Assembly (NCBI RefSeq): GCF_004366355.1
Contig: NZ_SODV01000001.1
Coordinates: forward strand, 1,984,001-2,048,000
DNA from: Dinghuibacter silviterrae
GTDB taxonomy: Bacteria; Bacteroidota; Bacteroidia; Chitinophagales; Chitinophagaceae
Length of the DNA: 64,000 bases
Direction: 5' to 3'
How positions within the stretch are numbered: the stretch's first letter is position 1; the number at the start of each line of letters is the position of its first letter. Shown piece after piece: positions 1 through 64,000 of the stretch. The translations under genes and the position numbers were made by a program. The notes under the pieces are model-generated. The model worked only from the letters and a program-made list of their open reading frames with translations. It did not search any database and was not told the origin of the DNA.

Positions 1-36
1 CAAATTTCCATAAATTCGGCGACAATACATTTTACC

Positions 37-801
37 ATGGTCTATGCGGTTTGCTGTGTTCCCGTCAGTCCTCTCCGTTCGGAACCCGCGCATCGCTCCG
101 AGCAGGTCAGCCAGCTCCTTTTCGGGGAACGCTGCAAAGTACTGGAGACAGGCCGGGACGGCTGGGTCCGGATCGTGACCCTGTATGACGGGTACGAAGG
201 CTGGTGCACGCTTCCCCAGCTCACCGAGATCGACATGGATGACTACCTGCACGCACACGCCGACCTCAGCGCCGAATGGGCCGCGGAGCTCACTTACAAC
301 GGACACCCCATGCACATCCCCCTGGGCAGCAGCCTTACGGCTGTCCATAACGGCCGGGGCGCCTGGAGGCGAAACGAGCTCCGGTATTCAGGGCAGGTGT
401 GGGTGTCCCACGCGCCGGAGCCCAAGGCTATCCGGCACCAGGCCTTTTTATACCTCAACACCCCTTATCTCTGGGGTGGACGATCGGTCTTTGGCATCGA
501 CTGCAGCGGTTTTACCCAGGGCGTCTTTCGCTTTTTCGGGATCGACCTTCCCCGCGACTCCTCCCAGCAGGTGAGCCGGGGGGAAACCGTGGGTTTTCTC
601 CAACAGGCGCACACGGGTGACCTCGCGTTTTTTGACAACGAGGAAGGACGCATCGTCCACGTAGGCATCCTCCTGGGAGAACACGAGATCATCCACGCCT
701 CCGGGAAGGTGCGTGTCGACAGGATCGACAGCCAGGGGATTGTCAATGGCGAAACAGGTCAGCGCACGCACCAACTGAGGATCATCAAGCGCCTGTTCTA
801 G
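37..801 (+). CDS. NlpC/P60 family cell-wall hydrolase with SH3-like N-terminus
   Basis: This 254-residue protein is a probable peptidoglycan endopeptidase that cuts stem peptides. The first ~60 residues resemble a bacterial SH3 domain, with a DGW...GYEGW pattern. The C-terminal half is the NlpC/P60 fold: the catalytic Cys lies in GIDCSGF (C156), followed by His in VHVGILL (H208) and a third polar residue near H220. No clear signal peptide is visible, as is common for the Bacteroidota SH3-NlpC/P60 proteins. It is convergent with ppa, only 2 bases apart. The family call is firm; the exact bond cut is inferred from the family. Confidence 0.9.
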   Translation: MVYAVCCVPVSPLRSEPAHRSEQVSQLLFGERCKVLETGRDGWVRIVTLYDGYEGWCTLPQLTEIDMDDYLHAHADLSAEWAAELTYNGHPMHIPLGSSLTAVHNGRGAWRRNELRYSGQVWVSHAPEPKAIRHQAFLYLNTPYLWGGRSVFGIDCSGFTQGVFRFFGIDLPRDSSQQVSRGETVGFLQQAHTGDLAFFDNEEGRIVHVGILLGEHEIIHASGKVRVDRIDSQGIVNGETGQRTHQLRIIKRLF

Positions 802-803
802 CG

Positions 804-1346
804 TTACTTTTTGTACGCCTCCTTATACCGCGCAATCGCCTCGTTGAGGATCTGGATGGCGACGGTCTTGTCCTGAAACTCCTCCACTTTCACGGTCTTG
901 TTTTCGAGGTGTTTATACTCCTCAAAGAAGTGCCGGAGCTCGTTGAAGAAGTGCCGGGGCATCTCGTCCAGCGAATTGATGTAGTTCACCGAAGGGTCGT
1001 TGGCGGCGATCGCAATGATCTTGTCGTCCGCGTCCCCGCCGTCGATCATCTGCATGACGCCCATGATCTTGGCTTCGATGAGACAAAGGGGTTGGACGGG
1101 GAGGGAACAAATAACCAGCACGTCGAGCGGGTCCTTGTCCTCCCCTAAGGTCTGGGGAATAAAGCCGTAGTTGGCGGGGTAATGGAACGAAGAATAGATC
1201 ACACGGTCCAGACGGAGCAGACCGGTTTCCTTGTCCAATTCGTATTTAGCCCTGGAGCCTTGCGGGATCTCGATCAGGGCGTTGATCACTTCGGGTGCAT
1301 CGTCCCCATAATGGGCCCCGTGCCAGGGGTGTAGAACTGTCAGCAT
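804..1346 (-). CDS. ppa: inorganic pyrophosphatase
   Basis: This is a soluble family I inorganic pyrophosphatase that hydrolyses pyrophosphate to phosphate and so pulls biosynthetic reactions forward. The 180-residue length fits the bacterial hexameric type. The signature DxDPxDV is seen as DKDPLDV (residues 70-76), and the substrate-lysine and tyrosine segments (SRAKYE, HYPANYGFIP) are intact. It is the last gene of a minus-strand run after a DUF1634 gene, 17 bases away, and may be read through from it. Confidence 0.96.
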   Translation of the reverse strand: MLTVLHPWHGAHYGDDAPEVINALIEIPQGSRAKYELDKETGLLRLDRVIYSSFHYPANYGFIPQTLGEDKDPLDVLVICSLPVQPLCLIEAKIMGVMQMIDGGDADDKIIAIAANDPSVNYINSLDEMPRHFFNELRHFFEEYKHLENKTVKVEEFQDKTVAIQILNEAIARYKEAYKK

Positions 1347-1363
1347 ACAATGATATGTTTTCG

Positions 1364-1750
1364 CTAGGCGCCAAGACCGCCCAGCATACTAAAAAGAATG
1401 ATGGCCAGCACAAGGAGCGTGATGGCGGTGTACAAATAATCCTTTTCCAGCAGGTAACCGATGATGGAAAAGGCCACGCGGAATACGGGGGTGGCGATCA
1501 GGACGAGGATCCCCATTTGGATCACCGCCCTTCCCTTGCCGTCCCAAACTCCCCGGGCTATACCGGGGATGGTCCGGAATTCCCGGGGCTGTCCGTGAAA
1601 GGTCCCGTACTCCGGGAGTTCCTGACCGTGCCGGGCCAGGTAGACGATGCCCCCGATGATCACGATCCCCGTGGACAGGAGCACCCCGCCGCGAAGGAGG
1701 TTCCCGATGATCAGTTGCATGTCTTTATCGCCCCACTTCTTGCCGCTCAT
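1364..1750 (-). CDS. DUF1634 membrane protein
   Basis: This 128-residue protein has three hydrophobic segments (about residues 14-34, 75-95 and 105-125) and matches the DUF1634 pattern. DUF1634 genes are commonly found beside TauE/SafE permeases, and here the start codon overlaps the stop of the upstream TauE/SafE gene (ATGA), so the two are almost certainly translated together. It is probably an accessory subunit of that exporter. No catalytic motif is seen. Confidence 0.8.
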   Translation of the reverse strand: MSGKKWGDKDMQLIIGNLLRGGVLLSTGIVIIGGIVYLARHGQELPEYGTFHGQPREFRTIPGIARGVWDGKGRAVIQMGILVLIATPVFRVAFSIIGYLLEKDYLYTAITLLVLAIILFSMLGGLGA

Positions 1751-2580
1751 ATACGATGGGTTGCCCCGTTATAAATCATTTCAACGGCCAGGAAAACGAC
1801 CACCACGGTAAAGATGATCCTTAGCCAGGCCGGTCGTGCCCCGGCCAGCAGGCGGGACCCGATAAACGCACCCCCCAATACACCCAGCACCACCGGCATC
1901 GAGATCCCGGGGTCGATATAGCCCCGGTAAAGGTATACCCCGGCGCTGGCGGCCGCGGTCACGCCGATCATAAAATTGCTGGTGGTCGTCGACACCTTGA
2001 AGGGCACACGCATGATGTTGTCGATCGCGATGACCTTTAGGGCACCCGAACCCACGCCCAGCAGGCCGCTCAGCATGCCGGCGACCGCCATCATCCCAAA
2101 CCCGCCGTAGACGCGGTGGACCCCATACGCTTTCAGGCTGCCGTTTTCCGGGTAGGTGCCGTTGAGCTTCAGCCGGGTGGCAAGGGCGCTCCCGGTGGGG
2201 TCCGGCAGGTCCTGCCGCTTGACTTGCGACAATGCGGTGGTCAGGACAAGGATTACCCCAAAGGTGATGGCGATCAGGTGCGTGGGCGCATAGATCGCCA
2301 GAAAGGCCCCCAGGATGGCGCCGGAAGTGGTGGCCACCTCCAGGAACATCCCCAAACGGATGTTGGAAAAACCTTCTTTGACATAAGCCACGGCGGACCC
2401 CGAAGAAGTGGCGATGACGGCCACCAGCGAAGACCCGATGGCGTACCGGATGTCCACTCCGAAGCCGAGTGTCAGCAGTGGAATGATCACCACGCCCCCG
2501 CCCAAACCGGTCAGGGAGCCCAGTAAACCCGCCGCGAAGGCACCCAACAGGATGATGCCGGTGAAAACAAGGATGGTCAT
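1747..2580 (-). CDS. TauE/SafE family sulfite/anion exporter
   Basis: This 277-residue polytopic membrane protein has about eight hydrophobic helices and the two glycine-rich half-repeats of the TauE/SafE family (GSLTGLGGG near the start, GLLGVGSG in the second half). Members export sulfite, sulfonates or related anions; the substrate here is unknown. I place the start at the ATG giving MTILVFTG, because it overlaps the upstream lipoprotein stop by ATGA. An upstream in-frame start would only add a charged tail lying inside that gene. Confidence 0.87.
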   Translation of the reverse strand: MTILVFTGIILLGAFAAGLLGSLTGLGGGVVIIPLLTLGFGVDIRYAIGSSLVAVIATSSGSAVAYVKEGFSNIRLGMFLEVATTSGAILGAFLAIYAPTHLIAITFGVILVLTTALSQVKRQDLPDPTGSALATRLKLNGTYPENGSLKAYGVHRVYGGFGMMAVAGMLSGLLGVGSGALKVIAIDNIMRVPFKVSTTTSNFMIGVTAAASAGVYLYRGYIDPGISMPVVLGVLGGAFIGSRLLAGARPAWLRIIFTVVVVFLAVEMIYNGATHRI

Positions 2581-2990
2581 TTCGCGCTCGTGGTGTCCGT
2601 AAACATTTTGGCGAAATCTACCCACCATTCACCTCCCTTGCGGACCAGGAAGACGCGACTCCGTTCGTTTTTGTACGTATTGGAGAAATCGATGACGGCG
2701 GTGGAGTCGGACGGCTTGTCGACCGAGTAGATCACCAGGGAAGCCTTTGCATAGCTGTCCTTTTCGGCATCCGGCAGGCTTGTATACTGCTGCTTGTACC
2801 GGCGGTACGTGCTTTGATTCAGCGTGTCCTGCAGGATATAGCCATCCGCGATCGCATAATCCGCCTTTAGCGTGGCGTTGATAAAATCACGACCCGCTTC
2901 GGTGGGATCGGACGGCTTTGCGTAAGGTGCATGACAGGCGCTCCATAAACCGGCGACCAGGGCCAGCAGGAGATAAGTGTATTTCCGCAT
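2577..2990 (-). CDS. DUF4878-like lipoprotein
   Basis: This 137-residue protein has a lipoprotein signal peptide ending in WSAC (Cys19). The rest resembles small NTF2-like DUF4878 domains: an alpha-helical start (GRDFINATLKADY), then beta strands and the closing strand with GGEWWVDF. It heads the operon lipoprotein - TauE/SafE - DUF1634 - (ppa). Its role is unknown, although its first place in an anion-export operon suggests a periplasmic accessory. A TAnnTTTG box lies only five bases before the start codon. Confidence 0.7.
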   Translation of the reverse strand: MRKYTYLLLALVAGLWSACHAPYAKPSDPTEAGRDFINATLKADYAIADGYILQDTLNQSTYRRYKQQYTSLPDAEKDSYAKASLVIYSVDKPSDSTAVIDFSNTYKNERSRVFLVRKGGEWWVDFAKMFTDTTSAK

Positions 2991-2995
2991 GGCCC

Positions 2996-3003
2996 CAAAT
3001 ATA
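2996..3003 (-). promoter_or_regulatory. TAnnTTTG box before the DUF4878-like lipoprotein
   Basis: Read on the minus strand this is TATATTTG, an exact match to the Bacteroidota -7 consensus TAnnTTTG. It ends five bases before the ATG, much closer than at other genes here (10-19 bases), so the transcript would be nearly leaderless if the box is used. Confidence 0.4.
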
Positions 3004-3018
3004 GCGTATATGCCCCAA

Positions 3019-4002
3019 TTATCGGTGGGTTTCCACCCTCACCTGTTCGGCCTGGTGCTCCCTGTCGTAGGCCTTGATGATGGCCTTGACCAGCTTGTGG
3101 CGGACGACGTCTTCCTCATCCAACTCGATATGGGCGATACCGTCCACGTGTTTGAGGATGCGGACGGCCTTGTCCAGACCGCTTTTCTGGTTCTTGGGAA
3201 GGTCGATCTGGGTAAGGTCACCGGTAATGATGGCTTTGGCATTGGCCCCGATACGCGTCAGGAACATCTTCAGCTGGAGGTCGGTGGCATTCTGCGCTTC
3301 GTCCAGAATGATGAAGGCGTTGTCCAGGGTCCGGCCCCGCATATAGGCCAGGGGCGCTATTTCGATCACCCGGGTGCTCATATAATACCCCAGTTTGTCG
3401 GCGGGGATCATGTCGTCCAGGGCATCGTATAACGGCCTCAGGTAAGGGTCGATCTTTTCCTTCAGGTCGCCCGGCAAAAAGCCAAGGCTTTCCCCCGCTT
3501 CCACGGCCGGACGCGTCAGGATGATCTTTTTGACCACTTTGTTCTTGAGTGCACGAACCGCCAGGGCCACCGCCGTATAGGTTTTACCCGTACCCGCGGG
3601 TCCGATCGCGAAGAGGATGTCGTTTTTGTCCGCCGCCGTCACCAGTCTTTTCTGGTTTGCCGTGCGGGCCCGGACTGTTTTGCCGTTTGGCCCGAAGACC
3701 AGGATGTCATTGGGATTGCGGTCCTTAAAATGGTCGATGGTTTCCGCGTCGTCCCCGCCCAGGATCTGCTCGAAATAGTTTTCGCTCAGGTGTCCGTTCC
3801 GCTCCAGGTACTGGACCAGCAGGTCTATTTTTTCCCGGGCGGTTTCGATCTGTTCCGGCGCACCGCTTAGCTTGATTTGGGTACCTCTGGAAAGGATTTT
3901 TAGAAGGGGGAATTTCTTTTTTAGTATGTCTAATTTGCCGTTGTTGACCCCGAAGAACTCAATAGGGTTAATGCTCTCAAGGTTAATAATCGTCTCCGTC
4001 AA
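3019..4002 (-). CDS. phoH: PhoH family ATPase
   Basis: This 327-residue PhoH-type P-loop ATPase is of the PhoL/YbeZ type and is linked in bacteria to RNA handling and ribosome maturation. Residues 1-75 hold a KH-like N-terminal region. Walker A is GPAGTGKT (134-141) and Walker B is IILDEAQN (about 231-238), with the RPAVEAGE and GDLTQIDLP motifs also present. The gene is read in the same direction as rpe and the TPR lipoprotein but lies 190 bases after rpe. That gap holds a 7-bp GC hairpin (4089-4105) without a T-run and no other feature I recognise. Confidence 0.95.
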   Translation of the reverse strand: MTETIINLESINPIEFFGVNNGKLDILKKKFPLLKILSRGTQIKLSGAPEQIETAREKIDLLVQYLERNGHLSENYFEQILGGDDAETIDHFKDRNPNDILVFGPNGKTVRARTANQKRLVTAADKNDILFAIGPAGTGKTYTAVALAVRALKNKVVKKIILTRPAVEAGESLGFLPGDLKEKIDPYLRPLYDALDDMIPADKLGYYMSTRVIEIAPLAYMRGRTLDNAFIILDEAQNATDLQLKMFLTRIGANAKAIITGDLTQIDLPKNQKSGLDKAVRILKHVDGIAHIELDEEDVVRHKLVKAIIKAYDREHQAEQVRVETHR

Positions 4003-4192
4003 AATTGTTCAATTTATGGTCACCAATTGGATACGGCCGCTCGCTTCGAAAGGGCGTTGCACGTGGTTCCTTTTAACTTACAGCGTCCGACACGCCTGGC
4101 GTGTCCCCGCGATGTTCATTCCCTATAAATTTAAGAAATCCAAGAGGCTTATCCCAAATAAATCTTATTAACAGGATGTGAAGAATTGAGTC

Positions 4193-4840
4193 TTAGACGC
4201 TTTTCAACTTCGCAATCGCCGCCACCGGATCGGGTGCGTGAAAAACTGTGGACCCCGCCACCAATACATCGGCTCCCGCCTGCACGATGGGCCCGGCATT
4301 TTCCACCGAAATACCCCCGTCGACCTCGATGTGCGTATGAAGCCCCAGGTCGTGGATCATCTTGCGAAGTTTGCGGATCTTCTGGAAAGTGTGGGAGATA
4401 AAGGTTTGGCCTCCGAACCCGGGATTGACGCTCATGATCAGCACGAGGTCCAGCTCCGGAAGGATACTGGTCAGAAAATCCACCGGCGTCGCCGGGTTGA
4501 TGGCGACCCCGGCCGTGATCCCCAGGGATTTGATCTGCTGGATGTTCCGGTGCAGGTGCGGGCAGGCCTCCCAGTGCACCGTGATGTGATCCGCCCCCGC
4601 GGCCTTAAAGTCGGCAACATAGCGCCCCGGCTCCTCGATCATCAGGTGCACGTCGCACGGCTTTTGGGCAACCGTACGGATCTGTTCGATGATCGACATC
4701 CCGTAGCTGATGTTGGGGACGAAACGGCCGTCCATAACGTCCAGGTGGAACCAATCGGCTTTGCTCTCATTGACGAGGCGGCACGCGTCCTCCAGGTGGA
4801 GGAAGTCCGCGGCTAAGAGGGAGGGGGCTACCAGGTGCAT
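4193..4840 (-). CDS. rpe: ribulose-phosphate 3-epimerase
   Basis: This TIM-barrel enzyme interconverts ribulose 5-phosphate and xylulose 5-phosphate in the pentose phosphate pathway. The 215-residue length is normal. The family signatures are visible: APSLLAADF at the start, HLDVMDGRFVPN with metal-binding His and Asp, HLMIEEP, VNPGFGGQ, and VDGGI near the end. I chose the ATG giving MHLVAPSLL; a longer frame would add about 56 residues that run back into the upstream TPR gene and do not belong to the fold. Confidence 0.96.
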   Translation of the reverse strand: MHLVAPSLLAADFLHLEDACRLVNESKADWFHLDVMDGRFVPNISYGMSIIEQIRTVAQKPCDVHLMIEEPGRYVADFKAAGADHITVHWEACPHLHRNIQQIKSLGITAGVAINPATPVDFLTSILPELDLVLIMSVNPGFGGQTFISHTFQKIRKLRKMIHDLGLHTHIEVDGGISVENAGPIVQAGADVLVAGSTVFHAPDPVAAIAKLKSV

Positions 4841-4853
4841 ACGGGCAAGATAA

Positions 4854-5855
4854 TCATTTTCGGTCGGCCTGATCCAATTTGGCCAGCGCTTCCCGGGCTT
4901 CTGTAAAATGTTTGTCAAACGCAATGGCGCGCTCGTAGTTGAGCCGCGCGTCCTTGAGTTGCCCCAGCTGTTGCTGGCAACGGGCCGTCCAATAATAACC
5001 GTCGGCAAAAGTATTGTCTACCGACGTGGACAGGTCGAACACCTTCAGCGCCTCCGCATACTTATGTTGTTTATACAAAAGGATCCCCTTTTCCAGGTAG
5101 GCATCCAGGAAGGTATAGTCGACGGCGATCGCCCGGTCGAAGGCAGCCACCGCTTCAGCGGGATGACCGGTGTTGGCGTAATAGATGCCTTTAATGGCAA
5201 AGGGGTCGGGTTTTGGCTGACCCTTGGATTCGCGCCGGATGATCCGGTCGCAAAGCGACAGGGCAGTGGCATTGCCCGCGTCGGCGTAACGGTTGGCCAG
5301 TTCGTACGCAATGGTGGCATTGCCGGAGTCCAGCCGGTAGGCGGTTTCCAGGCTCCGGAGGGCCGCCGTGGAATCCTTCATGGCGTCCTGCACCATCGCG
5401 CGGTTGTACCAGTTCCCCGAGCTGGCCGAATCATACCGCAGGGCCGTGTCGTTTATTTTCATCGCCTCGTCAAAACGTCCTTCCCCGTAAAACGACATCA
5501 GGAGGTTGCGCCTCAGGAGTTGATTATAAGGAAACCGTGCCAGGGAGGGCCCCAGGACGACCCGGGCCGAATCCGGCTGCCCATGGTCCAGCCAGAAAGA
5601 AGACAGGACGAGGGCATAGTCCGCTTCGTCCGCCATCGACAGGGCCTTCTCCAGGTCCCGGACCGCGTGGGCCGAGTCGTTGTTCTGGCTAAAAAGTTTT
5701 CCTCTTTCGAAGAAATAATTGGAGTGGGTGGGGAACTGCCGGATGCTATCCGTCCAGACGGCATAGGGTGGTTTCTGAAGGGCCTGGTCGTCGTTGCTTG
5801 TCGTGGATTGGCAAGCGGCCAGGCAGATAAGACCAAACAGAAGGAATTGCTTCAT
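4854..5855 (-). CDS. tetratricopeptide-repeat lipoprotein
   Basis: This 333-residue protein has a lipoprotein signal peptide (LAAC, Cys15) followed by a long row of about eight TPR units, with typical A/Y-rich helices such as WYNRAMVQDAMKD and DAYLEKGILLYKQ. Such proteins scaffold envelope complexes; the partner is unknown. Its stop lies 13 bases before rpe, so they may share a transcript. A TAnnTTTG match on the minus strand ends four bases before its start codon. Confidence 0.85.
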   Translation of the reverse strand: MKQFLLFGLICLAACQSTTSNDDQALQKPPYAVWTDSIRQFPTHSNYFFERGKLFSQNNDSAHAVRDLEKALSMADEADYALVLSSFWLDHGQPDSARVVLGPSLARFPYNQLLRRNLLMSFYGEGRFDEAMKINDTALRYDSASSGNWYNRAMVQDAMKDSTAALRSLETAYRLDSGNATIAYELANRYADAGNATALSLCDRIIRRESKGQPKPDPFAIKGIYYANTGHPAEAVAAFDRAIAVDYTFLDAYLEKGILLYKQHKYAEALKVFDLSTSVDNTFADGYYWTARCQQQLGQLKDARLNYERAIAFDKHFTEAREALAKLDQADRK

Positions 5856-5859
5856 GCGT

Positions 5860-5867
5860 CAAAGCTA
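5860..5867 (-). promoter_or_regulatory. TAnnTTTG box before the TPR lipoprotein
   Basis: Read on the minus strand this is TAGCTTTG, an exact match to the Bacteroidota -7 consensus, but only four bases from the ATG. If active it would give a leaderless or near-leaderless mRNA. A plus-strand box lies beside it at 5876-5883. Confidence 0.4.
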
Positions 5868-5875
5868 ATTTTCCG

Positions 5876-5883
5876 TACGTTTG
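5876..5883 (+). promoter_or_regulatory. -7 box TACGTTTG for the 5900 membrane protein
   Basis: This is an exact TAnnTTTG match 16 bases before the ATG at 5900, the same spacing as at infA. No convincing -33 element was identified. Confidence 0.55.
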
Positions 5884-5899
5884 CCTCCAAATTTTCACC

Positions 5900-6373
5900 A
5901 TGTTCGATACTATATTGTTGGGGCTGCACAATATCCTCCGTTGGGTCATCCTGCTGTCGTTGTTGTACGTCCTGGCCAAAGCCTGGTCCGCCTGGAAAGC
6001 CAAACGCACCTTTACCGCCGGCGAACGCAAGGGCGCCCTCATCATGCTCATTTCCGCCCACCTGACGCTGCTCGTCGGGTTATACCAATGGCTGTTCGGC
6101 CGCTTTGGCCTCATCACCACCTCCCTGCCCGCTGGCACGGAGCTGATGAAGGACAAGTTTTACCGTTTCTTCTGGATCGAACACCCCTTCGGCATGGTCG
6201 TCGCCATTACCCTTATCACCATCGCCTATAGCACCGTGAAGAAAGGCACCCAACGTGCGGGGCTTGGCGCCAAGGTGTTTTGGCTGCTCCTGGTGGCGCT
6301 GGTCGTCCTTTACTTTACGATTCCCTGGCCCTGGAGGGTAGCGATCGGGCGGCCCTTATTCCCCGGAGCTTAA
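5900..6373 (+). CDS. four-helix membrane protein of unknown function
   Basis: This 157-residue protein has four hydrophobic helices (about residues 8-28, 44-66, 94-114 and 126-146). Conserved-looking histidines sit in or beside them (LHNILRW, SAHLTLL, WIEHPFGM). Proteins like this are often labelled 'cytochrome B' in Bacteroidota, but no bis-His heme pattern is firm enough for me to assert heme binding. Its 3' end overlaps the convergent phosphoesterase gene by 18 bases. Confidence 0.7.
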   Translation: MFDTILLGLHNILRWVILLSLLYVLAKAWSAWKAKRTFTAGERKGALIMLISAHLTLLVGLYQWLFGRFGLITTSLPAGTELMKDKFYRFFWIEHPFGMVVAITLITIAYSTVKKGTQRAGLGAKVFWLLLVALVVLYFTIPWPWRVAIGRPLFPGA

Positions 6374-6874
6374 CGGTCCGCTACGTCCGCCCAGCTCGAT
6401 CACCTGACAATCGGTGAGCCGGGCCCCGTCAACCGTAAACCGCACCAGCGTCCGCACCTTGTGCCAGCCATGGTTGCCCGCGGCACCGGGGTTGATATGC
6501 AGGAGGTTCAGGGCCTTGTCAGGCATGATCTTCAGGATATGCGAGTGCCCGCTGATAAAAAGCCCCGGCTTTTCGCGTTGTACATCGGCCTTTACCCCCG
6601 GGGCATACCGTCCCGGGTAACCGCCGATATGGACCATGAAGACCTTCAGGTCTTCGCAGGTCCAGACCAGCCGTTCGGGGTAACGGCTCCGGATATCGTA
6701 GGCGTCGATGTTGCCGTAGACGCCCCTCAGGGGTTTCCACGCGGCCAGCGCCTCCGCCACGGCGGCCGGGCCGAAGTCCCCGGCGTGCCAGACTTCGTCG
6801 CAGTCCTTGAAGTGGGTAAACACCGCGGGGTCCAGGTATCCATGGGTGTCCGAAAGCAGGCCTATCCTTGTCAT
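6356..6874 (-). CDS. YfcE/MJ0936-type metallophosphoesterase
   Basis: This 172-residue calcineurin-like phosphoesterase is of the small YfcE type, which cleaves phosphodiester bonds using two metal ions. All metal-binding motifs are present: LSDTHG (Asp/His), HAGDFG, GNID, and SGHSHI near residue 110, followed by INPGAAG. The physiological substrate is unknown. The gene appears monocistronic and its 3' end overlaps the neighbour on the other strand. Confidence 0.92.
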   Translation of the reverse strand: MTRIGLLSDTHGYLDPAVFTHFKDCDEVWHAGDFGPAAVAEALAAWKPLRGVYGNIDAYDIRSRYPERLVWTCEDLKVFMVHIGGYPGRYAPGVKADVQREKPGLFISGHSHILKIMPDKALNLLHINPGAAGNHGWHKVRTLVRFTVDGARLTDCQVIELGGRSGPLSSGE

Positions 6875-6907
6875 ACCCGGGCAATTTCGGTATATTTACA
6901 CTAGGTT

Positions 6908-7015
6908 ATGCCATTCCATAGAAACTTCACCTATTGGATCGACAAACGGCATTGGAAGTACTACTTCCTGCTGTTGTCGCTCGCCGCGGACCGGCGGGGA
7001 GCTATCCGCCGTTGA
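6908..7015 (+). pseudogene. possible remnant of a membrane-protein gene
   Basis: This 35-codon frame starts like a membrane protein, with a basic aromatic stretch (WIDKRHWKYY) and then FLLLSLAA. It breaks off where the DNA becomes very GC-rich and full of short inverted repeats. A terminator-like hairpin follows at 7103-7126. It may be the 5' stub of a decayed gene or simply non-coding; I do not recognise a full-length parent. Confidence 0.25.
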
Positions 7016-7102
7016 CGCGGCGGCGTCATCCGTGCGGCCCGCACCTGGAGGTGCGCCGCCGACGCCCGTGTGGCGGTTGACGCCATAGGCACGGCCCGAA
7101 TC

Positions 7103-7126
7103 GCGCCGCTTGCGGGCGCTTTTTTT
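7103..7126 (+). terminator. hairpin plus T-run upstream of hmgA
   Basis: A GCGCC/GGCGC stem, extendable by GC pairs around a TT centre, is followed by seven T residues (7120-7126). It lies 26 bases before the hmgA ATG and would end transcription coming from the left. The preceding 7016-7102 stretch contains more short GC-rich inverted repeats (for example GCACC/GGTGC near 7042) and no gene I can support. Confidence 0.5.
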
Positions 7127-7152
7127 CCCCTCAAACAAAAAATTGCTTTGCC

Positions 7153-8310
7153 ATGCCATCCTATCATACGCTGGGGCAAATCCCCCACAAGCGTCATACC
7201 CAGTTCCGTAAACCGGACGGCGGGTTGTACGCAGAACAGCTTTTTTCCACGGAAGGTTTTTCCTCCGACTATTCGTTGCTTTACCATGTCTATCCACCCA
7301 CGGATATAATTCAGGTGGGGACGCCTCATAACGTTGCCCCGGTGATAGCGGAGGAGAAAATGCTCAAACACCGGAGCTTTCAGGGCTTTAAAATAGCCCC
7401 GGAGAAGGATTACCTGTCTTCCCGGAAGGCGGTCCTGGTCAACAACGATGTACACGTGGTGCTTGCGGCCCCCGAAGGAGGAACCGGAGACTATTACTTC
7501 AAGAACGCCGACGCCGACGAAGTGATTTTTGTCCATGAGGGGACCGGCGTGCTCAAGACCCCCTACGGCGCGCTGTCCTTCGGGTACGGGGACTACCTGG
7601 TGATCCCCCGGGGGACGATCTACCAGATCCAATTCGCAGACCAGAAAAACCGGCTTTTTATCGTGGAGTCGTTTAGCCCGGTCCGTTACCCCAAAAAGTA
7701 CCTGAGCCCTTACGGGCAGCTCCTGGAGCACAGCCCCTATTGCGAAAGGGACATCAGGGCCCCCCAAAACCTGGAGACCCATGACGAAAAAGGGGACTTC
7801 CTGATGCTGATCAAAAAACAGGGGCAGTTGTATACCTTTCACTACGGCCACCATCCCTTCGACGTGGTAGGCTGGGACGGTTGTTGCTACCCGTTTGCGT
7901 TCTCGATCCATGATTTTGAACCGATTACGGGCCGGGTTCACCAGCCGCCGCCTGTTCACCTGACCTTTGAGGCCAGGAATTTTGTGATCTGTTCGTTTGT
8001 GCCCCGGTTATTTGATTACCACCCGCAGTCGATCCCGGCTCCTTATAATCATAGTAATATAGATAGTGATGAATTGTTATATTATGTGGATGGGGACTTT
8101 ATGAGCCGGAAAAACGTGACCCGCGGGCAGATCACCCTACACCCGGGGGGGATACCGCACGGACCACACCCGGGGGCGGTGGAAAAGAGCATTGGGGCCC
8201 GGGAAACAAAGGAGCTTGCGGTCATGGTGGACACGTTTCACCCGTTAAAACTGACAAAAACCGCCCTTGAAATCGAGGATCCGAGCTATACGATGAGCTG
8301 GGCAGAATAG
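7153..8310 (+). CDS. hmgA: homogentisate 1,2-dioxygenase
   Basis: This 385-residue enzyme opens the ring of homogentisate to maleylacetoacetate in tyrosine and phenylalanine breakdown, using non-heme iron. The sequence carries the family blocks EVIFVHEGTG, GDYLVIPRGT, the VGWDGCCYP region, and GGIPHGPHPG near the C-terminus with the iron-site histidines. The cupin-like length is normal for the bacterial short form. No other homogentisate-pathway gene is adjacent. It directly precedes the translation-factor gene infA, where other Bacteroidota usually have secY and map. Confidence 0.93.
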   Translation: MPSYHTLGQIPHKRHTQFRKPDGGLYAEQLFSTEGFSSDYSLLYHVYPPTDIIQVGTPHNVAPVIAEEKMLKHRSFQGFKIAPEKDYLSSRKAVLVNNDVHVVLAAPEGGTGDYYFKNADADEVIFVHEGTGVLKTPYGALSFGYGDYLVIPRGTIYQIQFADQKNRLFIVESFSPVRYPKKYLSPYGQLLEHSPYCERDIRAPQNLETHDEKGDFLMLIKKQGQLYTFHYGHHPFDVVGWDGCCYPFAFSIHDFEPITGRVHQPPPVHLTFEARNFVICSFVPRLFDYHPQSIPAPYNHSNIDSDELLYYVDGDFMSRKNVTRGQITLHPGGIPHGPHPGAVEKSIGARETKELAVMVDTFHPLKLTKTALEIEDPSYTMSWAE

Positions 8311-8382
8311 GGCCCTGGCGCCCTGCAGCCGGGGGCGGAATAAAAATATGTTCATAGATTCGTATTTTCCTATAATTAATGC

Positions 8383-8390
8383 TATCTTTG
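8383..8390 (+). promoter_or_regulatory. -7 box TATCTTTG for the infA ribosomal operon
   Basis: This is an exact TAnnTTTG box 16 bases before the infA ATG. It indicates that the ribosomal block has its own promoter here and is not read only from hmgA. Confidence 0.6.
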
Positions 8391-8406
8391 CGCTCCCAAA
8401 ATCTGT

Positions 8407-8628
8407 ATGTCAAAACAAGGATTGATCAAGCAAGACGGCATCATTATCGAGGCCTTATCGAACGCCATGTTCAGGGTAAGGTTGGAAAATGGGCACGAAA
8501 TTCTGGCTACCATATCTGGGAAAATGCGGATGCACTACATCCGGATTCTACCGGGGGACCGCGTCGGCGTCGAGATCAGCCCTTATGACCTGAGCAGGGG
8601 ACGGATCAATTTCAGGTATAAAAACTAA
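8407..8628 (+). CDS. infA: translation initiation factor IF-1
   Basis: This 73-residue single OB-fold protein binds the ribosomal A site during initiation. The hallmark segments [46 protein letters not shown] and GRINFRYK are all present. It is the first gene of the infA-rpmJ-rpsM-rpsK-rpsD-rpoA-rplQ group, six bases ahead of rpmJ. Confidence 0.98.
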
Positions 8629-8634
8629 AACGTC

Positions 8635-8751
8635 ATGAAAGTAAGAGCCGCCATCAAAAAAAGGAGCGCCGACTGTAAGATCGTCCGTCGCAAGGGCCGG
8701 TTGTATGTAATCAACAAAAAGAACCCCCGGTTCAAGCAACGCCAGGGCTAA
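8635..8751 (+). CDS. rpmJ: 50S ribosomal protein L36
   Basis: This is a 38-codon gene. The protein begins [10 protein letters not shown], continues with [16 protein letters not shown] and ends [10 protein letters not shown], which is clearly L36. Only one cysteine (C14) remains, so the zinc ribbon of the classical C+ form is lost and this is a C- type L36. Confidence 0.96.
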
Positions 8752-8777
8752 ACTCGTAAAATTTTTAAAATTCGAAT

Positions 8778-9158
8778 ATGGCTCGTATAGCCGGTATTGA
8801 TTTACCCAAGAACAAAAGAGGCGAGATTGGCCTGACCTATATTTATGGGATCGGCCGTTCTACGGCCCAGTATATCCTGGATAAGGCGGGGATCAGCTAC
8901 GACAAGAAGGTGAACCAGTGGAACGACGAGGATCAGGCTGCTATCCGTAATATCATCAATAACGAGTTCAAGGTAGAAGGTCAGCTGCGCTCCGAAGTTC
9001 AAATGAACATCAAGCGTCTGTTGGATATTGCCTGCTACCGTGGGCTTCGTCACAGGAAAGGGCTGCCTGTCCGCGGACAACGTACCAGGACGAACTCCCG
9101 CACCCGTAAGGGCAAGCGCCGGACCGTTGCCGGTAAGAAGAAGGCACCGAAGAAGTAG
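8778..9158 (+). CDS. rpsM: 30S ribosomal protein S13
   Basis: This 126-residue S13 of the small-subunit head starts [10 protein letters not shown] and has the helix-two-turn-helix segment [12 protein letters not shown]. The conserved [17 protein letters not shown] block precedes a lysine-rich tail. A 120-base gap to rpsK follows (9159-9278), which is long for a ribosomal operon; it contains short GC-rich inverted repeats such as CCGG-GAAA-CCGG but no gene. Confidence 0.98.
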
Positions 9159-9278
9159 GACTTGGGTAGCAGCAGCTGCATGACAACCTTTTATACGCCG
9201 GATCCGGGGCAGTTGCCGGGGAGGGTAAAAAGGGCCGGGAAACCGGTTGATTTTTAAATGATTACCTTTTAGGATTTC

Positions 9279-9686
9279 ATGGCAAAAGCATCGAATCAGA
9301 ACAACGCGAAGGCCGCGGCCAAAAAAAGGATCGTAAAGGTGGACTCCTACGGGGATGCCCACGTTACGGCCAGCTTTAACAACATTATCGTCAGCCTTAC
9401 CAACAAGCAAGGCCAGGTGATCGCCTGGAGCAGCGCCGGTAAGATGGGCTTCAAGGGGTCTAAAAAGAACACCCCGTATGCTGCCCAGACGGCTTCCCAG
9501 GATGCTGCCAAGGTAGCCCTGGACGCCGGGATGCGTAAAGTAGACGTATATGTAAAAGGCCCCGGGGCCGGTAGGGAAGGTGCCATCAGGGCGCTCGCCA
9601 ATTCCGGTCTGGAAGTCGTGATGATCAAAGACATCACGCCGCTGCCGCACAACGGCTGCCGTCCGCCCAAGAAACGTCGTGTATAA
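9279..9686 (+). CDS. rpsK: 30S ribosomal protein S11
   Basis: This 135-residue S11 of the 30S platform carries the typical [33 protein letters not shown] and [15 protein letters not shown] segments and the conserved C-terminus [13 protein letters not shown]. The next 141 bases before rpsD contain a strong hairpin at 9710-9736. Confidence 0.98.
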
Positions 9687-9709
9687 AAATACATTAGACA
9701 TATCGGACG

Positions 9710-9739
9710 ATCCGAAGCGCCCCCGGGCCTTCGGATTTT
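9710..9739 (+). terminator. strong hairpin with T-run between rpsK and rpsD
   Basis: ATCCGAAG (9710-9717) pairs with CTTCGGAT (9729-9736). Further G/C pairs around a CCCCGGG core extend the stem past one bulge, and a short T-run follows. It could be an attenuator or partial terminator that sets S4/RpoA output apart from S13/S11, or an S4-binding leader. Confidence 0.55.
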
Positions 9740-9827
9740 CCTGCATTATTTAATCACCGGGTCCGCAATTGATTTTTACGATTTTTACTGATTGCGCGAC
9801 CGACACTAAAAAATCAGATTAAAGACT

Positions 9828-10433
9828 ATGGCTCGTTACACTGGCCCAAAGACAAAGATCTCCCGCATTTTCGGGGAACCCATCCTGGGGAACGGTAAGT
9901 ACCTGGGTAAAAACAGCAATCCTCCCGGTCAGCACGGCATGACCCGCAAGCGCAAAACGCTCGGAGAATACGCCCTGCAGCTCAGGGAAAAGCAAAAGGC
10001 TAAATACACCTACGGGGTCCTGGAACGGCAGTTCCGCGGTACCTTCCAGGAAGCCGCCCGCCGCAAGGGGGCCACAGGTGAAAACCTGATCAAGCTGCTG
10101 GAAGCCCGCCTGGACAATACCGTATACCGCCTGGGCCTGGCCGCTTCCCGTCCCGCCGCCCGCCAGTTGGTGAGCCACAAGCACATCACGGTGAACGGCC
10201 ACGTGGTCAACGTACCCAGCTACCAGCTGACACCCGGGGACATCATCAGCATCACCCAGCGTACCGCCGACAGCGAGGCCCTGATGGGCCAGGTCAAGGG
10301 GAAAAACCCCAAGATCAACTGGCTGGACTGGAACGAAGGCGAGCTGAAGGGGACCTTTGTCGCTTACCCTGAAAGGGAAAGCGTTCCGGAAAACATCCGC
10401 GAGCAACTGATCGTGGAATTGTACTCCAAATAA
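9828..10433 (+). CDS. rpsD: 30S ribosomal protein S4
   Basis: This 201-residue S4 is a primary 16S rRNA binder and, in many bacteria, a repressor of its own operon. It starts MARYTGPKTKISRIFGEPI, has the RNA-binding S4 domain (LLEARLDNTVYRLGLAASRPAARQLV; HKHITVNGHVVNVPS) and ends in the usual VPENIREQLIVELYSK. A terminator and a new promoter separate it from rpoA. Confidence 0.98.
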   Translation: MARYTGPKTKISRIFGEPILGNGKYLGKNSNPPGQHGMTRKRKTLGEYALQLREKQKAKYTYGVLERQFRGTFQEAARRKGATGENLIKLLEARLDNTVYRLGLAASRPAARQLVSHKHITVNGHVVNVPSYQLTPGDIISITQRTADSEALMGQVKGKNPKINWLDWNEGELKGTFVAYPERESVPENIREQLIVELYSK

Positions 10434-10443
10434 GCCTGAACGC

Positions 10444-10471
10444 GGCGCCCTCGGTGGGTGCCGTGTTTTTT
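10444..10471 (+). terminator. rho-independent terminator after rpsD
   Basis: The stem GGCGCCC (10444-10450) / GGGTGCC (10456-10462) includes one G-T pair and a five-base loop, and a six-T run follows. The rpoA -7 box begins three bases after the T-run. Confidence 0.65.
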
Positions 10472-10473
10472 GT

Positions 10474-10481
10474 TATTTTTG
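10474..10481 (+). promoter_or_regulatory. -7 box TATTTTTG for rpoA
   Basis: This is an exact TAnnTTTG box 26 bases before the rpoA ATG at 10508, immediately behind the rpsD terminator. It suggests that rpoA-rplQ can be transcribed on its own. Confidence 0.6.
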
Positions 10482-10507
10482 CATTAAATAAAAAAAGGAC
10501 ACCATAC

Positions 10508-11506
10508 ATGGCCATTCTAAACTTCGTAAAGCCCGATAAGATCGTTCTTCAAAAAGCTACGGATTTTGAAGCGCAATTCGAGTTCCGTCCCCTGGAACCG
10601 GGCTACGGTGTAACTATAGGCAATGCCCTGCGCAGGGTGTTGCTGAACTCGCTTGAAGGTTACGCTATCGTGGGCATCAAGATCGAAGGTGCCGATCACG
10701 AATTTGCGACGCTCAAGGGCGTTACAGAGGATGTGACCGAAATCATCCTGAACCTGAAGCAGGTACGCTTCAAGAAGAAGGTGGACCACGAGGTAGGCAC
10801 CGAGAAGGTGACCCTTAGCCTCAAGAACAAGACGGAATTCACCGCCGCCATGATCGGCGAAGCCACCCAGAGCTTCGAGGTGATGAACCCGGGTCAGTTG
10901 ATCTGCACCATGGATTCGTCCGCCAAGATCGACATCGAGATCAATATCGCCAAAGGCCGCGGCTATGTACCGGCCGATGAAAACAAAGTGAAGGACGCCC
11001 CCTTCGGATATATTCCCATCGACTCCATCTTCACGCCCATCAAGAACGTGAAGTACGCGATCGAAAATACCCGCGTGGAACAGCGCACCGACTACGAGAA
11101 ACTCGTCATGGAAGTGGCTACGGACGGCACCATTCACCCCGAAGAGGCGGTGAAACAGGCTTCCCGGATCCTGATCCAGCACCTAATGATCATCACCGAC
11201 GAGAACATTACGTTCGATAATAAGGAGGAAAAGAAGGAAGACCTCGTGGACGAACAGACCCTGCAACTGCGCAAGGTGCTGAAGACCCCGCTGGAAGACC
11301 TCGACCTGTCCGTCCGCGCCTTCAACTGTCTGAAGGCTGCCAAGATCAACTCCCTCAGCGAGCTGGTCCAGTACGAACAGGAAGACCTCATGAAGTTCCG
11401 CAACTTCGGTCAGAAGTCCCTGGCCGAAATCGAGCAGGTGCTCCACGAGCGCGGCTTGCATTTCGGGATGGACCTCGCGAAGCTCGGGATCAACGATGAT
11501 TTTTGA
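10508..11506 (+). CDS. rpoA: DNA-directed RNA polymerase subunit alpha
   Basis: This 332-residue alpha subunit has the N-terminal dimerisation domain (FRPLEPGYGVTIGNALRRVLL...EGYAI), a flexible linker around residues 235-255, and the C-terminal HhH domain (DLDLSVRAFNCLKAA, KFRNFGQKSLAEIE). I set the start at MAILNFVKPDK, which follows the TATTTTTG box by a sensible leader. The longer frame from 10454 would begin before that promoter and inside the terminator. Confidence 0.97.
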   Translation: MAILNFVKPDKIVLQKATDFEAQFEFRPLEPGYGVTIGNALRRVLLNSLEGYAIVGIKIEGADHEFATLKGVTEDVTEIILNLKQVRFKKKVDHEVGTEKVTLSLKNKTEFTAAMIGEATQSFEVMNPGQLICTMDSSAKIDIEINIAKGRGYVPADENKVKDAPFGYIPIDSIFTPIKNVKYAIENTRVEQRTDYEKLVMEVATDGTIHPEEAVKQASRILIQHLMIITDENITFDNKEEKKEDLVDEQTLQLRKVLKTPLEDLDLSVRAFNCLKAAKINSLSELVQYEQEDLMKFRNFGQKSLAEIEQVLHERGLHFGMDLAKLGINDDF

Positions 11507-11594
11507 TAACCGGCGCGCCGCGGCCCTAACGGGCTGGCCGGTGCCCACCCCTCGCAATTCCTGGCACGGTGTGAGGGTTAAAACCATATAAGCC

Positions 11595-12089
11595 ATGCGT
11601 CACGGAGACAAAATCAACAACCTGGGTCGTACCCAGTCCCACCGGAAGGCCCTGCTGAACAACCTGGCCTCCCAGCTGATCACGCACAAGCGGATCGTTA
11701 CCACCCACGCCAAAGCGAAGTCCCTGAGGACCTTCGTCGAGCCCCTCATCACCAAGTCCAAGGAAAACACCACCCACCAGCGGAGGATCGTTTTCTCTTA
11801 CTTGCAGGATAAGCAAGCAGTGGCCGAGCTGTTCGATGTGATCAGCCCCAAGATCGCTGCCCGTCCCGGGGGCTATACCCGCATCATCAAGCTGGGTACC
11901 CGCGTCGGTGACAACGCCGAACTGGCCATGATCGAGCTGGTCGACTTCAACGAAATCTACGGTAAAGGAAAGGGCGAAGCCAAGGAACCCGCCAAGCGCA
12001 CCCGTCGCGCAGGTGGTGGCAAGAAGAAAGCCGCTGCTGCTGACGCTGCACCCGAGGCACCCGCCGCCGAAGAAAAGACGGCTGAGTAA
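11595..12089 (+). CDS. rplQ: 50S ribosomal protein L17
   Basis: The L17 core ([21 protein letters not shown]...[25 protein letters not shown]) fills the first ~125 residues. A low-complexity tail rich in Lys, Ala and Glu follows (about residues 130-164), as is usual in Bacteroidota L17. It is the last gene of the ribosomal block, and strong hairpins follow. Confidence 0.97.
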
Positions 12090-12116
12090 TCATCATGTTG
12101 ATAAAATTTTCATAAA

Positions 12117-12146
12117 GGCGGGGGTTATTCACCCCGCCTTTTTTTT
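12117..12146 (+). terminator. terminator of the ribosomal/rpoA operon
   Basis: GGCGGGG (12117-12123) pairs with CCCCGCC (12132-12138) across an eight-base loop, followed by eight T residues. This is a textbook intrinsic terminator. Confidence 0.85.
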
Positions 12147-12194
12147 CGCGGCGCGGGCCCCTGCGGGGCAACGTAGCCCGCGCCGCGAAAAAAA
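12139..12194. repeat. long perfect inverted repeat after rplQ
   Basis: A T-run followed by CGCGGCGCGGGC (to 12158) is matched exactly by GCCCGCGCCGCG followed by an A-run (12176-12194). This makes a perfect stem of about 18-19 bp with a 17-base centre that can itself fold. The left T-run is shared with the preceding terminator, so the element can stop transcription on both strands. Confidence 0.7.
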
Positions 12195-12217
12195 CTCTTA
12201 TTATGGCCCTTCGGGCA

Positions 12218-12238
12218 GCGGACCTGTGGTCCGCTTTT
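12218..12238 (+). terminator. third hairpin before carA
   Basis: GCGGACC (12218-12224) and GGTCCGC (12228-12234) form a 7-bp stem with a TGT loop, followed by TTTT. It lies three bases before the carA -7 box, so it may be a last insulator or part of carA control. Confidence 0.5.
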
Positions 12239-12240
12239 AG

Positions 12241-12248
12241 TAATTTTG
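12241..12248 (+). promoter_or_regulatory. -7 box TAATTTTG for carA
   Basis: This is an exact TAnnTTTG box 18 bases before the carA ATG at 12267. It decides against the upstream TTG (12246) as a start, because that codon lies inside the box. Confidence 0.6.
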
Positions 12249-12266
12249 CAAAATTTTCCCCCGAAT

Positions 12267-13361
12267 ATGACCCCGACAAAACCCGCTATTCTGATGCTCG
12301 AAGACGGGCTGGTATTTCACGGTACAGCTTTTGGTAAGATCGGCACCACGACCGGTGAGATCTGTTTCAACACCGGTATGACCGGCTACCAGGAGGTCTT
12401 TACCGATCCCAGCTACTATGGCCAGATCATCATCATGAATACCGTGCATGTTGGTAACTACGGGGTCAAAGACAGTGATGTGGAAAGCACCGGGATCAAG
12501 ATCAAGGGCCTCATCGGCCGCAACCTCGAACCCCGTTTTTCGCGGATCCAGGCGGTCGGCTCCCTCCAGGAATACCTGGAAAAAGAGGGGATCGTATCCA
12601 TAGAAGACGTCGACACCCGCGCCCTGGTGGCGCACGTACGTACCAAGGGCGCGATGAACTGCATCATCTCCTCCGAGATCCTGGACGTGGCGAAACTCAA
12701 AGAAGAACTGAAGAAGGTGCCCTCCATGGACGGCCTGGAACTGGCCTCCACCGTATCCACCAAGGAAGTCTATCACGTCGGCGACCCGCAGGCGGCCATC
12801 CGGATCTCCGTCCTCGACTTCGGGGTTAAACACAACATCCTCGAATGCATGGCGCAGCGCGGTGCTTATGTACGGGTGCACCCGGCCAAAACGTCGCTGG
12901 AAGAGCTCGAAAAGTTCAAACCGCACGGCTATTTTTTGTCCAACGGCCCCGGCGACCCCGCGCCCATGGACTACGCCGTGCGCACCATCAAGGATATCCT
13001 CAAGACCGATAAACCGCTGTTTGGCATCTGTCTCGGCCACCAGCTCCTGGCGCTGGCCAACGACATCCCCACCTTCAAGATGCACCACGGTCACCGAGGT
13101 CTGAATCACCCCGTCAAAAACCTCCAGACCGGGCGTTGCGAGATCACCACCCAGAACCATGGGTTTGGTGTGGACCCCGAGGCGGTTCGCGCTTCCGACC
13201 GGGTAGAGATCACCCACGTTAACCTCAACGACGACTCCATCGAAGGCATCCGGGTCAAGGGCAAACCGGCGTTCTCCGTCCAATACCACCCCGAAGCCAC
13301 CCCCGGTCCGCACGACAGCCGCTATCTTTTTGACGACTTCCTCCAAATGATGAGGCCATGA
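12267..13361 (+). CDS. carA: carbamoyl-phosphate synthase small (glutaminase) chain
   Basis: This 364-residue subunit releases ammonia from glutamine for carbamoyl phosphate, a precursor of arginine and pyrimidines. The N-terminal half is the CarA-specific domain (LEDGLVFHG; GEICFNTGMTGYQE). The C-terminal half is a class I glutamine amidotransferase with nucleophile C255 in GICLGHQ and the His-Glu pair in YHPEATPGPHD. The start is chosen from the promoter position. It overlaps aroQ by ATGA. The large subunit carB is not in the window. Confidence 0.96.
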   Translation: MTPTKPAILMLEDGLVFHGTAFGKIGTTTGEICFNTGMTGYQEVFTDPSYYGQIIIMNTVHVGNYGVKDSDVESTGIKIKGLIGRNLEPRFSRIQAVGSLQEYLEKEGIVSIEDVDTRALVAHVRTKGAMNCIISSEILDVAKLKEELKKVPSMDGLELASTVSTKEVYHVGDPQAAIRISVLDFGVKHNILECMAQRGAYVRVHPAKTSLEELEKFKPHGYFLSNGPGDPAPMDYAVRTIKDILKTDKPLFGICLGHQLLALANDIPTFKMHHGHRGLNHPVKNLQTGRCEITTQNHGFGVDPEAVRASDRVEITHVNLNDDSIEGIRVKGKPAFSVQYHPEATPGPHDSRYLFDDFLQMMRP

Positions 13362-13789
13362 ACCATCCCGCGCGTATCGCCATCATCAACGGTCCCAACC
13401 TGAACCTCCTCGGCAAACGGGAACCCGGCGTCTACGGGAACCAGTCCTTCGAGGCCTATTTCCCGGACCTGCACAAGCTGTTCCCTTCCGTGGAATTCAG
13501 CTATTTCCAAAGCAACGTGGAAGGGGAGCTCGTAAGCGAACTGCAGCGCGTCGGGTTCGACTACGACGGCATCATCCTCAACCCCGGGGGGTATACCCAT
13601 ACCTCTGTCGCGATCGGGGATGCTATTGCTTCTATCACCACGCCCGTGGTGGAGGTGCATATTTCCAATGTGCATGCGCGGGAGGACTTCCGCAAAATTT
13701 CTCATGTCTCCGCGAAGGCGCGGGGGACCATCATGGGGTTGGGACTGCGGGGGTATGAGTTGGCGGTCCGCTTCTTCATAGAAGGATAA
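13358..13789 (+). CDS. aroQ: type II 3-dehydroquinate dehydratase
   Basis: This 143-residue enzyme performs the third step of the shikimate pathway (3-dehydroquinate to 3-dehydroshikimate). The type II signature NGPNLNLLGKREPGVYG is at the start, with the catalytic Tyr in VYG, Arg in GKREP, and the active-site HISNVHARE and HVSAKARGTIMG segments. It overlaps the carA stop by four bases and so is translationally coupled to it. Confidence 0.96.
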   Translation: MNHPARIAIINGPNLNLLGKREPGVYGNQSFEAYFPDLHKLFPSVEFSYFQSNVEGELVSELQRVGFDYDGIILNPGGYTHTSVAIGDAIASITTPVVEVHISNVHAREDFRKISHVSAKARGTIMGLGLRGYELAVRFFIEG

Positions 13790-13813
13790 ATCGGGGATTT
13801 TGTGCGTTTTTTG

Positions 13814-13833
13814 AGGCTGCCTTCGGGCGGCCT
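13814..13833 (+). terminator. UUCG-tetraloop hairpin after aroQ
   Basis: AGGCTGCC and GGCGGCCT form an 8-bp stem closed by a TTCG tetraloop. A broken T-rich tail follows. It probably ends the carA-aroQ transcript. Confidence 0.65.
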
Positions 13834-13964
13834 TTGTCATTTTATTGTAAAAATTTTTGCTGTTTTTGCCCCTTTTTAGAAACATGTAGAAACATATAAA
13901 AGTATGAAGTAATAAAAATTTTTAACGTGTAAATGGCTGTTTTTTAATTGTCAAAAACTCTTTT

Positions 13965-13972
13965 TATGTTTG
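13965..13972 (+). promoter_or_regulatory. -7 box TATGTTTG for the Rpn-type gene
   Basis: This is an exact TAnnTTTG box. The first possible ATG (13977) would lie at or before the transcript start, so the ATG at 13992 is favoured. Confidence 0.5.
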
Positions 13973-13991
13973 TTGTATGATCAATCAACAA

Positions 13992-14951
13992 ATGAATATG
14001 AAGAAAGATGACACGCTCTGGAAGGGCCTCATCGAGGACCTGTTTCCGGAATTCCTGCAGTTCTTCTACCCAAAAGCGAGGGGGATGATAGACCGGCAGA
14101 CGACCTTTGAATTCCTGGACAAGGAGCTCCAGGATTTGTTCCCTTCGTCGGATGCGAACCTGGCGCCGAAATTCGTGGACAAACTGGTGCGGGTAAAGTC
14201 CTTAATGGAAGAGGAGTCGATACTTGTGCATATCGAGTTGCAAGGGTATCGTGAGAAAAACTTTCCTGAAAGGATGTTTAGGTATTATTATCGTATCAGG
14301 GACAGATACGGTCAGCCTGTCACCGCTTTGGCCATTTTTATGGGAAGCGCAACGAAGGTGGTATCCCAGTATTACGACGAGTGTCTGGGGACGGAGTTAA
14401 TGTACAATTATAACGTGTTCGATATCTGGGAAACAGATGAAGACACGCTAAAATGCAGCGCTAACCCCTTCGCCATCGTTGTATTGGCCGCCAGGACTGC
14501 ACTTTTGAAGGGCAAGATCACCGACCGGGAATTGGTCACGCAGCATGCGTGGTTGTTCGAGGCACTGGAGGCCAAAAAGTTATCCCAGCGAAAAAAATTG
14601 GTTATTTCGGCTTTTCTGGAGAGCTGCGTGCAGTTTGAAGAGCCACGAACATATCGTACATTTGGTAAACAACTTGAGTCGATCACCGGTAAAAAAAATC
14701 CTATGGGTGTCATTGAGATGTTAAAGGAGCAGGGCCTGGAAGAAGGTCGCGCGAAGGGCTTGGCCCAAGGCCATGCGGAAGGTCTCGCAGTTGGCCGTGC
14801 GGAAGGTCATGCGGAAGGCCTCGAAGAAGCAAAGGCAGCATTCGTCACGAACCTCCTCTCCAAACTCCACCTCACCGACGAACAAATCGCCGACGTCGCC
14901 GGCGTAGACCTGAAGTTCGTAAAGAGGGTGAAGGACAAGCTGAAAAAGTAA
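13992..14951 (+). CDS. Rpn family recombination-promoting nuclease / transposase-like protein
   Basis: This 319-residue protein is of the Rpn/YhgA type, with a PD-(D/E)XK nuclease-like N-terminal half. The typical block LVHIELQGYREKNFPERMFRY is visible about residues 75-100. Residues ~245-285 are a run of short repeats of the form G-x-A-x-G (EGRAKGLAQGHAEGLAVGRAEG), as is common before the tail of this family. A small helical tail follows (LTDEQIADVAGVDLKFVKRVKDKLK). Rpn proteins are DNA endonucleases in E. coli; many Bacteroidota carry multiple scattered copies. No terminal repeats or target duplications are seen, so it is not annotated as an active mobile element. Confidence 0.8.
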   Translation: MNMKKDDTLWKGLIEDLFPEFLQFFYPKARGMIDRQTTFEFLDKELQDLFPSSDANLAPKFVDKLVRVKSLMEEESILVHIELQGYREKNFPERMFRYYYRIRDRYGQPVTALAIFMGSATKVVSQYYDECLGTELMYNYNVFDIWETDEDTLKCSANPFAIVVLAARTALLKGKITDRELVTQHAWLFEALEAKKLSQRKKLVISAFLESCVQFEEPRTYRTFGKQLESITGKKNPMGVIEMLKEQGLEEGRAKGLAQGHAEGLAVGRAEGHAEGLEEAKAAFVTNLLSKLHLTDEQIADVAGVDLKFVKRVKDKLKK

Positions 14952-14973
14952 GTAACGCAAGCAAATAAAAAAA

Positions 14974-14991
14974 GGCCCGCGAGGGCCTTTT
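14974..14991 (+). terminator. terminator after the Rpn-type gene
   Basis: AAAGGCCC-GCGA-GGGCCTTT is a compact stem with a GNRA-type loop, followed by TTTTC. Its A-rich left side could also serve the opposite strand. Confidence 0.7.
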
Positions 14992-15012
14992 CTATTTATA
15001 CGCTGGAGCGTT

Positions 15013-15873
15013 TTACGCTTTCTTTTTCTTCTCCGGATGCCCCAGTTGCAGCGACAACCCCAGGTTAAGAATCATCTCATACGTCCCGAACGACTGCCGC
15101 GCCGTCCCGTCATAGACCTTCAGCCCCCAGTAGTTGGTGTAGACGACCTTGTTGGTATATTCCAGGTAAATGAATTTGTAAAAGGTAAACCGCATCGCGG
15201 CTTCGAAGCCGGCGTCCAGGCCGCCGAACTGGAAGTGCGGGTCATTGTCCTTGCCGTAAAGGGTGTTCTGGACGTGGGGAACCATGAATCCGACGCCGGC
15301 TTTCCAAATAAAAGACGTGTTGAAGTTCGGGTAGTTGAGCTTAGGGATCTGGACGCGGTGGACGAGGTTGAACAGGAAGAAATTGGCACCGTTGTTCAAC
15401 TGGTAGACCAGGATGCTGTCGTTGAGCATGTATTGGTCGACGTGGTGGCCGTTCTGGGTGCCCACGACGTGGAGGGCCTGCATCTGCGCGACCTGGTACT
15501 TGGTGTGGTCGAAGTTGAGTTCGATACCCCAGTTGTCCTTGAACCAGTGGCCGATGCGGTAGTTGTATTGGGGGATGGTAAAGGCACTGTGAAAGAGCTC
15601 GTTATTCCACCCGGGTTTGTCTTCGGCGAAAACGCTTTTGAAGACGTAGTCGTTGCCGAGGGACGGTTGTTTGATGTGGATATCGCTGTGGGTGTACCAT
15701 TCCTTGTTGTATCCCCAGGAGAACCACCAGCCGCCCTGGCGGCCTTCATAGTTGTTCTGCAGGTTGGGCACCGGCAGATTGCCGGCCTGGCCGGACGCCG
15801 CATTGTTTTGAGCGTACGCTGCATTGCATAGGATACCTATTGCGAGTACGACTCGGAAAATTGCCTTCATCAC
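15013..15873 (-). CDS. outer-membrane beta-barrel-like protein of unknown function
   Basis: This 286-residue protein has a signal peptide (cleavage after AAYAQ, about residue 22). Alternating aromatic beta-strand segments follow (GWWFSWGYNKEWY, YNYRIGHWFKDNWGIELNF, FIYLEYTNKVVY) and the C-terminal part is strand-rich. That suggests an outer-membrane barrel or a porin-like surface protein. I do not recognise a named family. It lies 20 bases after bioB on the same strand and could be cotranscribed with M42-bioB. Confidence 0.6.
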   Translation of the reverse strand: MMKAIFRVVLAIGILCNAAYAQNNAASGQAGNLPVPNLQNNYEGRQGGWWFSWGYNKEWYTHSDIHIKQPSLGNDYVFKSVFAEDKPGWNNELFHSAFTIPQYNYRIGHWFKDNWGIELNFDHTKYQVAQMQALHVVGTQNGHHVDQYMLNDSILVYQLNNGANFFLFNLVHRVQIPKLNYPNFNTSFIWKAGVGFMVPHVQNTLYGKDNDPHFQFGGLDAGFEAAMRFTFYKFIYLEYTNKVVYTNYWGLKVYDGTARQSFGTYEMILNLGLSLQLGHPEKKKKA

Positions 15874-15893
15874 GCGTATATTAAATTACTGGT

Positions 15894-16907
15894 TTAATGT
15901 GTAAGGACGGATTTGGCGGGCTCCCCGGCGGCCGCGGTCGCGCCGGCAGGCCCTGCCTTAAACGCCTCACGCGGGTGCAACCCGAGCAATTGAAACATCG
16001 CATTGTCCTCGTCCAATCCCGGATTGGGCGTCGTCAACAGCTTCTCCCCGGTAAAGATGGAGTTGGCTCCGGCCATGAAACACCAGGCCTGCTCGGCAAC
16101 GGACATTTCCGCGCGGCCAGCGCTGAGACGAACCATGGCGGCGGGCATGAGGATACGCGCGGTGGCGATCATGCGCACCATGTCCCAGATGTCGACCTTG
16201 GGGTTGTTTTCGAGGGGGGTACCCTTGATCCGGACCAGGGCGTTGATGGGAACGGATTCGGGGTGCTCGGGCAGCGTGGAGAGCGTGTGGAGCATACCGA
16301 TCCGGTCTTCGTGGGTTTCGCCGAGACCGACGATGCCTCCGCAGCAAACGCTGACACCGGCCTTGCGGACGTTGTCGAGGGTTTGGAGGCGGTCTTCATA
16401 CGTCCGGGTGGAAATGATTTCACCGTAGTATTCGGGGGAGGTGTCCAGGTTGTGGTTGTAGGCGTAGAGACCGGCGTCGGCGAGCTTTTTGGCCTGCTCG
16501 GGGGTCAGCATGCCGAGGGTGCAGCAGACCTCCATGCCCATGTCGTTGACCGAGCGAACCATGTCCAGCACGCGGTCGAAGTCGCGGTTGTCGCGGACTT
16601 CGCGCCAGGCGGCGCCCATGCAAAAACGCGTGGAGCCGGCGTCGCGGGCCTTGGTGGCGGCGGCGAGGACTTCTTCGGTCTGCATCAGGCCGTGGTTTTT
16701 GACGCCGGTATGATAACGGGCGGCCTGGGGGCAATAGGCGCAGTCTTCGGGGCAACCGCCGGTTTTGATGGACAGCAACGTGCAGACCTGCACTTCGGCG
16801 GTCTCGTTGTACTGGCGGTGGACCGTGGCGGCCCGGTAGACCAGCTCCAGCAGGGGCGTGTCGTATATGGCTTTTATCTCTTCAATGCTCCAGTCGTTTC
16901 GGATCAT
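15894..16907 (-). CDS. bioB: biotin synthase
   Basis: This 337-residue radical SAM enzyme inserts sulfur into dethiobiotin, the last step of biotin synthesis. The radical SAM cluster motif CxxxCxxC is C52-C56-C59 ([11 protein letters not shown]). The downstream [18 protein letters not shown] and GGIVGLGET blocks and the auxiliary [2Fe-2S] segment with RLSAGR are also present. The C-terminus ends in an Ala/Gly-rich tail. It starts two bases after the M42 peptidase stop. No other biotin gene is in the window. Confidence 0.96.
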
Positions 16908-16909
16908 AG

Positions 16910-18022
16910 TTACAGGTATTTAAGGTTCATGTCCGGCGTCAATGCCAGTACGGTGTCGTACATCAGCCGGATGGTATTGAGGATGTCATTGGTGTGGACC
17001 ATCTCCACGGTGGTGTGCATATAGCGCAGGGGAATGGAGATGAGTACCGAGGGTGTGCCTTCCCCGGAATAGGCAAAGGCATCGGTATCGGTACCGGTGC
17101 TGCGGGAGACGGTCCGGAGCTGGACGGGGATGTCGCCGTCGGCCGCCACCTTCCGGACAAGGTCCAGGAGCTTGTTGTGGACGGCGGGTCCAAAGGTCAG
17201 CGCGGGGCCCTTGCCGTTGGCGACGTCTCCTTCGATGTTCTTGTTGATCATCGGGGTGGTCGTATCGTGGGTCACGTCGGTGACGATGGCCACGTCGGGT
17301 TTCAGACGGCGGGCGATCATTTCCGCCCCGCGGAGACCGATTTCTTCCTGGACGGCGTTAACAAAATAAAGGCCTATCGGGAGTTTTTTCTTGCGCTCGG
17401 AAAGCATGCGTGCCACTTCGGCAATCATAAAACCACCGATGCGGTTGTCAAAGGCGCGGGCGATCAGCGAGCCATGGGCCAGCTCATCAAAACCTTCTTC
17501 GTAGGTGGCGACGCAACCGATACGGATGCCGAGCTCTTCCACTTCTTTTTTGCTTCGGGCGCCGCAGTCGAGGAAAAGGTTTTCGACCTTGGGCGTGACG
17601 TCTTTGGCATCCGCGTTACGGGTGTGGATAGCCGGCCAGCCAAAGACAGCCTTGACGGGCCCCTTGTCCCCGTGGATGAGGACGCGCATGGAGGGGGCGA
17701 TCTGGTTATCGACGCCGCCATTGCGTTTGAGGTAGATCAGACCGCTGTCGGTGATATAGTTGACAAACCAACTGATCTCGTCGGCGTGGGCCTCCAGGAC
17801 GACCTTAAAGGAGGCCTTTGGATTGATGATCCCGACGACACTTCCGTAGGGGTCGACGATATGCTCATCGATATAGGGTTTGATGTAGTCGAGCCAGCGT
17901 TGTTGTCCCTTGCTTTCGAAACCCGTGGGGGAAGGGGTGTTGAGGTAGTCTTTTAAGAATTGAAATGCTTTCGCCTCTATAGCGGGCGCCTTGGCGGCGT
18001 CCTCCTTGCCTTTTTTCGCCAT
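16910..18022 (-). CDS. M42 family metallopeptidase (glutamyl aminopeptidase/endoglucanase M type)
   Basis: This protein of about 370 residues is a di-metal aminopeptidase of the M42 group, which forms large tetrahedral shells that trim peptides. Metal-binding and catalytic blocks are seen in order: [34 protein letters not shown] and [10 protein letters not shown]. Two starts are possible; I favour the second ATG (MAKKGKED), because the -7 box lies 17 bases before it and only eight before the first. It is followed directly by bioB. Confidence 0.9.
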
Positions 18023-18039
18023 TTCTGCCATTTAAGGGG

Positions 18040-18047
18040 CAAACCTA
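18040..18047 (-). promoter_or_regulatory. -7 box TAGGTTTG for the M42-bioB unit
   Basis: This is an exact minus-strand TAnnTTTG match, 17 bases before the favoured M42 start codon. Confidence 0.5.
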
Positions 18048-18093
18048 CGTAAAAAGGCGGAAATGCGGTGCCGCGTGTCGACCGGAGGCCCCC

Positions 18094-18939
18094 CTACAGG
18101 AACGTCGTAAACACCGCCGAAAAGGCCATCAACCCGTCCAGGACGAAGTAGAACAAGTAGTCCGATTTACTTCTTTTGCCTTCGGGATAAAGCAACATCG
18201 TGGTCAGGATCGGGACGAACAACGCCAGGACGATCGTCACCGAAAACCCGCAGGTCAGCAGGAGCAGGGTGGAGATCAGGGCCGCGGCGCAACAACCGTA
18301 AAAAAGCCGGTCGTTGCCTTCTTCGTCGAGATAGACGACCAGGGACCGGATCCCCGATTGTTTGTCCTGGTCCCGGTCGCGGTAGTCAAAGATGATGCAG
18401 ATCGCGTAGATCAGGAATAAACGGTGAAGGGTGAGCAAAAGGGCGGCCCAGGTAAAGGGGGAACCGGACATGACGACAGGGAGCACCGTGGTGATGTAGG
18501 TCCATACCGCGGTCAGGAAAATGGTCTTACCCACCGCGATCCGGCTAAGGGCCGCCAGGGGTTTGAAGGGGATTTTGGGGGCGGTATACAAAAAAGTGAG
18601 CAGGATCCCGAGCCCGATCCAGCCGGCATATTTATGCAGGAAAAACAAGAAATAAGCCGCTCCCAGCCCGCTGAACAGGAACAGCGTCAGTTCCAGCCGT
18701 TTGTGTCTGTGGGACCAGCCGATGCGTTCGGAGGACGAATAGGCGGTGGGGGTCAGGTACCAGTGGAAGTTATAGCTGGCCATGGTGGCCCAGAAAACAA
18801 AAGCATACAGGTCGTCCGGGACCTCCGCCAGGCCGAGCAACTGGTTGGTTTGATACACCATGACCACGGCACAGCCTGAAATGAACAGGGAACTGAACAA
18901 AAAAAAGTCTAGTGCGAACTTGACGTATCCTTTAACCAT
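18094..18939 (-). CDS. UbiA-like prenyltransferase family membrane protein
   Basis: This 281-residue protein has about eight hydrophobic helices. The second aspartate-rich motif of the UbiA superfamily is recognisable (DYRDRDQDKQSGIRSL, about residues 190-205). The first motif, normally NxxxDxxxD, is not: the matching position reads SYNFHWYLTP. It may therefore bind a different substrate or be catalytically inactive. Its start codon overlaps the stop of the upstream lipoprotein gene by eight bases, so they are probably coexpressed. Confidence 0.6.
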   Translation of the reverse strand: MVKGYVKFALDFFLFSSLFISGCAVVMVYQTNQLLGLAEVPDDLYAFVFWATMASYNFHWYLTPTAYSSSERIGWSHRHKRLELTLFLFSGLGAAYFLFFLHKYAGWIGLGILLTFLYTAPKIPFKPLAALSRIAVGKTIFLTAVWTYITTVLPVVMSGSPFTWAALLLTLHRLFLIYAICIIFDYRDRDQDKQSGIRSLVVYLDEEGNDRLFYGCCAAALISTLLLLTCGFSVTIVLALFVPILTTMLLYPEGKRSKSDYLFYFVLDGLMAFSAVFTTFL

Positions 18940-19435
18940 GGAGCAGCACGACAGGCCCCGCCGTTACCGTATCACTGTAGTGGCCGTTGGAACCTATAAC
19001 GAATTTAAACGTCGCTGTATCGTTCTCGATGGTGGGGCCGACGTGACAGGTAAAGCCGGGCTCGATATCGGGATAGCCGTATTGCTCCCAATAGGTGCCG
19101 TTGGAGAAGCTGGCCTGGATGTCGCCCTTGAAGCCGCCCCCGTTGGTCTCGGGGATACCGGATCCCAGGGAGGTCATCTGGAAGGTGTCCCGCGCATTGT
19201 CGGCGGCGCAGTTCTTCATACTGATGAGGACGAACATCGTGTCGTTCGGGTTGTATTTCTTCTCGGTCAGGGTGAGGGTAAAGGTGACGAGCGAAGAGGT
19301 GGTGTCATAAGGCAGGACGCTCGCGCTAACGGATTTCAGACTGATGGTGGGTGTAGACCCATAATTACTCTTGGAACAGCTATACGCAATACAGGCGGCT
19401 ATAAAAAGCCCAATCCATAATTTTGCACTGGTCAT
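18932..19435 (-). CDS. small lipoprotein of unknown function
   Basis: This protein of about 167 residues has a lipoprotein signal peptide (AYSC). The mature part looks all-beta (repeated Thr/Val-rich strands such as SSLVTFTLTLTEKKYN) and may be an Ig-like domain. The start at MTSAKLWIG is chosen because it gives a clean signal peptide and lies 17 bases after a TAnnTTTG box. It overlaps the downstream UbiA-like gene and is divergent from the LuxE-like gene. The function is not recognised. Confidence 0.65.
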   Translation of the reverse strand: MTSAKLWIGLFIAACIAYSCSKSNYGSTPTISLKSVSASVLPYDTTSSLVTFTLTLTEKKYNPNDTMFVLISMKNCAADNARDTFQMTSLGSGIPETNGGGFKGDIQASFSNGTYWEQYGYPDIEPGFTCHVGPTIENDTATFKFVIGSNGHYSDTVTAGPVVLLHG

Positions 19436-19452
19436 ACGGGGTCTTTCTGAGT

Positions 19453-19460
19453 CAAAAATA
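19453..19460 (-). promoter_or_regulatory. -7 box TATTTTTG for the lipoprotein / UbiA-like unit
   Basis: This is an exact minus-strand TAnnTTTG box in the 34-base gap between divergent genes, 17 bases from the lipoprotein ATG. Confidence 0.55.
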
Positions 19461-19469
19461 GACATATTT

Positions 19470-20456
19470 ATGTTCAACGTTTCCTACGAAGGGAATATTT
19501 TCCAGGCGGGAGAAAATAGTTTCGAGGACGAGGCCCTGGCCCTTTTCCGCTTCCAATCGGTGCACAATCCCCTCTACAGGGACTATATCCGTGCCCTGGG
19601 GGTGGACCCCGGGCGGGTGAACAGGATGACGGACATCCCTTTTCTGCCCATCCGGTTTTTTAAGACCCATACGGTCACCACTACTTCCTTTGATCCCGGT
19701 CTTTATTTCGAGAGCAGCGGCACCACGGGGTCGGTCAACAGCCGGCACTGGGTAAAAGACCCGGGTTTGTACGAACGCTCTTTTGTCGAAGGTTTCCGAC
19801 GCTTTTACGGAGAGCCCAAAGATTGGTGTATCCTCGGACTGCTGCCCAACTATCTGGAGCGCGGGCATTCTTCCCTGGTGTATATGGTGGACCACCTGGT
19901 CCGCCTGAGCGGTCACCCGGCCGGGGGCTTCTACCTATACGAACATGAAAGGCTGGCACAACAATTGGATTCTTTGGAAAAGCAAGGACAACAAACGCTG
20001 CTCATCGGCGTGACCTTCGGGTTGCTGGATTTTGCACAGGAGTACGCCCTGCCGCTGCGGCATACCGTGGTCATGGAAACAGGCGGGATGAAGGGACGGC
20101 GCGAGGAATGGACCCGGGACCAGGTCCACAGCATGCTCCGCGAGCGCCTGGGTGTAGACGCCGTCCATTCCGAATACGGGATGACCGAACTCCTGAGCCA
20201 GGGATATTCCAAAGGCGGGGGCATTTTTCACACCGTACCCTGGATGCGGCTCCTGGTCAGGGAAGAGGACGACCCGCTGGCTGTCCGCGCCGAAGGCAAG
20301 GGCGTCCTCAACGTCATCGACCTGGCCAATGTGTATTCCTGCGCCTTTATCGCCACCGAAGACCTGGGGAATATTTACCCCGACGGTGGCTTCGAAGTGT
20401 TGGGGCGCGTGGACAACAGCGATATTCGGGGTTGTAGTTTATTATTAACTATGTAA
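19470..20456 (+). CDS. LuxE/PaaK-like acyl-activating protein
   Basis: This 328-residue protein is of the LuxE (acyl-protein synthetase) branch of the adenylate-forming superfamily. The AMP-binding motif is ESSGTTGS (about residues 80-87), the family segment FGLLDFAQ lies mid-protein, and YGMTELLSQGY and ATEDLGNIYPDGGFEVLGRVD lie near the end. The C-terminal lid is short compared with full acyl-CoA ligases, as in LuxE. Family members activate fatty or aryl acids; no luxCD reductase or transferase genes are adjacent, so its substrate is unknown. The start at MFNVSYEG avoids overlap with the divergent gene. Confidence 0.82.
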   Translation: MFNVSYEGNIFQAGENSFEDEALALFRFQSVHNPLYRDYIRALGVDPGRVNRMTDIPFLPIRFFKTHTVTTTSFDPGLYFESSGTTGSVNSRHWVKDPGLYERSFVEGFRRFYGEPKDWCILGLLPNYLERGHSSLVYMVDHLVRLSGHPAGGFYLYEHERLAQQLDSLEKQGQQTLLIGVTFGLLDFAQEYALPLRHTVVMETGGMKGRREEWTRDQVHSMLRERLGVDAVHSEYGMTELLSQGYSKGGGIFHTVPWMRLLVREEDDPLAVRAEGKGVLNVIDLANVYSCAFIATEDLGNIYPDGGFEVLGRVDNSDIRGCSLLLTM

Positions 20457-20478
20457 ATTAGATGCAAATTTTTGATCT

Positions 20479-20766
20479 ATGAAAAAGTATGTCCAAATCT
20501 GCCTCGCTGCCCTCGTCATCCTCCTCGCGAGTTGCGAAGGCTCCTACTACGTGACCGAACAACCCGTTGAACCGGTCTACGTCCATCCCGGGGCCCCCGG
20601 TCCCGGTTATGTGTGGATCGAGGGGGAATGGGGTTGGAGCGGTGGCCGCTATGTGTATAGGAATGGATATTGGTCCCGTCCGAGGCCCGGCTACTCCTGG
20701 CATCGGGGGTATTGGGAACACGGTGGACGCGGGTACCGCTGGCACCGCGGGGGCTGGGGGAGATAA
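20479..20766 (+). CDS. YXWXXGXW repeat lipoprotein
   Basis: This 95-residue lipoprotein has the lipobox LASC (Cys20). The mature region is almost wholly short aromatic-glycine repeats of the type Y-x-W-x-x-G-x-W (YVWIEGEWGW, YVYRNGYWSR, YSWHRGYWEH, YRWHRGGWGR), as in BcpO-related small envelope proteins. The function of this repeat family is unclear. Its stop is directly adjacent to the stop of the convergent oxidoreductase gene. Confidence 0.8.
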   Translation: MKKYVQICLAALVILLASCEGSYYVTEQPVEPVYVHPGAPGPGYVWIEGEWGWSGGRYVYRNGYWSRPRPGYSWHRGYWEHGGRGYRWHRGGWGR

Positions 20767-21840
20767 TCACGGGTACGCCACCTCGCGCAACCCCGTGGCG
20801 TCGACCACCGCCTGCCGGCTGCTGCTCTCCAGCGCCAGCTCGATCAACCGCACGGTATTGTAGCCATGCGCGGGCGTCGTCTTCAGGGGCGCGCCTTCCC
20901 GAAGGGTCGCGTAGAGGTCCTGATAAAAAAGACCATAATTCCCAGGTAGGGAAGGGACGCTTTCATAGATCACCTCCCCTGCCTTTTTTGTATGCAGCAG
21001 ACCGTAATGGGCAGGGTCTTCCTCTCCCCAACCGGGCCCCAAAGGTTTTCCCCCGGCCCGGAGGATCGGTTCCTGCGGGTCGTCCCCGTATTTGATAAAG
21101 GAACCGTCCAGGCCGTGGATCATATATTTCGGACCGGGCTCACGGACCAGCATGCCGCCTTTCAGGATGACCTTTAGCCCGGGATAGTACAACTGCAGGT
21201 CGAAGTAGTCGACCGCGCGCGCGTGGGCGCGCTGCAACCGGACATCCGCGTACAGGCTTTGCGGCAGGCCGAACAGGCAAAAGGCCTGGTCGATGAGGTG
21301 AGGCCCCAGGTCATAAAGGATGCCGCTGCCTTCCAGGGGCTCTTCCCGCCAGGCGTTGGGTTTGGCTTCCGGCCGGTAACGGTCGTAGTGGGCTTCGTAT
21401 TCGTGGACGGGCCCGAGGGGTTGCCCGGCCAGTACCTGGCGCACCGTCAGGAAGTCGCTTACATAGCGGCGGTTGTGGAACACGGCCAGCACTTTACCCT
21501 GGGCCTGGGCCAGGTCTTCCAGGACGACCGCATCGCCGGTGCTGATCGTAAAGGGTTTTTCGAGGACGACATGTTTACCGCTGCGCAGCGCCCAGGCGGC
21601 GTACTCCGCGTGTGTGGTATTGGGGGTGGTCACGACGATGAGGTCGATCTCCGGGTTGTCGAAAAGGTCCCGCGGGTCCTGAACCGAACGGATACCGGGA
21701 TAAAGCGCAGGCGCCTGCGGGCCGTGTCTCTCCCAGGCGGTATGCAGCCGGTAACCCGGTATGAGCGCAAGGAAAGGAGCGTGAAAGGTTCTGGCGGACA
21801 TACCGAAACCGACGAAGCCAACCTGGAGGGGAGAGGACAT
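20767..21840 (-). CDS. Gfo/Idh/MocA family oxidoreductase
   Basis: This 357-residue NAD(P)-dependent sugar or inositol-type dehydrogenase has an N-terminal Rossmann motif VGFVGFGMSARTFHAPF, the VTTPNTTHAEYA segment and the catalytic-lysine motif EKPFTI. The dimeric C-terminal sheet domain follows (DLGPHLIDQAF). It is cytoplasmic. The start at MSSPLQVGFVG is the only one that fits the fold; the longer frame runs across the divergent gene. A minus-strand TAnnTTTG box lies at 21855-21862. Confidence 0.93.
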   Translation of the reverse strand: MSSPLQVGFVGFGMSARTFHAPFLALIPGYRLHTAWERHGPQAPALYPGIRSVQDPRDLFDNPEIDLIVVTTPNTTHAEYAAWALRSGKHVVLEKPFTISTGDAVVLEDLAQAQGKVLAVFHNRRYVSDFLTVRQVLAGQPLGPVHEYEAHYDRYRPEAKPNAWREEPLEGSGILYDLGPHLIDQAFCLFGLPQSLYADVRLQRAHARAVDYFDLQLYYPGLKVILKGGMLVREPGPKYMIHGLDGSFIKYGDDPQEPILRAGGKPLGPGWGEEDPAHYGLLHTKKAGEVIYESVPSLPGNYGLFYQDLYATLREGAPLKTTPAHGYNTVRLIELALESSSRQAVVDATGLREVAYP

Positions 21841-21854
21841 GCGGATGATTTTTT

Positions 21855-21862
21855 CAAAAATA
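21855..21862 (-). promoter_or_regulatory. -7 box TATTTTTG for the 20767-21840 oxidoreductase
   Basis: This is an exact minus-strand TAnnTTTG match 14 bases before the ATG, in the 55-base divergent gap. Confidence 0.5.
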
Positions 21863-21895
21863 AGGGCGATATTTAAAAACCTAACGACCTTGTCC

Positions 21896-23191
21896 ATGCA
21901 ACGTAAAAAATTTCTCACGACTTCAGCGGGGCTGATCGCCGGGGCCGCGCTGGGGCCCGCGGCGCTTCTCGCCCCCAGCGACCGCCTCAACATTGCCGCC
22001 ATCGGCATCAACGGAATGGGCTGGGCCGACCTGACGGGCGCGCTCAAAGACCCCTCGGTCCGTTGTGTCGCACTTTGCGACGTAGACCGGAACGTCCTCG
22101 ACAAACGCGCCGCGTCGCTGGCCGCGACCGGCAAAGTTGATACCTACGGCGACTACCGGAAGATCCTCGACCGGAAAGACATCGATGCCGTCATCATTGG
22201 CACTCCGGACCACTGGCATTGTCTGATCATGACGGACGCCTGTGCGGCGGGTAAAGACGTCTATGTGGAAAAACCCGCGGGCAATTCCATCGTGGAATGC
22301 GCCGCCATGGTCGGGGCCAGGGACCGGTATCACCGGATCGTCCAGGTAGGGCAATGGCAGCGCAGCCAAAAACACTTTGCCGACGCGGTGGCCTTCGTCC
22401 GCACCGGCCGCCTGGGAAAGATTCGCCTCGTCAAGGCCTGGGCCTACCAGGGCTGGATGCATTCCATCCCAAAACAGCCCGACGGGGCCGCGCCTCCCGG
22501 CGTGGATTATACCCAATGGCTGGGTCCGGCCGAAACAAGACCCTTCAACCCCAACCGTTTTCACTTCAACTTCCGCTGGTTCTGGGACTACGCGGGAGGA
22601 TTGATGACCGACTGGGGCGTACACCTGCTGGACTATGCCCTCCTGGGGATGGACGCCGGTGATCCGAAAAGCATCATGGCGTCGGGGGGCAAGTTCGCCT
22701 ATCCCGATGACGCCGCGGAAACCCCCGATACGCTAACGACCGTTTATGAATACGAAGGTTTTAACATACAGTGGGAACACGCGGTGGGTATCGACGGCGG
22801 CCCCTACAACCGGAACCACGGGATCGCCTTTATCGGCAACAACGGCACCCTGGTGCTGGATCGCCAGGGATGGGAAGTGATCCCCGAACACGACCAGAAG
22901 ACGCCCCGTATGGACGCCGTTGCCCTCCAGTCCGTGGTGGACAATGGCGTAGACCTACACACCGCCAACTTCCTAGAAGCCGTCCGTACCCGGAACGGCG
23001 CTGCGTTGAAAGCCCCCATTGAAGCCGGTGCCCACGTGGCCACCGTGGCCCAGATGGGCAACATCGCCTATAAGACGGGGAAGAAACTTTTTTGGGACAC
23101 GACGAACAGACGTTTTACCGATGAAGCAGCAAACCGCTACCTGGCCGCCGCATATCACAATGGTTATACGATTCCGAAATACTTTTCCTAG
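21896..23191 (+). CDS. exported Gfo/Idh/MocA oxidoreductase
   Basis: This 431-residue protein begins with a Tat-like signal (RKKFLTTSAG followed by an Ala/Gly-rich stretch). The Rossmann part then has IAAIGINGMGW, the GTPDHWH motif and VEKPAGNS, and a larger C-terminal domain includes DWGVHLLDYALLGM. Exported members of this group act in sugar metabolism, and some (GH109) hydrolyse N-acetylgalactosaminides with bound NAD; I cannot tell which applies. It is followed after 12 bases by a GH20 hexosaminidase, which favours a role in amino-sugar glycan breakdown. Confidence 0.88.
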   Translation: MQRKKFLTTSAGLIAGAALGPAALLAPSDRLNIAAIGINGMGWADLTGALKDPSVRCVALCDVDRNVLDKRAASLAATGKVDTYGDYRKILDRKDIDAVIIGTPDHWHCLIMTDACAAGKDVYVEKPAGNSIVECAAMVGARDRYHRIVQVGQWQRSQKHFADAVAFVRTGRLGKIRLVKAWAYQGWMHSIPKQPDGAAPPGVDYTQWLGPAETRPFNPNRFHFNFRWFWDYAGGLMTDWGVHLLDYALLGMDAGDPKSIMASGGKFAYPDDAAETPDTLTTVYEYEGFNIQWEHAVGIDGGPYNRNHGIAFIGNNGTLVLDRQGWEVIPEHDQKTPRMDAVALQSVVDNGVDLHTANFLEAVRTRNGAALKAPIEAGAHVATVAQMGNIAYKTGKKLFWDTTNRRFTDEAANRYLAAAYHNGYTIPKYFS

Positions 23192-23203
23192 CTTCCCCGC
23201 ATC

Positions 23204-25048
23204 ATGAGAAAACTGATCCTTCCGCTGCTGTGCAGCGCCTTTACAATGACAGCGCTGGCCGGCGGCGCGCCTGCCGGCGACCGCCACGTTTCGATCATCC
23301 CCGCCCCCGTCTCCCTCACCAAAACCCCAGGCACCTTCGTCCTCGACGCCGGAACAGTCATCCACTCGGAATCCGCAGACCTGGCGCAAACCGCCTCCTG
23401 GTTTGGTGGCCTGGTCCACCTGGACGTGGCCAAGCACAGCAAGAAACAGATCACGCTGGCGCTGCTCAAAGAAGCCGACACCACCCTCGGCAAGGAAGGC
23501 TATACCCTCTCCGTAAAACCCGGAGGCGTCACTATAAAGGCCAATACGCCCGCCGGCGTCTTCTATGGTCTCCAAACCCTGTTACAAATGATAGATGGGC
23601 ACAGCCTGCCCTGCGCCGAGATCACGGACTATCCCCGCTTTGGCTGGAGAGGGCTCATGCTGGACGTGAGCCGTCACTTCTTTACAAAGACGGAGGTCGA
23701 GCGTTATATCGATGAAATGGCGCGGTATAAATTCAATACGTTCCACTGGCACCTGTCGGACGACAACGGCTGGAGGATCGAGATCAAAAGCCTGCCCGAA
23801 CTGACACAAAAAGGTGCCTGGAGGGTGAGCCGGAGCGGCCGCTGGGGTACTTTCCTGCCGCCCCTGGCCGACGAACCCACGGACGACGGCGGTTTCTATA
23901 CACAGGAAGACATCAAAGAAATCCTGGCCTATGCCAAGGCCCGTTTTATCACCGTCCTCCCCGAAATCGACGTGCCCGCGCACAGCCTCGCGCTGATCTC
24001 AGCCTATCCCAACCTTTCTTGTACCCAGCTGCCGTATCCGGTCAACCCCGGAAGCCGCGGACCGGAACGTCAGGACAACGTGCTTTGCGTGGGGAATGAT
24101 TCCGTCTATGAAGTGCTGCAAAAAATATTCACGGAGATCGCGGCCCTTTTCCCCAATCCTTATATCCATATCGGGGGCGATGAAGCCTTCAAAGGCTTCT
24201 GGGCCAATTGTCCGAAGTGCCGCCACCTGATGGAACAGGAACACCTAAAAGATGTGGATGAGCTGCAAAGCTATTTTGTCAAACGTATGGAGAAGATGCT
24301 GAACGGCCTGGGCAAAAAACTGATCGGCTGGGACGAGATCCTGGAAGGCGGGCTGGCACCCTCCGCCACCGTAATGAGCTGGAGGGGCATGGCCGGTGGG
24401 ATTACCGCCGCCCGGATGGGACACGAGGTTGTGATGACCCCCTGGGATTATGCCTACCTCGACCTCTACCAGGGTGACCCGGCGGTGGAACCCCCGACAT
24501 ACGGCCTGTGCCGCCTCACCGATTGCTACAAATACGATCCCGTGCCCGACAGCGTTGATCCGCGCCTGATCATCGGCGGACAGGGAAATCTTTGGACGGA
24601 GTCCGTGCCCACCTTCCGTCACGCCGAATACATGACCTGGCCGAGGTCCCTGGCGCTGGCCGAAGTGTATTGGAGTCCTAAAGCCAAACGCAACTGGGAC
24701 GACTTCACCCGCCGCATGGAAGCCGAGCTCCCCCGCCTCGACGCAGCCGGCATCAATTATGCCCGGAGCGCCTTTGACGCGGTGGCCATACCCGGTCACG
24801 ACAAGTTGGGCCGGTTGGCGATCCGGTTCATCACCGAAATCAAAGGGCTCGATATCTATTATACCTTTGACAACACCCGTCCCGACTCGCTCAGCGCGAA
24901 GTACCAGGGAGAACCGTTGGAATTCCCCAAAGGCGCGGCGATCCTGACCGTCATTACCTACAGGGATGGCAAACCCATAGGAGAACGTATCAGCCTGAAC
25001 AAAGACGATCTGGAGAAGCGCTCGCAAGAGAAACACCATGTATACTAA
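23204..25048 (+). CDS. GH20 beta-N-acetylhexosaminidase
   Basis: This 614-residue secreted enzyme has a signal peptide (residues 1-19, ending TALA). A GH20b-type N-terminal domain (to ~140) leads into the catalytic barrel, which starts at FGWRGLMLDVSRHF. The substrate-assisted catalytic pair is D326-E327 in HIGGDEAFKGFW, and the aromatic pocket segments WDEILEGGL and GGQGNLWTE follow. It removes terminal GlcNAc or GalNAc, for example from chitin fragments or host glycans. It is the only hydrolase next to the ECF/FecR/SusCD locus downstream. Confidence 0.95.
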   Translation: MRKLILPLLCSAFTMTALAGGAPAGDRHVSIIPAPVSLTKTPGTFVLDAGTVIHSESADLAQTASWFGGLVHLDVAKHSKKQITLALLKEADTTLGKEGYTLSVKPGGVTIKANTPAGVFYGLQTLLQMIDGHSLPCAEITDYPRFGWRGLMLDVSRHFFTKTEVERYIDEMARYKFNTFHWHLSDDNGWRIEIKSLPELTQKGAWRVSRSGRWGTFLPPLADEPTDDGGFYTQEDIKEILAYAKARFITVLPEIDVPAHSLALISAYPNLSCTQLPYPVNPGSRGPERQDNVLCVGNDSVYEVLQKIFTEIAALFPNPYIHIGGDEAFKGFWANCPKCRHLMEQEHLKDVDELQSYFVKRMEKMLNGLGKKLIGWDEILEGGLAPSATVMSWRGMAGGITAARMGHEVVMTPWDYAYLDLYQGDPAVEPPTYGLCRLTDCYKYDPVPDSVDPRLIIGGQGNLWTESVPTFRHAEYMTWPRSLALAEVYWSPKAKRNWDDFTRRMEAELPRLDAAGINYARSAFDAVAIPGHDKLGRLAIRFITEIKGLDIYYTFDNTRPDSLSAKYQGEPLEFPKGAAILTVITYRDGKPIGERISLNKDDLEKRSQEKHHVY

Positions 25049-25056
25049 TTAGGTTG

Positions 25057-25064
25057 TAAGTTTG
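25057..25064 (+). promoter_or_regulatory. -7 box TAAGTTTG for the ECF sigma gene
   Basis: This exact TAnnTTTG box lies in the 26-base gap behind GH20, 10 bases before the ECF sigma ATG. Confidence 0.45.
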
Positions 25065-25074
25065 TAGGACATCA

Positions 25075-25674
25075 ATGGAGCCGCATGTCCTTTTTTCAGA
25101 GAACGATGACGTCAGGCAGAGGATCGCCGACGGGGACGAAGCCGCTTTTACAGAACTTTTCCGTCATTATTATGCGCAGCTCCGTCCGTTTGTCCAACGT
25201 TTTGCCACCACCGGGGCAGACGCAGAGGAGATCCTCCAGGAAACGTTTGTCCGGGTTTGGTTGTCCAGGGATAAACTCCCCGGGATCACCAACCTCCGGT
25301 CATGGATCTTTACGGTCGCTTCCCGCCAATGCCTGATGGCGCTCCGCACCCAGCTCAACGACCGTAAAAAGATCACGGCCTTCCGCCAGGAGGCGCCGGT
25401 GTCCACCGGGGAAATGCCCGTGGACAGTGCTTCCCTGGCCGAGATGACCCTCCTGGTGGCCGAAGCCGTGAACCGGATGCCTCCCCAGCGCCAGCGGATC
25501 TACCGGCTAAGCCGGGAAGAAGGGCTGAAACCGGCCGCCATTGCCGGGGAGCTGTCTTTGTCCGTCAGCACCGTAAAAAATGTCCTGGTGATCGCCCTCA
25601 AGGAAATACGGGATCATCTGTCCGCCTCCGGACACGTCGTCAGTCTGCTGTATATCCTGCAACATTTTTTTTAA
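25075..25674 (+). CDS. ECF-type sigma-70 factor (SusCD locus 1)
   Basis: This 199-residue sigma factor has region 2 at about residues 20-90 (AFTELFRHYYAQL, EEILQETFVRVWLSR, LRSWIFTVASRQCL) and region 4 at about 130-180 (MPPQRQRIYRLSREEGLKPAAIAGELSLSVSTVKNVL). It probably transcribes the SusCD genes when released by the FecR gene that follows. The C-terminus is unusually hydrophobic (VVSLLYILQHFF). The stop lies in a T8-A8 tract, which could allow slippage. Confidence 0.92.
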   Translation: MEPHVLFSENDDVRQRIADGDEAAFTELFRHYYAQLRPFVQRFATTGADAEEILQETFVRVWLSRDKLPGITNLRSWIFTVASRQCLMALRTQLNDRKKITAFRQEAPVSTGEMPVDSASLAEMTLLVAEAVNRMPPQRQRIYRLSREEGLKPAAIAGELSLSVSTVKNVLVIALKEIRDHLSASGHVVSLLYILQHFF

Positions 25675-25765
25675 AAAAAACTTAACAGAGGATAGTACGT
25701 TTTCCCGTTTGCCGCATCTTATCAAGTGTGCGCGGGACGTGTGGGTATTAAAATGGTTGACAGAC

Positions 25766-26944
25766 ATGAAGAAGGCGGAAATCACCTATTTGCTGGAGCA
25801 ATATATGCTTGGCCGGCTGACGGAATCTGAGTCGGAAGCATTATTGGAGCAAACCTCACAAGAGAACGAAGCGGCTATGTTGGCGGTTCTCCAGGAATAC
25901 CTGGAGACAGAGTCCGCGGGGGCTATCCCCGTGGACCCGGCTGTTTTAGCGCAACTGGTGCAAAGGATCGTATCGGTGGACAAAGGACTGGTTCCGATTC
26001 GCCGGAAACGGCGGCACTGGGTGTGGGTGGCCGCGGCGGCTTGTTTGCTGGGTGCCGGTGTTTTTGCCTGGTATACCTGGACACCAAAGCCACCGGCCAT
26101 CGAGGTCGCGCAGCCGCAGGCGCAGCGTTTCAAGAACGACGTGGCGGCTCCCGCGGGGAGCCGGGCCGTTCTGACGCTGGGTTCGGGGCAAAAGGTCGTC
26201 CTGGACAGCCTGTCCACGGGCACCTTTGGCAAACAGGGCGCTGCTTCGCTGGTCAAGACGGGTTCCGGGAAACTGGCGTACAACGCACTCGATAAGACCC
26301 CGGCGGAGATCGTATACAATACGCTGACCACCGGGAGGGGAGGACAGACCTCCGTGGTGCTGGCCGACGGGACGAAAGTATGGCTGGATGCATCAAGCTC
26401 CCTGCGGTATCCCACGGCCTTCGGCGCGGGGCCCCGGCGGGTGGAACTGACGGGCCAGGCGTATTTCGAGGTGGGCAAAAAAGCAGGCAGCCCGTTTTGC
26501 GTGGAAGTCGGTGGGATGGAGGTCAAAGCACTTGGTACGGACTTCAATGTAAAGGCCTTCACCGATGAAAGTGTCCAGGTGGTGACCTTGCTGGGTGGTA
26601 AGGTCCTTGTGTCCAGGGACAATGTCACCACCGACCTGTCACCCGGTCAGCAGGCCAGGGTCTCCGACCACGGCGGGATCAGCCGGACGGATCAGGCGGA
26701 CATAGAAGAAGTGATGGCCTGGAAAAACGGATACTTTGTTTTCCATGGCGTGGATATGCAATCGTTGTTGCGCGAGGCCGCCCGCTGGTATGATGTAGAT
26801 GTGGAGAACCGGCGGAAGGATAACCCGAAGTTTTACGGAGAAGTATCCCGGAGCACGCCCTTGTCCGACCTGCTAAAAGCCATGGAGCTGAGCGGTCGCG
26901 TGACATTCGGGATCGAGGGGAAAAAGATCATTGTATTACCCTAA
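25766..26944 (+). CDS. FecR family anti-sigma factor
   Basis: This 392-residue transmembrane anti-sigma protein has a cytoplasmic N-terminus (1-83) that would hold the ECF factor and one helix (about 84-105). The periplasmic FecR domain (about 180-290; TTGRGGQTSVVLADGTKVWLDASSSL) is followed by the C-terminal DUF4974-like module ending KKIIVLP. It receives a signal from the SusC N-terminal STN domain. The start MKKAEITYLLEQYMLG is the usual one for the family. A box one base off consensus (TACGTTTT) is at 25696-25703. Confidence 0.92.
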   Translation: MKKAEITYLLEQYMLGRLTESESEALLEQTSQENEAAMLAVLQEYLETESAGAIPVDPAVLAQLVQRIVSVDKGLVPIRRKRRHWVWVAAAACLLGAGVFAWYTWTPKPPAIEVAQPQAQRFKNDVAAPAGSRAVLTLGSGQKVVLDSLSTGTFGKQGAASLVKTGSGKLAYNALDKTPAEIVYNTLTTGRGGQTSVVLADGTKVWLDASSSLRYPTAFGAGPRRVELTGQAYFEVGKKAGSPFCVEVGGMEVKALGTDFNVKAFTDESVQVVTLLGGKVLVSRDNVTTDLSPGQQARVSDHGGISRTDQADIEEVMAWKNGYFVFHGVDMQSLLREAARWYDVDVENRRKDNPKFYGEVSRSTPLSDLLKAMELSGRVTFGIEGKKIIVLP

Positions 26945-27000
26945 CACAAAATATATAGCCTATGGTACTATCGTTTTATGAATCATTGGCCTAAATAAAA

Positions 27001-27026
27001 GCCGCTTCGTGGCTAGACGAAGCGGC
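27001..27026 (+). promoter_or_regulatory. perfect hairpin between FecR and SusC
   Basis: GCCGCTTCGT and ACGAAGCGGC form a perfect 10-bp stem with a six-base loop. No T-run follows, so it is not a simple terminator; it could stabilise or process the mRNA and set the FecR:SusC ratio. The 152-base gap (26945-27096) has no gene. Confidence 0.5.
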
Positions 27027-27096
27027 GGATGTTCAGGTTCCAAAAAGGTCCTCTTACAGACTGCTTCATTGTATTAACCTAAACTAAATCAAATTT

Positions 27097-30000
27097 ATGC
27101 TTTTTAGGATGATTTGCTGCGTCCCGGAGCGTCCGGGAGTCACCAAAACATTGCGCATCATGAAACTAACCGCGCTTTTCCTCCTGGCTGCCTTTCTCCA
27201 TGTCCATGCCAGGTCCTATTCCCAAAGGGTGACGCTGGCCATGACCGATGCTCCGCTGGAGAAGGTATTTGTGGCCATTAAAGCCCAAACTGGGTATACC
27301 TTTTTTTATACCGAAGACGAGCTGAGGCACTTCTCACCCATCAGCATCGCCGTCAGCGGTGTTGCGCTGGAAGAGGCATTGAGCCGGTGTTTCGAGCACC
27401 AGCCCTATTCGTATACGATCGTTGATAAAATGGTGGTCGTGCGGGAGAAGGACCCGGCGTCTGCCCCGGAACCCGGTGACACCACAAAAAGAGGCCACTT
27501 GATTCACGTGACCGGGGTGGTGGATGGGGACACCGGGCAACCGATGTCCGGAGCCACGGTGACCTCGCAAAAAAGTAAAAAAGGGGTTGTCACCGATGAG
27601 TCCGGCGAATTTGCCATCGACGTGGCCCCCGGCGACATCCTGTCTTTTTCCTACGTAGGTATGGAAACCCAGGAACTGAGGGTGGGGACCCAGACCCGTT
27701 TCAGCGTTACCCTGCTCAAGGGGAACAAGCTGATCGAAGAAGTGGTCGTTGAAGGATACGGGTCCGCAAAAAAGGCGCAAAACGTCGTGGGATCGATCAC
27801 TACGGTCTCCGTAAAGGACATCCAGGAGAAACCGGTGGCCGATATGATGGACGCCCTCCAAGGGAAAATCCCCGGTCTGCTGGTCCTGAGCTCATCGGGT
27901 GAGCCCAATTCCCAGGTGTCCCTCTCCCTGAACGGGGTCGGTTCCCTCAGTGCGGATGTGACCCCTCTGATCGTCCTCGACGGGGTGCCTGTAGCCTTAT
28001 CTACGCTCCTGGCCCTGAACCCGGCCGATATCGAAAGCATGAGCGTGCTCCGGGATGCATCAGCCACTTCCATCTATGGATCCCGGGCGGCCAATGGCGT
28101 TATTTATGTCACCAGCAAAAAGGGGCAGCCGGGCAGGGATATGGTGACCGTCTCTACCCAATACGGTATATCCAAGCTGGCCGATACGAAATTCTACAAC
28201 AACTTCATGGATTCGAAGGAGCTGACCGGAACCTGGGTGGTCCAGGGATTCCAGACACAGGCCCAGGTGGATGCGCTGCTCCAGAAATACCCTAATAATA
28301 CGGTTTGGTACAAATACTATTATAAGAACAGTACGCCGGTATACCAGCAGAATGTTTCCCTGAGCGGCGGTACCACCAAAACGACCTACTTCGTTTCGGG
28401 CTCCTACTTTCACAACGAAGGGCTGGCCTATCGTTCTGCTTATGACCGGTATACCTTCAGGGCAAACCTGAATACCAAGGTGGAACCCTGGTTGAACATG
28501 GGTTTGAACCTGGCCGCCGGGTACAACTACGACCAGACCAATCCGTTTGGGGTAAACTCCACCAACCGTGGTCTGTTCTGGCTGGCCCAGCCTTTCTATA
28601 CGCCCATCAACCCCGCCACGGGGAAAGCGTATCCGACCCTCATCCCGGGTTGGAATCGCTACAACCCGAACTACCGGGCCGATGAAAGCCCCAACCCCGT
28701 CAATACGGTACAGTTCAACCCCCAGGGCTACTTGGAACTCAACCCTATCAAGGGGCTGATCCTCCGGTCCACGGCGGGTATGGACGCCTTCGACCAACGC
28801 AACGACTCGATACAACTGCCTTCCTACCAGGGTTCTCCCGGCAACGGGAACGTGGCCCAATCCTTTGGACGGTCGGTGCACATGGACTTCAACAACACGA
28901 TCGAATACGGGTTCAAACTGAAAAATGTCCACGACATCAACGTGCTGGTGGGCCAGGAATATATCGACAACAAGGATAGCTACTTCCGCGGCGCCTCCAC
29001 CGGCCAGACGGACGACCGGCTCATCCAGCTCGGGCAGGGAACCAACAACATCTCGGTTGCGTCCAACACGGCGGAATATGCCTACATTTCGTATTTCGGC
29101 CGTGTGGAATACAACTACAACGAGAAATACTATCTCAACCTCTCCGCGCGCCAGGACGAATCCTCCCTTTTCGGGGCGAATAAGCGGGACGCCACTTTCG
29201 GCTCGGTAGGCGTGCTGTGGCAGGCCAAAAAGGAAGACTTCCTGAAAAGCGTGAAGTGGCTGGACGACCTCGCCCTGAGGGCCAACTATGGTACCAGCGG
29301 TAACTCCGCCATCGATAACTATAAAGCGTTGCCCCTGGTAGGAACCTCCCAGTACGACAATTCGACCGGGTGGAGCATCAACTCGCCCGGTAACCCCAAC
29401 CTGACATGGGAAAAGGTCGCCCAAACCACCATTGGCGCCCAGTTCTCCCTGATCAACCGCCTGCATTTTGACGTGGATGTGTATAATAAGCTCACCACTA
29501 ACATGCTCGTGTCGGTGCCCTATCCCTATACGACGGGTTTCTCACAGATCACGTCCAACGTGGCCTCCCTCCGGAACAGGGGGATCAACCTCCAGGCGGA
29601 CATCGACGTCCTGAAAACGCGGGACCTCAACCTGACCGTATTCGGCAGGTTCAGCGACAACCAGGAAAGGGTCACCAAACTGTTCCAGGGTTTGGATCAC
29701 TGGGTCATTCCCAATACAGGGGTATGCTGGGTCGTCGGCAAACCGGTTTCCTATTTCCTTCCCATCTTCGCCGGTGTGGATCCCCAGACCGGTGTCGAAC
29801 AATGGTATAACCCGGGCGCCAACATCTCCAACACGAACAAGGATCCGAAGAACCTGACGACGACGTTCAATTCCACCGGCCTCCAGCAGAACACGGGCAT
29901 CCACAGAAATCCGCCGATCATCGGCAGTGTGGGTCTGAACGGATCTTTTAAAGGGCTGTATTGGGACGTGTCTTTCTCCTTCGTGCTGAAGAAATACATC

Positions 30001-30393
30001 ATCAACAACGACATGTATTTCTATGACAACCCCACCGTATTCACGGGGTATAACCAGTCGAAGGAAGTGTTGAACTATTGGAAGAAACCGGGTGATGTAA
30101 CCCCATTCCCCTCCCTGGCCAATAATGAACAGTTCACCGAGTACATCGACACCAAGATCGTCCAAAACGCTTCGTTCTGCCGGATGAAGACCGCCACCAT
30201 CGGCTATAGTGTTCCGAAGAGCATTTTACAACGTACCCGGGTGATCAAGGGTATAAAAGTATACGTAACGGGCCGCAACCTGCTGACCTTTACGAAATAT
30301 CCCGGCGCGGACCCCGAAGTGGACTCCAACATTGCGCTGGGTAACTATCCCAACACCAAACAGGTTGTGGGAGGCCTGGATGTTATCTTTTAA
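27097..30393 (+). CDS. SusC/RagA TonB-dependent receptor with STN domain (locus 1)
   Basis: This 1098-residue outer-membrane transporter imports oligomers with its SusD lid. In order it has a signal peptide (MKLTALFLLAAFLHVHA, residues ~22-38, after the N-terminal extension typical of this family), an STN signalling domain (~45-120), a carboxypeptidase-like beta domain (~148-220), a plug with GYGSAKKAQNVVGSI and the SusC motif DASATSIYGSRAANGVIYV, and a beta barrel to the C-terminus. The STN domain fits control through the upstream FecR/ECF pair. Confidence 0.95.
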   Translation: MLFRMICCVPERPGVTKTLRIMKLTALFLLAAFLHVHARSYSQRVTLAMTDAPLEKVFVAIKAQTGYTFFYTEDELRHFSPISIAVSGVALEEALSRCFEHQPYSYTIVDKMVVVREKDPASAPEPGDTTKRGHLIHVTGVVDGDTGQPMSGATVTSQKSKKGVVTDESGEFAIDVAPGDILSFSYVGMETQELRVGTQTRFSVTLLKGNKLIEEVVVEGYGSAKKAQNVVGSITTVSVKDIQEKPVADMMDALQGKIPGLLVLSSSGEPNSQVSLSLNGVGSLSADVTPLIVLDGVPVALSTLLALNPADIESMSVLRDASATSIYGSRAANGVIYVTSKKGQPGRDMVTVSTQYGISKLADTKFYNNFMDSKELTGTWVVQGFQTQAQVDALLQKYPNNTVWYKYYYKNSTPVYQQNVSLSGGTTKTTYFVSGSYFHNEGLAYRSAYDRYTFRANLNTKVEPWLNMGLNLAAGYNYDQTNPFGVNSTNRGLFWLAQPFYTPINPATGKAYPTLIPGWNRYNPNYRADESPNPVNTVQFNPQGYLELNPIKGLILRSTAGMDAFDQRNDSIQLPSYQGSPGNGNVAQSFGRSVHMDFNNTIEYGFKLKNVHDINVLVGQEYIDNKDSYFRGASTGQTDDRLIQLGQGTNNISVASNTAEYAYISYFGRVEYNYNEKYYLNLSARQDESSLFGANKRDATFGSVGVLWQAKKEDFLKSVKWLDDLALRANYGTSGNSAIDNYKALPLVGTSQYDNSTGWSINSPGNPNLTWEKVAQTTIGAQFSLINRLHFDVDVYNKLTTNMLVSVPYPYTTGFSQITSNVASLRNRGINLQADIDVLKTRDLNLTVFGRFSDNQERVTKLFQGLDHWVIPNTGVCWVVGKPVSYFLPIFAGVDPQTGVEQWYNPGANISNTNKDPKNLTTTFNSTGLQQNTGIHRNPPIIGSVGLNGSFKGLYWDVSFSFVLKKYIINNDMYFYDNPTVFTGYNQSKEVLNYWKKPGDVTPFPSLANNEQFTEYIDTKIVQNASFCRMKTATIGYSVPKSILQRTRVIKGIKVYVTGRNLLTFTKYPGADPEVDSNIALGNYPNTKQVVGGLDVIF

Positions 30394-30423
30394 TCCATTG
30401 TTCAAACAAAACTTCGAAACAGT

Positions 30424-31914
30424 ATGAATAAATATATATTGAGGAGCGCGGTGATACTGGGTATGTTGGGGATGGCCTCCTGTAGCAAAAAACTCCTGGA
30501 CCTTCACCCCACCAGCAGCATAGACCTCTCGTCCGCCTTCCAAAAGGCCAGCGATGCGAAGCATTGGGACGACGGCTTTTATGCGTCCCTGAGGGGGAAC
30601 GTATATGGACAATTTATCATGGCCCCCGATATACAAGCCGACCAGTTGAATGCGACGGTGGACTATGGGAACAACTACGGCTTTTTCCAACTCTGGACCG
30701 CGCTCCTGGCGGCCGATCAAAACATCGGCCCGCAATGGGCCGGGTATTATAATGCCCTCGCCAATATCAATGAGGCCCTGGCCGGTTTCCAGTTGATCGT
30801 ACCCCAAAACGCATCCGACAGCGCCACCCTGAAGGAGTGCACCGGGGACGCCTACCTGATGCGTGCATTTTATTACCTGAAGCTGGTGTTGCGCTGGTCA
30901 AAGTCCTACAACTCGTCGACCGCGTCCACAGACCTTGGGGTGCCCCTCGTTTTGAAATATGACCTCACCGCACTGCCGGCCCGGGCTACCGTGGCCCAGG
31001 TGTATGCCCAAATCCTTAGCGACATCGCTACGGCAAGGGGATTGCTGAGCGGGATTACAGGGACGCCCGGGTCCTCCACCTTCACCCAGGACGCGGCGAC
31101 CGCCCTCTCCGCCCGTACACGGTTGTACATGCAGGACTGGGCCGGGGCCAAGGCCGCCGCCGACAGCCTGATTGGGTCAGGGAACTATCCGCTGGTCAGC
31201 GACCAGGCGACCTTCATCAACATGTGGACCAAGGACCTGCCCAACGAGTCCATTTTGCAGTTGAATGCCAGCCAGCCCAACGAGGTACCCAACGCCGTCA
31301 ATGTGTACCTCAATTATAACTCTGCCACCGGCGCCAACGACCCGTTGTATCTTCCTTCCCAGTGGGTGGTGGATATGTTCGACAATGCGGATATCCGGAA
31401 GAATGCGTATTTCATCAATACCACGGCTACCTTCCAGAATGGGACCTATACCGTTTGGCAGGTCAGCAAATTCCCGGGAAACCCGGCCCTTTTTACCGGG
31501 GTCTATTCCAACTATGAGCAGTCACCCAAGATCTTTAGGATTGCCGAGATGTACCTGATCTCCGCCGAGGCGGCTGCCAATGAGGGTCAGGCCGCCGCAG
31601 CCGGAGTGCCCCTCAACGAGCTTCGTGCCGCCCGCGGACTGCCCGCCATCACAGTGGCGACCATTACCGCCGACAGCCTGACCAACGCCATCCGTGACGA
31701 AAGGTTCCGGGAACTGGCCTTCGAAGGCTTCCGCCTCGACGACCTCGAACGCTGGAACCTGGGCTTTACCCGTCACGACCCGCAAAATATCAATGTACTC
31801 GTACCCAATTATACGACCGTGTCCCAGCCGGCAGGTGCCGACAAATTTGTCTGGGGCATACCAACAAATGACATGACCATCAACCCGAACCTGGTCCAAA
31901 ACCCAGGTTGGTAA
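30424..31914 (+). CDS. SusD/RagB family lipoprotein (locus 1)
   Basis: This 496-residue lipoprotein (lipobox MASC, Cys20) with the SusD alpha-helical TPR fold forms the lid on the SusC barrel and binds the glycan. Typical segments are AYLMRAFYYLKLVLRWS and the C-terminal RDERFRELAFEGFRLDDLERW. It starts 30 bases after SusC and is closed by a strong terminator. The substrate is unknown; the GH20 gene upstream suggests amino-sugar oligomers. Confidence 0.93.
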   Translation: MNKYILRSAVILGMLGMASCSKKLLDLHPTSSIDLSSAFQKASDAKHWDDGFYASLRGNVYGQFIMAPDIQADQLNATVDYGNNYGFFQLWTALLAADQNIGPQWAGYYNALANINEALAGFQLIVPQNASDSATLKECTGDAYLMRAFYYLKLVLRWSKSYNSSTASTDLGVPLVLKYDLTALPARATVAQVYAQILSDIATARGLLSGITGTPGSSTFTQDAATALSARTRLYMQDWAGAKAAADSLIGSGNYPLVSDQATFINMWTKDLPNESILQLNASQPNEVPNAVNVYLNYNSATGANDPLYLPSQWVVDMFDNADIRKNAYFINTTATFQNGTYTVWQVSKFPGNPALFTGVYSNYEQSPKIFRIAEMYLISAEAAANEGQAAAAGVPLNELRAARGLPAITVATITADSLTNAIRDERFRELAFEGFRLDDLERWNLGFTRHDPQNINVLVPNYTTVSQPAGADKFVWGIPTNDMTINPNLVQNPGW

Positions 31915-31977
31915 ACGAATGCCGTGAAAACAACAGGGGGCTCCAGGTGGAGCAACCTGGCATCTGAGATTAAAGTG

Positions 31978-32003
31978 GCCGCCCCCGTCTGGGGGCGGCT
32001 TTA
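31978..32003 (+). terminator. terminator of SusCD locus 1
   Basis: GCCGCCCCC and GGGGGCGGC make a perfect 9-bp stem with a GTCT loop, followed by TTTATT. It lies between convergent operons. Confidence 0.8.
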
Positions 32004-32006
32004 TTG

Positions 32007-34451
32007 TTAGTACCCCAGCTTGATCTGACGATGATCATTTCCGATCGTGACGACCTTTACCCTGCAAAACTCCGGCGCCGGCGGCGCATCGTCAGCCTGG
32101 GCGTTGACGCGGGCCGTAGGAGGCAGGATGGCGTAGGTGGTATCACGCGCTACCAGCGCAGTGCCGTCGGCGATAATCTGCTGCAACCCGCCGAACCCAT
32201 GCAACACCAGTTGCATATATCGGAACTTCGACGCCAGTGACCCTTCCGGCGCATCGAGCGTGATCGTCCGCGCCGCGGGATCAAACCGGATCTCCCTCTT
32301 GTAGAACGCTCCGTTACGATAAGCAAACGTCGCCCCATCATCCTCATAGTAGGTAAACGCCCCCGGAGCAGGACCGTTATATACATGTATCCAAAGCGTA
32401 TCGGAAGGCGCCTCTGAAGTGGATTGTACCAGCGACTGCATAGGTATAATCGCCCCCCCACGCACATACACCGGCAACCGGTCGAGGGCAAGCGGTGTCA
32501 CGAAGCTCCCGGAAAGAACAGAGTCGGTATACAGCGAATACCAACGCCCGGATGGCAGATACACAGAGGCAAACGCCGCGTCCGCACCCACTGGCGCCAC
32601 CAGCAAAGATGGCCCGAAAAGATATTGATTTTCATAAGCAGGCGAGTAAACCTGCCCATCAAACGGCCAGTCAATGGCCAGCGAGCGCAGGACGGGCACC
32701 CCGTCCTGGCTGGCCGTGTAAAAAGTGGAATAGAGGTAAGGCAGTAGCCGGTACCGAAGACCGACATAATTCCGGGAGATGTCCAGGACGTCTTCTCCAT
32801 ACGTCCAGGGCTCGGAGGACCGTGTGTTCAGGGCGGTGTGATTTCTGTAATAAGGGATAAAGGCGCCGGTTTCCATCCAGCGGGCAAAAAGGTTGGGGGT
32901 GGGGTTGCCGGTAAAGCCGCCGACATCCATACCGGTAAAGGCCACGCCGCTCAAACCGAGACTGGCCAGCATACGGACGCCGGTAAAAAAATGATTTTCC
33001 TCGGACCGGTTGTCTCCGGTCCAGATCGCGCTGTAGCGCTGGAGACCGGCGAAACCGGAGCGGGTGAGGATAAACGGCCGTTTGCCGGAGGCGCTGGCGC
33101 CGTCGTAGCTGGACCGGACCATTTCCAGGGCATAGACGTTGTGTCCCTGGAGCGTGGTGGTGGGGTGACCGTCGAAGTCATAAAGGACATTGTCCGGGAC
33201 CTGCTGTCCCCAGGTGGAGATCTCGTTCATGTCGTTCCAGATGCCTTCGATGCCCTGGTCGGACAAACCCTTGATCTGTGAACTCCACCAGGACCGCCCC
33301 TTTGAAGAGGTAAAGTCGGGGAAGTGGCACCAGCCGGGCCAGACCTTGGCGGTGTAGTTGGTGCCGTCGGGGTACCGCAAAAAAACGCCGGACGAAAGCC
33401 CGCTTTCATAGGCGGCATATCCCTTTTCCACCTTAATACCGGGATCCACGATGGTGGTCAGGTGGAAGCGCAGGTCGTGTAAACGGTGGATCATCCCGGC
33501 AGGGTCCGGAAAACGTTCCTTGTTCCAGGTAAACAGCTTATAGGCGTCCATGTAGAGAATATCCAGGGTGACCCCATCGGAAGGAATCCTTTTTTCCCTT
33601 AACGTCTGCGCGATACGGATCACCTCCGTGTCGGGGAAATAACTGTACCGGTTCTGCTGGTAGCCGAGGCTCCAAAGGGGCGGGAGAGGCATGCGCCCTG
33701 TCAGGTAGGTATAGTCGCGGAGGATACCGGGGACACCCGTATGGTAAATGAAGTAATAGCTCATCTCTCCGCCCCGGGCGCCAAAGGAGGAAAAACGGTT
33801 GTTGCTTGCCCCGAAGTTGAACCGGGTCTCGTAACTGTTGTCAAAGAATATCCCATAAGTCAGGGCGTGGTGGATGCCGATGTAAAATGGGATGGAAGAA
33901 TAGAGCGGGTCTTCGGTAACCTGGTACCCGTAGACATCCCGGTTCCAGTTGGTATACCCCGAACCCCTCCGGTCGAGGTCCCCCGTCTTTTCCCCAAGAC
34001 CGACGAAGCGCTCGCCTTCCTGGAGGTGTTTGTAGGTGGTGATGTCGGAGCCGATCCAGGACGTGCCGAGACCGGGTTCATCGGTGTTGATGGTGTCTCC
34101 GGAGGGTGTGAGAAAGGTGACGGCGAAGGGCTGCTTTGAAACGCATACCTGGAGCGAGTCGGTAACGATACGAACGTCAGCGCCTGAAGACGTGACCTTC
34201 ACGCGTGTCGTTTCAGGCGTACCGGTAACGGCGTAGGAAAAATAAGGCCCCAGCGTGTTCCCCGGTACCACCCGCACACGAATGATCCCGGGGCCATAGG
34301 CGCTGATCTCGGCCCGTGCGTTTGAAGTGCTAACACGGACGGTTTGGTTGTCGACAGATACGGAAGAGACAGGGCCCACCGCCACGGGCGTCTGGGCGGA
34401 GGCATAGGTCAGGAGGAGGAGAAGAAGCCCGCTTAGGGTAGGTCGTTTCAT
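32007..34451 (-). CDS. GH31 family alpha-glucosidase
   Basis: This 814-residue secreted glycosidase has a signal peptide (LLTYASAQ). The N-terminal beta sandwich is followed by the GH31 barrel, with nucleophile D407 in WNDMNEIS and acid/base D480 in WTGDNRS; beta-rich C-terminal domains follow. GH31 enzymes release glucose or xylose from alpha-linked chains. As the last gene of the locus with a GH71-like glucanase, it most likely trims alpha-1,3-gluco-oligosaccharides to glucose. Confidence 0.93.
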   Translation of the reverse strand: MKRPTLSGLLLLLLTYASAQTPVAVGPVSSVSVDNQTVRVSTSNARAEISAYGPGIIRVRVVPGNTLGPYFSYAVTGTPETTRVKVTSSGADVRIVTDSLQVCVSKQPFAVTFLTPSGDTINTDEPGLGTSWIGSDITTYKHLQEGERFVGLGEKTGDLDRRGSGYTNWNRDVYGYQVTEDPLYSSIPFYIGIHHALTYGIFFDNSYETRFNFGASNNRFSSFGARGGEMSYYFIYHTGVPGILRDYTYLTGRMPLPPLWSLGYQQNRYSYFPDTEVIRIAQTLREKRIPSDGVTLDILYMDAYKLFTWNKERFPDPAGMIHRLHDLRFHLTTIVDPGIKVEKGYAAYESGLSSGVFLRYPDGTNYTAKVWPGWCHFPDFTSSKGRSWWSSQIKGLSDQGIEGIWNDMNEISTWGQQVPDNVLYDFDGHPTTTLQGHNVYALEMVRSSYDGASASGKRPFILTRSGFAGLQRYSAIWTGDNRSEENHFFTGVRMLASLGLSGVAFTGMDVGGFTGNPTPNLFARWMETGAFIPYYRNHTALNTRSSEPWTYGEDVLDISRNYVGLRYRLLPYLYSTFYTASQDGVPVLRSLAIDWPFDGQVYSPAYENQYLFGPSLLVAPVGADAAFASVYLPSGRWYSLYTDSVLSGSFVTPLALDRLPVYVRGGAIIPMQSLVQSTSEAPSDTLWIHVYNGPAPGAFTYYEDDGATFAYRNGAFYKREIRFDPAARTITLDAPEGSLASKFRYMQLVLHGFGGLQQIIADGTALVARDTTYAILPPTARVNAQADDAPPAPEFCRVKVVTIGNDHRQIKLGY

Positions 34452-34461
34452 CTGTTTCTTT

Positions 34462-36054
34462 TTAAGGAGTCGGCCAAAGGTTATGGGTCCCTACCAGGGG
34501 CGCAAAAAATGTCCTGTGCTCGCTACTGTAGGAATACGTCAGCCTGTTGGTGCGTAAGGGGTGCAGGGTGATCCAGGCGGGGGTGGTGAATGCCAAAACG
34601 GAGGCACCGTTGCGGCCAACCGCGACTTGTACCGGCCCCTGGGCCTGGAAAAATCGCGTATCCGCCATGCCCGCCGGCACGCTTACCGACTGACCGTTCA
34701 CCGTTAGCGTCGACGCCTTCCTAAGCAGCGTCACCACATCCACCGAATCCTCGGAAGCCGGATCGATCCCGGTTTCTACAGGAACAAGGGTAAAATCGTA
34801 GGGCGACGGTTTGGTGGCACGCGCGTACTGTTTGAAAAAGGCGATAGCCACGTCCCGGTCCGCGTAGGGGGAAGGCTCCTTTTTCCATACGCTTTTATAA
34901 TAGTTGAGCAGGATGGAAAAGCCCTCGTTGTGGTTGATCTCCGGGGCAAGGTGGTGTCCTTCTGGATAGTCGTTCCAGGTGATGATGTTCATCACCGGTA
35001 CGTCGTGATCGATCCCGAATTCCCACAGCTTCCGGAAGTTGTAGGAGAGACCTGTAACGATGTACTTCCGGTCTGACTTTTGGAGACCCGCGGCCGCCGC
35101 GCCCTCGGCACTAAAAATATTCCAGGTACCCTTGGCCAGCAGCTTGGATGTATAAAAGTCGCAAAAGGCCGAGCCCGTAAAGCTCCGGTGCCGCTTCGCA
35201 CAGGTGGCCGCCACCAGGTTTCCGATATAGTGCTCCCGGTAGGGAAGGGTCCATATCCAGCAGGCGGGGAAGTAATCCAGTATGTCGTTGAGCTTAACCG
35301 ATGTGATCTGTTCGTTGATGTCGTAGATACAGGCGAAGCGCTCGTGGACGGCGGTTGCCAGGTCGGTGAAGGCACGGGCCACGTAGTAGGCCGGGGTACG
35401 TGGCACGTCCGCATCCGAGCCGCCCGCGCCAACACCCGTGCCCTCTGGTATATCCGCCAACCCCGCCCCCGCCCAAAGGTACACGACCAACCGCCCATCG
35501 GGCGTCCGCAGCCACCGCGGATTATCGCGCCCGACCGCGTCCATGATCCGGTTGATCCGTCCGGCAAAGGACGCCACGCGGTCCGCCTGGGTTCCCCCGG
35601 AAGGATGGGAGATGCAAAACGTAAAGGAGAATGGAATATGGAGCGCCTCCGATACCCGGAAGTACGCCTCTATGATCTCGTCCCAGGCCTCCGTATGCAG
35701 GGGATAGTAAAACTGAAAAGCGTCGATACCACTGGCGCGTGCCGCCCTCAGGTCAAAGGCCACCGCGCTGTCCAGGGGTGCGCCGGTCAGGAGCGTATCC
35801 TCCATCGGCAGCACCTGCGTCAGCCCGCCTATGGACGCCGTGATGTTCCCGGTGGGGGAGAAAAAGTCCGGATTACAGCTGTCTTCGAATTTGTGTCCTT
35901 TGTAACGGATGATGTTTGTCATGCAATGGGCAACGACGATCTTCTTATCCGTGAGCGGGAGGCTCAGCGCCGCCGCGTTTTTCAGGCCATCCTGGGCACG
36001 CACGCCGCCACAGGTCAATGCCACGCCGATAATCACCAAGGCCTTTTTTTTCAT
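34462..36054 (-). CDS. GH71-like alpha-1,3-glucanase (mutanase)
   Basis: This 530-residue protein has a signal peptide (ending GGVRAQ, ~21). Its opening DKKIVVAHCMTNIIRY, the repeated barrel segments ASGIDAFQFYYPLHTE and RWLRTPDGRLVVYLW, and the later WNDYPEGHHL block fit GH71 endo-alpha-1,3-glucanases. GH71 enzymes cut fungal wall alpha-1,3-glucan and bacterial mutan. The family call rests on motif resemblance only. It is 10 bases from GH31 and is transcribed with SusD and SusC. Confidence 0.75.
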   Translation of the reverse strand: MKKKALVIIGVALTCGGVRAQDGLKNAAALSLPLTDKKIVVAHCMTNIIRYKGHKFEDSCNPDFFSPTGNITASIGGLTQVLPMEDTLLTGAPLDSAVAFDLRAARASGIDAFQFYYPLHTEAWDEIIEAYFRVSEALHIPFSFTFCISHPSGGTQADRVASFAGRINRIMDAVGRDNPRWLRTPDGRLVVYLWAGAGLADIPEGTGVGAGGSDADVPRTPAYYVARAFTDLATAVHERFACIYDINEQITSVKLNDILDYFPACWIWTLPYREHYIGNLVAATCAKRHRSFTGSAFCDFYTSKLLAKGTWNIFSAEGAAAAGLQKSDRKYIVTGLSYNFRKLWEFGIDHDVPVMNIITWNDYPEGHHLAPEINHNEGFSILLNYYKSVWKKEPSPYADRDVAIAFFKQYARATKPSPYDFTLVPVETGIDPASEDSVDVVTLLRKASTLTVNGQSVSVPAGMADTRFFQAQGPVQVAVGRNGASVLAFTTPAWITLHPLRTNRLTYSYSSEHRTFFAPLVGTHNLWPTP

Positions 36055-36132
36055 GATGGTCTCGTTATACGTAAAAGAATGCTAAGGGAGAGGTCCCGAA
36101 GGACCCCTCCTTTATTAAAAAGTACAGTAAGC

Positions 36133-37926
36133 TTAATACCCCGGGTTCTGCTGATTCGCTACCAGCGGATTCGAGTTGGTCTCGTTCAACGGAATAGGCC
36201 ACACATAACTTTTGTCGGACCACGAAAGCGGCGTGGTGACATTGTACGCCGATCCATAGTACGCGGCTTCGTTGGGCCCGAGGTGCCAGCGGCAGACGTC
36301 CAGCCACCACTGCCCCTCGTTAAAGAGCTCTGCCCAGCGTTCGTAGTACAGCGGGTTGTTGGCGAGGGAAGGGTCTGGCGCCATAGTCGCCGCCGTCAGA
36401 CTGGCATAGTCGATGGGTGATGCACTGTTGATCGGGTAGCCATAAGCACGACGTTTGACCTTGTTGATGTATTCCAGGGCGTCCGAAGGATCGCCGGTAT
36501 TGGCGCAGGCTTCGGCATACAGCAGGTACACATCCGCCATCCGCAGGAGGTGAAGGTTGACGTCGTCGGCCGGCCCGACATTGTTGATGTTGTTGAATAC
36601 GGGGGTGTATTTGCGGATGCTCCAGCCGTAGGTCCCCGCTCCCTGTTCGAAGTTGGGCCTGGACACCGGGTACCAATGCTGCCCGTCGGGCGACACCGAG
36701 TCAACCCAGGGTTGCAGCATGCTGATGTAAAGACGGGGATCCACCGTTCCGTTGGTGCGGGCGGCCAGGGCTGCGGCCTTATACACAGGGTCCATGACCT
36801 CTTGCGGGTTGTTGTAGCTGGGTCCCTTGGCGGCGTTGTAGTTTGGGTTGGCGACCAGGTTGTACGTACCGAGCTTGTAGCCATAACGCAGGACGTTTTT
36901 CCAGTGCGCGATCTCGTTCCCGTAGCCCATGGGGGTGCAGTTGCCTTCGGTTCCGTCGCTGCCAAGGGCCCAGGGCGGCCAGATCAACCCCATGATGGTG
37001 GTGGAGTTGGCGGCACCGGAATAGACGCCATAACCCCCGTAGGAATTCTGGTCGATGTTGAGTTCGAAAAGGGATTCGCGGTTGAATTTATACGCGGTGA
37101 TACCGATAAATTCGCCGCGCAGCGTATCATAGCCCACCAGGCCTTTGCCGCTGCCGATCACCGTGGACAACATGGTCTTGGCGGCGGCATAATTCTTGGT
37201 AAACACATACGCCTTGCCCAGGAGTGCCTCGGCGGCCACATCCGTGACGCGGCCCTCGTCGTTCCCCGTCCAGACCTGGCCCTTGAGCAGGGTGGCGGCT
37301 TGTTGGAGGTCGCTTTCGATCAGCGCCCAGACGTTCTTGATGGAGCTCCGGGGTTGCTGGCTTTGGGCCAGGGTCGTGGGGACGCCGTTAAAGATGGGGA
37401 CGCCCAGGGTATCCGTGGCGCTGGGGCTGGGGACGTTGTCTTCCCCGTAAAGACATTCCAGCTCGAAGTAGTAATAGGCCCTCAGGAAATACGCCTGGCC
37501 CTTGATAAGGGCGACCGTGGGCAGGTCAGAGGATTTGGCGTAGTGCTGGGTAAAGAGGTCGGCACCTTCCAGGAGTACGTTACAGTTTTTGACCCCCGTA
37601 AAAAGAACCTGCCAGGCCTCGTTAACGTATTCGTTGGTGGGACTCACGTTCACGGCGGCCATATCGTTCCAGGACGCGTCCCCGTTATAGATCGAGTTGA
37701 CCGCGTGTTCGGAGTTGGAAATGGCTTTGGGCAGGAAATGGAAACCGAACAGGCCCGGGTCGCGCAGGTTGGAGTAACAGGGCGCGAGCACGCTGTTCAA
37801 ACCGTCGAGCGTCGAAGGATAATTGCTCGTCGAATAAGCGTTGGTAGGGCCAACCAGGGAAGGATCCTTGGCACAGCCGGCACCCAGGACCAGGAGGGCG
37901 AGGGCGGTATATATCCGTTTTGTCAT
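36133..37926 (-). CDS. SusD/RagB family lipoprotein (alpha-glucan locus)
   Basis: This 597-residue lipoprotein (lipobox GAGC, Cys18) has the SusD fold with typical IKGQAYFLRAYYYFELECLYG and a C-terminal YYERWAELFNEGQWWLDVCRW segment. It lies 18 bases downstream of its SusC partner. It is the glycan-binding lid, presumably for alpha-1,3-linked gluco-oligosaccharides given the two hydrolases downstream. Confidence 0.93.
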   Translation of the reverse strand: MTKRIYTALALLVLGAGCAKDPSLVGPTNAYSTSNYPSTLDGLNSVLAPCYSNLRDPGLFGFHFLPKAISNSEHAVNSIYNGDASWNDMAAVNVSPTNEYVNEAWQVLFTGVKNCNVLLEGADLFTQHYAKSSDLPTVALIKGQAYFLRAYYYFELECLYGEDNVPSPSATDTLGVPIFNGVPTTLAQSQQPRSSIKNVWALIESDLQQAATLLKGQVWTGNDEGRVTDVAAEALLGKAYVFTKNYAAAKTMLSTVIGSGKGLVGYDTLRGEFIGITAYKFNRESLFELNIDQNSYGGYGVYSGAANSTTIMGLIWPPWALGSDGTEGNCTPMGYGNEIAHWKNVLRYGYKLGTYNLVANPNYNAAKGPSYNNPQEVMDPVYKAAALAARTNGTVDPRLYISMLQPWVDSVSPDGQHWYPVSRPNFEQGAGTYGWSIRKYTPVFNNINNVGPADDVNLHLLRMADVYLLYAEACANTGDPSDALEYINKVKRRAYGYPINSASPIDYASLTAATMAPDPSLANNPLYYERWAELFNEGQWWLDVCRWHLGPNEAAYYGSAYNVTTPLSWSDKSYVWPIPLNETNSNPLVANQQNPGY

Positions 37927-37944
37927 GATTCGTTGATTAATGGT

Positions 37945-40900
37945 TTAGAAATTCACATCCAGGCCAGCCGAATAAATCCTTGTCTGGGGATATTGCGGTA
38001 CGGCGTCGATGCCCCGGGTGGTCACCCCCACCGTATTGCCGACAAAACCCGATTGGGCGGCGGCGGAATATCCACTGCCGACTTCGGGGTCGAGACCGGT
38101 GTATTTGGTGATCGTAAAGAGGTTGTTGGCCATGACAAACAACCGCGCGCCTTTGATCCCGGCCTTGTTGAATAAGGGGTTCGAGAAGGTGTAGCCGATC
38201 TGAAGGTTTTTGAGCTTCAGGTAGGCGCCGTTCTCTACAAAATAGCTGTTGACGGTGGTATAATTCCCGTTCGGATCGAGGGTGAACGTATTGTTCGCGG
38301 CATTGGCCACGCCCAAACGAGGCTGGGAGGTCAGCCCGTTTGATCCAAGGTAAGCATCGCCAAAGACCTTGCTGGTGGTGTTGCCGTCTGCAAAGGGATA
38401 TTGCTCGTAGGCCTTTACACCATTGAACAATTGCACGCCGGCCACGCCATTGAATAAAGCCGACAGGTCAAAATTCTTGTAGTTCAGCCGGATGTTGACG
38501 CCATAAACCATCTTTGGGTTCGGATTGCCGATGACCTGCCGGTCGTTCGGGTTGAGGGTCGTCCCGTTTTTGCCGTCGTGGGCAAAGATCAGGTCCCCTG
38601 CATGCGCTTTGGGCTGAGCGCTGGCGGCCGCTTGTGCGTCGGTCTGGAACATCCCGGTGACCTTGTAACCATAGAATGAACCGAAAGGCAACCCTGACTT
38701 GGTGATGGTGATCGGCAGGTTGGGCATGATGTTGAAGGTCTGGTCCCCGTAGTTGAGATAGTTGTACCCGTCGTACAAGGCGTCATTGGTGATGCCGTCC
38801 AGGTTGGTCACCTTGTTGGTGTTGAAACCGGCGGTAAAGGTCACGTCGTATCCCACGGGGCCGGCGTTGTCCTTATACCCGATCAACAGGTCGACGCCTT
38901 TGCTGCTTACGTTGCCGATATTGACAAAATAAGGCGCGGTGAACCCGGAACTCAGCGGCAGGGTCAGCGCGTACAACATGTCTTTTGTCGTCTTGTTGTA
39001 CCATTCCAGGCTGAAATAAAGTTTCCCATGGAAGGCTTCCCCGTCTACACCGATGTTGGTTTCGGTGACGGTTTCCCAGTGCAGGTTGGGGTTGGGGATC
39101 GAGTTAAAAGTATTGGCGATCACCAAGGGTGCTCCCGGGGCGAAATTCTGCCCGCCGGAAGCCAGGCCGCCCGCGTCGGTGAACTGCGAATAAGTCGCCG
39201 TATACGTATACGGCGGTATGGCGCTGTTCCCCATAGTGCCATAGCTGGCGCGCAGCTTCAGGTTATTGACGACGTTCTTGACCGATTTGAAAAAGGTTTC
39301 GTCGCTGATGTTCCAGCCGGCCGAACCCGCGGTAAAGACACCCTTTTGTTTGTTGGGGCCAAAGACCGTATAGTTGGCATCCTGACGGATAGATCCTGAC
39401 AGGTAGTAGCGCCCGTCATAGTTGTAGTTGATCCGTCCAAACTGCGACTGGATCAACCCCTGTGGATCGCGATACCCTGTCAGCGCGAGGTTGGAAGCGG
39501 ACGTTTGTATAAAGGAAAAACCGGGCAGACCGGTGGACGTCATCGACGCATTTACCGTGTTGTAGTCATTGGTGATCTGCTCATACCCCGCAATGGCGTT
39601 GATCGAGTGCCGGCCAAAGGTATGGTCGAACGTCAATACATAGTTCTGGAGCAACTGCGTGCTTTCGATATAGTACTTGTCCAGGCTGTTGTAGGTCTGT
39701 ACCGAACCCGGGCCGTAGTTAAAGGCATTCTGGAAATAGTCCTGTGTCTCCAGGTAATAGTCGTAGCCAAAGTTCGCCCTAAAGGTCAGGTACAGCGGAA
39801 GCTTTACTTCGGCGTAGACGTTGCTGTTGAGGTTGTTTTTGACGTTTTGCGTAGTGGCGTTTTCGATCGCGCCCACGGGGTTCGGGCCGCTAAACGTAAA
39901 CCCGTTGTAGTTGGGAGGCGCCGTTCCCCAGGAGCCATCCTTATTCAAGATGGGGATGATAGGCAGCGAACGGAAGGGCGCGTTGTGGTAACTCAGGTCG
40001 TTGCGGCCCGGAACGGGGGGCGAGGTCTTACGTTGGGACAACGAGAGCTGTTCCCCGATCTTGAACCAGTTGGCCAGCTTAAAGTCGGTATTGACCCTGG
40101 CGCCCCCGATGGAGGACGCATTATTGAGGTATACCCCTTTGGCGTCGTTATAAAATCCGCTGACGAGGTAGTTGACCACCGGGCTCGACCCGGTGATGGA
40201 CAGGTTGTAATTTTGTTCCCGTCCGTTCGAGTACAAGGCCTTCGTCCAATCGGTGTTCGGCAACGTGTCTATCTGGGTGGCCCCGGTGAAAAACTTCGGG
40301 GCGACGATGTCCTCCAGTTTGATATAGCCATTTTTATCCAGCAGGTGCACCAACCTGGGTTTGACCACCCCGTACCGCATGCTGAAGCTGATGGCCGGTT
40401 TACCACCCAAGCCCTTTTTGGTGGTGATCACGATGACACCCCCCGCGGCGGCGGACCCATAGATGGCCGTGGCGCTGGCGTCTTTGAGTACATCGACCGA
40501 AGCGATGTCTTGTATGTTGATGTTGTCACCCGGTACCCGAACCCCGTCCACGATATACAAGGGGGCGGGCTGGTGAAGGGAAGACACGCCCCGGATGATG
40601 ATGGTGGGGGTGGCGTCGGGTGCGCCGGAGCTGCTCACCACTTCGACCCCAGCCGCACGTCCCTGCAGGGCGGCCGTAACGTTGGTCACCGGCTGATCTT
40701 TAAAGGAATTCCCCCGCACGGAAGAAACCGAGCCGGTGACATCCTTTCGTTTCTGGGTACCATACCCCACGACGACGACCTCGTCCAGGGAGCTTTTAGA
40801 GGGAGCGAGGCTCACTTCCACGCTCGAACGGCCGCCCACGGCAATGTCCTGGGTCTCGTATCCTACATAGGAGACCTGGATAGAATGGGTAGCGGAGGGT

Positions 40901-41103
40901 AAGGTGAGGGTGAAAGTACCTTGAGCATCGGTGGTCGTTCCGGTCCGCTTGCCCTTTACAAGGACAGAGGCGCCGGCCACCGGGTTCCCTTTTTCATCCC
41001 GGACGGTGCCGGTAAAGGGTTTGGTTTGGGCCTGGACCAGGAAAGCCAGGGCGAGAAGAAAAGGCAGGAGGAGTCCTTTCCTAAGCAATCGCGTTTTTGT
41101 CAT
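37945..41103 (-). CDS. SusC/RagA TonB-dependent receptor (alpha-glucan locus)
   Basis: This 1052-residue outer-membrane importer has a signal peptide (ending LVQAQ, ~26), a carboxypeptidase-like domain (FTGTVRDEKGNPVAGASV), and the TonB box/plug (EVVVVGYGTQKRKDVTGSV) with IVDGVRVPGDNINIQ and KDASATAIYGSAAAGGVIVIT. The barrel follows. There is no STN domain, which fits control by the DUF6377 protein rather than ECF/FecR. The start MTKTRLLRKG gives the normal signal peptide; the longer frame adds about 21 upstream residues. Confidence 0.94.
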   Translation of the reverse strand: MTKTRLLRKGLLLPFLLALAFLVQAQTKPFTGTVRDEKGNPVAGASVLVKGKRTGTTTDAQGTFTLTLPSATHSIQVSYVGYETQDIAVGGRSSVEVSLAPSKSSLDEVVVVGYGTQKRKDVTGSVSSVRGNSFKDQPVTNVTAALQGRAAGVEVVSSSGAPDATPTIIIRGVSSLHQPAPLYIVDGVRVPGDNINIQDIASVDVLKDASATAIYGSAAAGGVIVITTKKGLGGKPAISFSMRYGVVKPRLVHLLDKNGYIKLEDIVAPKFFTGATQIDTLPNTDWTKALYSNGREQNYNLSITGSSPVVNYLVSGFYNDAKGVYLNNASSIGGARVNTDFKLANWFKIGEQLSLSQRKTSPPVPGRNDLSYHNAPFRSLPIIPILNKDGSWGTAPPNYNGFTFSGPNPVGAIENATTQNVKNNLNSNVYAEVKLPLYLTFRANFGYDYYLETQDYFQNAFNYGPGSVQTYNSLDKYYIESTQLLQNYVLTFDHTFGRHSINAIAGYEQITNDYNTVNASMTSTGLPGFSFIQTSASNLALTGYRDPQGLIQSQFGRINYNYDGRYYLSGSIRQDANYTVFGPNKQKGVFTAGSAGWNISDETFFKSVKNVVNNLKLRASYGTMGNSAIPPYTYTATYSQFTDAGGLASGGQNFAPGAPLVIANTFNSIPNPNLHWETVTETNIGVDGEAFHGKLYFSLEWYNKTTKDMLYALTLPLSSGFTAPYFVNIGNVSSKGVDLLIGYKDNAGPVGYDVTFTAGFNTNKVTNLDGITNDALYDGYNYLNYGDQTFNIMPNLPITITKSGLPFGSFYGYKVTGMFQTDAQAAASAQPKAHAGDLIFAHDGKNGTTLNPNDRQVIGNPNPKMVYGVNIRLNYKNFDLSALFNGVAGVQLFNGVKAYEQYPFADGNTTSKVFGDAYLGSNGLTSQPRLGVANAANNTFTLDPNGNYTTVNSYFVENGAYLKLKNLQIGYTFSNPLFNKAGIKGARLFVMANNLFTITKYTGLDPEVGSGYSAAAQSGFVGNTVGVTTRGIDAVPQYPQTRIYSAGLDVNF

Positions 41104-41276
41104 AACAGTGGTTTTGATTTGGAATCGTTCGGGGGTAAAGAACGAAACCTTACCAGCGGATGACAACTTATCTAACGGCGATATAGGAAATAAAGCCCAA
41201 TTTGCCCCGGTGTAACTTTTTAACTAATTGATTTACAAAGAGTAGAAGATGTATTATGTTTTTATATATATAGAGC

Positions 41277-42875
41277 CTATAAGGCTTTAATCTGCATGAC
41301 TTTTTCCTCAAAAGTCTCATTCGGGACCAGGGAACGGTTCCGGATCCGGGTCTTATAGGTATATATGGTGTTGACCGAATACTCCAGGATCTTGGCAATT
41401 TTCTCATTATCGCTGATGCCCATCCGGATGAGGGCAAAGATCCGCAGGTCGGTATTGAGCAGCTCCCCCTCCTTCAGGTGGATCCGGTCCTCCGGCTTAA
41501 AGAGCGCGTTGAAGTCCTCCACAAAATGAGGAAAAAGCTTCAGGAACACTTTATCAAAATGTTGCAAAAGATCTTCTTTCTCCTTTTTGAGGTTGATATT
41601 CCCTGCGAGAAACCGGATATCCTCGAATTTCCGGTCCGACAGCTTCTGTTCTATCGCTTTTTTGAACTTTTCAACCTTGGTGAAGTAGTCTGAATTTACA
41701 TTGAAAAAATATCCAATGTATTCCTCCTTTATCTTATTGGCCTCCAACAGCTGGTGGTTGATCTCCTGGGTACGGGCGTGCGCTTCCGACAAGGCGCGCT
41801 GGGCCACCCGGAGCTTCCGTACCTGCAGGAAAATAATAATGGCCAGGGCCACGACAACCAGCAGCAAAAAGGTCACGACCGAGGCGTATTCGATCAGTAC
41901 TTTTCTTTGGCCCTCCACCGCGGCGATCTTTTCATCTTCTATGATCGGCAGGATCGCGCCGGCCTGTATCTTTCGCTGACGGGCCCCATAAAAAACCGCC
42001 TCCTTCATGGCCCGTTCTATATATATAGACGCGTTGCGCACATCCCCTTTTTTAAAAAGCTGTTCCGCCAGGTTGAGGATGGCCGAAGTTTCCTTGGTCG
42101 AGGACTGAATATCCGCGATCGCCGCCCGGATCAGCAGATCGATGGCCGAGTCCGTTTCTCCCTTCCGGATATAAATGTCCGCAAGGGTTGAAGCCACCAA
42201 GGCCACCTGGTGGGGCGCCAGGCCCTGGCGGCCGATGATCCGTTTAAAGCTCGCCGAAGCTTCGTCTATCCGCCCGCCTTTCAACGCCTGTAGCCCCCGG
42301 AAGTAAGAGAAATCAAAAGAGTTCGTCTGATACAGCTGCAGGGCCGAGTCCATATAAAGACTCCCCATCTGGTTATACGCCCCCGTATAATAACTGTCGT
42401 TGTCAAAATCCCCGAGGTCATAATAATACCGCCCCATCAGCGAATAAAATTCCGCACGGATGCTGTCGGGCGCCCCCCGGGCGTCCAGGGTATGCAGCGA
42501 ATCAAACGTTTCCTTGAATAAACCCGATGACACCAACGTAAACCCCAGCTTTATCCGCGCATACGTAATGCGGGCAGGGTCCTTCATCGCATACGCCACC
42601 GTTGTCAGCTTGCGGGCATACGCATAGGCTGAATCGTAGGTAAAGGACTTATACTCATTGAAAAGCTGGAGATAAATGTCGTACCGCTCGCCCAAGGTAA
42701 TCCCGTCGTGAAGGGCATTCTCCAACCCCGTGATGGTCTTGAGTTTTTGCTGGTCGTATGCCGGGGAAGCCGCAATGGCCTTATCCAGAGCCGCCAGCAG
42801 GCTGTCCCGGACGGGACTGCCCAAAACGTTGTTCAAAAAGAGCACAAGGAGCAAGCCAGTCGTGAAGCGCTTCAT
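41277..42875 (-). CDS. DUF6377 membrane transcriptional regulator
   Basis: This 532-residue regulator has a signal peptide or first helix at the N-terminus, a periplasmic TPR-like helical region (to ~320) and one membrane helix (YASVVTFLLLVVVALAIIIF). A cytoplasmic coiled segment, the DUF6377 region and a LuxR-like HTH at the C-terminus follow (IRMGISDNEKIAKILEYSVNTIYTY). Such proteins sit beside SusCD loci and probably sense a glycan in the periplasm and switch on the neighbouring operon. It is read in the same direction as SusC, with a 173-base gap. Confidence 0.85.
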   Translation of the reverse strand: MKRFTTGLLLVLFLNNVLGSPVRDSLLAALDKAIAASPAYDQQKLKTITGLENALHDGITLGERYDIYLQLFNEYKSFTYDSAYAYARKLTTVAYAMKDPARITYARIKLGFTLVSSGLFKETFDSLHTLDARGAPDSIRAEFYSLMGRYYYDLGDFDNDSYYTGAYNQMGSLYMDSALQLYQTNSFDFSYFRGLQALKGGRIDEASASFKRIIGRQGLAPHQVALVASTLADIYIRKGETDSAIDLLIRAAIADIQSSTKETSAILNLAEQLFKKGDVRNASIYIERAMKEAVFYGARQRKIQAGAILPIIEDEKIAAVEGQRKVLIEYASVVTFLLLVVVALAIIIFLQVRKLRVAQRALSEAHARTQEINHQLLEANKIKEEYIGYFFNVNSDYFTKVEKFKKAIEQKLSDRKFEDIRFLAGNINLKKEKEDLLQHFDKVFLKLFPHFVEDFNALFKPEDRIHLKEGELLNTDLRIFALIRMGISDNEKIAKILEYSVNTIYTYKTRIRNRSLVPNETFEEKVMQIKAL

Positions 42876-42928
42876 AACCAGGCTAATTTACGTTCTTTCG
42901 TGGTATCAATTTTGTATAAATACCAGCC

Positions 42929-45496
42929 ATGACCCGAAGCGGATTTACACGTTCGGTGAGGGGAAAGGTCATTACCGCCCTCGTCCTGTCCTGCTGCGCG
43001 CTCCTGCTCGCCTGGGCGGTCAGCAAGGGGACCTTCCGCCGCATGCTGGGCGCCGTTCAGCACACGTCCGCCGCCAATTCCCCCTGGCGCGTCGCCAGCG
43101 CCTTGTCTGCCGGCATCGCCCGCCTGGAGGGCCTGCAGCGGCAGGACCTCCGGCCCCTCCACCTGCTCATCGATACGCTCCGAGGCCTTTACGCCGGCGA
43201 CTCCCTCCGGAGCGCACAGGTCAATACCCTTGAACACCTTTTGGGCCAGCGCGACAAGCTCGTCTCCGACTATTTGCGGGTCCGCGCCGAGGTCGTCGAA
43301 GACAGTTCGCTCAGTCACCAGGTTTTTGCTTTGGCGGAGAATGTCCGCAACAGCCCACCGCCCAAGGATTCCACCGTCGTCACCACCGAACGCAAGTCCT
43401 ACACCACCACCGTATACCCCGGACAGGAGCCCGCCCATCCGCAGGCTTCTCGTGGCTTTTTCCGTAAATTATTTGGGAAAAAGAAAGCTTCACCGCCCGC
43501 CCCCGCCGCCGCCCCCTACCAGGTCGTACGGGAAGAAACCCGTACCCACGTCGATACGATCGCCACCGCCGCCGCGGATACCACCGCTGACGCCCTCGAC
43601 GCCCGCATGCAAGACTTCGAGCGCCACCGGCGCCGTTGCAGTACCCTTTTCCTCGACCGTGAAGCCCAGCTCGCCGCCGCCAGCGACCGCCTCAACCGCC
43701 AGATCCTCCTCGTCCTCAAACAAGTCGAGCAAGACGCCGTAGAACGCATGGAAGCCAGCAACGCCCGGGCCGAAGAAGTCGTCCACACCGGCATCACGCG
43801 CATCAACGCCATCATGTTCACCTTTTTCCTCGTTACCGCCGTCCTGCTCTATTTCATCCTCACCGACATCGCCCGCGGCAACGCCTACCGCGAGGAAATC
43901 GAAACCGCCCGCGACCAGGCCGAATACCACAGCAAGGCCAAACAACGCTTCCTCTCCAACATGAGCCACGAAATCAGGACCCCCCTCCAATCCATCGTCG
44001 GCTATTCCGAACGCATCCGCGCCCAAGGCTTTGCCGCCCACAAAGACATCGACGCCCTCCACCACTCCGCCGAGCACCTCCTGCAGATTGTCAACGAGGT
44101 CCTCGACTATAACCGGATCGTTTCCGGGAAGTTCACCTTTACCAGGCGGGTTTTCCGGCCATTAGAGCTGCTGGATGAGATCGTGTCGGTGCTGCGGCTG
44201 CAGGCCGATGAGAAGGGGCTGGCGCTCACCACGCGCTATGCGCTTGCGGCGCCCGCCACGCCTGCGCCCGCCGCTGCGCCAGCGCCGCGCACCGCTGCGC
44301 TGCCCGGTGCACCCGCGCTCGTGCCGTTCGCGCCCGCTGCCGCGCAGCTCGCGCCGGCCGCCGCGCAGCAGCCCCTGCTTCTCGAAGGCGACCCCTTCCG
44401 CCTCAAACAGGTGCTGTACAACCTTCTCGGCAACGCCATCAAATTCACGACCACCGGCTGGGTCAACCTCGACGTGCGTTACGAGGATGGGCATTTAATA
44501 TGCGCCATTTCCGATACCGGTCCCGGCATCGCACCCGAAGACCTCGAACGCGTCTTTCAGGAATTCGAACAAGCCGAAAGCCGGTCCGGCCCCTCGGGGA
44601 CGGGTCTCGGCCTCCCGATCAGCAAAGCACTCGTGGAGGCCCAGGGCGGCCGCATCGTCGTGGCCAGCACGCCGGGCGAAGGAAGCTGCTTTACCGTCAC
44701 GCTGCCCTACACCATCGCCCCCGTGCCGTTGCCGGAACACGTCCAACTTCCCCACAGCATCGCACGCCACAAAAAAACCTGGATCTTGGATGACGACCCA
44801 TTTATCCTCGACGTCTGCTCCTGGATCCTCGACCGTCATCACATCGCGCACCGGTGTTTTTCTTCCCCCGCCGCGCTCCTTAATGAACCCTGGGACGGAG
44901 CGGTGTGCTATGTATTGCTCGACATCCGCATGCCTGGCATGAGCGGCTTCGAGGTCTGCGCCACCCTTCGCGACCGCATTCCGCCCGGCGTCCGCATCTT
45001 CGCCCTCACCGCCCAGGTCCTCCCCGACGAACAGGCCCGCGTCCTCGAAGGCGGGTTCGACGGGATTTTGCTAAAGCCGTTTACCGAGCGGGATCTGCTG
45101 GGGATCTTCGAGGAGGCGGCACCCGCCACTCCCGTGGCTGCGTCACCCGACTGGGACCCTTCACCGCTCGAACGCATGACCCTCGGTGACAAAGCCCAAC
45201 TGAACCAAATGCTGCGCCACTTCGCAAGAGATCAACGCCAGGACAAGGTTCTTCTCGCAAACTATCTGCGGGAGCGCGACTTCGCGGGTGCCCTCTTGCT
45301 GGTACACCGCATCGCCGGACGTACCGGACAAGTCGGCGCGCGCCGACTGTCGACAGACCTCCGGAGGATGGAAAAAACGTTGACGCATGAACAGATACTC
45401 GATGACGCGAGCATAAAGCAACTGCTGGGCTTATGCGCGCAGCTGGACACGCTGATTGCGAAAGCCGAAGAAATGACGGAGGCGCCCGTCAGCTAA
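42929..45496 (+). CDS. hybrid histidine kinase with receiver and HPt domains
   Basis: This 855-residue sensor has a first helix (~13-31), a periplasmic or extracytoplasmic helical sensor region (~32-285) and a second helix (~288-312). The kinase has phospho-acceptor H347 ([10 protein letters not shown]), the ATPase core with [10 protein letters not shown] and the GTGLGLPIS box. The receiver has D665 (LLDIRMPG), and the HPt domain near the end has H793 ([13 protein letters not shown]). An Ala/Pro-rich insert of about 43 residues (440-482) sits inside the ATPase domain before GDPFRL. The last eight bases overlap the end of the convergent sigma-54 regulator, its likely partner. Confidence 0.9.
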
Positions 45497-46892
45497 GACC
45501 GTAGCGTTCGATCTTGCTATAGAGGGTCTTTCGGTCGATGTTGAGTAAACGCGCGGCCTTGGATTTGTTGTACCGCACATCCCGCAAAGTCTTTTCGATC
45601 AGCGCCTTTTCGTTGGCCTCCTGCAAAGCTTTGAGGTCGGTGCCGGCCGCGGAGCCCGGTGCAGCGGCGCTTGGCGAGCCCGGCACCCCGGCGCCCAGGA
45701 CCAAAGGCCCGCGGCCCCCTGGCGCCCCGCCACCCGGCGTCCAGGTGACCGACAACTCCATATCATCCGGCAGACAATCAATCCCCGCGACCCCGGTCTT
45801 CGCGAGCAACACCATACGCTTGACGACATTGCGGAGCTCCCGCAGGTTACCGGGCCAGTCGTAGCGGTGGAGCAGGTCGAGGGCTTCGGGATCGATGCCG
45901 TGTACGTGTTTGCCGAGCTGTTCGTTGGATTGTTGTATAAAGTGGGTGATAAAGAGGTCGATGTCTTTGCCGCGCTCGCGGAGGGGCGGCACGTGGATCT
46001 TGAATTCGTTGAGGCGATGGTAAAGGTCTTGCCGGAATTCTCCTTTTTGAACGCCGGTGGGGAGGTCTTCGTTGGAGGCGACGATCATGCGCACGTCGAC
46101 GGGGATGGGGCGGGTGCTGCCGATGGGTTGGATGATTTTTTCCTGGAGTGCCCGAAGGAGTTTTACCTGGGTATCGTAACCAAGGTTCCCGATTTCGTCG
46201 AGGAAAAGGGTGCCGCCCTTTGCAGTTTCGAACAGCCCCTTTTTGTCGGACACGGCGCCGGTAAAGGCCCCTTTGATGTGACCAAAAAGTTCGCTGGAGG
46301 CCAGGTCTCTGGAAAGTACACCGCAGTCGATGGCGACAAAGGGACCCGAAGCCCGTTTGCTCCCGCGGTGGATGCAACGCGCGGCGTATTCTTTCCCGGT
46401 GCCGCTTTCCCCTTGTATGATCACGGACATGTCGGTGGGCGCGACGAGGTCGATGTATTCGTAGAGCTTGGCGGCAGGGGCGCTCCCCCCGCGGATATAG
46501 TCCGGCTCGGGCCCGCGACCGGACACAGGTTTGCCGGTGTCCATCGCCGAATGGATCACCATGAGTAACTCGTCGGGGTTGACGGGTTTGGTAATATAGT
46601 CGAATGCCCCGGACCGGATGGCCCTTACGGCGGTACGGATGTCGTCAAAACTGGTCATGACGATAGCCGGGATCGTGACGCCGTTTTCCCTGGCCCGAGA
46701 CAGCACTTCCAGGCCGTTCCCATCGGGCAGGCGATAGTCCAGCAGGAGGAGGTCATAGGAATCGGTCTCCAGCCGGCGGATCCCCGTCTTGACGTCCCGG
46801 ACGATGTCCGTTTGGTAAGCATGTTTATGGAGAAAATCTCCCAAAAGCCGGGAGAAGGTGGGATCGTCTTCCACCAATAGGGTTTTTGGCAT
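45489..46892 (-). CDS. sigma-54-dependent response regulator (NtrC family)
   Basis: This 467-residue regulator has a receiver with phospho-site D52 (LLLLDYRLPDGNG) and an AAA+ domain with Walker A GESGTGKE (~159) and the sigma-54 contact loop GAFTGA (~207). A Fis-type HTH follows at the end ([28 protein letters not shown]). An Ala/Gly/Pro-rich linker of about 32 residues joins AAA+ and HTH. It would open sigma-54 promoters when phosphorylated, probably by the HPt of the convergent kinase. Confidence 0.93.
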   Translation of the reverse strand: MPKTLLVEDDPTFSRLLGDFLHKHAYQTDIVRDVKTGIRRLETDSYDLLLLDYRLPDGNGLEVLSRARENGVTIPAIVMTSFDDIRTAVRAIRSGAFDYITKPVNPDELLMVIHSAMDTGKPVSGRGPEPDYIRGGSAPAAKLYEYIDLVAPTDMSVIIQGESGTGKEYAARCIHRGSKRASGPFVAIDCGVLSRDLASSELFGHIKGAFTGAVSDKKGLFETAKGGTLFLDEIGNLGYDTQVKLLRALQEKIIQPIGSTRPIPVDVRMIVASNEDLPTGVQKGEFRQDLYHRLNEFKIHVPPLRERGKDIDLFITHFIQQSNEQLGKHVHGIDPEALDLLHRYDWPGNLRELRNVVKRMVLLAKTGVAGIDCLPDDMELSVTWTPGGGAPGGRGPLVLGAGVPGSPSAAAPGSAAGTDLKALQEANEKALIEKTLRDVRYNKSKAARLLNIDRKTLYSKIERYGLS

Positions 46893-46911
46893 AGGTCAGC
46901 TGATTTCAAGA

Positions 46912-46919
46912 CAAAAATA
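46912..46919 (-). promoter_or_regulatory. -7 box TATTTTTG for the sigma-54 regulator
   Basis: This is an exact minus-strand TAnnTTTG box 19 bases before the ATG. It is formed from the T-run of the preceding terminator (46918-46948), so termination and initiation signals overlap. Confidence 0.55.
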
Positions 46920-46948
46920 CGAAAGCCGGAGTGAATCCGGCTTTCGTA
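46918..46948 (-). terminator. terminator of the DTAA-repeat gene
   Basis: TACGAAAGCCGGA and TCCGGCTTTCGTA form a perfect 13-bp stem with a five-base loop. On the minus strand it is followed by TTTTTG. It ends transcription from the small secreted-protein gene at 46977-47342. Confidence 0.8.
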
Positions 46949-46976
46949 CGTGTTAGAGGGTTGGTAAAAAAATGCC

Positions 46977-47342
46977 CTATTGGTCACCCCCCTTTTTCTT
47001 TTTGGTCGTATCCTTCGCGGGTTTTTCTGTCGTATCGGCTACGGCCCCCACGACCCGATGGGTCAACATCGAGGTGTCTTTCTTAGCAACGGCTGTATCT
47101 ATGGCCTGGTGGCGGGCGGCAGTATCCCGCCGCGCCGCGGTATCGAAGTTCGAAGCGGTATACGAGGCAAGCGGTGCGACGGCGAGCGCGGCGGTGTCAA
47201 AGTGCGCGGCGGTGTCAAAGTGCGCGGCGCTAACGCCCGCGGCCGTGTCCAAATGCGCCGCCGTATCGGCGCCCGCGGCCCTCGCCGAAAATAGCCCTCC
47301 GCAAAGGACCAGGGCTGTCATGGATAATAAGGTCTTTTTCAT
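46977..47342 (-). CDS. secreted low-complexity protein with DTAA repeats
   Basis: This 121-residue protein has a signal peptide (MKKTLLSMTALVLCGGLFSARA). A stretch follows in which the tetrad D-T-A-A recurs about six times with histidine, phenylalanine or arginine before it (AHLDTAAG, AHFDTAAHFDTAA, NFDTAARRDTAAR). It ends in a Lys-rich tail (DTTKKKKGGD). I recognise no family. The start is fixed by the signal peptide; the longer frame upstream is not coding-like. Confidence 0.6.
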   Translation of the reverse strand: MKKTLLSMTALVLCGGLFSARAAGADTAAHLDTAAGVSAAHFDTAAHFDTAALAVAPLASYTASNFDTAARRDTAARHQAIDTAVAKKDTSMLTHRVVGAVADTTEKPAKDTTKKKKGGDQ

Positions 47343-47521
47343 AACGATGTTTTTTGCAGATGTGATTTTCCAATAAGGGGCAATAGAATGATGCCAAACC
47401 CAAAACGGGCTACCAAGAAAATGATAATCAAAAGATTGAAAAAGACCCGAATGAAAAGTGAACGGGGAATATCCCCACACGTTGCCGCATAATTGTACTT
47501 TTATATACAAAATCCAGGTAT

Positions 47522-47935
47522 ATGAAACGGTATACATGGGCCTATCTGATGGCCAGGCTTCCGATTGCCATGAGTTTTCTCGGACATGGACTCGTTCGTA
47601 TGCCCAAGCTGGAGCAGTTCAGCCTTGGGTTGACCATTGAATTCAACAGGACTTTTTTCCCCCTTTGGTTGTTGCAACCCTTTAGCTACGTGTTGCCTTT
47701 CCTGGAATTGCTCACGGGGATACTCTTGCTCCTGGGCTTGTTTACGCGGTTTGCGCTTTTCCTGGGCGGGGCGCTTATGCTGATCCTGATCTTTGGATCG
47801 ACGATGATTGAAGAATGGCAGAACGTGGCCATTCAATTGTTTTACGGAGTCTATCTGGCGGGGCTTCTCGCGTTGATCGATCACAACGGGATCTCGCTGG
47901 ACGCGCGCAGCAGCAAGAAACCGGGCAGCAATTAA
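47522..47935 (+). CDS. DoxX family membrane protein
   Basis: This 137-residue protein has four hydrophobic helices and the DoxX-like opening (ARLPIAMSFLGHGLVRM), then FLELLTGILLLLGLFTRFALFLGGALML and VAIQLFYGVYLAGLLAL. DoxX-type proteins are linked to redox or thiol balance at the membrane, but the specific role is unknown. Its end overlaps the convergent sigma-2-like gene by four bases. A TACTTTTA sequence upstream is one base off the -7 consensus. Confidence 0.8.
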   Translation: MKRYTWAYLMARLPIAMSFLGHGLVRMPKLEQFSLGLTIEFNRTFFPLWLLQPFSYVLPFLELLTGILLLLGLFTRFALFLGGALMLILIFGSTMIEEWQNVAIQLFYGVYLAGLLALIDHNGISLDARSSKKPGSN

Positions 47936-48276
47936 GGCCGGAATAGCCTGCCGAGCAGGGACGCGCGCCTTTTCCCCTCCAGGAAAGGCTGGCACTGCCT
48001 GTATACTTCGCGATAAAGAAAGGGCTTCAGCGGAGCCTTTAACCAGGACGTTTTGCGCTTTGTCCAGACGTCCCTCATGATCTGTTGCATGACGACCTGG
48101 GCGTCTTCCGGGTTGGAGAGCAGGGAGTGGGCGAGGGTGTTGACGTAGTCGGCATACTCCCAGAAGAAGTACCTGTATGCCTTTGTTTCCCCGGCCTTCA
48201 TCAGCGAGATCAGCGTGTCTTCCGGTACATCGGCGACGTCCAGCAGGTGCGTGTTCCGTTCTTTCATCTTTGTCAT
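47932..48276 (-). CDS. stand-alone sigma-70 region 2-like protein
   Basis: This 114-residue protein aligns by eye with region 2 of ECF sigma factors: LISLMKAGETKAYRYFFWEYADYVNTLA, then NPEDAQVVMQQIMRDVW and LKPFLYREVYRQCQ. It stops before any region 4, ending in a basic tail (GKRRASLLGRLFRP). It starts two bases after the SusD stop, so it is the last gene of the locus-2 operon. It could be a degenerate sigma factor, a decoy for the FecR anti-sigma domain, or an RNA-polymerase-binding modulator. Confidence 0.6.
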   Translation of the reverse strand: MTKMKERNTHLLDVADVPEDTLISLMKAGETKAYRYFFWEYADYVNTLAHSLLSNPEDAQVVMQQIMRDVWTKRKTSWLKAPLKPFLYREVYRQCQPFLEGKRRASLLGRLFRP

Positions 48277-48278
48277 TT

Positions 48279-49640
48279 TTAGTAACCTGGATTTTGCGAA
48301 AGTGATGTATTGGCCTGTAATTGGGATAGGGGTATAGGGTAAAGGGTATCAAGGTCGCGCCAGCCGGGCTTCAATGACGAAAGCACCACGCCGGCCTGAC
48401 CGCTTCGCCTGAGGTCGCACCAGCGGTGGCCCCATTCGAAACAAAGCTCGACGCGTCTTTCATGGAGGATCGCGGCGAGAAGCCCCGAAAAACCGGTAGC
48501 CGAAGTAGGCGGCAGCCCAGCCCGGAGCCTTACGGAATCTAGGTCCGCGGCAGCCCCCCCGAGGTTCCCTTCCTCCGCCCGGGCCTCTGCGCGGATCAGG
48601 TATTGTTCCGCGAGGCGCAGGAGGGTGTAGTTCTCCACGTGGGTGTTGCCGGACTGGATCTTATATTTAAACGGGTAGTAGTACGTTTCCGCTGCGATGG
48701 TGGACTGGCCCAGCCAGTCGGTTCGCCGCAAATCGCCCGGCTCGAAGGCGTTTAGTAAACCGGTATCGAGGGCATACGCGGGGATGGTGTTGCTGTCGGC
48801 GGGGATAAAATCATACCCTTCGTACGTATTGAGGCCGGGCACCACGGGTGCCATCTGCCAGATGGCTTCGGGGCTATAGGCGAGAAAAATACGGTTGGGG
48901 TCGGGTTCGAGGTGATAGACACCGCTGTCGATGACTTTGCTGCTTTCCGCGTCGGCGTCCGCCCAGTCGCTTTCATACAGGTAGAACCGGGCCAGCAGCG
49001 CGGCGGCCGTCCATTTGTTGGGTTTGAGTGGGCCGGCGGTGGGATAGGCGGGGGTCAGCAGGTTTTGGGCGTTAAGCAGGTCACGGATAGACAACAGGTA
49101 GATCGAGTCCCTTGGCGTGCGGGGCATGGTGCCGTTGAGGGTGTAGTCGGTGCTGGTCTCGTAGGGCACGTCCCCGAAAAGGTTGGTCAGGTACAGGTAA
49201 CAAAAGGCGCGTACGCAGTCCGCCTCGCCGGTGAGCTGCGCCTTGACGGGGGCGCTGACGCCCGTGGAGCGGGACAGGCCCTCCAGGACGGCATTCACCT
49301 GGTAAAGATAACTATAGGCGTCTCCCCAGCAGTTGGTCACCAGCAGGGGATTGTTGGCGTTCAGGGTGTTTTGTGCAAACTGGTCCACCGGCGGGCTGGG
49401 GGTGGTGTTGTAGAGCTCATCCGCGCTCAACCCGAAATACAAGGTAACGGCCCCATCGCCAAAGCCGAAGTTGGAGCCCATCATCAGGCTATAAACCCCG
49501 TTCATGGCGGCGGTGGCGTCGGCGTCCCCGGAGAAGACCTGGCTGGTGGAGCTTTGACCGGCGGGCGGGCTGACCTCCACAAACTTCTTACAGGCGCAGA
49601 GGGCGACAACCAAGACGATATATGGTTTCCAGGAAGCCAT
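48279..49640 (-). CDS. SusD/RagB family lipoprotein (FecR-SusC fusion locus)
   Basis: This 453-residue lipoprotein (signal peptide ending LCAC, Cys17) has the SusD fold: TGEADCVRAFCYLYLTNLFGDVPY, LLRLAEQYLIRAEARAEEGN and the C-terminal ILHERRVELCFEWGHRWCDLRRSG. The start MASWKPYIV lies two bases after the SusC stop, so the genes are tightly coupled. The substrate is unknown; no hydrolase is present in this operon. Confidence 0.93.
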   Translation of the reverse strand: MASWKPYIVLVVALCACKKFVEVSPPAGQSSTSQVFSGDADATAAMNGVYSLMMGSNFGFGDGAVTLYFGLSADELYNTTPSPPVDQFAQNTLNANNPLLVTNCWGDAYSYLYQVNAVLEGLSRSTGVSAPVKAQLTGEADCVRAFCYLYLTNLFGDVPYETSTDYTLNGTMPRTPRDSIYLLSIRDLLNAQNLLTPAYPTAGPLKPNKWTAAALLARFYLYESDWADADAESSKVIDSGVYHLEPDPNRIFLAYSPEAIWQMAPVVPGLNTYEGYDFIPADSNTIPAYALDTGLLNAFEPGDLRRTDWLGQSTIAAETYYYPFKYKIQSGNTHVENYTLLRLAEQYLIRAEARAEEGNLGGAAADLDSVRLRAGLPPTSATGFSGLLAAILHERRVELCFEWGHRWCDLRRSGQAGVVLSSLKPGWRDLDTLYPIPLSQLQANTSLSQNPGY

Positions 49641-49642
49641 GA

Positions 49643-52600
49643 TTACAGTTGACAATGGATGCCCCCCACCATCACTTTTAAGGGAGGAAGCACAAACGTG
49701 TTTTGGGTCTCCGGATCAGCGCCCATGTACCGCGTCAGGGTCAACAGGTTCTGGGCCCGGACATACAACTGAACCTGGTCCAGCCCCCATAAGTGCGCGA
49801 AAGTATAGGATAGGGAAACATTGGTCAGACGCAGGAAGGAGGCATCGGAATAAGCGGCCGAAGAATTGGCCAGGTCGTATCCGGCGGTGTATGCGGCGGC
49901 GTTGTATCCCGCGGTGTAGCGTTGGAGGGTGGCCTGTTCATCCGGATGGGTCCAGACGGTTCCTTTGGCCACCGGCTGGTTGTAAAGGGTGCCGGGAAGA
50001 AAGCCGCTGTTGTAATAGTAATAATAGTAATTCGGGCCTTTTTGCAGACGAAAGGAGGCCAAAGCATCCAACTGCCAGGAGCGGTAGTGCAGGCTGCTCG
50101 ACAACCCGCCAAAAAGCGTCGGCGCCAGGTGGGCGATGTTTTTGACGTAGTCCCCGGGGTAGGAGATCTGGCCACTCTGGTCGATGTCTTTGAAGGTATA
50201 CGTCCCCGTGGCGGAATTGACGCCGTTATAGAGGAAACCATCGACGATGCTCAGGGGTTGCCCGACCTGCAGATTGGAATAGGAGGACGTGGCGATGCCC
50301 GGAAACGACAGGAGCCGGTTATACGGCAGGGTGAGGTTGAGGGTCGTGGACCATTGTACCTGCCTGGTGGTGATGTTGCGCGTCGTCAGCTCTTCCTCCA
50401 GACCGGTGTTTTCGACCAGGGCCGGGAAGTTCTCGGTGATCCCGCTAAATCCTGTCTGGAGGGGAAGTCCATAACGGATCAGTTGATTGCCGCCCCTGTC
50501 CATATACCAGGCGGTCGTGGAGAGGATCTTGTCGTTTAGGAATCCTAATTCAAGCGCGCCCTCCAGTTTCCGGTTGATCTCCCAACTGTAGTAGGGGTTA
50601 TAGAGCCGGACCGGGTAAAGGCTGGCAGAGCCTAAGTAGGGATAGGGGGTGGAACTCCACACGTCCAGGTATTGGTAGTCCCCGATCTGGTCGTTACCCG
50701 TGATGCCATAGCTGGCCCTGATTTTCCCATAACTAAGAAACGGTAAATGAAGGGCCGTTTTGGTAAAGATCCAGGCCATGCCGGCCGCGCCGAAACCGGC
50801 AAACTGTTTACCGGGGCCGAACCGGCTCGAACCGTCCCGGCGGGCGGAGAGGTTGAGGAGGTATTGGTCTTTTAGGTTATAGGTGAGCCGGCCGAAGGCG
50901 GCCTCATACCGGTATGCCGTGCTGGTGTTGACCGAGCTGAGACCGGCGGCCCCGTTGGTGGAGCCGAGCAGGGCGTCGTCGTGGTAGCCGTAGCCGGAGA
51001 TCATGTACCCGGTCCCTGTGAGCCCCTGCCAGGTGGCACCGGCGAGCAGTTGCAACCGGCCCTTTCCGAGACGGGTTGTGTATTCGGCCTGTGGCTCCGC
51101 GATCCAGTTGCTGAGGTGACGGGTTCCGAACTGGGCAAACCCCGTGGGGCTGGTGGCGGGGTTTTGCGCAGCGATGGGGACGATCCCCGTTTCGTTCACC
51201 TGCAGGGCATTGTATCCTGCGCTTACTTTCAGGCTCAGCCCCTGGACAACCTGGTAGGACAACTGGAGATGGGTCAGTACGTTGCTGGACTGAGCCGTAT
51301 ACCGGTCCAGGAGATACGCCAGGGGGTTTACTGAAAAAGAGATGCCCTTGTCCTGCCACACAAAGCCGTTGGAGGCGTTTTTGAGCGCCGGGTAGTCGGG
51401 GGGCAGGTTGACGCTGGCGGTCAGGTCTTGGGCGATGCAGGCGTTGTGGTCCGCCGTGTAGTTGAACGTAAAGTCCGCGGCAAACCGTTTGTTGAGGGAG
51501 TGGTGGTTGATGCTGGCATACAAGCCGCCCCGCTGGTCGCCCAGGTGCGCGGGGAACACGCTTTGCTGCTGGTGGTAGTTTCCGCTGAGCAGGACCTGCG
51601 TCTGGTCGCTCCCGGCGGACAGGCTGGCCTGGACGTCGTTGGTGGCGCCCCAGTCCCCGATCAGGAGTTTGTTGAAATTGGTATACCGGGTGGTGTCCCA
51701 AACGAGGAGGTCCGGTGCGTTGATGGCGGTGGGCGTCACGGAGTCCTGCGCAAAAGCCGCGCGCCTCATCGCAAGATAGGCCGGTGTACCCATCATGGGC
51801 AGGGTACGCGTGACGGCGCCGGCCCCTGTATAGGCGCTCAGGCTGAAGCCGGCTTTGCCCGGGCGGCCTTTGCGGGTCGTGATGAGGATGACCCCGGCGG
51901 CGCCCCGGCTCCCGTAGATGGCCGTGGCGTCGGCGTCCTTTAGAATTTCTATGCTTTCGATGTCGCCGGGATTGATCAACGCCAGGGGGCTCAGCCCACC
52001 CTGGCTCGCATTCCCCAGGGGATTGGCGGCGGACACCAGTTGGTTAAGGGGGTTATTATTCGGTGCAAAGGGGACCCCGTCGATGACGATCAGGGGATCG
52101 GATCCCTGGAGGATCGAGCTTTGCCCCCGGACCTGGACCTTGTAATAGGATCCCGGTATGCCGCTGCTGGCGGTGATCAGTACCCCCGGTACCCGGCCCT
52201 GGAGCGTTTCCAGGGGGTCCGCCACCGGTTGCAGGCCGATGGCCTGTTGGGTCACCTTGGAGACCGAGCCGGTATTGAGCCGCCGGGTCGTCGTCCCGTA
52301 GGCGATGATCACCGTCTCATCCAGGACGCTGGCAAAGGTATGCAGCATGATGTCAAGCGGGGTGCCGCCATGGATGGGGATATCCTTGGTTTCATAGCCG
52401 ATGCAGCTGACCTTTAACGTATCGCCCACACGGACATTGTTCAGGCTGAAAACCCCGTCGTCCCCCGCAAAAACACCGCGGATCGTTCCTATGATGCTCA
52501 CGCTGGCGCCCGGGACGGGTTCCCGGCGTTCATTGACGACGCGCCCGCTTACGGTCATGGGCAACCGCCGGGGCGGGGGAGGCGGCGTCTTGGCGCGGAT

Positions 52601-54139
52601 GACGATGGTCTTGTCGAAAACGGTATAGGTCAGCGGCTGGCCGTCCATACAGCGGTCCAGGGCTTCCTTTAGGGGGACACGGTCGATGTTGAGGGTGATC
52701 CGGCCCGCGAGACGGAGGCTGGCCATGTCGTAGACGAAAAAACATCCCGTCTGGCGGCTGATGGAGCTGAGCACGTCTTCTATGCGGACCCCTTTTACAT
52801 GAAGGGTTATGGGCACAGAAGGCTCCTGCGCGTATATGGTAGGGGTCCAGATCATGGTAAACATAAGGATAGTTAGTCTTGCAAGCATGCGCCAAGGCAT
52901 TACGATGATCCTCCTTTTGTCCAGGGTAAAGTGAATGCTGCCGGTGCCTTCGAGTACTTTCAGCACATACGTGAGGCTGCTGTCCCGGGGGACAATGCCT
53001 CCGAAGCTGCGTCCGCTGACGTCGCCCCGGTATTCGACGGTGACGTCATACCAGCGGGCAATGTCCCGCATGATGCTGGTGATGTTTCTGTTCAGGGGAA
53101 GCTCGTCGTTGGTCCATGCAATGGCGTCCCCCGTAGCGGGGAACACCCGGAGCGCACCGCTCCTGGTGGACTGGGCTTCCTGGCCTTTCTGTAAGGTACC
53201 GCTGGCCCCAGTGCCAGCGGTTACCTTAACAGAGCCATCCAGAACGGTAGTCTTGCAGATAGGTTCATCTTCATAGGCCAGCACGTCGAATCGAGTGCCG
53301 AGCACTTTTATGTCGGTGTTGGAATGTTCCGTGTGTACGATAAACGGTGCGTCGGGCCGCTGCGCTACGTTGAAGTAGCCTTCCCCGTCGAGGGACACTT
53401 CGCGTACATTCCCTTTGAAAGCCGCGGGAAAGCGCAATGATGAGGCAGCGTTGAGCCAGGCGATGGTTCCGTCGGGCAATTCCACTTTATAGGTGCCGCC
53501 TTTCGGCGTCGTTATCGTATTCAGGGCTAGGTTCCCGGGGGTGCCGGTTGCAGGCGTCCCTGCCGCATCATACCCCAGGAGGCCCTGTGCTTTTTTAAGA
53601 ATGTGCGTGCCCCCTTCCACGGCCACCCACCCCACCGGGAGTTCATCCAGGATGAACTGGTGACCATCCGACATCGTCAGCGTGGCGCGCGCGCTTCCCG
53701 GGCCGGGGCTCCCACTGCCCGGCGGGGCGGTGGGTAACCCGGGAGCGGCCACCGGCGCATGGACGGCAAGGGCGTGTTGCGACGCCTGTCGCTCCTTGCC
53801 GTACCAGAGGGCGGCGACCAGCGTTGCTGCCACCAGACTGGCGGCAATACCGGTCAGCCAGTACACCCTTACATGTCTTACCGGTGCATACCGGTCGGTT
53901 AAGCGTGTGGCTATTCTGGTTTCAAAGGCAACCTCCGCATCGGTAGCAGAGACATACTTATCTATATATCGTTCTACGGTTTCTTCGTCATCCCACTCGT
54001 CCACCAATTGCCGGTTTCCGGGTTTTTCCCCGAGCCAGGCCTCGAACTGGACAGCATCTTCACCGCTGAGCTGACGGTCTCTGTAAAGACGGATCAGCTC
54101 TGCAATCCTGAAGGCATGATGCACGCTTTGATTTTCCAT
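49643..54139 (-). CDS. FecR anti-sigma factor fused in frame to SusC/RagA receptor
   Basis: This is one open frame of 1498 codons. Residues 1-415 are a complete FecR protein: cytoplasmic part, one helix at 92-113, an Ala/Pro-rich stretch, a FecR domain at about 205-310, and the usual final motif RRIIVMP. Residue 416 is Trp (TGG) where FecR genes normally stop. The frame then runs through what looks like a SusC signal peptide (MLARLTILMFTMIW, ending YAQ) into STN, carboxypeptidase-like, plug (KDADATAIYGSRGAAGVILIT) and barrel domains. An AAAAGGAGG stretch lies nine bases before ATG 52900 (MPWRMLARL), so SusC may also start internally. It is either a genuine fusion or two overlapping products. 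The start MENQSVHHAF is the FecR start. Confidence 0.85.
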   Translation of the reverse strand: MENQSVHHAFRIAELIRLYRDRQLSGEDAVQFEAWLGEKPGNRQLVDEWDDEETVERYIDKYVSATDAEVAFETRIATRLTDRYAPVRHVRVYWLTGIAASLVAATLVAALWYGKERQASQHALAVHAPVAAPGLPTAPPGSGSPGPGSARATLTMSDGHQFILDELPVGWVAVEGGTHILKKAQGLLGYDAAGTPATGTPGNLALNTITTPKGGTYKVELPDGTIAWLNAASSLRFPAAFKGNVREVSLDGEGYFNVAQRPDAPFIVHTEHSNTDIKVLGTRFDVLAYEDEPICKTTVLDGSVKVTAGTGASGTLQKGQEAQSTRSGALRVFPATGDAIAWTNDELPLNRNITSIMRDIARWYDVTVEYRGDVSGRSFGGIVPRDSSLTYVLKVLEGTGSIHFTLDKRRIIVMPWRMLARLTILMFTMIWTPTIYAQEPSVPITLHVKGVRIEDVLSSISRQTGCFFVYDMASLRLAGRITLNIDRVPLKEALDRCMDGQPLTYTVFDKTIVIRAKTPPPPPRRLPMTVSGRVVNERREPVPGASVSIIGTIRGVFAGDDGVFSLNNVRVGDTLKVSCIGYETKDIPIHGGTPLDIMLHTFASVLDETVIIAYGTTTRRLNTGSVSKVTQQAIGLQPVADPLETLQGRVPGVLITASSGIPGSYYKVQVRGQSSILQGSDPLIVIDGVPFAPNNNPLNQLVSAANPLGNASQGGLSPLALINPGDIESIEILKDADATAIYGSRGAAGVILITTRKGRPGKAGFSLSAYTGAGAVTRTLPMMGTPAYLAMRRAAFAQDSVTPTAINAPDLLVWDTTRYTNFNKLLIGDWGATNDVQASLSAGSDQTQVLLSGNYHQQQSVFPAHLGDQRGGLYASINHHSLNKRFAADFTFNYTADHNACIAQDLTASVNLPPDYPALKNASNGFVWQDKGISFSVNPLAYLLDRYTAQSSNVLTHLQLSYQVVQGLSLKVSAGYNALQVNETGIVPIAAQNPATSPTGFAQFGTRHLSNWIAEPQAEYTTRLGKGRLQLLAGATWQGLTGTGYMISGYGYHDDALLGSTNGAAGLSSVNTSTAYRYEAAFGRLTYNLKDQYLLNLSARRDGSSRFGPGKQFAGFGAAGMAWIFTKTALHLPFLSYGKIRASYGITGNDQIGDYQYLDVWSSTPYPYLGSASLYPVRLYNPYYSWEINRKLEGALELGFLNDKILSTTAWYMDRGGNQLIRYGLPLQTGFSGITENFPALVENTGLEEELTTRNITTRQVQWSTTLNLTLPYNRLLSFPGIATSSYSNLQVGQPLSIVDGFLYNGVNSATGTYTFKDIDQSGQISYPGDYVKNIAHLAPTLFGGLSSSLHYRSWQLDALASFRLQKGPNYYYYYYNSGFLPGTLYNQPVAKGTVWTHPDEQATLQRYTAGYNAAAYTAGYDLANSSAAYSDASFLRLTNVSLSYTFAHLWGLDQVQLYVRAQNLLTLTRYMGADPETQNTFVLPPLKVMVGGIHCQL

Positions 54140-54195
54140 AGTACTATTAAAACGTAGGGTTGTTAAAAAGACACCATCATCCGGAAAAAAAAATT

Positions 54196-54801
54196 TCAGA
54201 GATGGTGTGCGCTGCATAGGGAAAGGAGGAGAAGCAGGGAGGACTTGTCCAGGAGATCCTTTCTTAAGATGTTGATGGCCCGTGCCTTGTAGTTCCTGAC
54301 GATCTTAGGGGACAGGTTCATTTCACGGGCGATGGCTTCGGTATCCATGCCCTGGGTACTGAGGTGCATGACCTTCCGGTACTGGCTGGGCAACAGGTCG
54401 ATGGAGGACATGATTTTGGCCATGAGTTCGGCCCGGACCACTTCGTTGAACTCGTCTTCCTGGAGACGATCCTGTTCGATGTGGACGAATTCTTTTTGGA
54501 ACGCCTTCTGTCCCTTGACTTTACGAAGATGGTCGACGCAGGCGTTCCGGGTGGCGGTATAGAGGAAGGCGCGGATGGAGGGCAAAGAAGAAAAGCCTTC
54601 CCGACGGCTCCACAGCTTTAGGAAGGCTTCCGAAACAATATCTTCCGATATATCCTGTTCAGGAATAAAACGGCTGGCAAAAAAGACCTGGGTTTTCCAA
54701 TGGAGTTGAAAAATGTGTTTCAGGGCCTGAGTATCCCCTTCCCTGAAATCCCTTAATAATACGTCCTCACCCGATGCACTTCTGTCGACGGTCGTCTGCA
54801 T
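54196..54801 (-). CDS. ECF-type sigma-70 factor (fusion locus)
   Basis: This 201-residue sigma factor has region 2 (about 25-95; ALKHIFQLHWKTQVFFASRFI, EDIVSEAFLKLWSRR, IRAFLYTATRNACVDHLRK) and region 4 (about 135-185; LLPSQYRKVMHLSTQGMDTEAIAREMNLSPKIVRNYKARAI). The tail is hydrophobic (SSLLLLLSLCSAHHL). It lies 56 bases before the FecR start and most likely drives the FecR-SusC-SusD operon. Confidence 0.93.
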   Translation of the reverse strand: MQTTVDRSASGEDVLLRDFREGDTQALKHIFQLHWKTQVFFASRFIPEQDISEDIVSEAFLKLWSRREGFSSLPSIRAFLYTATRNACVDHLRKVKGQKAFQKEFVHIEQDRLQEDEFNEVVRAELMAKIMSSIDLLPSQYRKVMHLSTQGMDTEAIAREMNLSPKIVRNYKARAINILRKDLLDKSSLLLLLSLCSAHHL

Positions 54802-54886
54802 ACTTTAATGTACACTAAATATCCTGTTCGGAAGGAATCCGTCATAGCCAAGAGGTGGAAATGAGTAAAATGAATAAAATGAACAA

Positions 54887-55705
54887 CTATTGCAGGAAAC
54901 GGTTCCTGAGTTGGGAAAGGGCCGAATCGTCCAGACCCAGTTGGTCATGCAGGTATGCGTCGATGGATCCATATTGGCTCCGGAGGGCCGCAAAGGTGGC
55001 GTCGAGGTACATCCCCTTGGCACTCAACATGTCCCGGGCTACCTGTTCGTTGATGTGCAACCCCTTTACCATGGACTGGATCATGCGTTCGTTGGCGTCT
55101 TTCCGGTAGACGTTGGTGGCCTCGTAGTCGGCCCGGATGACCGTATACGGCACGCCAAGGGCATAGAGCACAAGGGCGGCGCCGATGCCCGTCCGGTCCT
55201 TGCCGGCGGTGCAATGGAACAGTAGGGCGCTGGTATCCGGCAGGGTGAGGAGTTTGTCAAAAAATGGTTTGTAGCGGGCGGTCAGGTAGGTGGTGTTGGC
55301 ATAGAACGCGATCATCATGGAGTCGCCGCCGCTTTGCAAACCCACCAGTTGCCGCATCCATTTGTTGGTGCTGTCGCTGCCCGCGGGACAAAGAAGGTAA
55401 TCGGTCCCGGGGTTGATCTTGTCGGGTGCCTGTGCGCTTTCGGCCACGCCCCTCAGGTCCACGTCACAGCGGATGTGGAGGCTGTCCAGGGTGCGCAGGT
55501 CCCCGTCCGTGAGCTTACTGATATCCGCGGCGCGATAGAGGCTGCCCCATTTGACCAGCCGTCCGTCCGCCCCGGGGTATCCGCCCAGGTCGCGCACATT
55601 GACGGCCCCTTGCAAGGCGATGTGCCGGCGGGTGCTGTCGGCAACTTGTGCATGGACCGGTTGTACCAGCGCCAGCAGCGCGTATAGGAGAAATATTTTT
55701 TGCAT
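54887..55705 (-). CDS. secreted tyrosine/lipid phosphatase-like protein
   Basis: This 272-residue protein has a signal peptide (residues 1-20, ending PVHAQ). The protein-tyrosine-phosphatase-type fold of the Y_phosphatase3 family follows: NVRDLGGYPGADGR, the general-acid region, and the P-loop HCTAGKDRTG with nucleophile C165 and its Arg. Relatives dephosphorylate phosphotyrosine and phosphoinositides. Export places it in the periplasm or on the surface. It follows the SusD of the phnN-susC-susD operon across a terminator-like hairpin, so it may free phosphate from organophosphate substrates. Confidence 0.85.
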   Translation of the reverse strand: MQKIFLLYALLALVQPVHAQVADSTRRHIALQGAVNVRDLGGYPGADGRLVKWGSLYRAADISKLTDGDLRTLDSLHIRCDVDLRGVAESAQAPDKINPGTDYLLCPAGSDSTNKWMRQLVGLQSGGDSMMIAFYANTTYLTARYKPFFDKLLTLPDTSALLFHCTAGKDRTGIGAALVLYALGVPYTVIRADYEATNVYRKDANERMIQSMVKGLHINEQVARDMLSAKGMYLDATFAALRSQYGSIDAYLHDQLGLDDSALSQLRNRFLQ

Positions 55706-55717
55706 AGGAAAAATAAA

Positions 55718-55742
55718 GGGAGGAGGCGAACCGCCTCCTCCC
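55718..55742 (-). terminator. terminator after the phn-linked SusD
   Basis: GGGAGGAGGCG and CGCCTCCTCCC form a perfect 11-bp stem with a three-base loop. On the minus strand it is followed by TTTATTTTTCC. The phosphatase gene starts 12 bases further, so it is expressed by partial read-through or from its own signal. Confidence 0.75.
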
Positions 55743-55749
55743 GGTGATA

Positions 55750-57384
55750 TTATTTGATCAGCCACATGGGTTTGGTGATGTCGTCCGTACCTCCGTACTG
55801 AGACTGGATAGCCGACTGGTAATTCGTGGAATTATAGTTGGCCTCGTCCAGCGGATATTGCCAGCGCAGCGGAATCAGGTTGCCGCTGGAGGTGGTTCCG
55901 ATCCCGGGACCGCCTTGTCCAAAGGTGGGCACACCCGTCCGCCTCCAGTTGTAGAAGGCTTCCCAACCCGAATTCTGCCAGAAGGCCACGTATTTCTGGG
56001 TGAGGATTTGTTTCAGACCGGCGGCGTTGTCCCCGGCATAAACGACGTTGGGGTTGGCCAGGAAAGCAGTGACGTTGGCGGTCACCGAACCCAGGGAATT
56101 CCCGGCGCTGTCGGCCTCGGGGATCTGGACACCGTCGGCGAGTTTGTACATCGCCAGGGAAGCTGCAATCCCGTTGTTGTACCAGGTCAGACCGGAAACG
56201 CCCGACAACCAGCCCCTGTTGGCGGCCTCCGCAATGTTGAAACACAGCTCGGGATAACCGACGAGGATATACGGTTCCTCGGTGGCCCCGGTGGGGTCCG
56301 AATAGTACCGGGCGTAGTTGGTATACGAATATTGCCCGGCGACGGAATTGTTGTTGATGTCCCCTTCGCTGAGGTCGATGTCCGCACCGACATAAGCGGT
56401 AAAATCACCCAGGGCTTTGTGCTGCCCATAGAACTGGGCAGGGGCGGGCGAAGCGGCGATAAAGGTCCGGGGATCCTGGTCGGCCGTCGTAATGTTCAGG
56501 TAGGTATTACATACGTCCTCAAAGAAGTTATAGGGCGTATAGTTCGGGGAAATGGGGTACTTGTTGTACGCGGCGTTGTACTTGTACGTCATGTTGTCCG
56601 CGTTGGACGTCATGATCGGGTACTTTGTGGGATTGGTCACGATGGCCGCGAACTGTTGTGTGATATTCAGGTCGGCGTTGTCTGCGGCGCGTTTGCTGAG
56701 ACTGATCAGGACACGGAGTTTATAGGTGTTGATGACCTTTTGCCATTGGAGGTACGTCAGACCGTAAATGTCCCCGGTGGCGTCCATGGTGTTGTTCTGG
56801 TTGGCGGGGGTGACGACGGAGGCCATCAGCGTGTTGGCGGTGTCCAGCAGGGCCAGGCAATTCTTATAGACGTCGTGCTGGAGGTCGTACTTCGGCGTCG
56901 TGTTGTTGGCGTCCCCGGCTTCCGACATGGGGATGTCCCCCACGCGCTGGGTATACCAGATAAAGTTGTAGGCCCGGAAGAACTTCGCCAGGGCGCTGTA
57001 GTAGGTGGTCGTGGAACCGTATTGCTTGGCGACCTGTTGCTCCATCAGTTCGGTATACTTCAGGACGCTGTACATGGTTGCGGTGTTGGACCAGTTGTAG
57101 GAATTGTTCCCCCAGTAGTAGGCGAAGTTGGATACGAAGAACTGGTTCCAGCGTTGCACCTGGCTAAAAGGGATTTCGCTGGCGTTCCCGTTGACACCGT
57201 CCATGACACCGCCGCCGTTGTAGAGTTCGTTGGTGATGCGGTTGAGGATAAGGGAGGGCGGAACGGTGGTCGCGGTGCTCGCCACGTTGGGGTTGGACAG
57301 CAGGTCACCTTTCTGGCACCCGCTGAGACCCGCGCACGCCAATGCGAGCGCCAGGCCGGTATATGATAAGATGTTCTTTTTCAT
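55750..57384 (-). CDS. SusD-like (SusD_2 type) nutrient-binding lipoprotein, phn-linked
   Basis: This 544-residue lipoprotein (lipobox LSGC, Cys23) is of the SusD-like 2 type. The early segment LILNRITNELYNGGGVMDG, then YSALAKFFRAYNFIWYTQRVGDIPMSEAG, and the C-terminal KYVAFWQNSGWEAFYNWRRTGVPTF block are typical. It is the lid for the SusC gene 21 bases upstream. The operon begins with phnN, so its cargo may be an organophosphorus compound rather than a plain glycan. Confidence 0.92.
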   Translation of the reverse strand: MKKNILSYTGLALALACAGLSGCQKGDLLSNPNVASTATTVPPSLILNRITNELYNGGGVMDGVNGNASEIPFSQVQRWNQFFVSNFAYYWGNNSYNWSNTATMYSVLKYTELMEQQVAKQYGSTTTYYSALAKFFRAYNFIWYTQRVGDIPMSEAGDANNTTPKYDLQHDVYKNCLALLDTANTLMASVVTPANQNNTMDATGDIYGLTYLQWQKVINTYKLRVLISLSKRAADNADLNITQQFAAIVTNPTKYPIMTSNADNMTYKYNAAYNKYPISPNYTPYNFFEDVCNTYLNITTADQDPRTFIAASPAPAQFYGQHKALGDFTAYVGADIDLSEGDINNNSVAGQYSYTNYARYYSDPTGATEEPYILVGYPELCFNIAEAANRGWLSGVSGLTWYNNGIAASLAMYKLADGVQIPEADSAGNSLGSVTANVTAFLANPNVVYAGDNAAGLKQILTQKYVAFWQNSGWEAFYNWRRTGVPTFGQGGPGIGTTSSGNLIPLRWQYPLDEANYNSTNYQSAIQSQYGGTDDITKPMWLIK

Positions 57385-57405
57385 TTACAATGATTTTATA
57401 GGGGT

Positions 57406-60400
57406 TTAGAAACCAAGGTTGAGGTTGATCCCATACCGGCGTTGCGTGGGGGAAGACAACGTCACGTCACCCGAGGTACCCTGGGTGGAGTTGTCGGCTG
57501 CGTTGTAGCCGGCGGCATACTGGTCGATGTCGAAGTCCTTACGCTTGGCGAAATACAGGAGGTTCCTGCCGACCAGGGACACGGAGGCGGTCTTGATGAG
57601 GGTTTTGCCCAGGACTTTCTTCGGAATCATGTAGGCGATCTGTACTTCCCGAAGCTTGGCGTATGTCCTGGAGATCGTATAGAACTCGTCGAAGTTGGAC
57701 GCAAGGCCGTTCCCGGACAGGTAGTTCTGAACCGTGCTCGCGCCGGTGTTTTTGGCAAAAGTCAGTTGCTTGATGTTGGTGATGTTGCCGCCGCTAAAGC
57801 TGGGCGTACCGGCCGTAATGACCACGCCATCTCCTATATAGGAAGGCGTCGGTTTGGCCGCCCCGGCCTTTACACTTTCCCATTCTGCACGACGTGCGGC
57901 GCCCAGGGCGCCCTGGTCAGACTCGATGGCGGTACCGCCGTTCATCGCGTGGTACCAGACGTCGTCGTAGATCACACCGCCGACACGGCCGTCGAACTGG
58001 AAGCTCAGGCTAAAGCTCTTGTACGTAAAGCGGTTGTTGATACCCCAGGTATATTTGGGGTTCAGGTAACCCAGCAGCTTTTTGTCGCCGATGTCGGAGG
58101 GCGCCTGGAGCGGGTCCCCGTTGCCGGTTTGCGTGTTTTGTGCGTATTGATAGACGATGTTCCCGCTGCCGTCGCGTACGAAAGCGGTGCTGTAAAAGGC
58201 GTCCATCCGGTCCCCGACGTGGAAGTCGTGGTTGTTGATCACGATGTGGTTGAGGCTGCCGTAGACTTTCTTCAGGGTCTCCCTATACGTAGACCAGTTC
58301 AGGTTGACATCCCAGGTGAACTTCGCAGTCCGGATGGGCGTGAGGGCGAGGTCGGCTTCCCAGCCTTTTTTCAGGGTGGTGACCGCATTTACGTTCTGGG
58401 AAGTATACCCCGTGGAGGAGGCGACACCCAGCGGGAAAATCTGCGGGCCGTTCTTGGTCTGGAAATACGTGACGTCCAGGCCTACGCGGTGTCTGAACAT
58501 GCTCAGGTCAAGCCCTTCTTCAAAGGACTGTACGTCGTAGCTTTTGAGTTTGGGGTTGGCGATGTTGCTGGAATAAGACACGGCGGGTTCCCCGTTGTAA
58601 TAGGTCGTGATGGAGTACGCGCTTTGGTTGGCGTAGCTCGGGCCGTTATAAGACGAATACAGCTCGCTCCCGTAACCCAGCAACCCGCTGTTGAGCGTGG
58701 TCCCGTAGAGGGCGGAATAAGCAGACCCGATCTGGGAGGAGGTCAGCCCCCCTTTTACGTCGGCGTAGGAACCCCTCAGCTTCAACAGGTCGAAGGCCTT
58801 CGGCAATTTTACGTAATCCCCGATCGACGTGCTCAGCGACACGGACGGGTAGAAGAACGTATTGGTCCCGGAAGGTAAGGTGGAGAGGTGGTCGACGCGT
58901 CCGGTGGTGGACAGGTTGACATAGCTCTTGTACCCCAGGTCCACGGAATAGTAGGCGCTGTTCACCTGCATATTGGACCCGAAGTTATAGGCCAGTACCG
59001 GCAACTGCGAATTGGTAAAGCTGTATACCCCAGGTACGGACAGGTCTTTGGTGGTGGTAAAAGAAGAGTTGTACTTATAAGACCGTTCGTTGGCCCCGGC
59101 GTTCGCGCCGATGGTCCAGTCGCTGAACTTTTTGTTATAGCTCAACAGCACGTCCGTGTTGTTCTCCAAAAGCTTCCGGTCGTCTTCGCGGTAGTCTCCG
59201 TACCAACCGGGATAGTACCAGCTCAGGTATTGGTTCAGGATCGTACCGGCCGGTACCTTTTCCGTCCGGGTCTGGTCCCAGGTCGTGATCTGGGTGCGGA
59301 TCGAGGCGTTCAGCTCGGGGGTGATGTTGTAGGTGAGCTTGATATAGCCGTAGATGTCTGTTTTGTAGTGACCCCGCAGCCATTGGTAGGCCATGAAGTA
59401 GGGGTTGTTGCTCCGGCCGTAGTTCTCGTTGTACTGGGTAAGACCGGGGACGCCCATCGGGGCCTTATAATAATTCTTCAGGTCGCGGACGTCATAGTCG
59501 GCCGGTCCGTAAACGTTGAACATATAGACATAGCTGTTGGGACCGTAGTCTACGTCCGGAATGTTCGGTGTATACTGCTCGTTCAGGTTCAGGTTGGCGT
59601 GGAAACGGATCTTGGGGCTGACGGAGTAGGTGGTGTTGATGTTCAGGTTGTCCATGTTGAGCCCGGTGTTGGGCGCCTGTCCTTTCTGGTAGATGTGGGA
59701 GTAGGACATCCGGATGTCATAGTTGGACCCACCCGCGGAAGCGGAAACGTTGTTCGTGGACAGGATACCGGCTTGCAGGAAGTGCTGGAGGTTGTTGACG
59801 CCCCGGGCGGTATAGTTTGTTGCCGTACGCGTCCCGGTCGTGGGATCCCAGGGGCTGTCGTATTGTTTGATCTTCTGGCCCTCGAAGCGGGGGCCCCATA
59901 CGGCCAGACGCTGGCCATAGTCATACAACTGGTCCCCGTAAGAATACGTGAAGTTGGACCCGCGGCCATATTCGGTCTGGTCCTTGGGGATGACCGTGAA
60001 ACCCTTTTCGATCATGGTGCTGCTGTTAAAGCTGACCTGCCAGCCCCGGCTGTCCCGGCTGCCCCGTTTGGTGGTGATGACGATGGCGCCGTTTTGTCCC
60101 TGGAACCCGTAGAGCGCTGCAGCGTTGGGCCCTTTGAGGACGGTGGTCGACTCGATGTCGTCCGCGTTGACGTTCCAGGTATCGGAGTTGATGGGAATAC
60201 CGTCCACGACGATGAGGATGTCCTTGGTGCCCCTCATGACGATCTCGGGACGGCCGAGCAGTTCCGGTGAGGAACCGATCGTCAGACCGGATACTTTGCC
60301 TTCCAGGCTGTTGAAGACGTCCGGTTCCCTGGCCTTGATGAGGTCGTTCCCCTTGACGGTGGAGGTTGCGTACCCGATGGTCTTGGCTTCTTTGCTGATG

Positions 60401-60747
60401 CCAAGGGCGGTGACCACCACGTCCTGGAGTTGCTGACCCGAGGGGATCAGGGCAACGGATATGGAATTCCGGCCGGACAGCGGAATCTCCTGCGTGGTAA
60501 ACCCGACGTAGCTGACGACCAGCGTGACGTTCAGATTGCTTACCTCCAGGGAGAAGTTCCCGTCGACGTCCGTAAGGGTGCTGTGCTTGGTCCCTTTTTC
60601 GGTGACCGTGGCCCCGGCCAGGGGCGCACCCGAGGAAACGATTTTTCCGCCGACCCTAAGGTCCTGGGCGGAAACAGGACTGCCTGTTAACAGGCAGAGC
60701 AGCAGCGCCGTGAAAAGGGCTGCCGTGAGTGTCAATTTTTGACTCAT
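57406..60747 (-). CDS. SusC/RagA TonB-dependent receptor, phn-linked
   Basis: This 1113-residue outer-membrane importer has a signal peptide (to PVSAQ, ~28), a carboxypeptidase-like domain (LRVGGKIVSSGAPLAGATV, TDVDGNFSLEVS) and a plug with DVVVTALGISKEAKTIGYATS, GIPINSDTWNVNADDIESTTVLKGPNAAALYGFQG; the barrel runs to the C-terminus. It has no STN domain, so it is not under FecR control. Its ATG overlaps the phnN stop (ATGA), which strongly implies translational coupling to phnN. Confidence 0.94.
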   Translation of the reverse strand: MSQKLTLTAALFTALLLCLLTGSPVSAQDLRVGGKIVSSGAPLAGATVTEKGTKHSTLTDVDGNFSLEVSNLNVTLVVSYVGFTTQEIPLSGRNSISVALIPSGQQLQDVVVTALGISKEAKTIGYATSTVKGNDLIKAREPDVFNSLEGKVSGLTIGSSPELLGRPEIVMRGTKDILIVVDGIPINSDTWNVNADDIESTTVLKGPNAAALYGFQGQNGAIVITTKRGSRDSRGWQVSFNSSTMIEKGFTVIPKDQTEYGRGSNFTYSYGDQLYDYGQRLAVWGPRFEGQKIKQYDSPWDPTTGTRTATNYTARGVNNLQHFLQAGILSTNNVSASAGGSNYDIRMSYSHIYQKGQAPNTGLNMDNLNINTTYSVSPKIRFHANLNLNEQYTPNIPDVDYGPNSYVYMFNVYGPADYDVRDLKNYYKAPMGVPGLTQYNENYGRSNNPYFMAYQWLRGHYKTDIYGYIKLTYNITPELNASIRTQITTWDQTRTEKVPAGTILNQYLSWYYPGWYGDYREDDRKLLENNTDVLLSYNKKFSDWTIGANAGANERSYKYNSSFTTTKDLSVPGVYSFTNSQLPVLAYNFGSNMQVNSAYYSVDLGYKSYVNLSTTGRVDHLSTLPSGTNTFFYPSVSLSTSIGDYVKLPKAFDLLKLRGSYADVKGGLTSSQIGSAYSALYGTTLNSGLLGYGSELYSSYNGPSYANQSAYSITTYYNGEPAVSYSSNIANPKLKSYDVQSFEEGLDLSMFRHRVGLDVTYFQTKNGPQIFPLGVASSTGYTSQNVNAVTTLKKGWEADLALTPIRTAKFTWDVNLNWSTYRETLKKVYGSLNHIVINNHDFHVGDRMDAFYSTAFVRDGSGNIVYQYAQNTQTGNGDPLQAPSDIGDKKLLGYLNPKYTWGINNRFTYKSFSLSFQFDGRVGGVIYDDVWYHAMNGGTAIESDQGALGAARRAEWESVKAGAAKPTPSYIGDGVVITAGTPSFSGGNITNIKQLTFAKNTGASTVQNYLSGNGLASNFDEFYTISRTYAKLREVQIAYMIPKKVLGKTLIKTASVSLVGRNLLYFAKRKDFDIDQYAAGYNAADNSTQGTSGDVTLSSPTQRRYGINLNLGF

Positions 60748-61292
60748 GTGCGTGATGATTGATGATGTGTGAATAGAGTGCTGAGGAGCGCATTTCCCCC
60801 TTCTTCCAGCGTGCTATCGTTTTGGATACAAAGTGTGTTTGTGGTGACAGGTGCTCGCCGGAGACGGCGCTCCACTTCCTCCTGGGTTTCCCTGCCCCTT
60901 CCTTCCAGCCTTTGCCGGACGACCGCCGGGTCGGCTTCGATGAGTACGGCCACCAGGTGCGGATACCGCTCGCGGGCGATAGGGAGGTATTCCCGGGACC
61001 CATTTACTACGACGTCCAAACCGTCCGCCATCCAAGCGTCGATTTCCCGGCCGATGCCATAACAAAATCCGTGGCTTTCCCAGTCGAGTGCGAACAGGTT
61101 CCGCCCCTTCCGCAAGGCGAATTCACCGGGACTCAGATAGATGTGGTTCTCACCACCAGCTTCAAAAGGTCGGGTAATATACCGGTGCGCAAAGACGATG
61201 GATCTGGACCCATCTATGGACCGGCGGGCGTATTGCATCAATGCGTCTTTTCCAACGCCGGAAGCGCCCATAACATAAAAAAGTGTAGCCAT
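60744..61292 (-). CDS. phnN: ribose 1,5-bisphosphate phosphokinase
   Basis: This 182-residue P-loop kinase of the guanylate-kinase-like fold turns ribose 1,5-bisphosphate into PRPP, the closing step of the C-P lyase pathway. Walker A is GASGVGKD (residues 9-16). The RYITRPFEAGGENHIYLS segment replaces the guanylate kinase GMP site, and the RLEGRGRETQEEVERRLRR lid follows. It is the first gene of a minus-strand operon and overlaps the SusC start by four bases. phnG, phnH and phnI are divergent and begin about 1.1 kb away. Confidence 0.9.
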   Translation of the reverse strand: MATLFYVMGASGVGKDALMQYARRSIDGSRSIVFAHRYITRPFEAGGENHIYLSPGEFALRKGRNLFALDWESHGFCYGIGREIDAWMADGLDVVVNGSREYLPIARERYPHLVAVLIEADPAVVRQRLEGRGRETQEEVERRLRRAPVTTNTLCIQNDSTLEEGGNALLSTLFTHHQSSRT

Positions 61293-61399
61293 GAATTGGT
61301 GAACAAGGGTCCTGCCCGCGATGGCCGAAATTCCAGCAGCCCCGTTCGGCTTGTATTAGGAGTTGATTATTTCTTTGTGCGCCCCGGTTTATGTGTGTC

Positions 61400-61428
61400 T
61401 TGTTCAATAATGGTTAGCAAACTGTAAT
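61400..61428. promoter_or_regulatory. weak 11-bp repeat series near phnN
   Basis: Three degenerate 7-mers (TTGTTCA, TGGTTAG, CTGTAAT) start 11 bases apart. The last resembles one half of an enteric Pho box. It lies about 110 bases upstream of phnN and is much weaker than the series at 61437-61469. Confidence 0.25.
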
Positions 61429-61436
61429 AAAGCGGC

Positions 61437-61469
61437 TTGTTTACTTTTTGTTTACCTATACTTAACATT
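61437..61469 (+). promoter_or_regulatory. tandem 11-bp repeats resembling a Pho box
   Basis: TTGTTTA-CTTT, TTGTTTA-CCTA and TACTTAA-CATT stand head to tail, with the first two 7-mers identical. OmpR/PhoB-type regulators bind such 11-bp direct repeats. They lie about 21 bases before the -7-like box of the response-regulator gene and in the divergent control region of phnN, so PhoB-like control of both arms is plausible. Confidence 0.5.
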
Positions 61470-61490
61470 TCCCTAAAAATCCGGTCATAT

Positions 61491-61498
61491 TAGGTTTT
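61491..61498 (+). promoter_or_regulatory. -7-like box TAGGTTTT for the response regulator
   Basis: This sequence is one base off TAnnTTTG and lies 12 bases before the ATG at 61511. Confidence 0.4.
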
Positions 61499-61510
61499 TA
61501 TTATCGGGGA

Positions 61511-62221
61511 ATGAAGAAACAAAAACTGGTGCTCATAGATGACCACCCGGATACCGTCGAGCTGTTGAGATACAACCTTTCCGCCGAAGGCTACGACGTA
61601 AAAGGTTTTTTCAACGCGGTGGATGCCTTGAAATACATCACCGGGGAAAACACCGACCTCGTCATCACCGATTGGATGCTTCCGGAAATGGACGGCCTCG
61701 ACCTTTGCAGGAACCTGAAACACCATACCGCCACGCAAGACATCCCCGTCGTCATGCTGACCTGTAAAAACGAGGAGATCGACGTTGTCACCGCCCTGGA
61801 GGTGGGCGCTGAAGACTATATCTCCAAACCCGTGCGCATGAAGGAAATGCTCACCAGGGTTAAAAAAATCCTCCGCCGCAAGGCGGGCGACGCCTTTTTA
61901 CAAACCGGCCAGGACCAGCGCGAGACCATCGCCCGCGGCCGCCTGAAGGTCGACCTGGCCAGCTACAAGGCCTACCTTGACGAAGCGCCCCTCGACCTCA
62001 CCATCGTGGAGTTCCGTTTGCTCGAACTCCTTGCCAAGCAACCCGGAAAGGTATTTTCCCGCAGCCAGATCATGGAGCGCATCAACGGGATGGATTATTT
62101 CGCGGCGGAGCGCTCCGTCGATGTACAGGTAGCGGGGCTTCGCAAAAAAATGGGGCCTTATAAGGATGGGATCGAGACCGTGCGGTCGGTGGGATACCGG
62201 CTCAACGAAAAGGCGCTGTGA
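61511..62221 (+). CDS. PhoB/OmpR-type response regulator
   Basis: This 236-residue regulator has a receiver with phospho-site D54 (LVITDWMLPEMDG) and the conserved Lys in YISKPVRMKEM. A winged-helix DNA-binding domain follows (~140-233; LTIVEFRLLELLAKQPGKVFSR, ERSVDVQVAGLRKKM, ETVRSVGYRL). No kinase gene is next to it in the window. Its position before phnG and beside Pho-box-like repeats suggests a phosphate-starvation regulator, but the sequence alone does not prove PhoB identity. Confidence 0.9.
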   Translation: MKKQKLVLIDDHPDTVELLRYNLSAEGYDVKGFFNAVDALKYITGENTDLVITDWMLPEMDGLDLCRNLKHHTATQDIPVVMLTCKNEEIDVVTALEVGAEDYISKPVRMKEMLTRVKKILRRKAGDAFLQTGQDQRETIARGRLKVDLASYKAYLDEAPLDLTIVEFRLLELLAKQPGKVFSRSQIMERINGMDYFAAERSVDVQVAGLRKKMGPYKDGIETVRSVGYRLNEKAL

Positions 62222-62349
62222 GTCATTCATGTGCGTTCTGTTTGGGCTTTTCGCATACGCGGTGGCGTAATGAGGAACTAACAAATTCGCGCCCTCACCC
62301 TAACGGCTGCCAAATATTTCGCGGCTACTTTTACATCCAACAACCACCC

Positions 62350-62769
62350 ATGCATACCCCCGACGAGATACTTTGTGCCTGCTCCCTGGATGCCCTGGAG
62401 GCCTTTGTCCGGACGCTGGAACCCCTCTATACCGTGGTGATCGCCCGTTATCCCACCCTGGCCACGACGATGATTTGTGCAGAAGATTCCGTAGAAGGAC
62501 AACCCTTTTACCTCGGCGAGGCGCTGGTCACCGAAACCGCCCTCGTCCTCGACGGACAAACCGGTTACGGCATCTGCTTAGGAGACGAACCTGTTCGAAG
62601 CTATTGCATCGCCTTTATAGATGCCGCCCTGCTCCTCGGCGGCGACCGCGTCGCGCCCATTCAGGCATTTGTCGAGGTCCAGGGAGCGTTTTTAGAAGAA
62701 GCGCGCCGGATCGAACACGCGCAAATACAGCGCACGAAGGTGGATTTCAAACTCATGGAACAGGACTGA
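62350..62769 (+). CDS. phnG: phosphonate C-P lyase system protein PhnG
   Basis: This 139-residue PhnG is part of the PhnGHIJ core complex, in which PhnI with G, H and L makes the ribosyl-triphosphonate. Family blocks are visible: FYLGEALVTETALVLDGQTGYGICLGDEP, IAFIDAALL and the C-terminal TKVDFKLMEQD. I start it at MHTPDEILC; the longer frame from 62218 would overlap the regulator's end. phnH begins one base after its stop. Confidence 0.88.
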   Translation: MHTPDEILCACSLDALEAFVRTLEPLYTVVIARYPTLATTMICAEDSVEGQPFYLGEALVTETALVLDGQTGYGICLGDEPVRSYCIAFIDAALLLGGDRVAPIQAFVEVQGAFLEEARRIEHAQIQRTKVDFKLMEQD

Positions 62770-62770
62770 T

Positions 62771-63442
62771 ATGCACAAAGAGCTGATGTACGACAGCGTT
62801 TTTGACGCCCAGGAACACTTCCGGATCTTATTGGATTGCATGGCCAGACCGGGTACGGTGCGCGTTCTGCCCATCGCCGGCCTGCACCCGCCTGAGGGGC
62901 TGCATCCCGCAGCCGCCCTCGTGGGCTTCGCGCTTCTCAACGCCGACGTCTCGTTTTTCGCGTCGCCGCTTTGGCAGGACTACCTACGGGAGAATACCGA
63001 CGCCGTGGCGTCGGACGCGCCGGACGCGGACTTTCTTTTCGTCGGCGGTGCGCTTCTTGTCGACGGAGAGGCCGCTGCGCTTATTGCGCAGGCGCGCACG
63101 GGGACGCTGACGTATCCCGAAGGGGGAGCGACGGTCGTCGTTTGCGTGGAGCGGGTCGCGGTCTCGGTGGGTGCCGCCGCTGCGCCTGCGGCGGCACCGC
63201 ACCCGGCGGCCTCCACGATCCCTGCGGCCGACGCGGCCCCCACAGCGGCGCTCGTGTTGTCGCTCACTGGCCCCGGCATCGAACGGGTGAACGAACTGTC
63301 CGTCCTCGGCCTTACTGCCGAATTCCTGGAGACCCTGCGAGAGCAAAACCGTGAATTCCCGCTCGGGATCGACCTGATCCTGGCCGACGCCGGCGGCCGG
63401 ATCGCCGCGATACCCAGAAGCACCAAAGTTCAATGGGATTAA
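62771..63442 (+). CDS. phnH: phosphonate C-P lyase system protein PhnH
   Basis: This 223-residue PhnH is a C-P lyase core subunit. The opening YDSVFDAQEHFRILLDCMARPGTVRVL is diagnostic, and the conserved LTGPGIERVNEL and FPLGIDLILADAGGRIAAIPRST blocks follow. Between the strand VVVCVERVAVSV and LVLSLTGPGIE an extra run of about 27 Ala/Pro-rich residues (about 134-160) is inserted, coded by very GC-rich DNA (63170-63250). The gene is tightly packed between phnG and phnI. Confidence 0.9.
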   Translation: MHKELMYDSVFDAQEHFRILLDCMARPGTVRVLPIAGLHPPEGLHPAAALVGFALLNADVSFFASPLWQDYLRENTDAVASDAPDADFLFVGGALLVDGEAAALIAQARTGTLTYPEGGATVVVCVERVAVSVGAAAAPAAAPHPAASTIPAADAAPTAALVLSLTGPGIERVNELSVLGLTAEFLETLREQNREFPLGIDLILADAGGRIAAIPRSTKVQWD

Positions 63443-63453
63443 ACTAAGATATT

Positions 63454-64000
63454 ATGGGATATGTAGCTGTAAAAGGGGGCACCGATGCCATCCGTCACGC
63501 GGAAGAGCTGGTGGAATTCTACAGGGTGCAGGCGCAAACGCCGCCCTTGTCCGTGCCCCAGATCATGACACAGCAAAGGCTGGGGGTCGACAAGGTCATG
63601 GGCGAAGGCGGCTTGTACGCCCCCGAATACGCCGCCATCGCCCTAAAACAAACCGAGGGTGATGTGTTCGAGGCTGCCTTTATGCTCCGGGCGTTTATCA
63701 CCACCATGGAAAGACGGTATTATTCCGAAACCGTCAATACCCGGGAAATGTTTGTCCGCCGGAAAATATCCGCCTCTTTCCGGGAGATCCCCGGCGGCCA
63801 GGTGCTGGGGCCCACCCGGGACTATAGCCAGCGGCTGCTCGATACCCGGATGGTGCACGAAACGGAGACCGACCTCCAGGCTTTCCTGAATACGTTCGCC
63901 GCCAGGATAGACAAGACCCGCCTGCCGGAAGTCCGTACGTACGACAAGGTGATCGACCTCCTCAAACGCGAAGGACTCCTCCAACCCGTAGGCAATGCCG
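63454..64000 (+). CDS. phnI: phosphonate C-P lyase system protein PhnI (cut by window end)
   Basis: The first 182 codons of PhnI are present and open to the last base. The start MGYVAVKGGTDAI is typical, as are AEELVEFYR, IMTQQRLGVDKVMGEGGLYAPEYAALA-like text, and the FAARIDKTRLPEVRTYDKV segment. PhnI attaches the phosphonate to the ribose of a nucleoside triphosphate. phnJ, K, L and M would be expected further right, outside the window. Confidence 0.92.
   Translation, partial: MGYVAVKGGTDAIRHAEELVEFYRVQAQTPPLSVPQIMTQQRLGVDKVMGEGGLYAPEYAAIALKQTEGDVFEAAFMLRAFITTMERRYYSETVNTREMFVRRKISASFREIPGGQVLGPTRDYSQRLLDTRMVHETETDLQAFLNTFAARIDKTRLPEVRTYDKVIDLLKREGLLQPVGNA

Follow-up and report, generated by a model that had tools for sequence, protein, structure and literature searches.

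A FecR anti-sigma factor and a SusC receptor in one reading frame in Dinghuibacter silviterrae, most likely a local loss of the FecR stop codon

In Dinghuibacter silviterrae (GCF_004366355.1), a FecR anti-sigma factor and a SusC receptor are encoded in a single open reading frame, and the codon that should end FecR is TGG instead of a stop. The frame was analysed within the window, the whole stretch of 64,000 nucleotides of contig NZ_SODV01000001.1 (positions 1,984,001 to 2,048,000), and all coordinates below are those of the window. We favour, with a probability of roughly 0.6, the explanation that an ordinary sigma-FecR-SusC-SusD operon has lost its FecR stop in this species or strain and now gives two products. 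The case looks like a lineage- or strain-level stop loss within a tightly packed operon, a local one-off event rather than a novel type of sensor.

Organization of the operon

The operon is composed of three frames.

54196-54801, minus strand: ECF sigma factor gene upstream of FecR (Pfam Sigma70_r2 and Sigma70_r4_2 over the cut-off)
49643-54217, minus strand: FecR-SusC single open frame (1524 codons plus stop)
48279-49655, minus strand: SusD partner gene, downstream (Pfam SusD_RagB and SusD-like_3)

According to the ORF reading, the FecR-SusC frame runs from 54217 to 49643 with no internal stop. The Pfam domains and the sequence give the order within the frame as a complete FecR anti-sigma factor, one tryptophan codon (TGG) and a complete SusC. 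The original prediction of FecR and SusC in one frame, with TGG in the place of the stop at 52894-52892, is thus confirmed by an ORF with intact domains on both sides. No signs of decay were found in either half according to the translation, Pfam and the alignment to the relative described below. Judged from the sequence, FecR and SusC are ordinary members of their families, and the joined frame is the sole departure found. The ordinary arrangement is also present in the window, as had been noted: a FecR ORF (25709-26944) ends in a stop, and its SusC (27097-30393) follows after a gap of 152 bases. Two matches to the Bacteroidota-type promoter TTTG-N17-23-TAnnTTTG were found in the window, neither of them in this operon; chance alone would give 0.65 matches. 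A predicted tyrosine phosphatase gene (Y_phosphatase3; 54887-55765, minus strand) separates a SusC/SusD pair from the sigma-FecR operon, both in the window and in the relative.

The same parts are found in the systems of the FecI-FecR-FecA type (FoxI-FoxR-FoxA and PupI-PupR-PupB) and in the sigma-FecR-SusC-SusD systems of Bacteroidota, namely an ECF sigma factor, a FecR with FecR_C, a TonB-dependent receptor bearing STN, and SusD. In these known systems the proteins are separate, whereas FecR and the receptor are in one frame here. The nearest published natural fusion that we met in this kind of pathway is IutY of Pseudomonas putida (ECF243), which is described as a fusion of two members of a cell-surface-signalling pathway (PMC5411451, PMC8999054). 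IutY is reported to join the sigma factor to the anti-sigma factor across the inner membrane, and to be activated via Prc and RseP (PMC5411451, PMC8999054). Here, in contrast, the anti-sigma factor is joined to an outer-membrane receptor, and a signal peptide is left in mid-chain. In titles and abstract openings, with most subscription journals outside the scope, no FecR-receptor fusion was found.

The two halves of the frame

The features within the frame are as follows.

52895-54139, minus strand: FecR part, residues 27-441, complete anti-sigma factor (Pfam FecR and FecR_C)
53804-53860, minus strand: FecR transmembrane segment, residues 120-138, the most hydrophobic 19-mer of the ORF
52901-53089, minus strand: FecR_C, STN-like C-terminal subdomain, residues 377-439 (PF16344)
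52892-52894, minus strand: junction codon TGG (W442), no stop; TAG in the relative (sequence and alignment)
52829-52888, minus strand: SusC signal peptide, residues 444-463, MLARLTILMFTMIWTPTIYA (from the sequence; putative cleavage site)
52589-52720, minus strand: STN domain of SusC, residues 500-543 (PF07660, over the cut-off)
52310-52552, minus strand: CarbopepD_reg_2 domain of SusC, residues 556-636 (PF13715, over the cut-off)
51890-52276, minus strand: TonB plug domain of SusC, residues 648-776 (PF07715, over the cut-off)
49643-51889, minus strand: SusC beta-barrel up to the stop (putative, assigned by position; SusC aligned to the relative)

FecR extends from M27 (54139) to P441 (...KRRIIVMP), and the earlier description of a complete FecR of 415 residues ending in RRIIVMP was correct. 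Scores over the cut-off were obtained for the FecR domain (PF04773, residues 234-331, 51.1 bits) and for FecR_C (51.9 bits). The membrane segment was picked on a crude hydrophobicity scale. The two domains, one membrane segment and the adjacent ECF sigma factor gene allow the FecR half to be classed as a FecR-type anti-sigma factor. The free C-terminus after FecR_C is missing, the frame continuing into SusC, and the whole ORF is not so classed. The SusC half has the STN, carboxypeptidase-like and plug domains and the SusD partner of a SusC/TonB-dependent transducer.

An AlphaFold model was built from 7 sequences. Its quality is good in the periplasmic part of FecR, and poor in the signal peptide and STN. 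By Foldseek, the modelled FecR periplasmic part matches 4m0h, 4m0n and PupR (6ovk). The junction shows low confidence, with block means of pLDDT of 31-55 from residue 221 of 324 onward.

FecR genes in the genome

A family search gave 47 FecR genes in this genome, and the stop is present in 46 of the 47, being absent only here. This FecR sits in an open frame of 1553 codons, and the next longest frame among the 47 has 529 codons. Several FecR/SusC pairs with frames of 1479-1676 codons were considered as further fusions and rejected, as these frames are read through the stop with which all 46 of these FecR genes end. At seven of the other 46 genes (L009, L025, L030, L033, L035, L049 and L057), the next long ORF is in phase and no further stop intervenes, and these loci are one stop codon from fusion. 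By this count, the pre-condition for such a stop-loss fusion is common in the genome. At a further locus, L037 (G000:C2:2172237-2175476), the next ORF begins (ATG) before FecR has ended (TGA), with an overlap of 4 bases. The FecR C-terminal codons there, which encode K-E-V, form a AAAGGAGG-like stretch right before the start.

Comparison of the junction with a relative

The junction was compared with that of one same-genus MAG at the locus L046 (contig G001:C21, taken as CAJCIQ010000021.1). The gene order of L046 matches that of the window: SusC, SusD, tyrosine phosphatase, sigma, FecR, SusC and SusD. The identity to L046 is 48% over 410 aligned residues for FecR and 64% over 1077 aligned residues for SusC. 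CAJCIQ010000021.1 is titled Beijerinckiaceae, an alphaproteobacterial family, yet its SusC/SusD/FecR clusters are syntenic with the window, and the title looks wrong.

In L046, FecR ends with the stop TAG, which is followed by a 7-base spacer and the ATG of SusC. According to the DNA alignment, two differences separate the window from L046 at the junction: an A/G difference, which turns TAG into TGG, and a spacer of 3 instead of 7 bases, four spacer bases being absent between adjoining bases that are otherwise identical. The effect of each difference by itself was read off the alignment. The 4-base spacer difference alone leaves an in-frame TAG before SusC, and the A/G difference alone lets FecR run into another frame. 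Both the A/G change and the 4-base loss are thus needed for the fusion, because either alone leaves FecR and SusC unjoined. One base separates the junction in the window from a normal stop. From this one close relative, with proteins that are 48-64% identical, and from the general presence of a stop, we tentatively take the TAG state of L046 as ancestral.

According to the original prediction, a stop in all relatives at this codon would reduce the fusion to a sequencing error or a strain-level mutation. This is largely what was found, by TAG in L046, one relative.

Survey of other genomes

The search for a second fusion was performed with a profile in which the FecR C-terminus is joined to the SusC N-terminus, built from the pairs of this genome. 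The profile was used against draws of 394 genomes of the family, 395 of the phylum and 396 of the order, and a shorter profile against 395 genomes of the class and 19 relatives; the draws overlap. Per genome, up to 8 candidates were scored in the family, phylum and order and up to 13 in the class. In the 19 relatives all candidates were scored, except for one genome with 150 of 220. The profile loses power outside the family and the thresholds for the phylum, order and class are strict, so that distant Bacteroidota could contain a fusion that escapes this search.

Among the family matches listed, 19 span the region from FecR_C to STN. One to three stops are present in 18 of them, and the stopless one is the window. 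No second stopless full-span FecR-SusC was found among the matches listed in the five surveys. Some stopless matches from the family and the 19 relatives reach part-way into FecR_C; twelve of them were read out as possible fusions and rejected, since all 12 begin after an in-frame stop. In these 12 the match starts 1-47 codons into the open frame, and a separate match further upstream corresponds to FecR. Going by the stop in L046 and the matches listed, a FecR-SusC fusion does not appear to be common to the relatives. The suggestion of a new sigma/anti-sigma/receptor architecture is not borne out, given TAG at the same codon in L046 and no second stopless example among the matches listed.

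Internal start of SusC

Free SusC is probably still made from a start inside the gene. Two candidate starts are located at the junction.

52898-52900, minus strand: candidate SusC start M440, 9 bases after AAAAGGAGG (sequence, folding and start model)
52886-52888, minus strand: candidate SusC start M444, homologous to the SusC ATG of L046 (alignment and start model)

The original prediction had proposed such a start at ATG 52900 on account of the AAAAGGAGG stretch before it. The position of this stretch, 9 bases before the ATG, is confirmed. The ATG homologous to the L046 start is the next one, at 52888, and had not been named. AAAAGGAGG comprises the codons for K-R-R at the FecR C-terminus. 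The ribosomes of Bacteroidia are described as failing to recognise Shine-Dalgarno sequences, the 16S tail with the anti-Shine-Dalgarno being sequestered in a 30S pocket (PMC9976891). Exceptions are reported for rpsU and some other ribosomal protein genes (PMC9976891). In this genome, a Shine-Dalgarno-like 4-mer precedes 4 of the 44 assigned post-FecR ATG starts. The Shine-Dalgarno argument is weak because the anti-Shine-Dalgarno is sequestered in Bacteroidia and only these 4 of the 44 starts have such a 4-mer, and with the coding role of AAAAGGAGG it was dropped.

The post-FecR gene starts were picked by a hydrophobicity rule, and the picks are wrong or doubtful at, for example, L011, L015, L023, L036, L052 and L056. 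L015 and L036 are not among the 44, their picked start not being ATG. In Flavobacterium johnsoniae, a weakly structured start region and adenines at -3, -6, -12 and -13 are described as determinants of initiation (PMC6847099). Of the 44 assigned starts, 32 have an adenine at -13, 25 at -12, 17 at -3 and 11 at -6, a strong preference at the first two positions. The post-FecR starts of this genome thus seem to agree in part with the features of F. johnsoniae.

A start model was trained on 42 starts from this genome, chosen by the simple rule above and including some that are not SusC (the 44 without L011 and L056, with L023 and L052 kept). Among the 18 in-frame ATGs, the model ranks M452, M455, M444 and M440 first, second, fourth and fifth; the third is M383, which is not at the junction. 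The ranks are to be read with the poor scores that the model gives to the L046 SusC start (-4.57) and to the start of this FecR (-1.17). A start at M452 or M455 would cut the signal peptide too short. Local folding is weakest at four in-frame ATGs, namely M452, M455, M440 and the FecR start. M444 is not weakly folded, and 48% of positions fold as weakly or weaker.

Codons 431-465 have an AU content of 0.514, against a resampled mean of 0.454 for the same amino acids, and 14 of 1000 resamplings are as high. They also fold more weakly, 3.2% of 500 resamplings being as weak. Relative to the amino acids encoded, AU enrichment along the ORF is highest in the N-terminal part of FecR (about codons 71-130) and second highest at the junction. 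Among the first 15 codons of SusC, 6 of the 7 identical residues other than Met and Trp share their codon with L046; over the whole SusC, this is the case at 297 of 676 identical residues. Of the proposal of a free SusC from inside the gene, the start itself is favoured by the AU-rich, mostly weakly folded and A-rich junction, and the Shine-Dalgarno part is weak.

The signal peptide of SusC looks normal, and it is N-terminal only given an internal translation start. Its hydrophobicity on the crude scale is ordinary, since 18 of 41 other post-FecR N-termini (L011, L015, L023, L036 and L056 left out and L052 kept) come out as more hydrophobic. The crude sum is 3.91 for the signal peptide versus 0.46 for the more hydrophobic FecR segment. 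By these values, the signal peptide is too weakly hydrophobic for an obvious membrane segment.

Proposed explanation and alternatives

According to the stop-loss explanation, an A-to-G change and a loss of 4 bases would have put FecR and SusC into one frame. Read-through of FecR into SusC would then give the first product, an inner-membrane-anchored FecR-SusC polyprotein. Free SusC, the second product, would come from the retained internal start, M444 or M440, and would keep the receptor working. In the Fox system, interaction with the receptor is described as protecting the regulator from proteolysis (PMC11637429, PMC7186176). In the fusion, FecR is permanently next to its partner and lacks a free C-terminus; therefore, the uncut chain is predicted to be a locked, poorly inducible anti-sigma factor. 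Signalling would rely on the fraction clipped at or near the junction. The buried signal peptide would be a problem for any working fusion because about 300 periplasmic residues precede it, it is weakly hydrophobic, and the positive charges are on the wrong side.

It is rather unlikely that the fusion is the normal product, from which signal peptidase I (after YA/YAQ) or a periplasmic protease near the junction would release mature SusC and a FecR that keeps a short extension. The substrates of signal peptidase are N-terminal segments that enter from the cytoplasm, whereas the roughly 300 preceding residues would be periplasmic here. The signal peptide with a plausible Ala-Gln cleavage region is nevertheless kept, cleavage of both FoxR and FoxA is described (PMC11637429), and E. 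coli FecR is cleaved at Gly181-Thr182 according to the literature.

It is unlikely that the junction stems from a wrong base call or from a mutation confined to the sequenced culture. The real codon would then be TAG, and only the 4-base spacer difference would be real. This would take only one A/G difference, at 52893, since the spacer difference alone leaves an in-frame TAG, and the species is represented by one genome. However, the assembly is near complete (6.5 Mb in 4 contigs, 99.98% complete with 0.11% contamination), and no homopolymer is present at the junction site. Consensus substitution errors in assemblies are also rare.

We consider it very unlikely that the frame encodes a functional single chain, in which an inner-membrane-anchored FecR-SusC polypeptide reaches the outer membrane as a covalent STN-STN sensor. 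Both halves are intact without decay, and the STN-like domains of the regulator and the receptor are described as natural partners (PMC11637429, PMC7186176). A Pro/Gly-rich stretch after the FecR membrane segment could give the reach, but a counterpart of similar length is present in the unfused L046. The signal peptide is unchanged in mid-chain and is ordinary for its kind. Five positive charges (KRR..R..R) N-terminal to it would be periplasmic in a fusion, and such a placement would be wrong for a stop-transfer segment as well as for a cleavable signal peptide. No second example is present among the matches listed, and the junction model, of low confidence (pLDDT 31-55), is silent on contact between the two STN-type domains. 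Equally improbable is a combined scheme in which one gene gives FecR joined to its own SusC and an excess of free receptor from the internal start, the fused copies being tethered pre-bound sensors with the anti-sigma half protected against Prc as long as the junction is intact.

Biological implications

The joined frame is most likely a local stop loss. If the fusion product exists, it would offer a ready test of whether receptor-regulator contact keeps the system off or turns it on. This point is disputed in cell-surface signalling, where contact is taken either as the off state, by protection from proteolysis, or as the on state. Under the proteolysis-protection model, a covalent pair should be locked off. 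A mere stop loss would still show how small the distance to fusion is, with seven of the other 46 FecR genes one stop codon away. It also suggests that Bacteroidota receptors can retain their start sites within a reading frame independently of a Shine-Dalgarno sequence.
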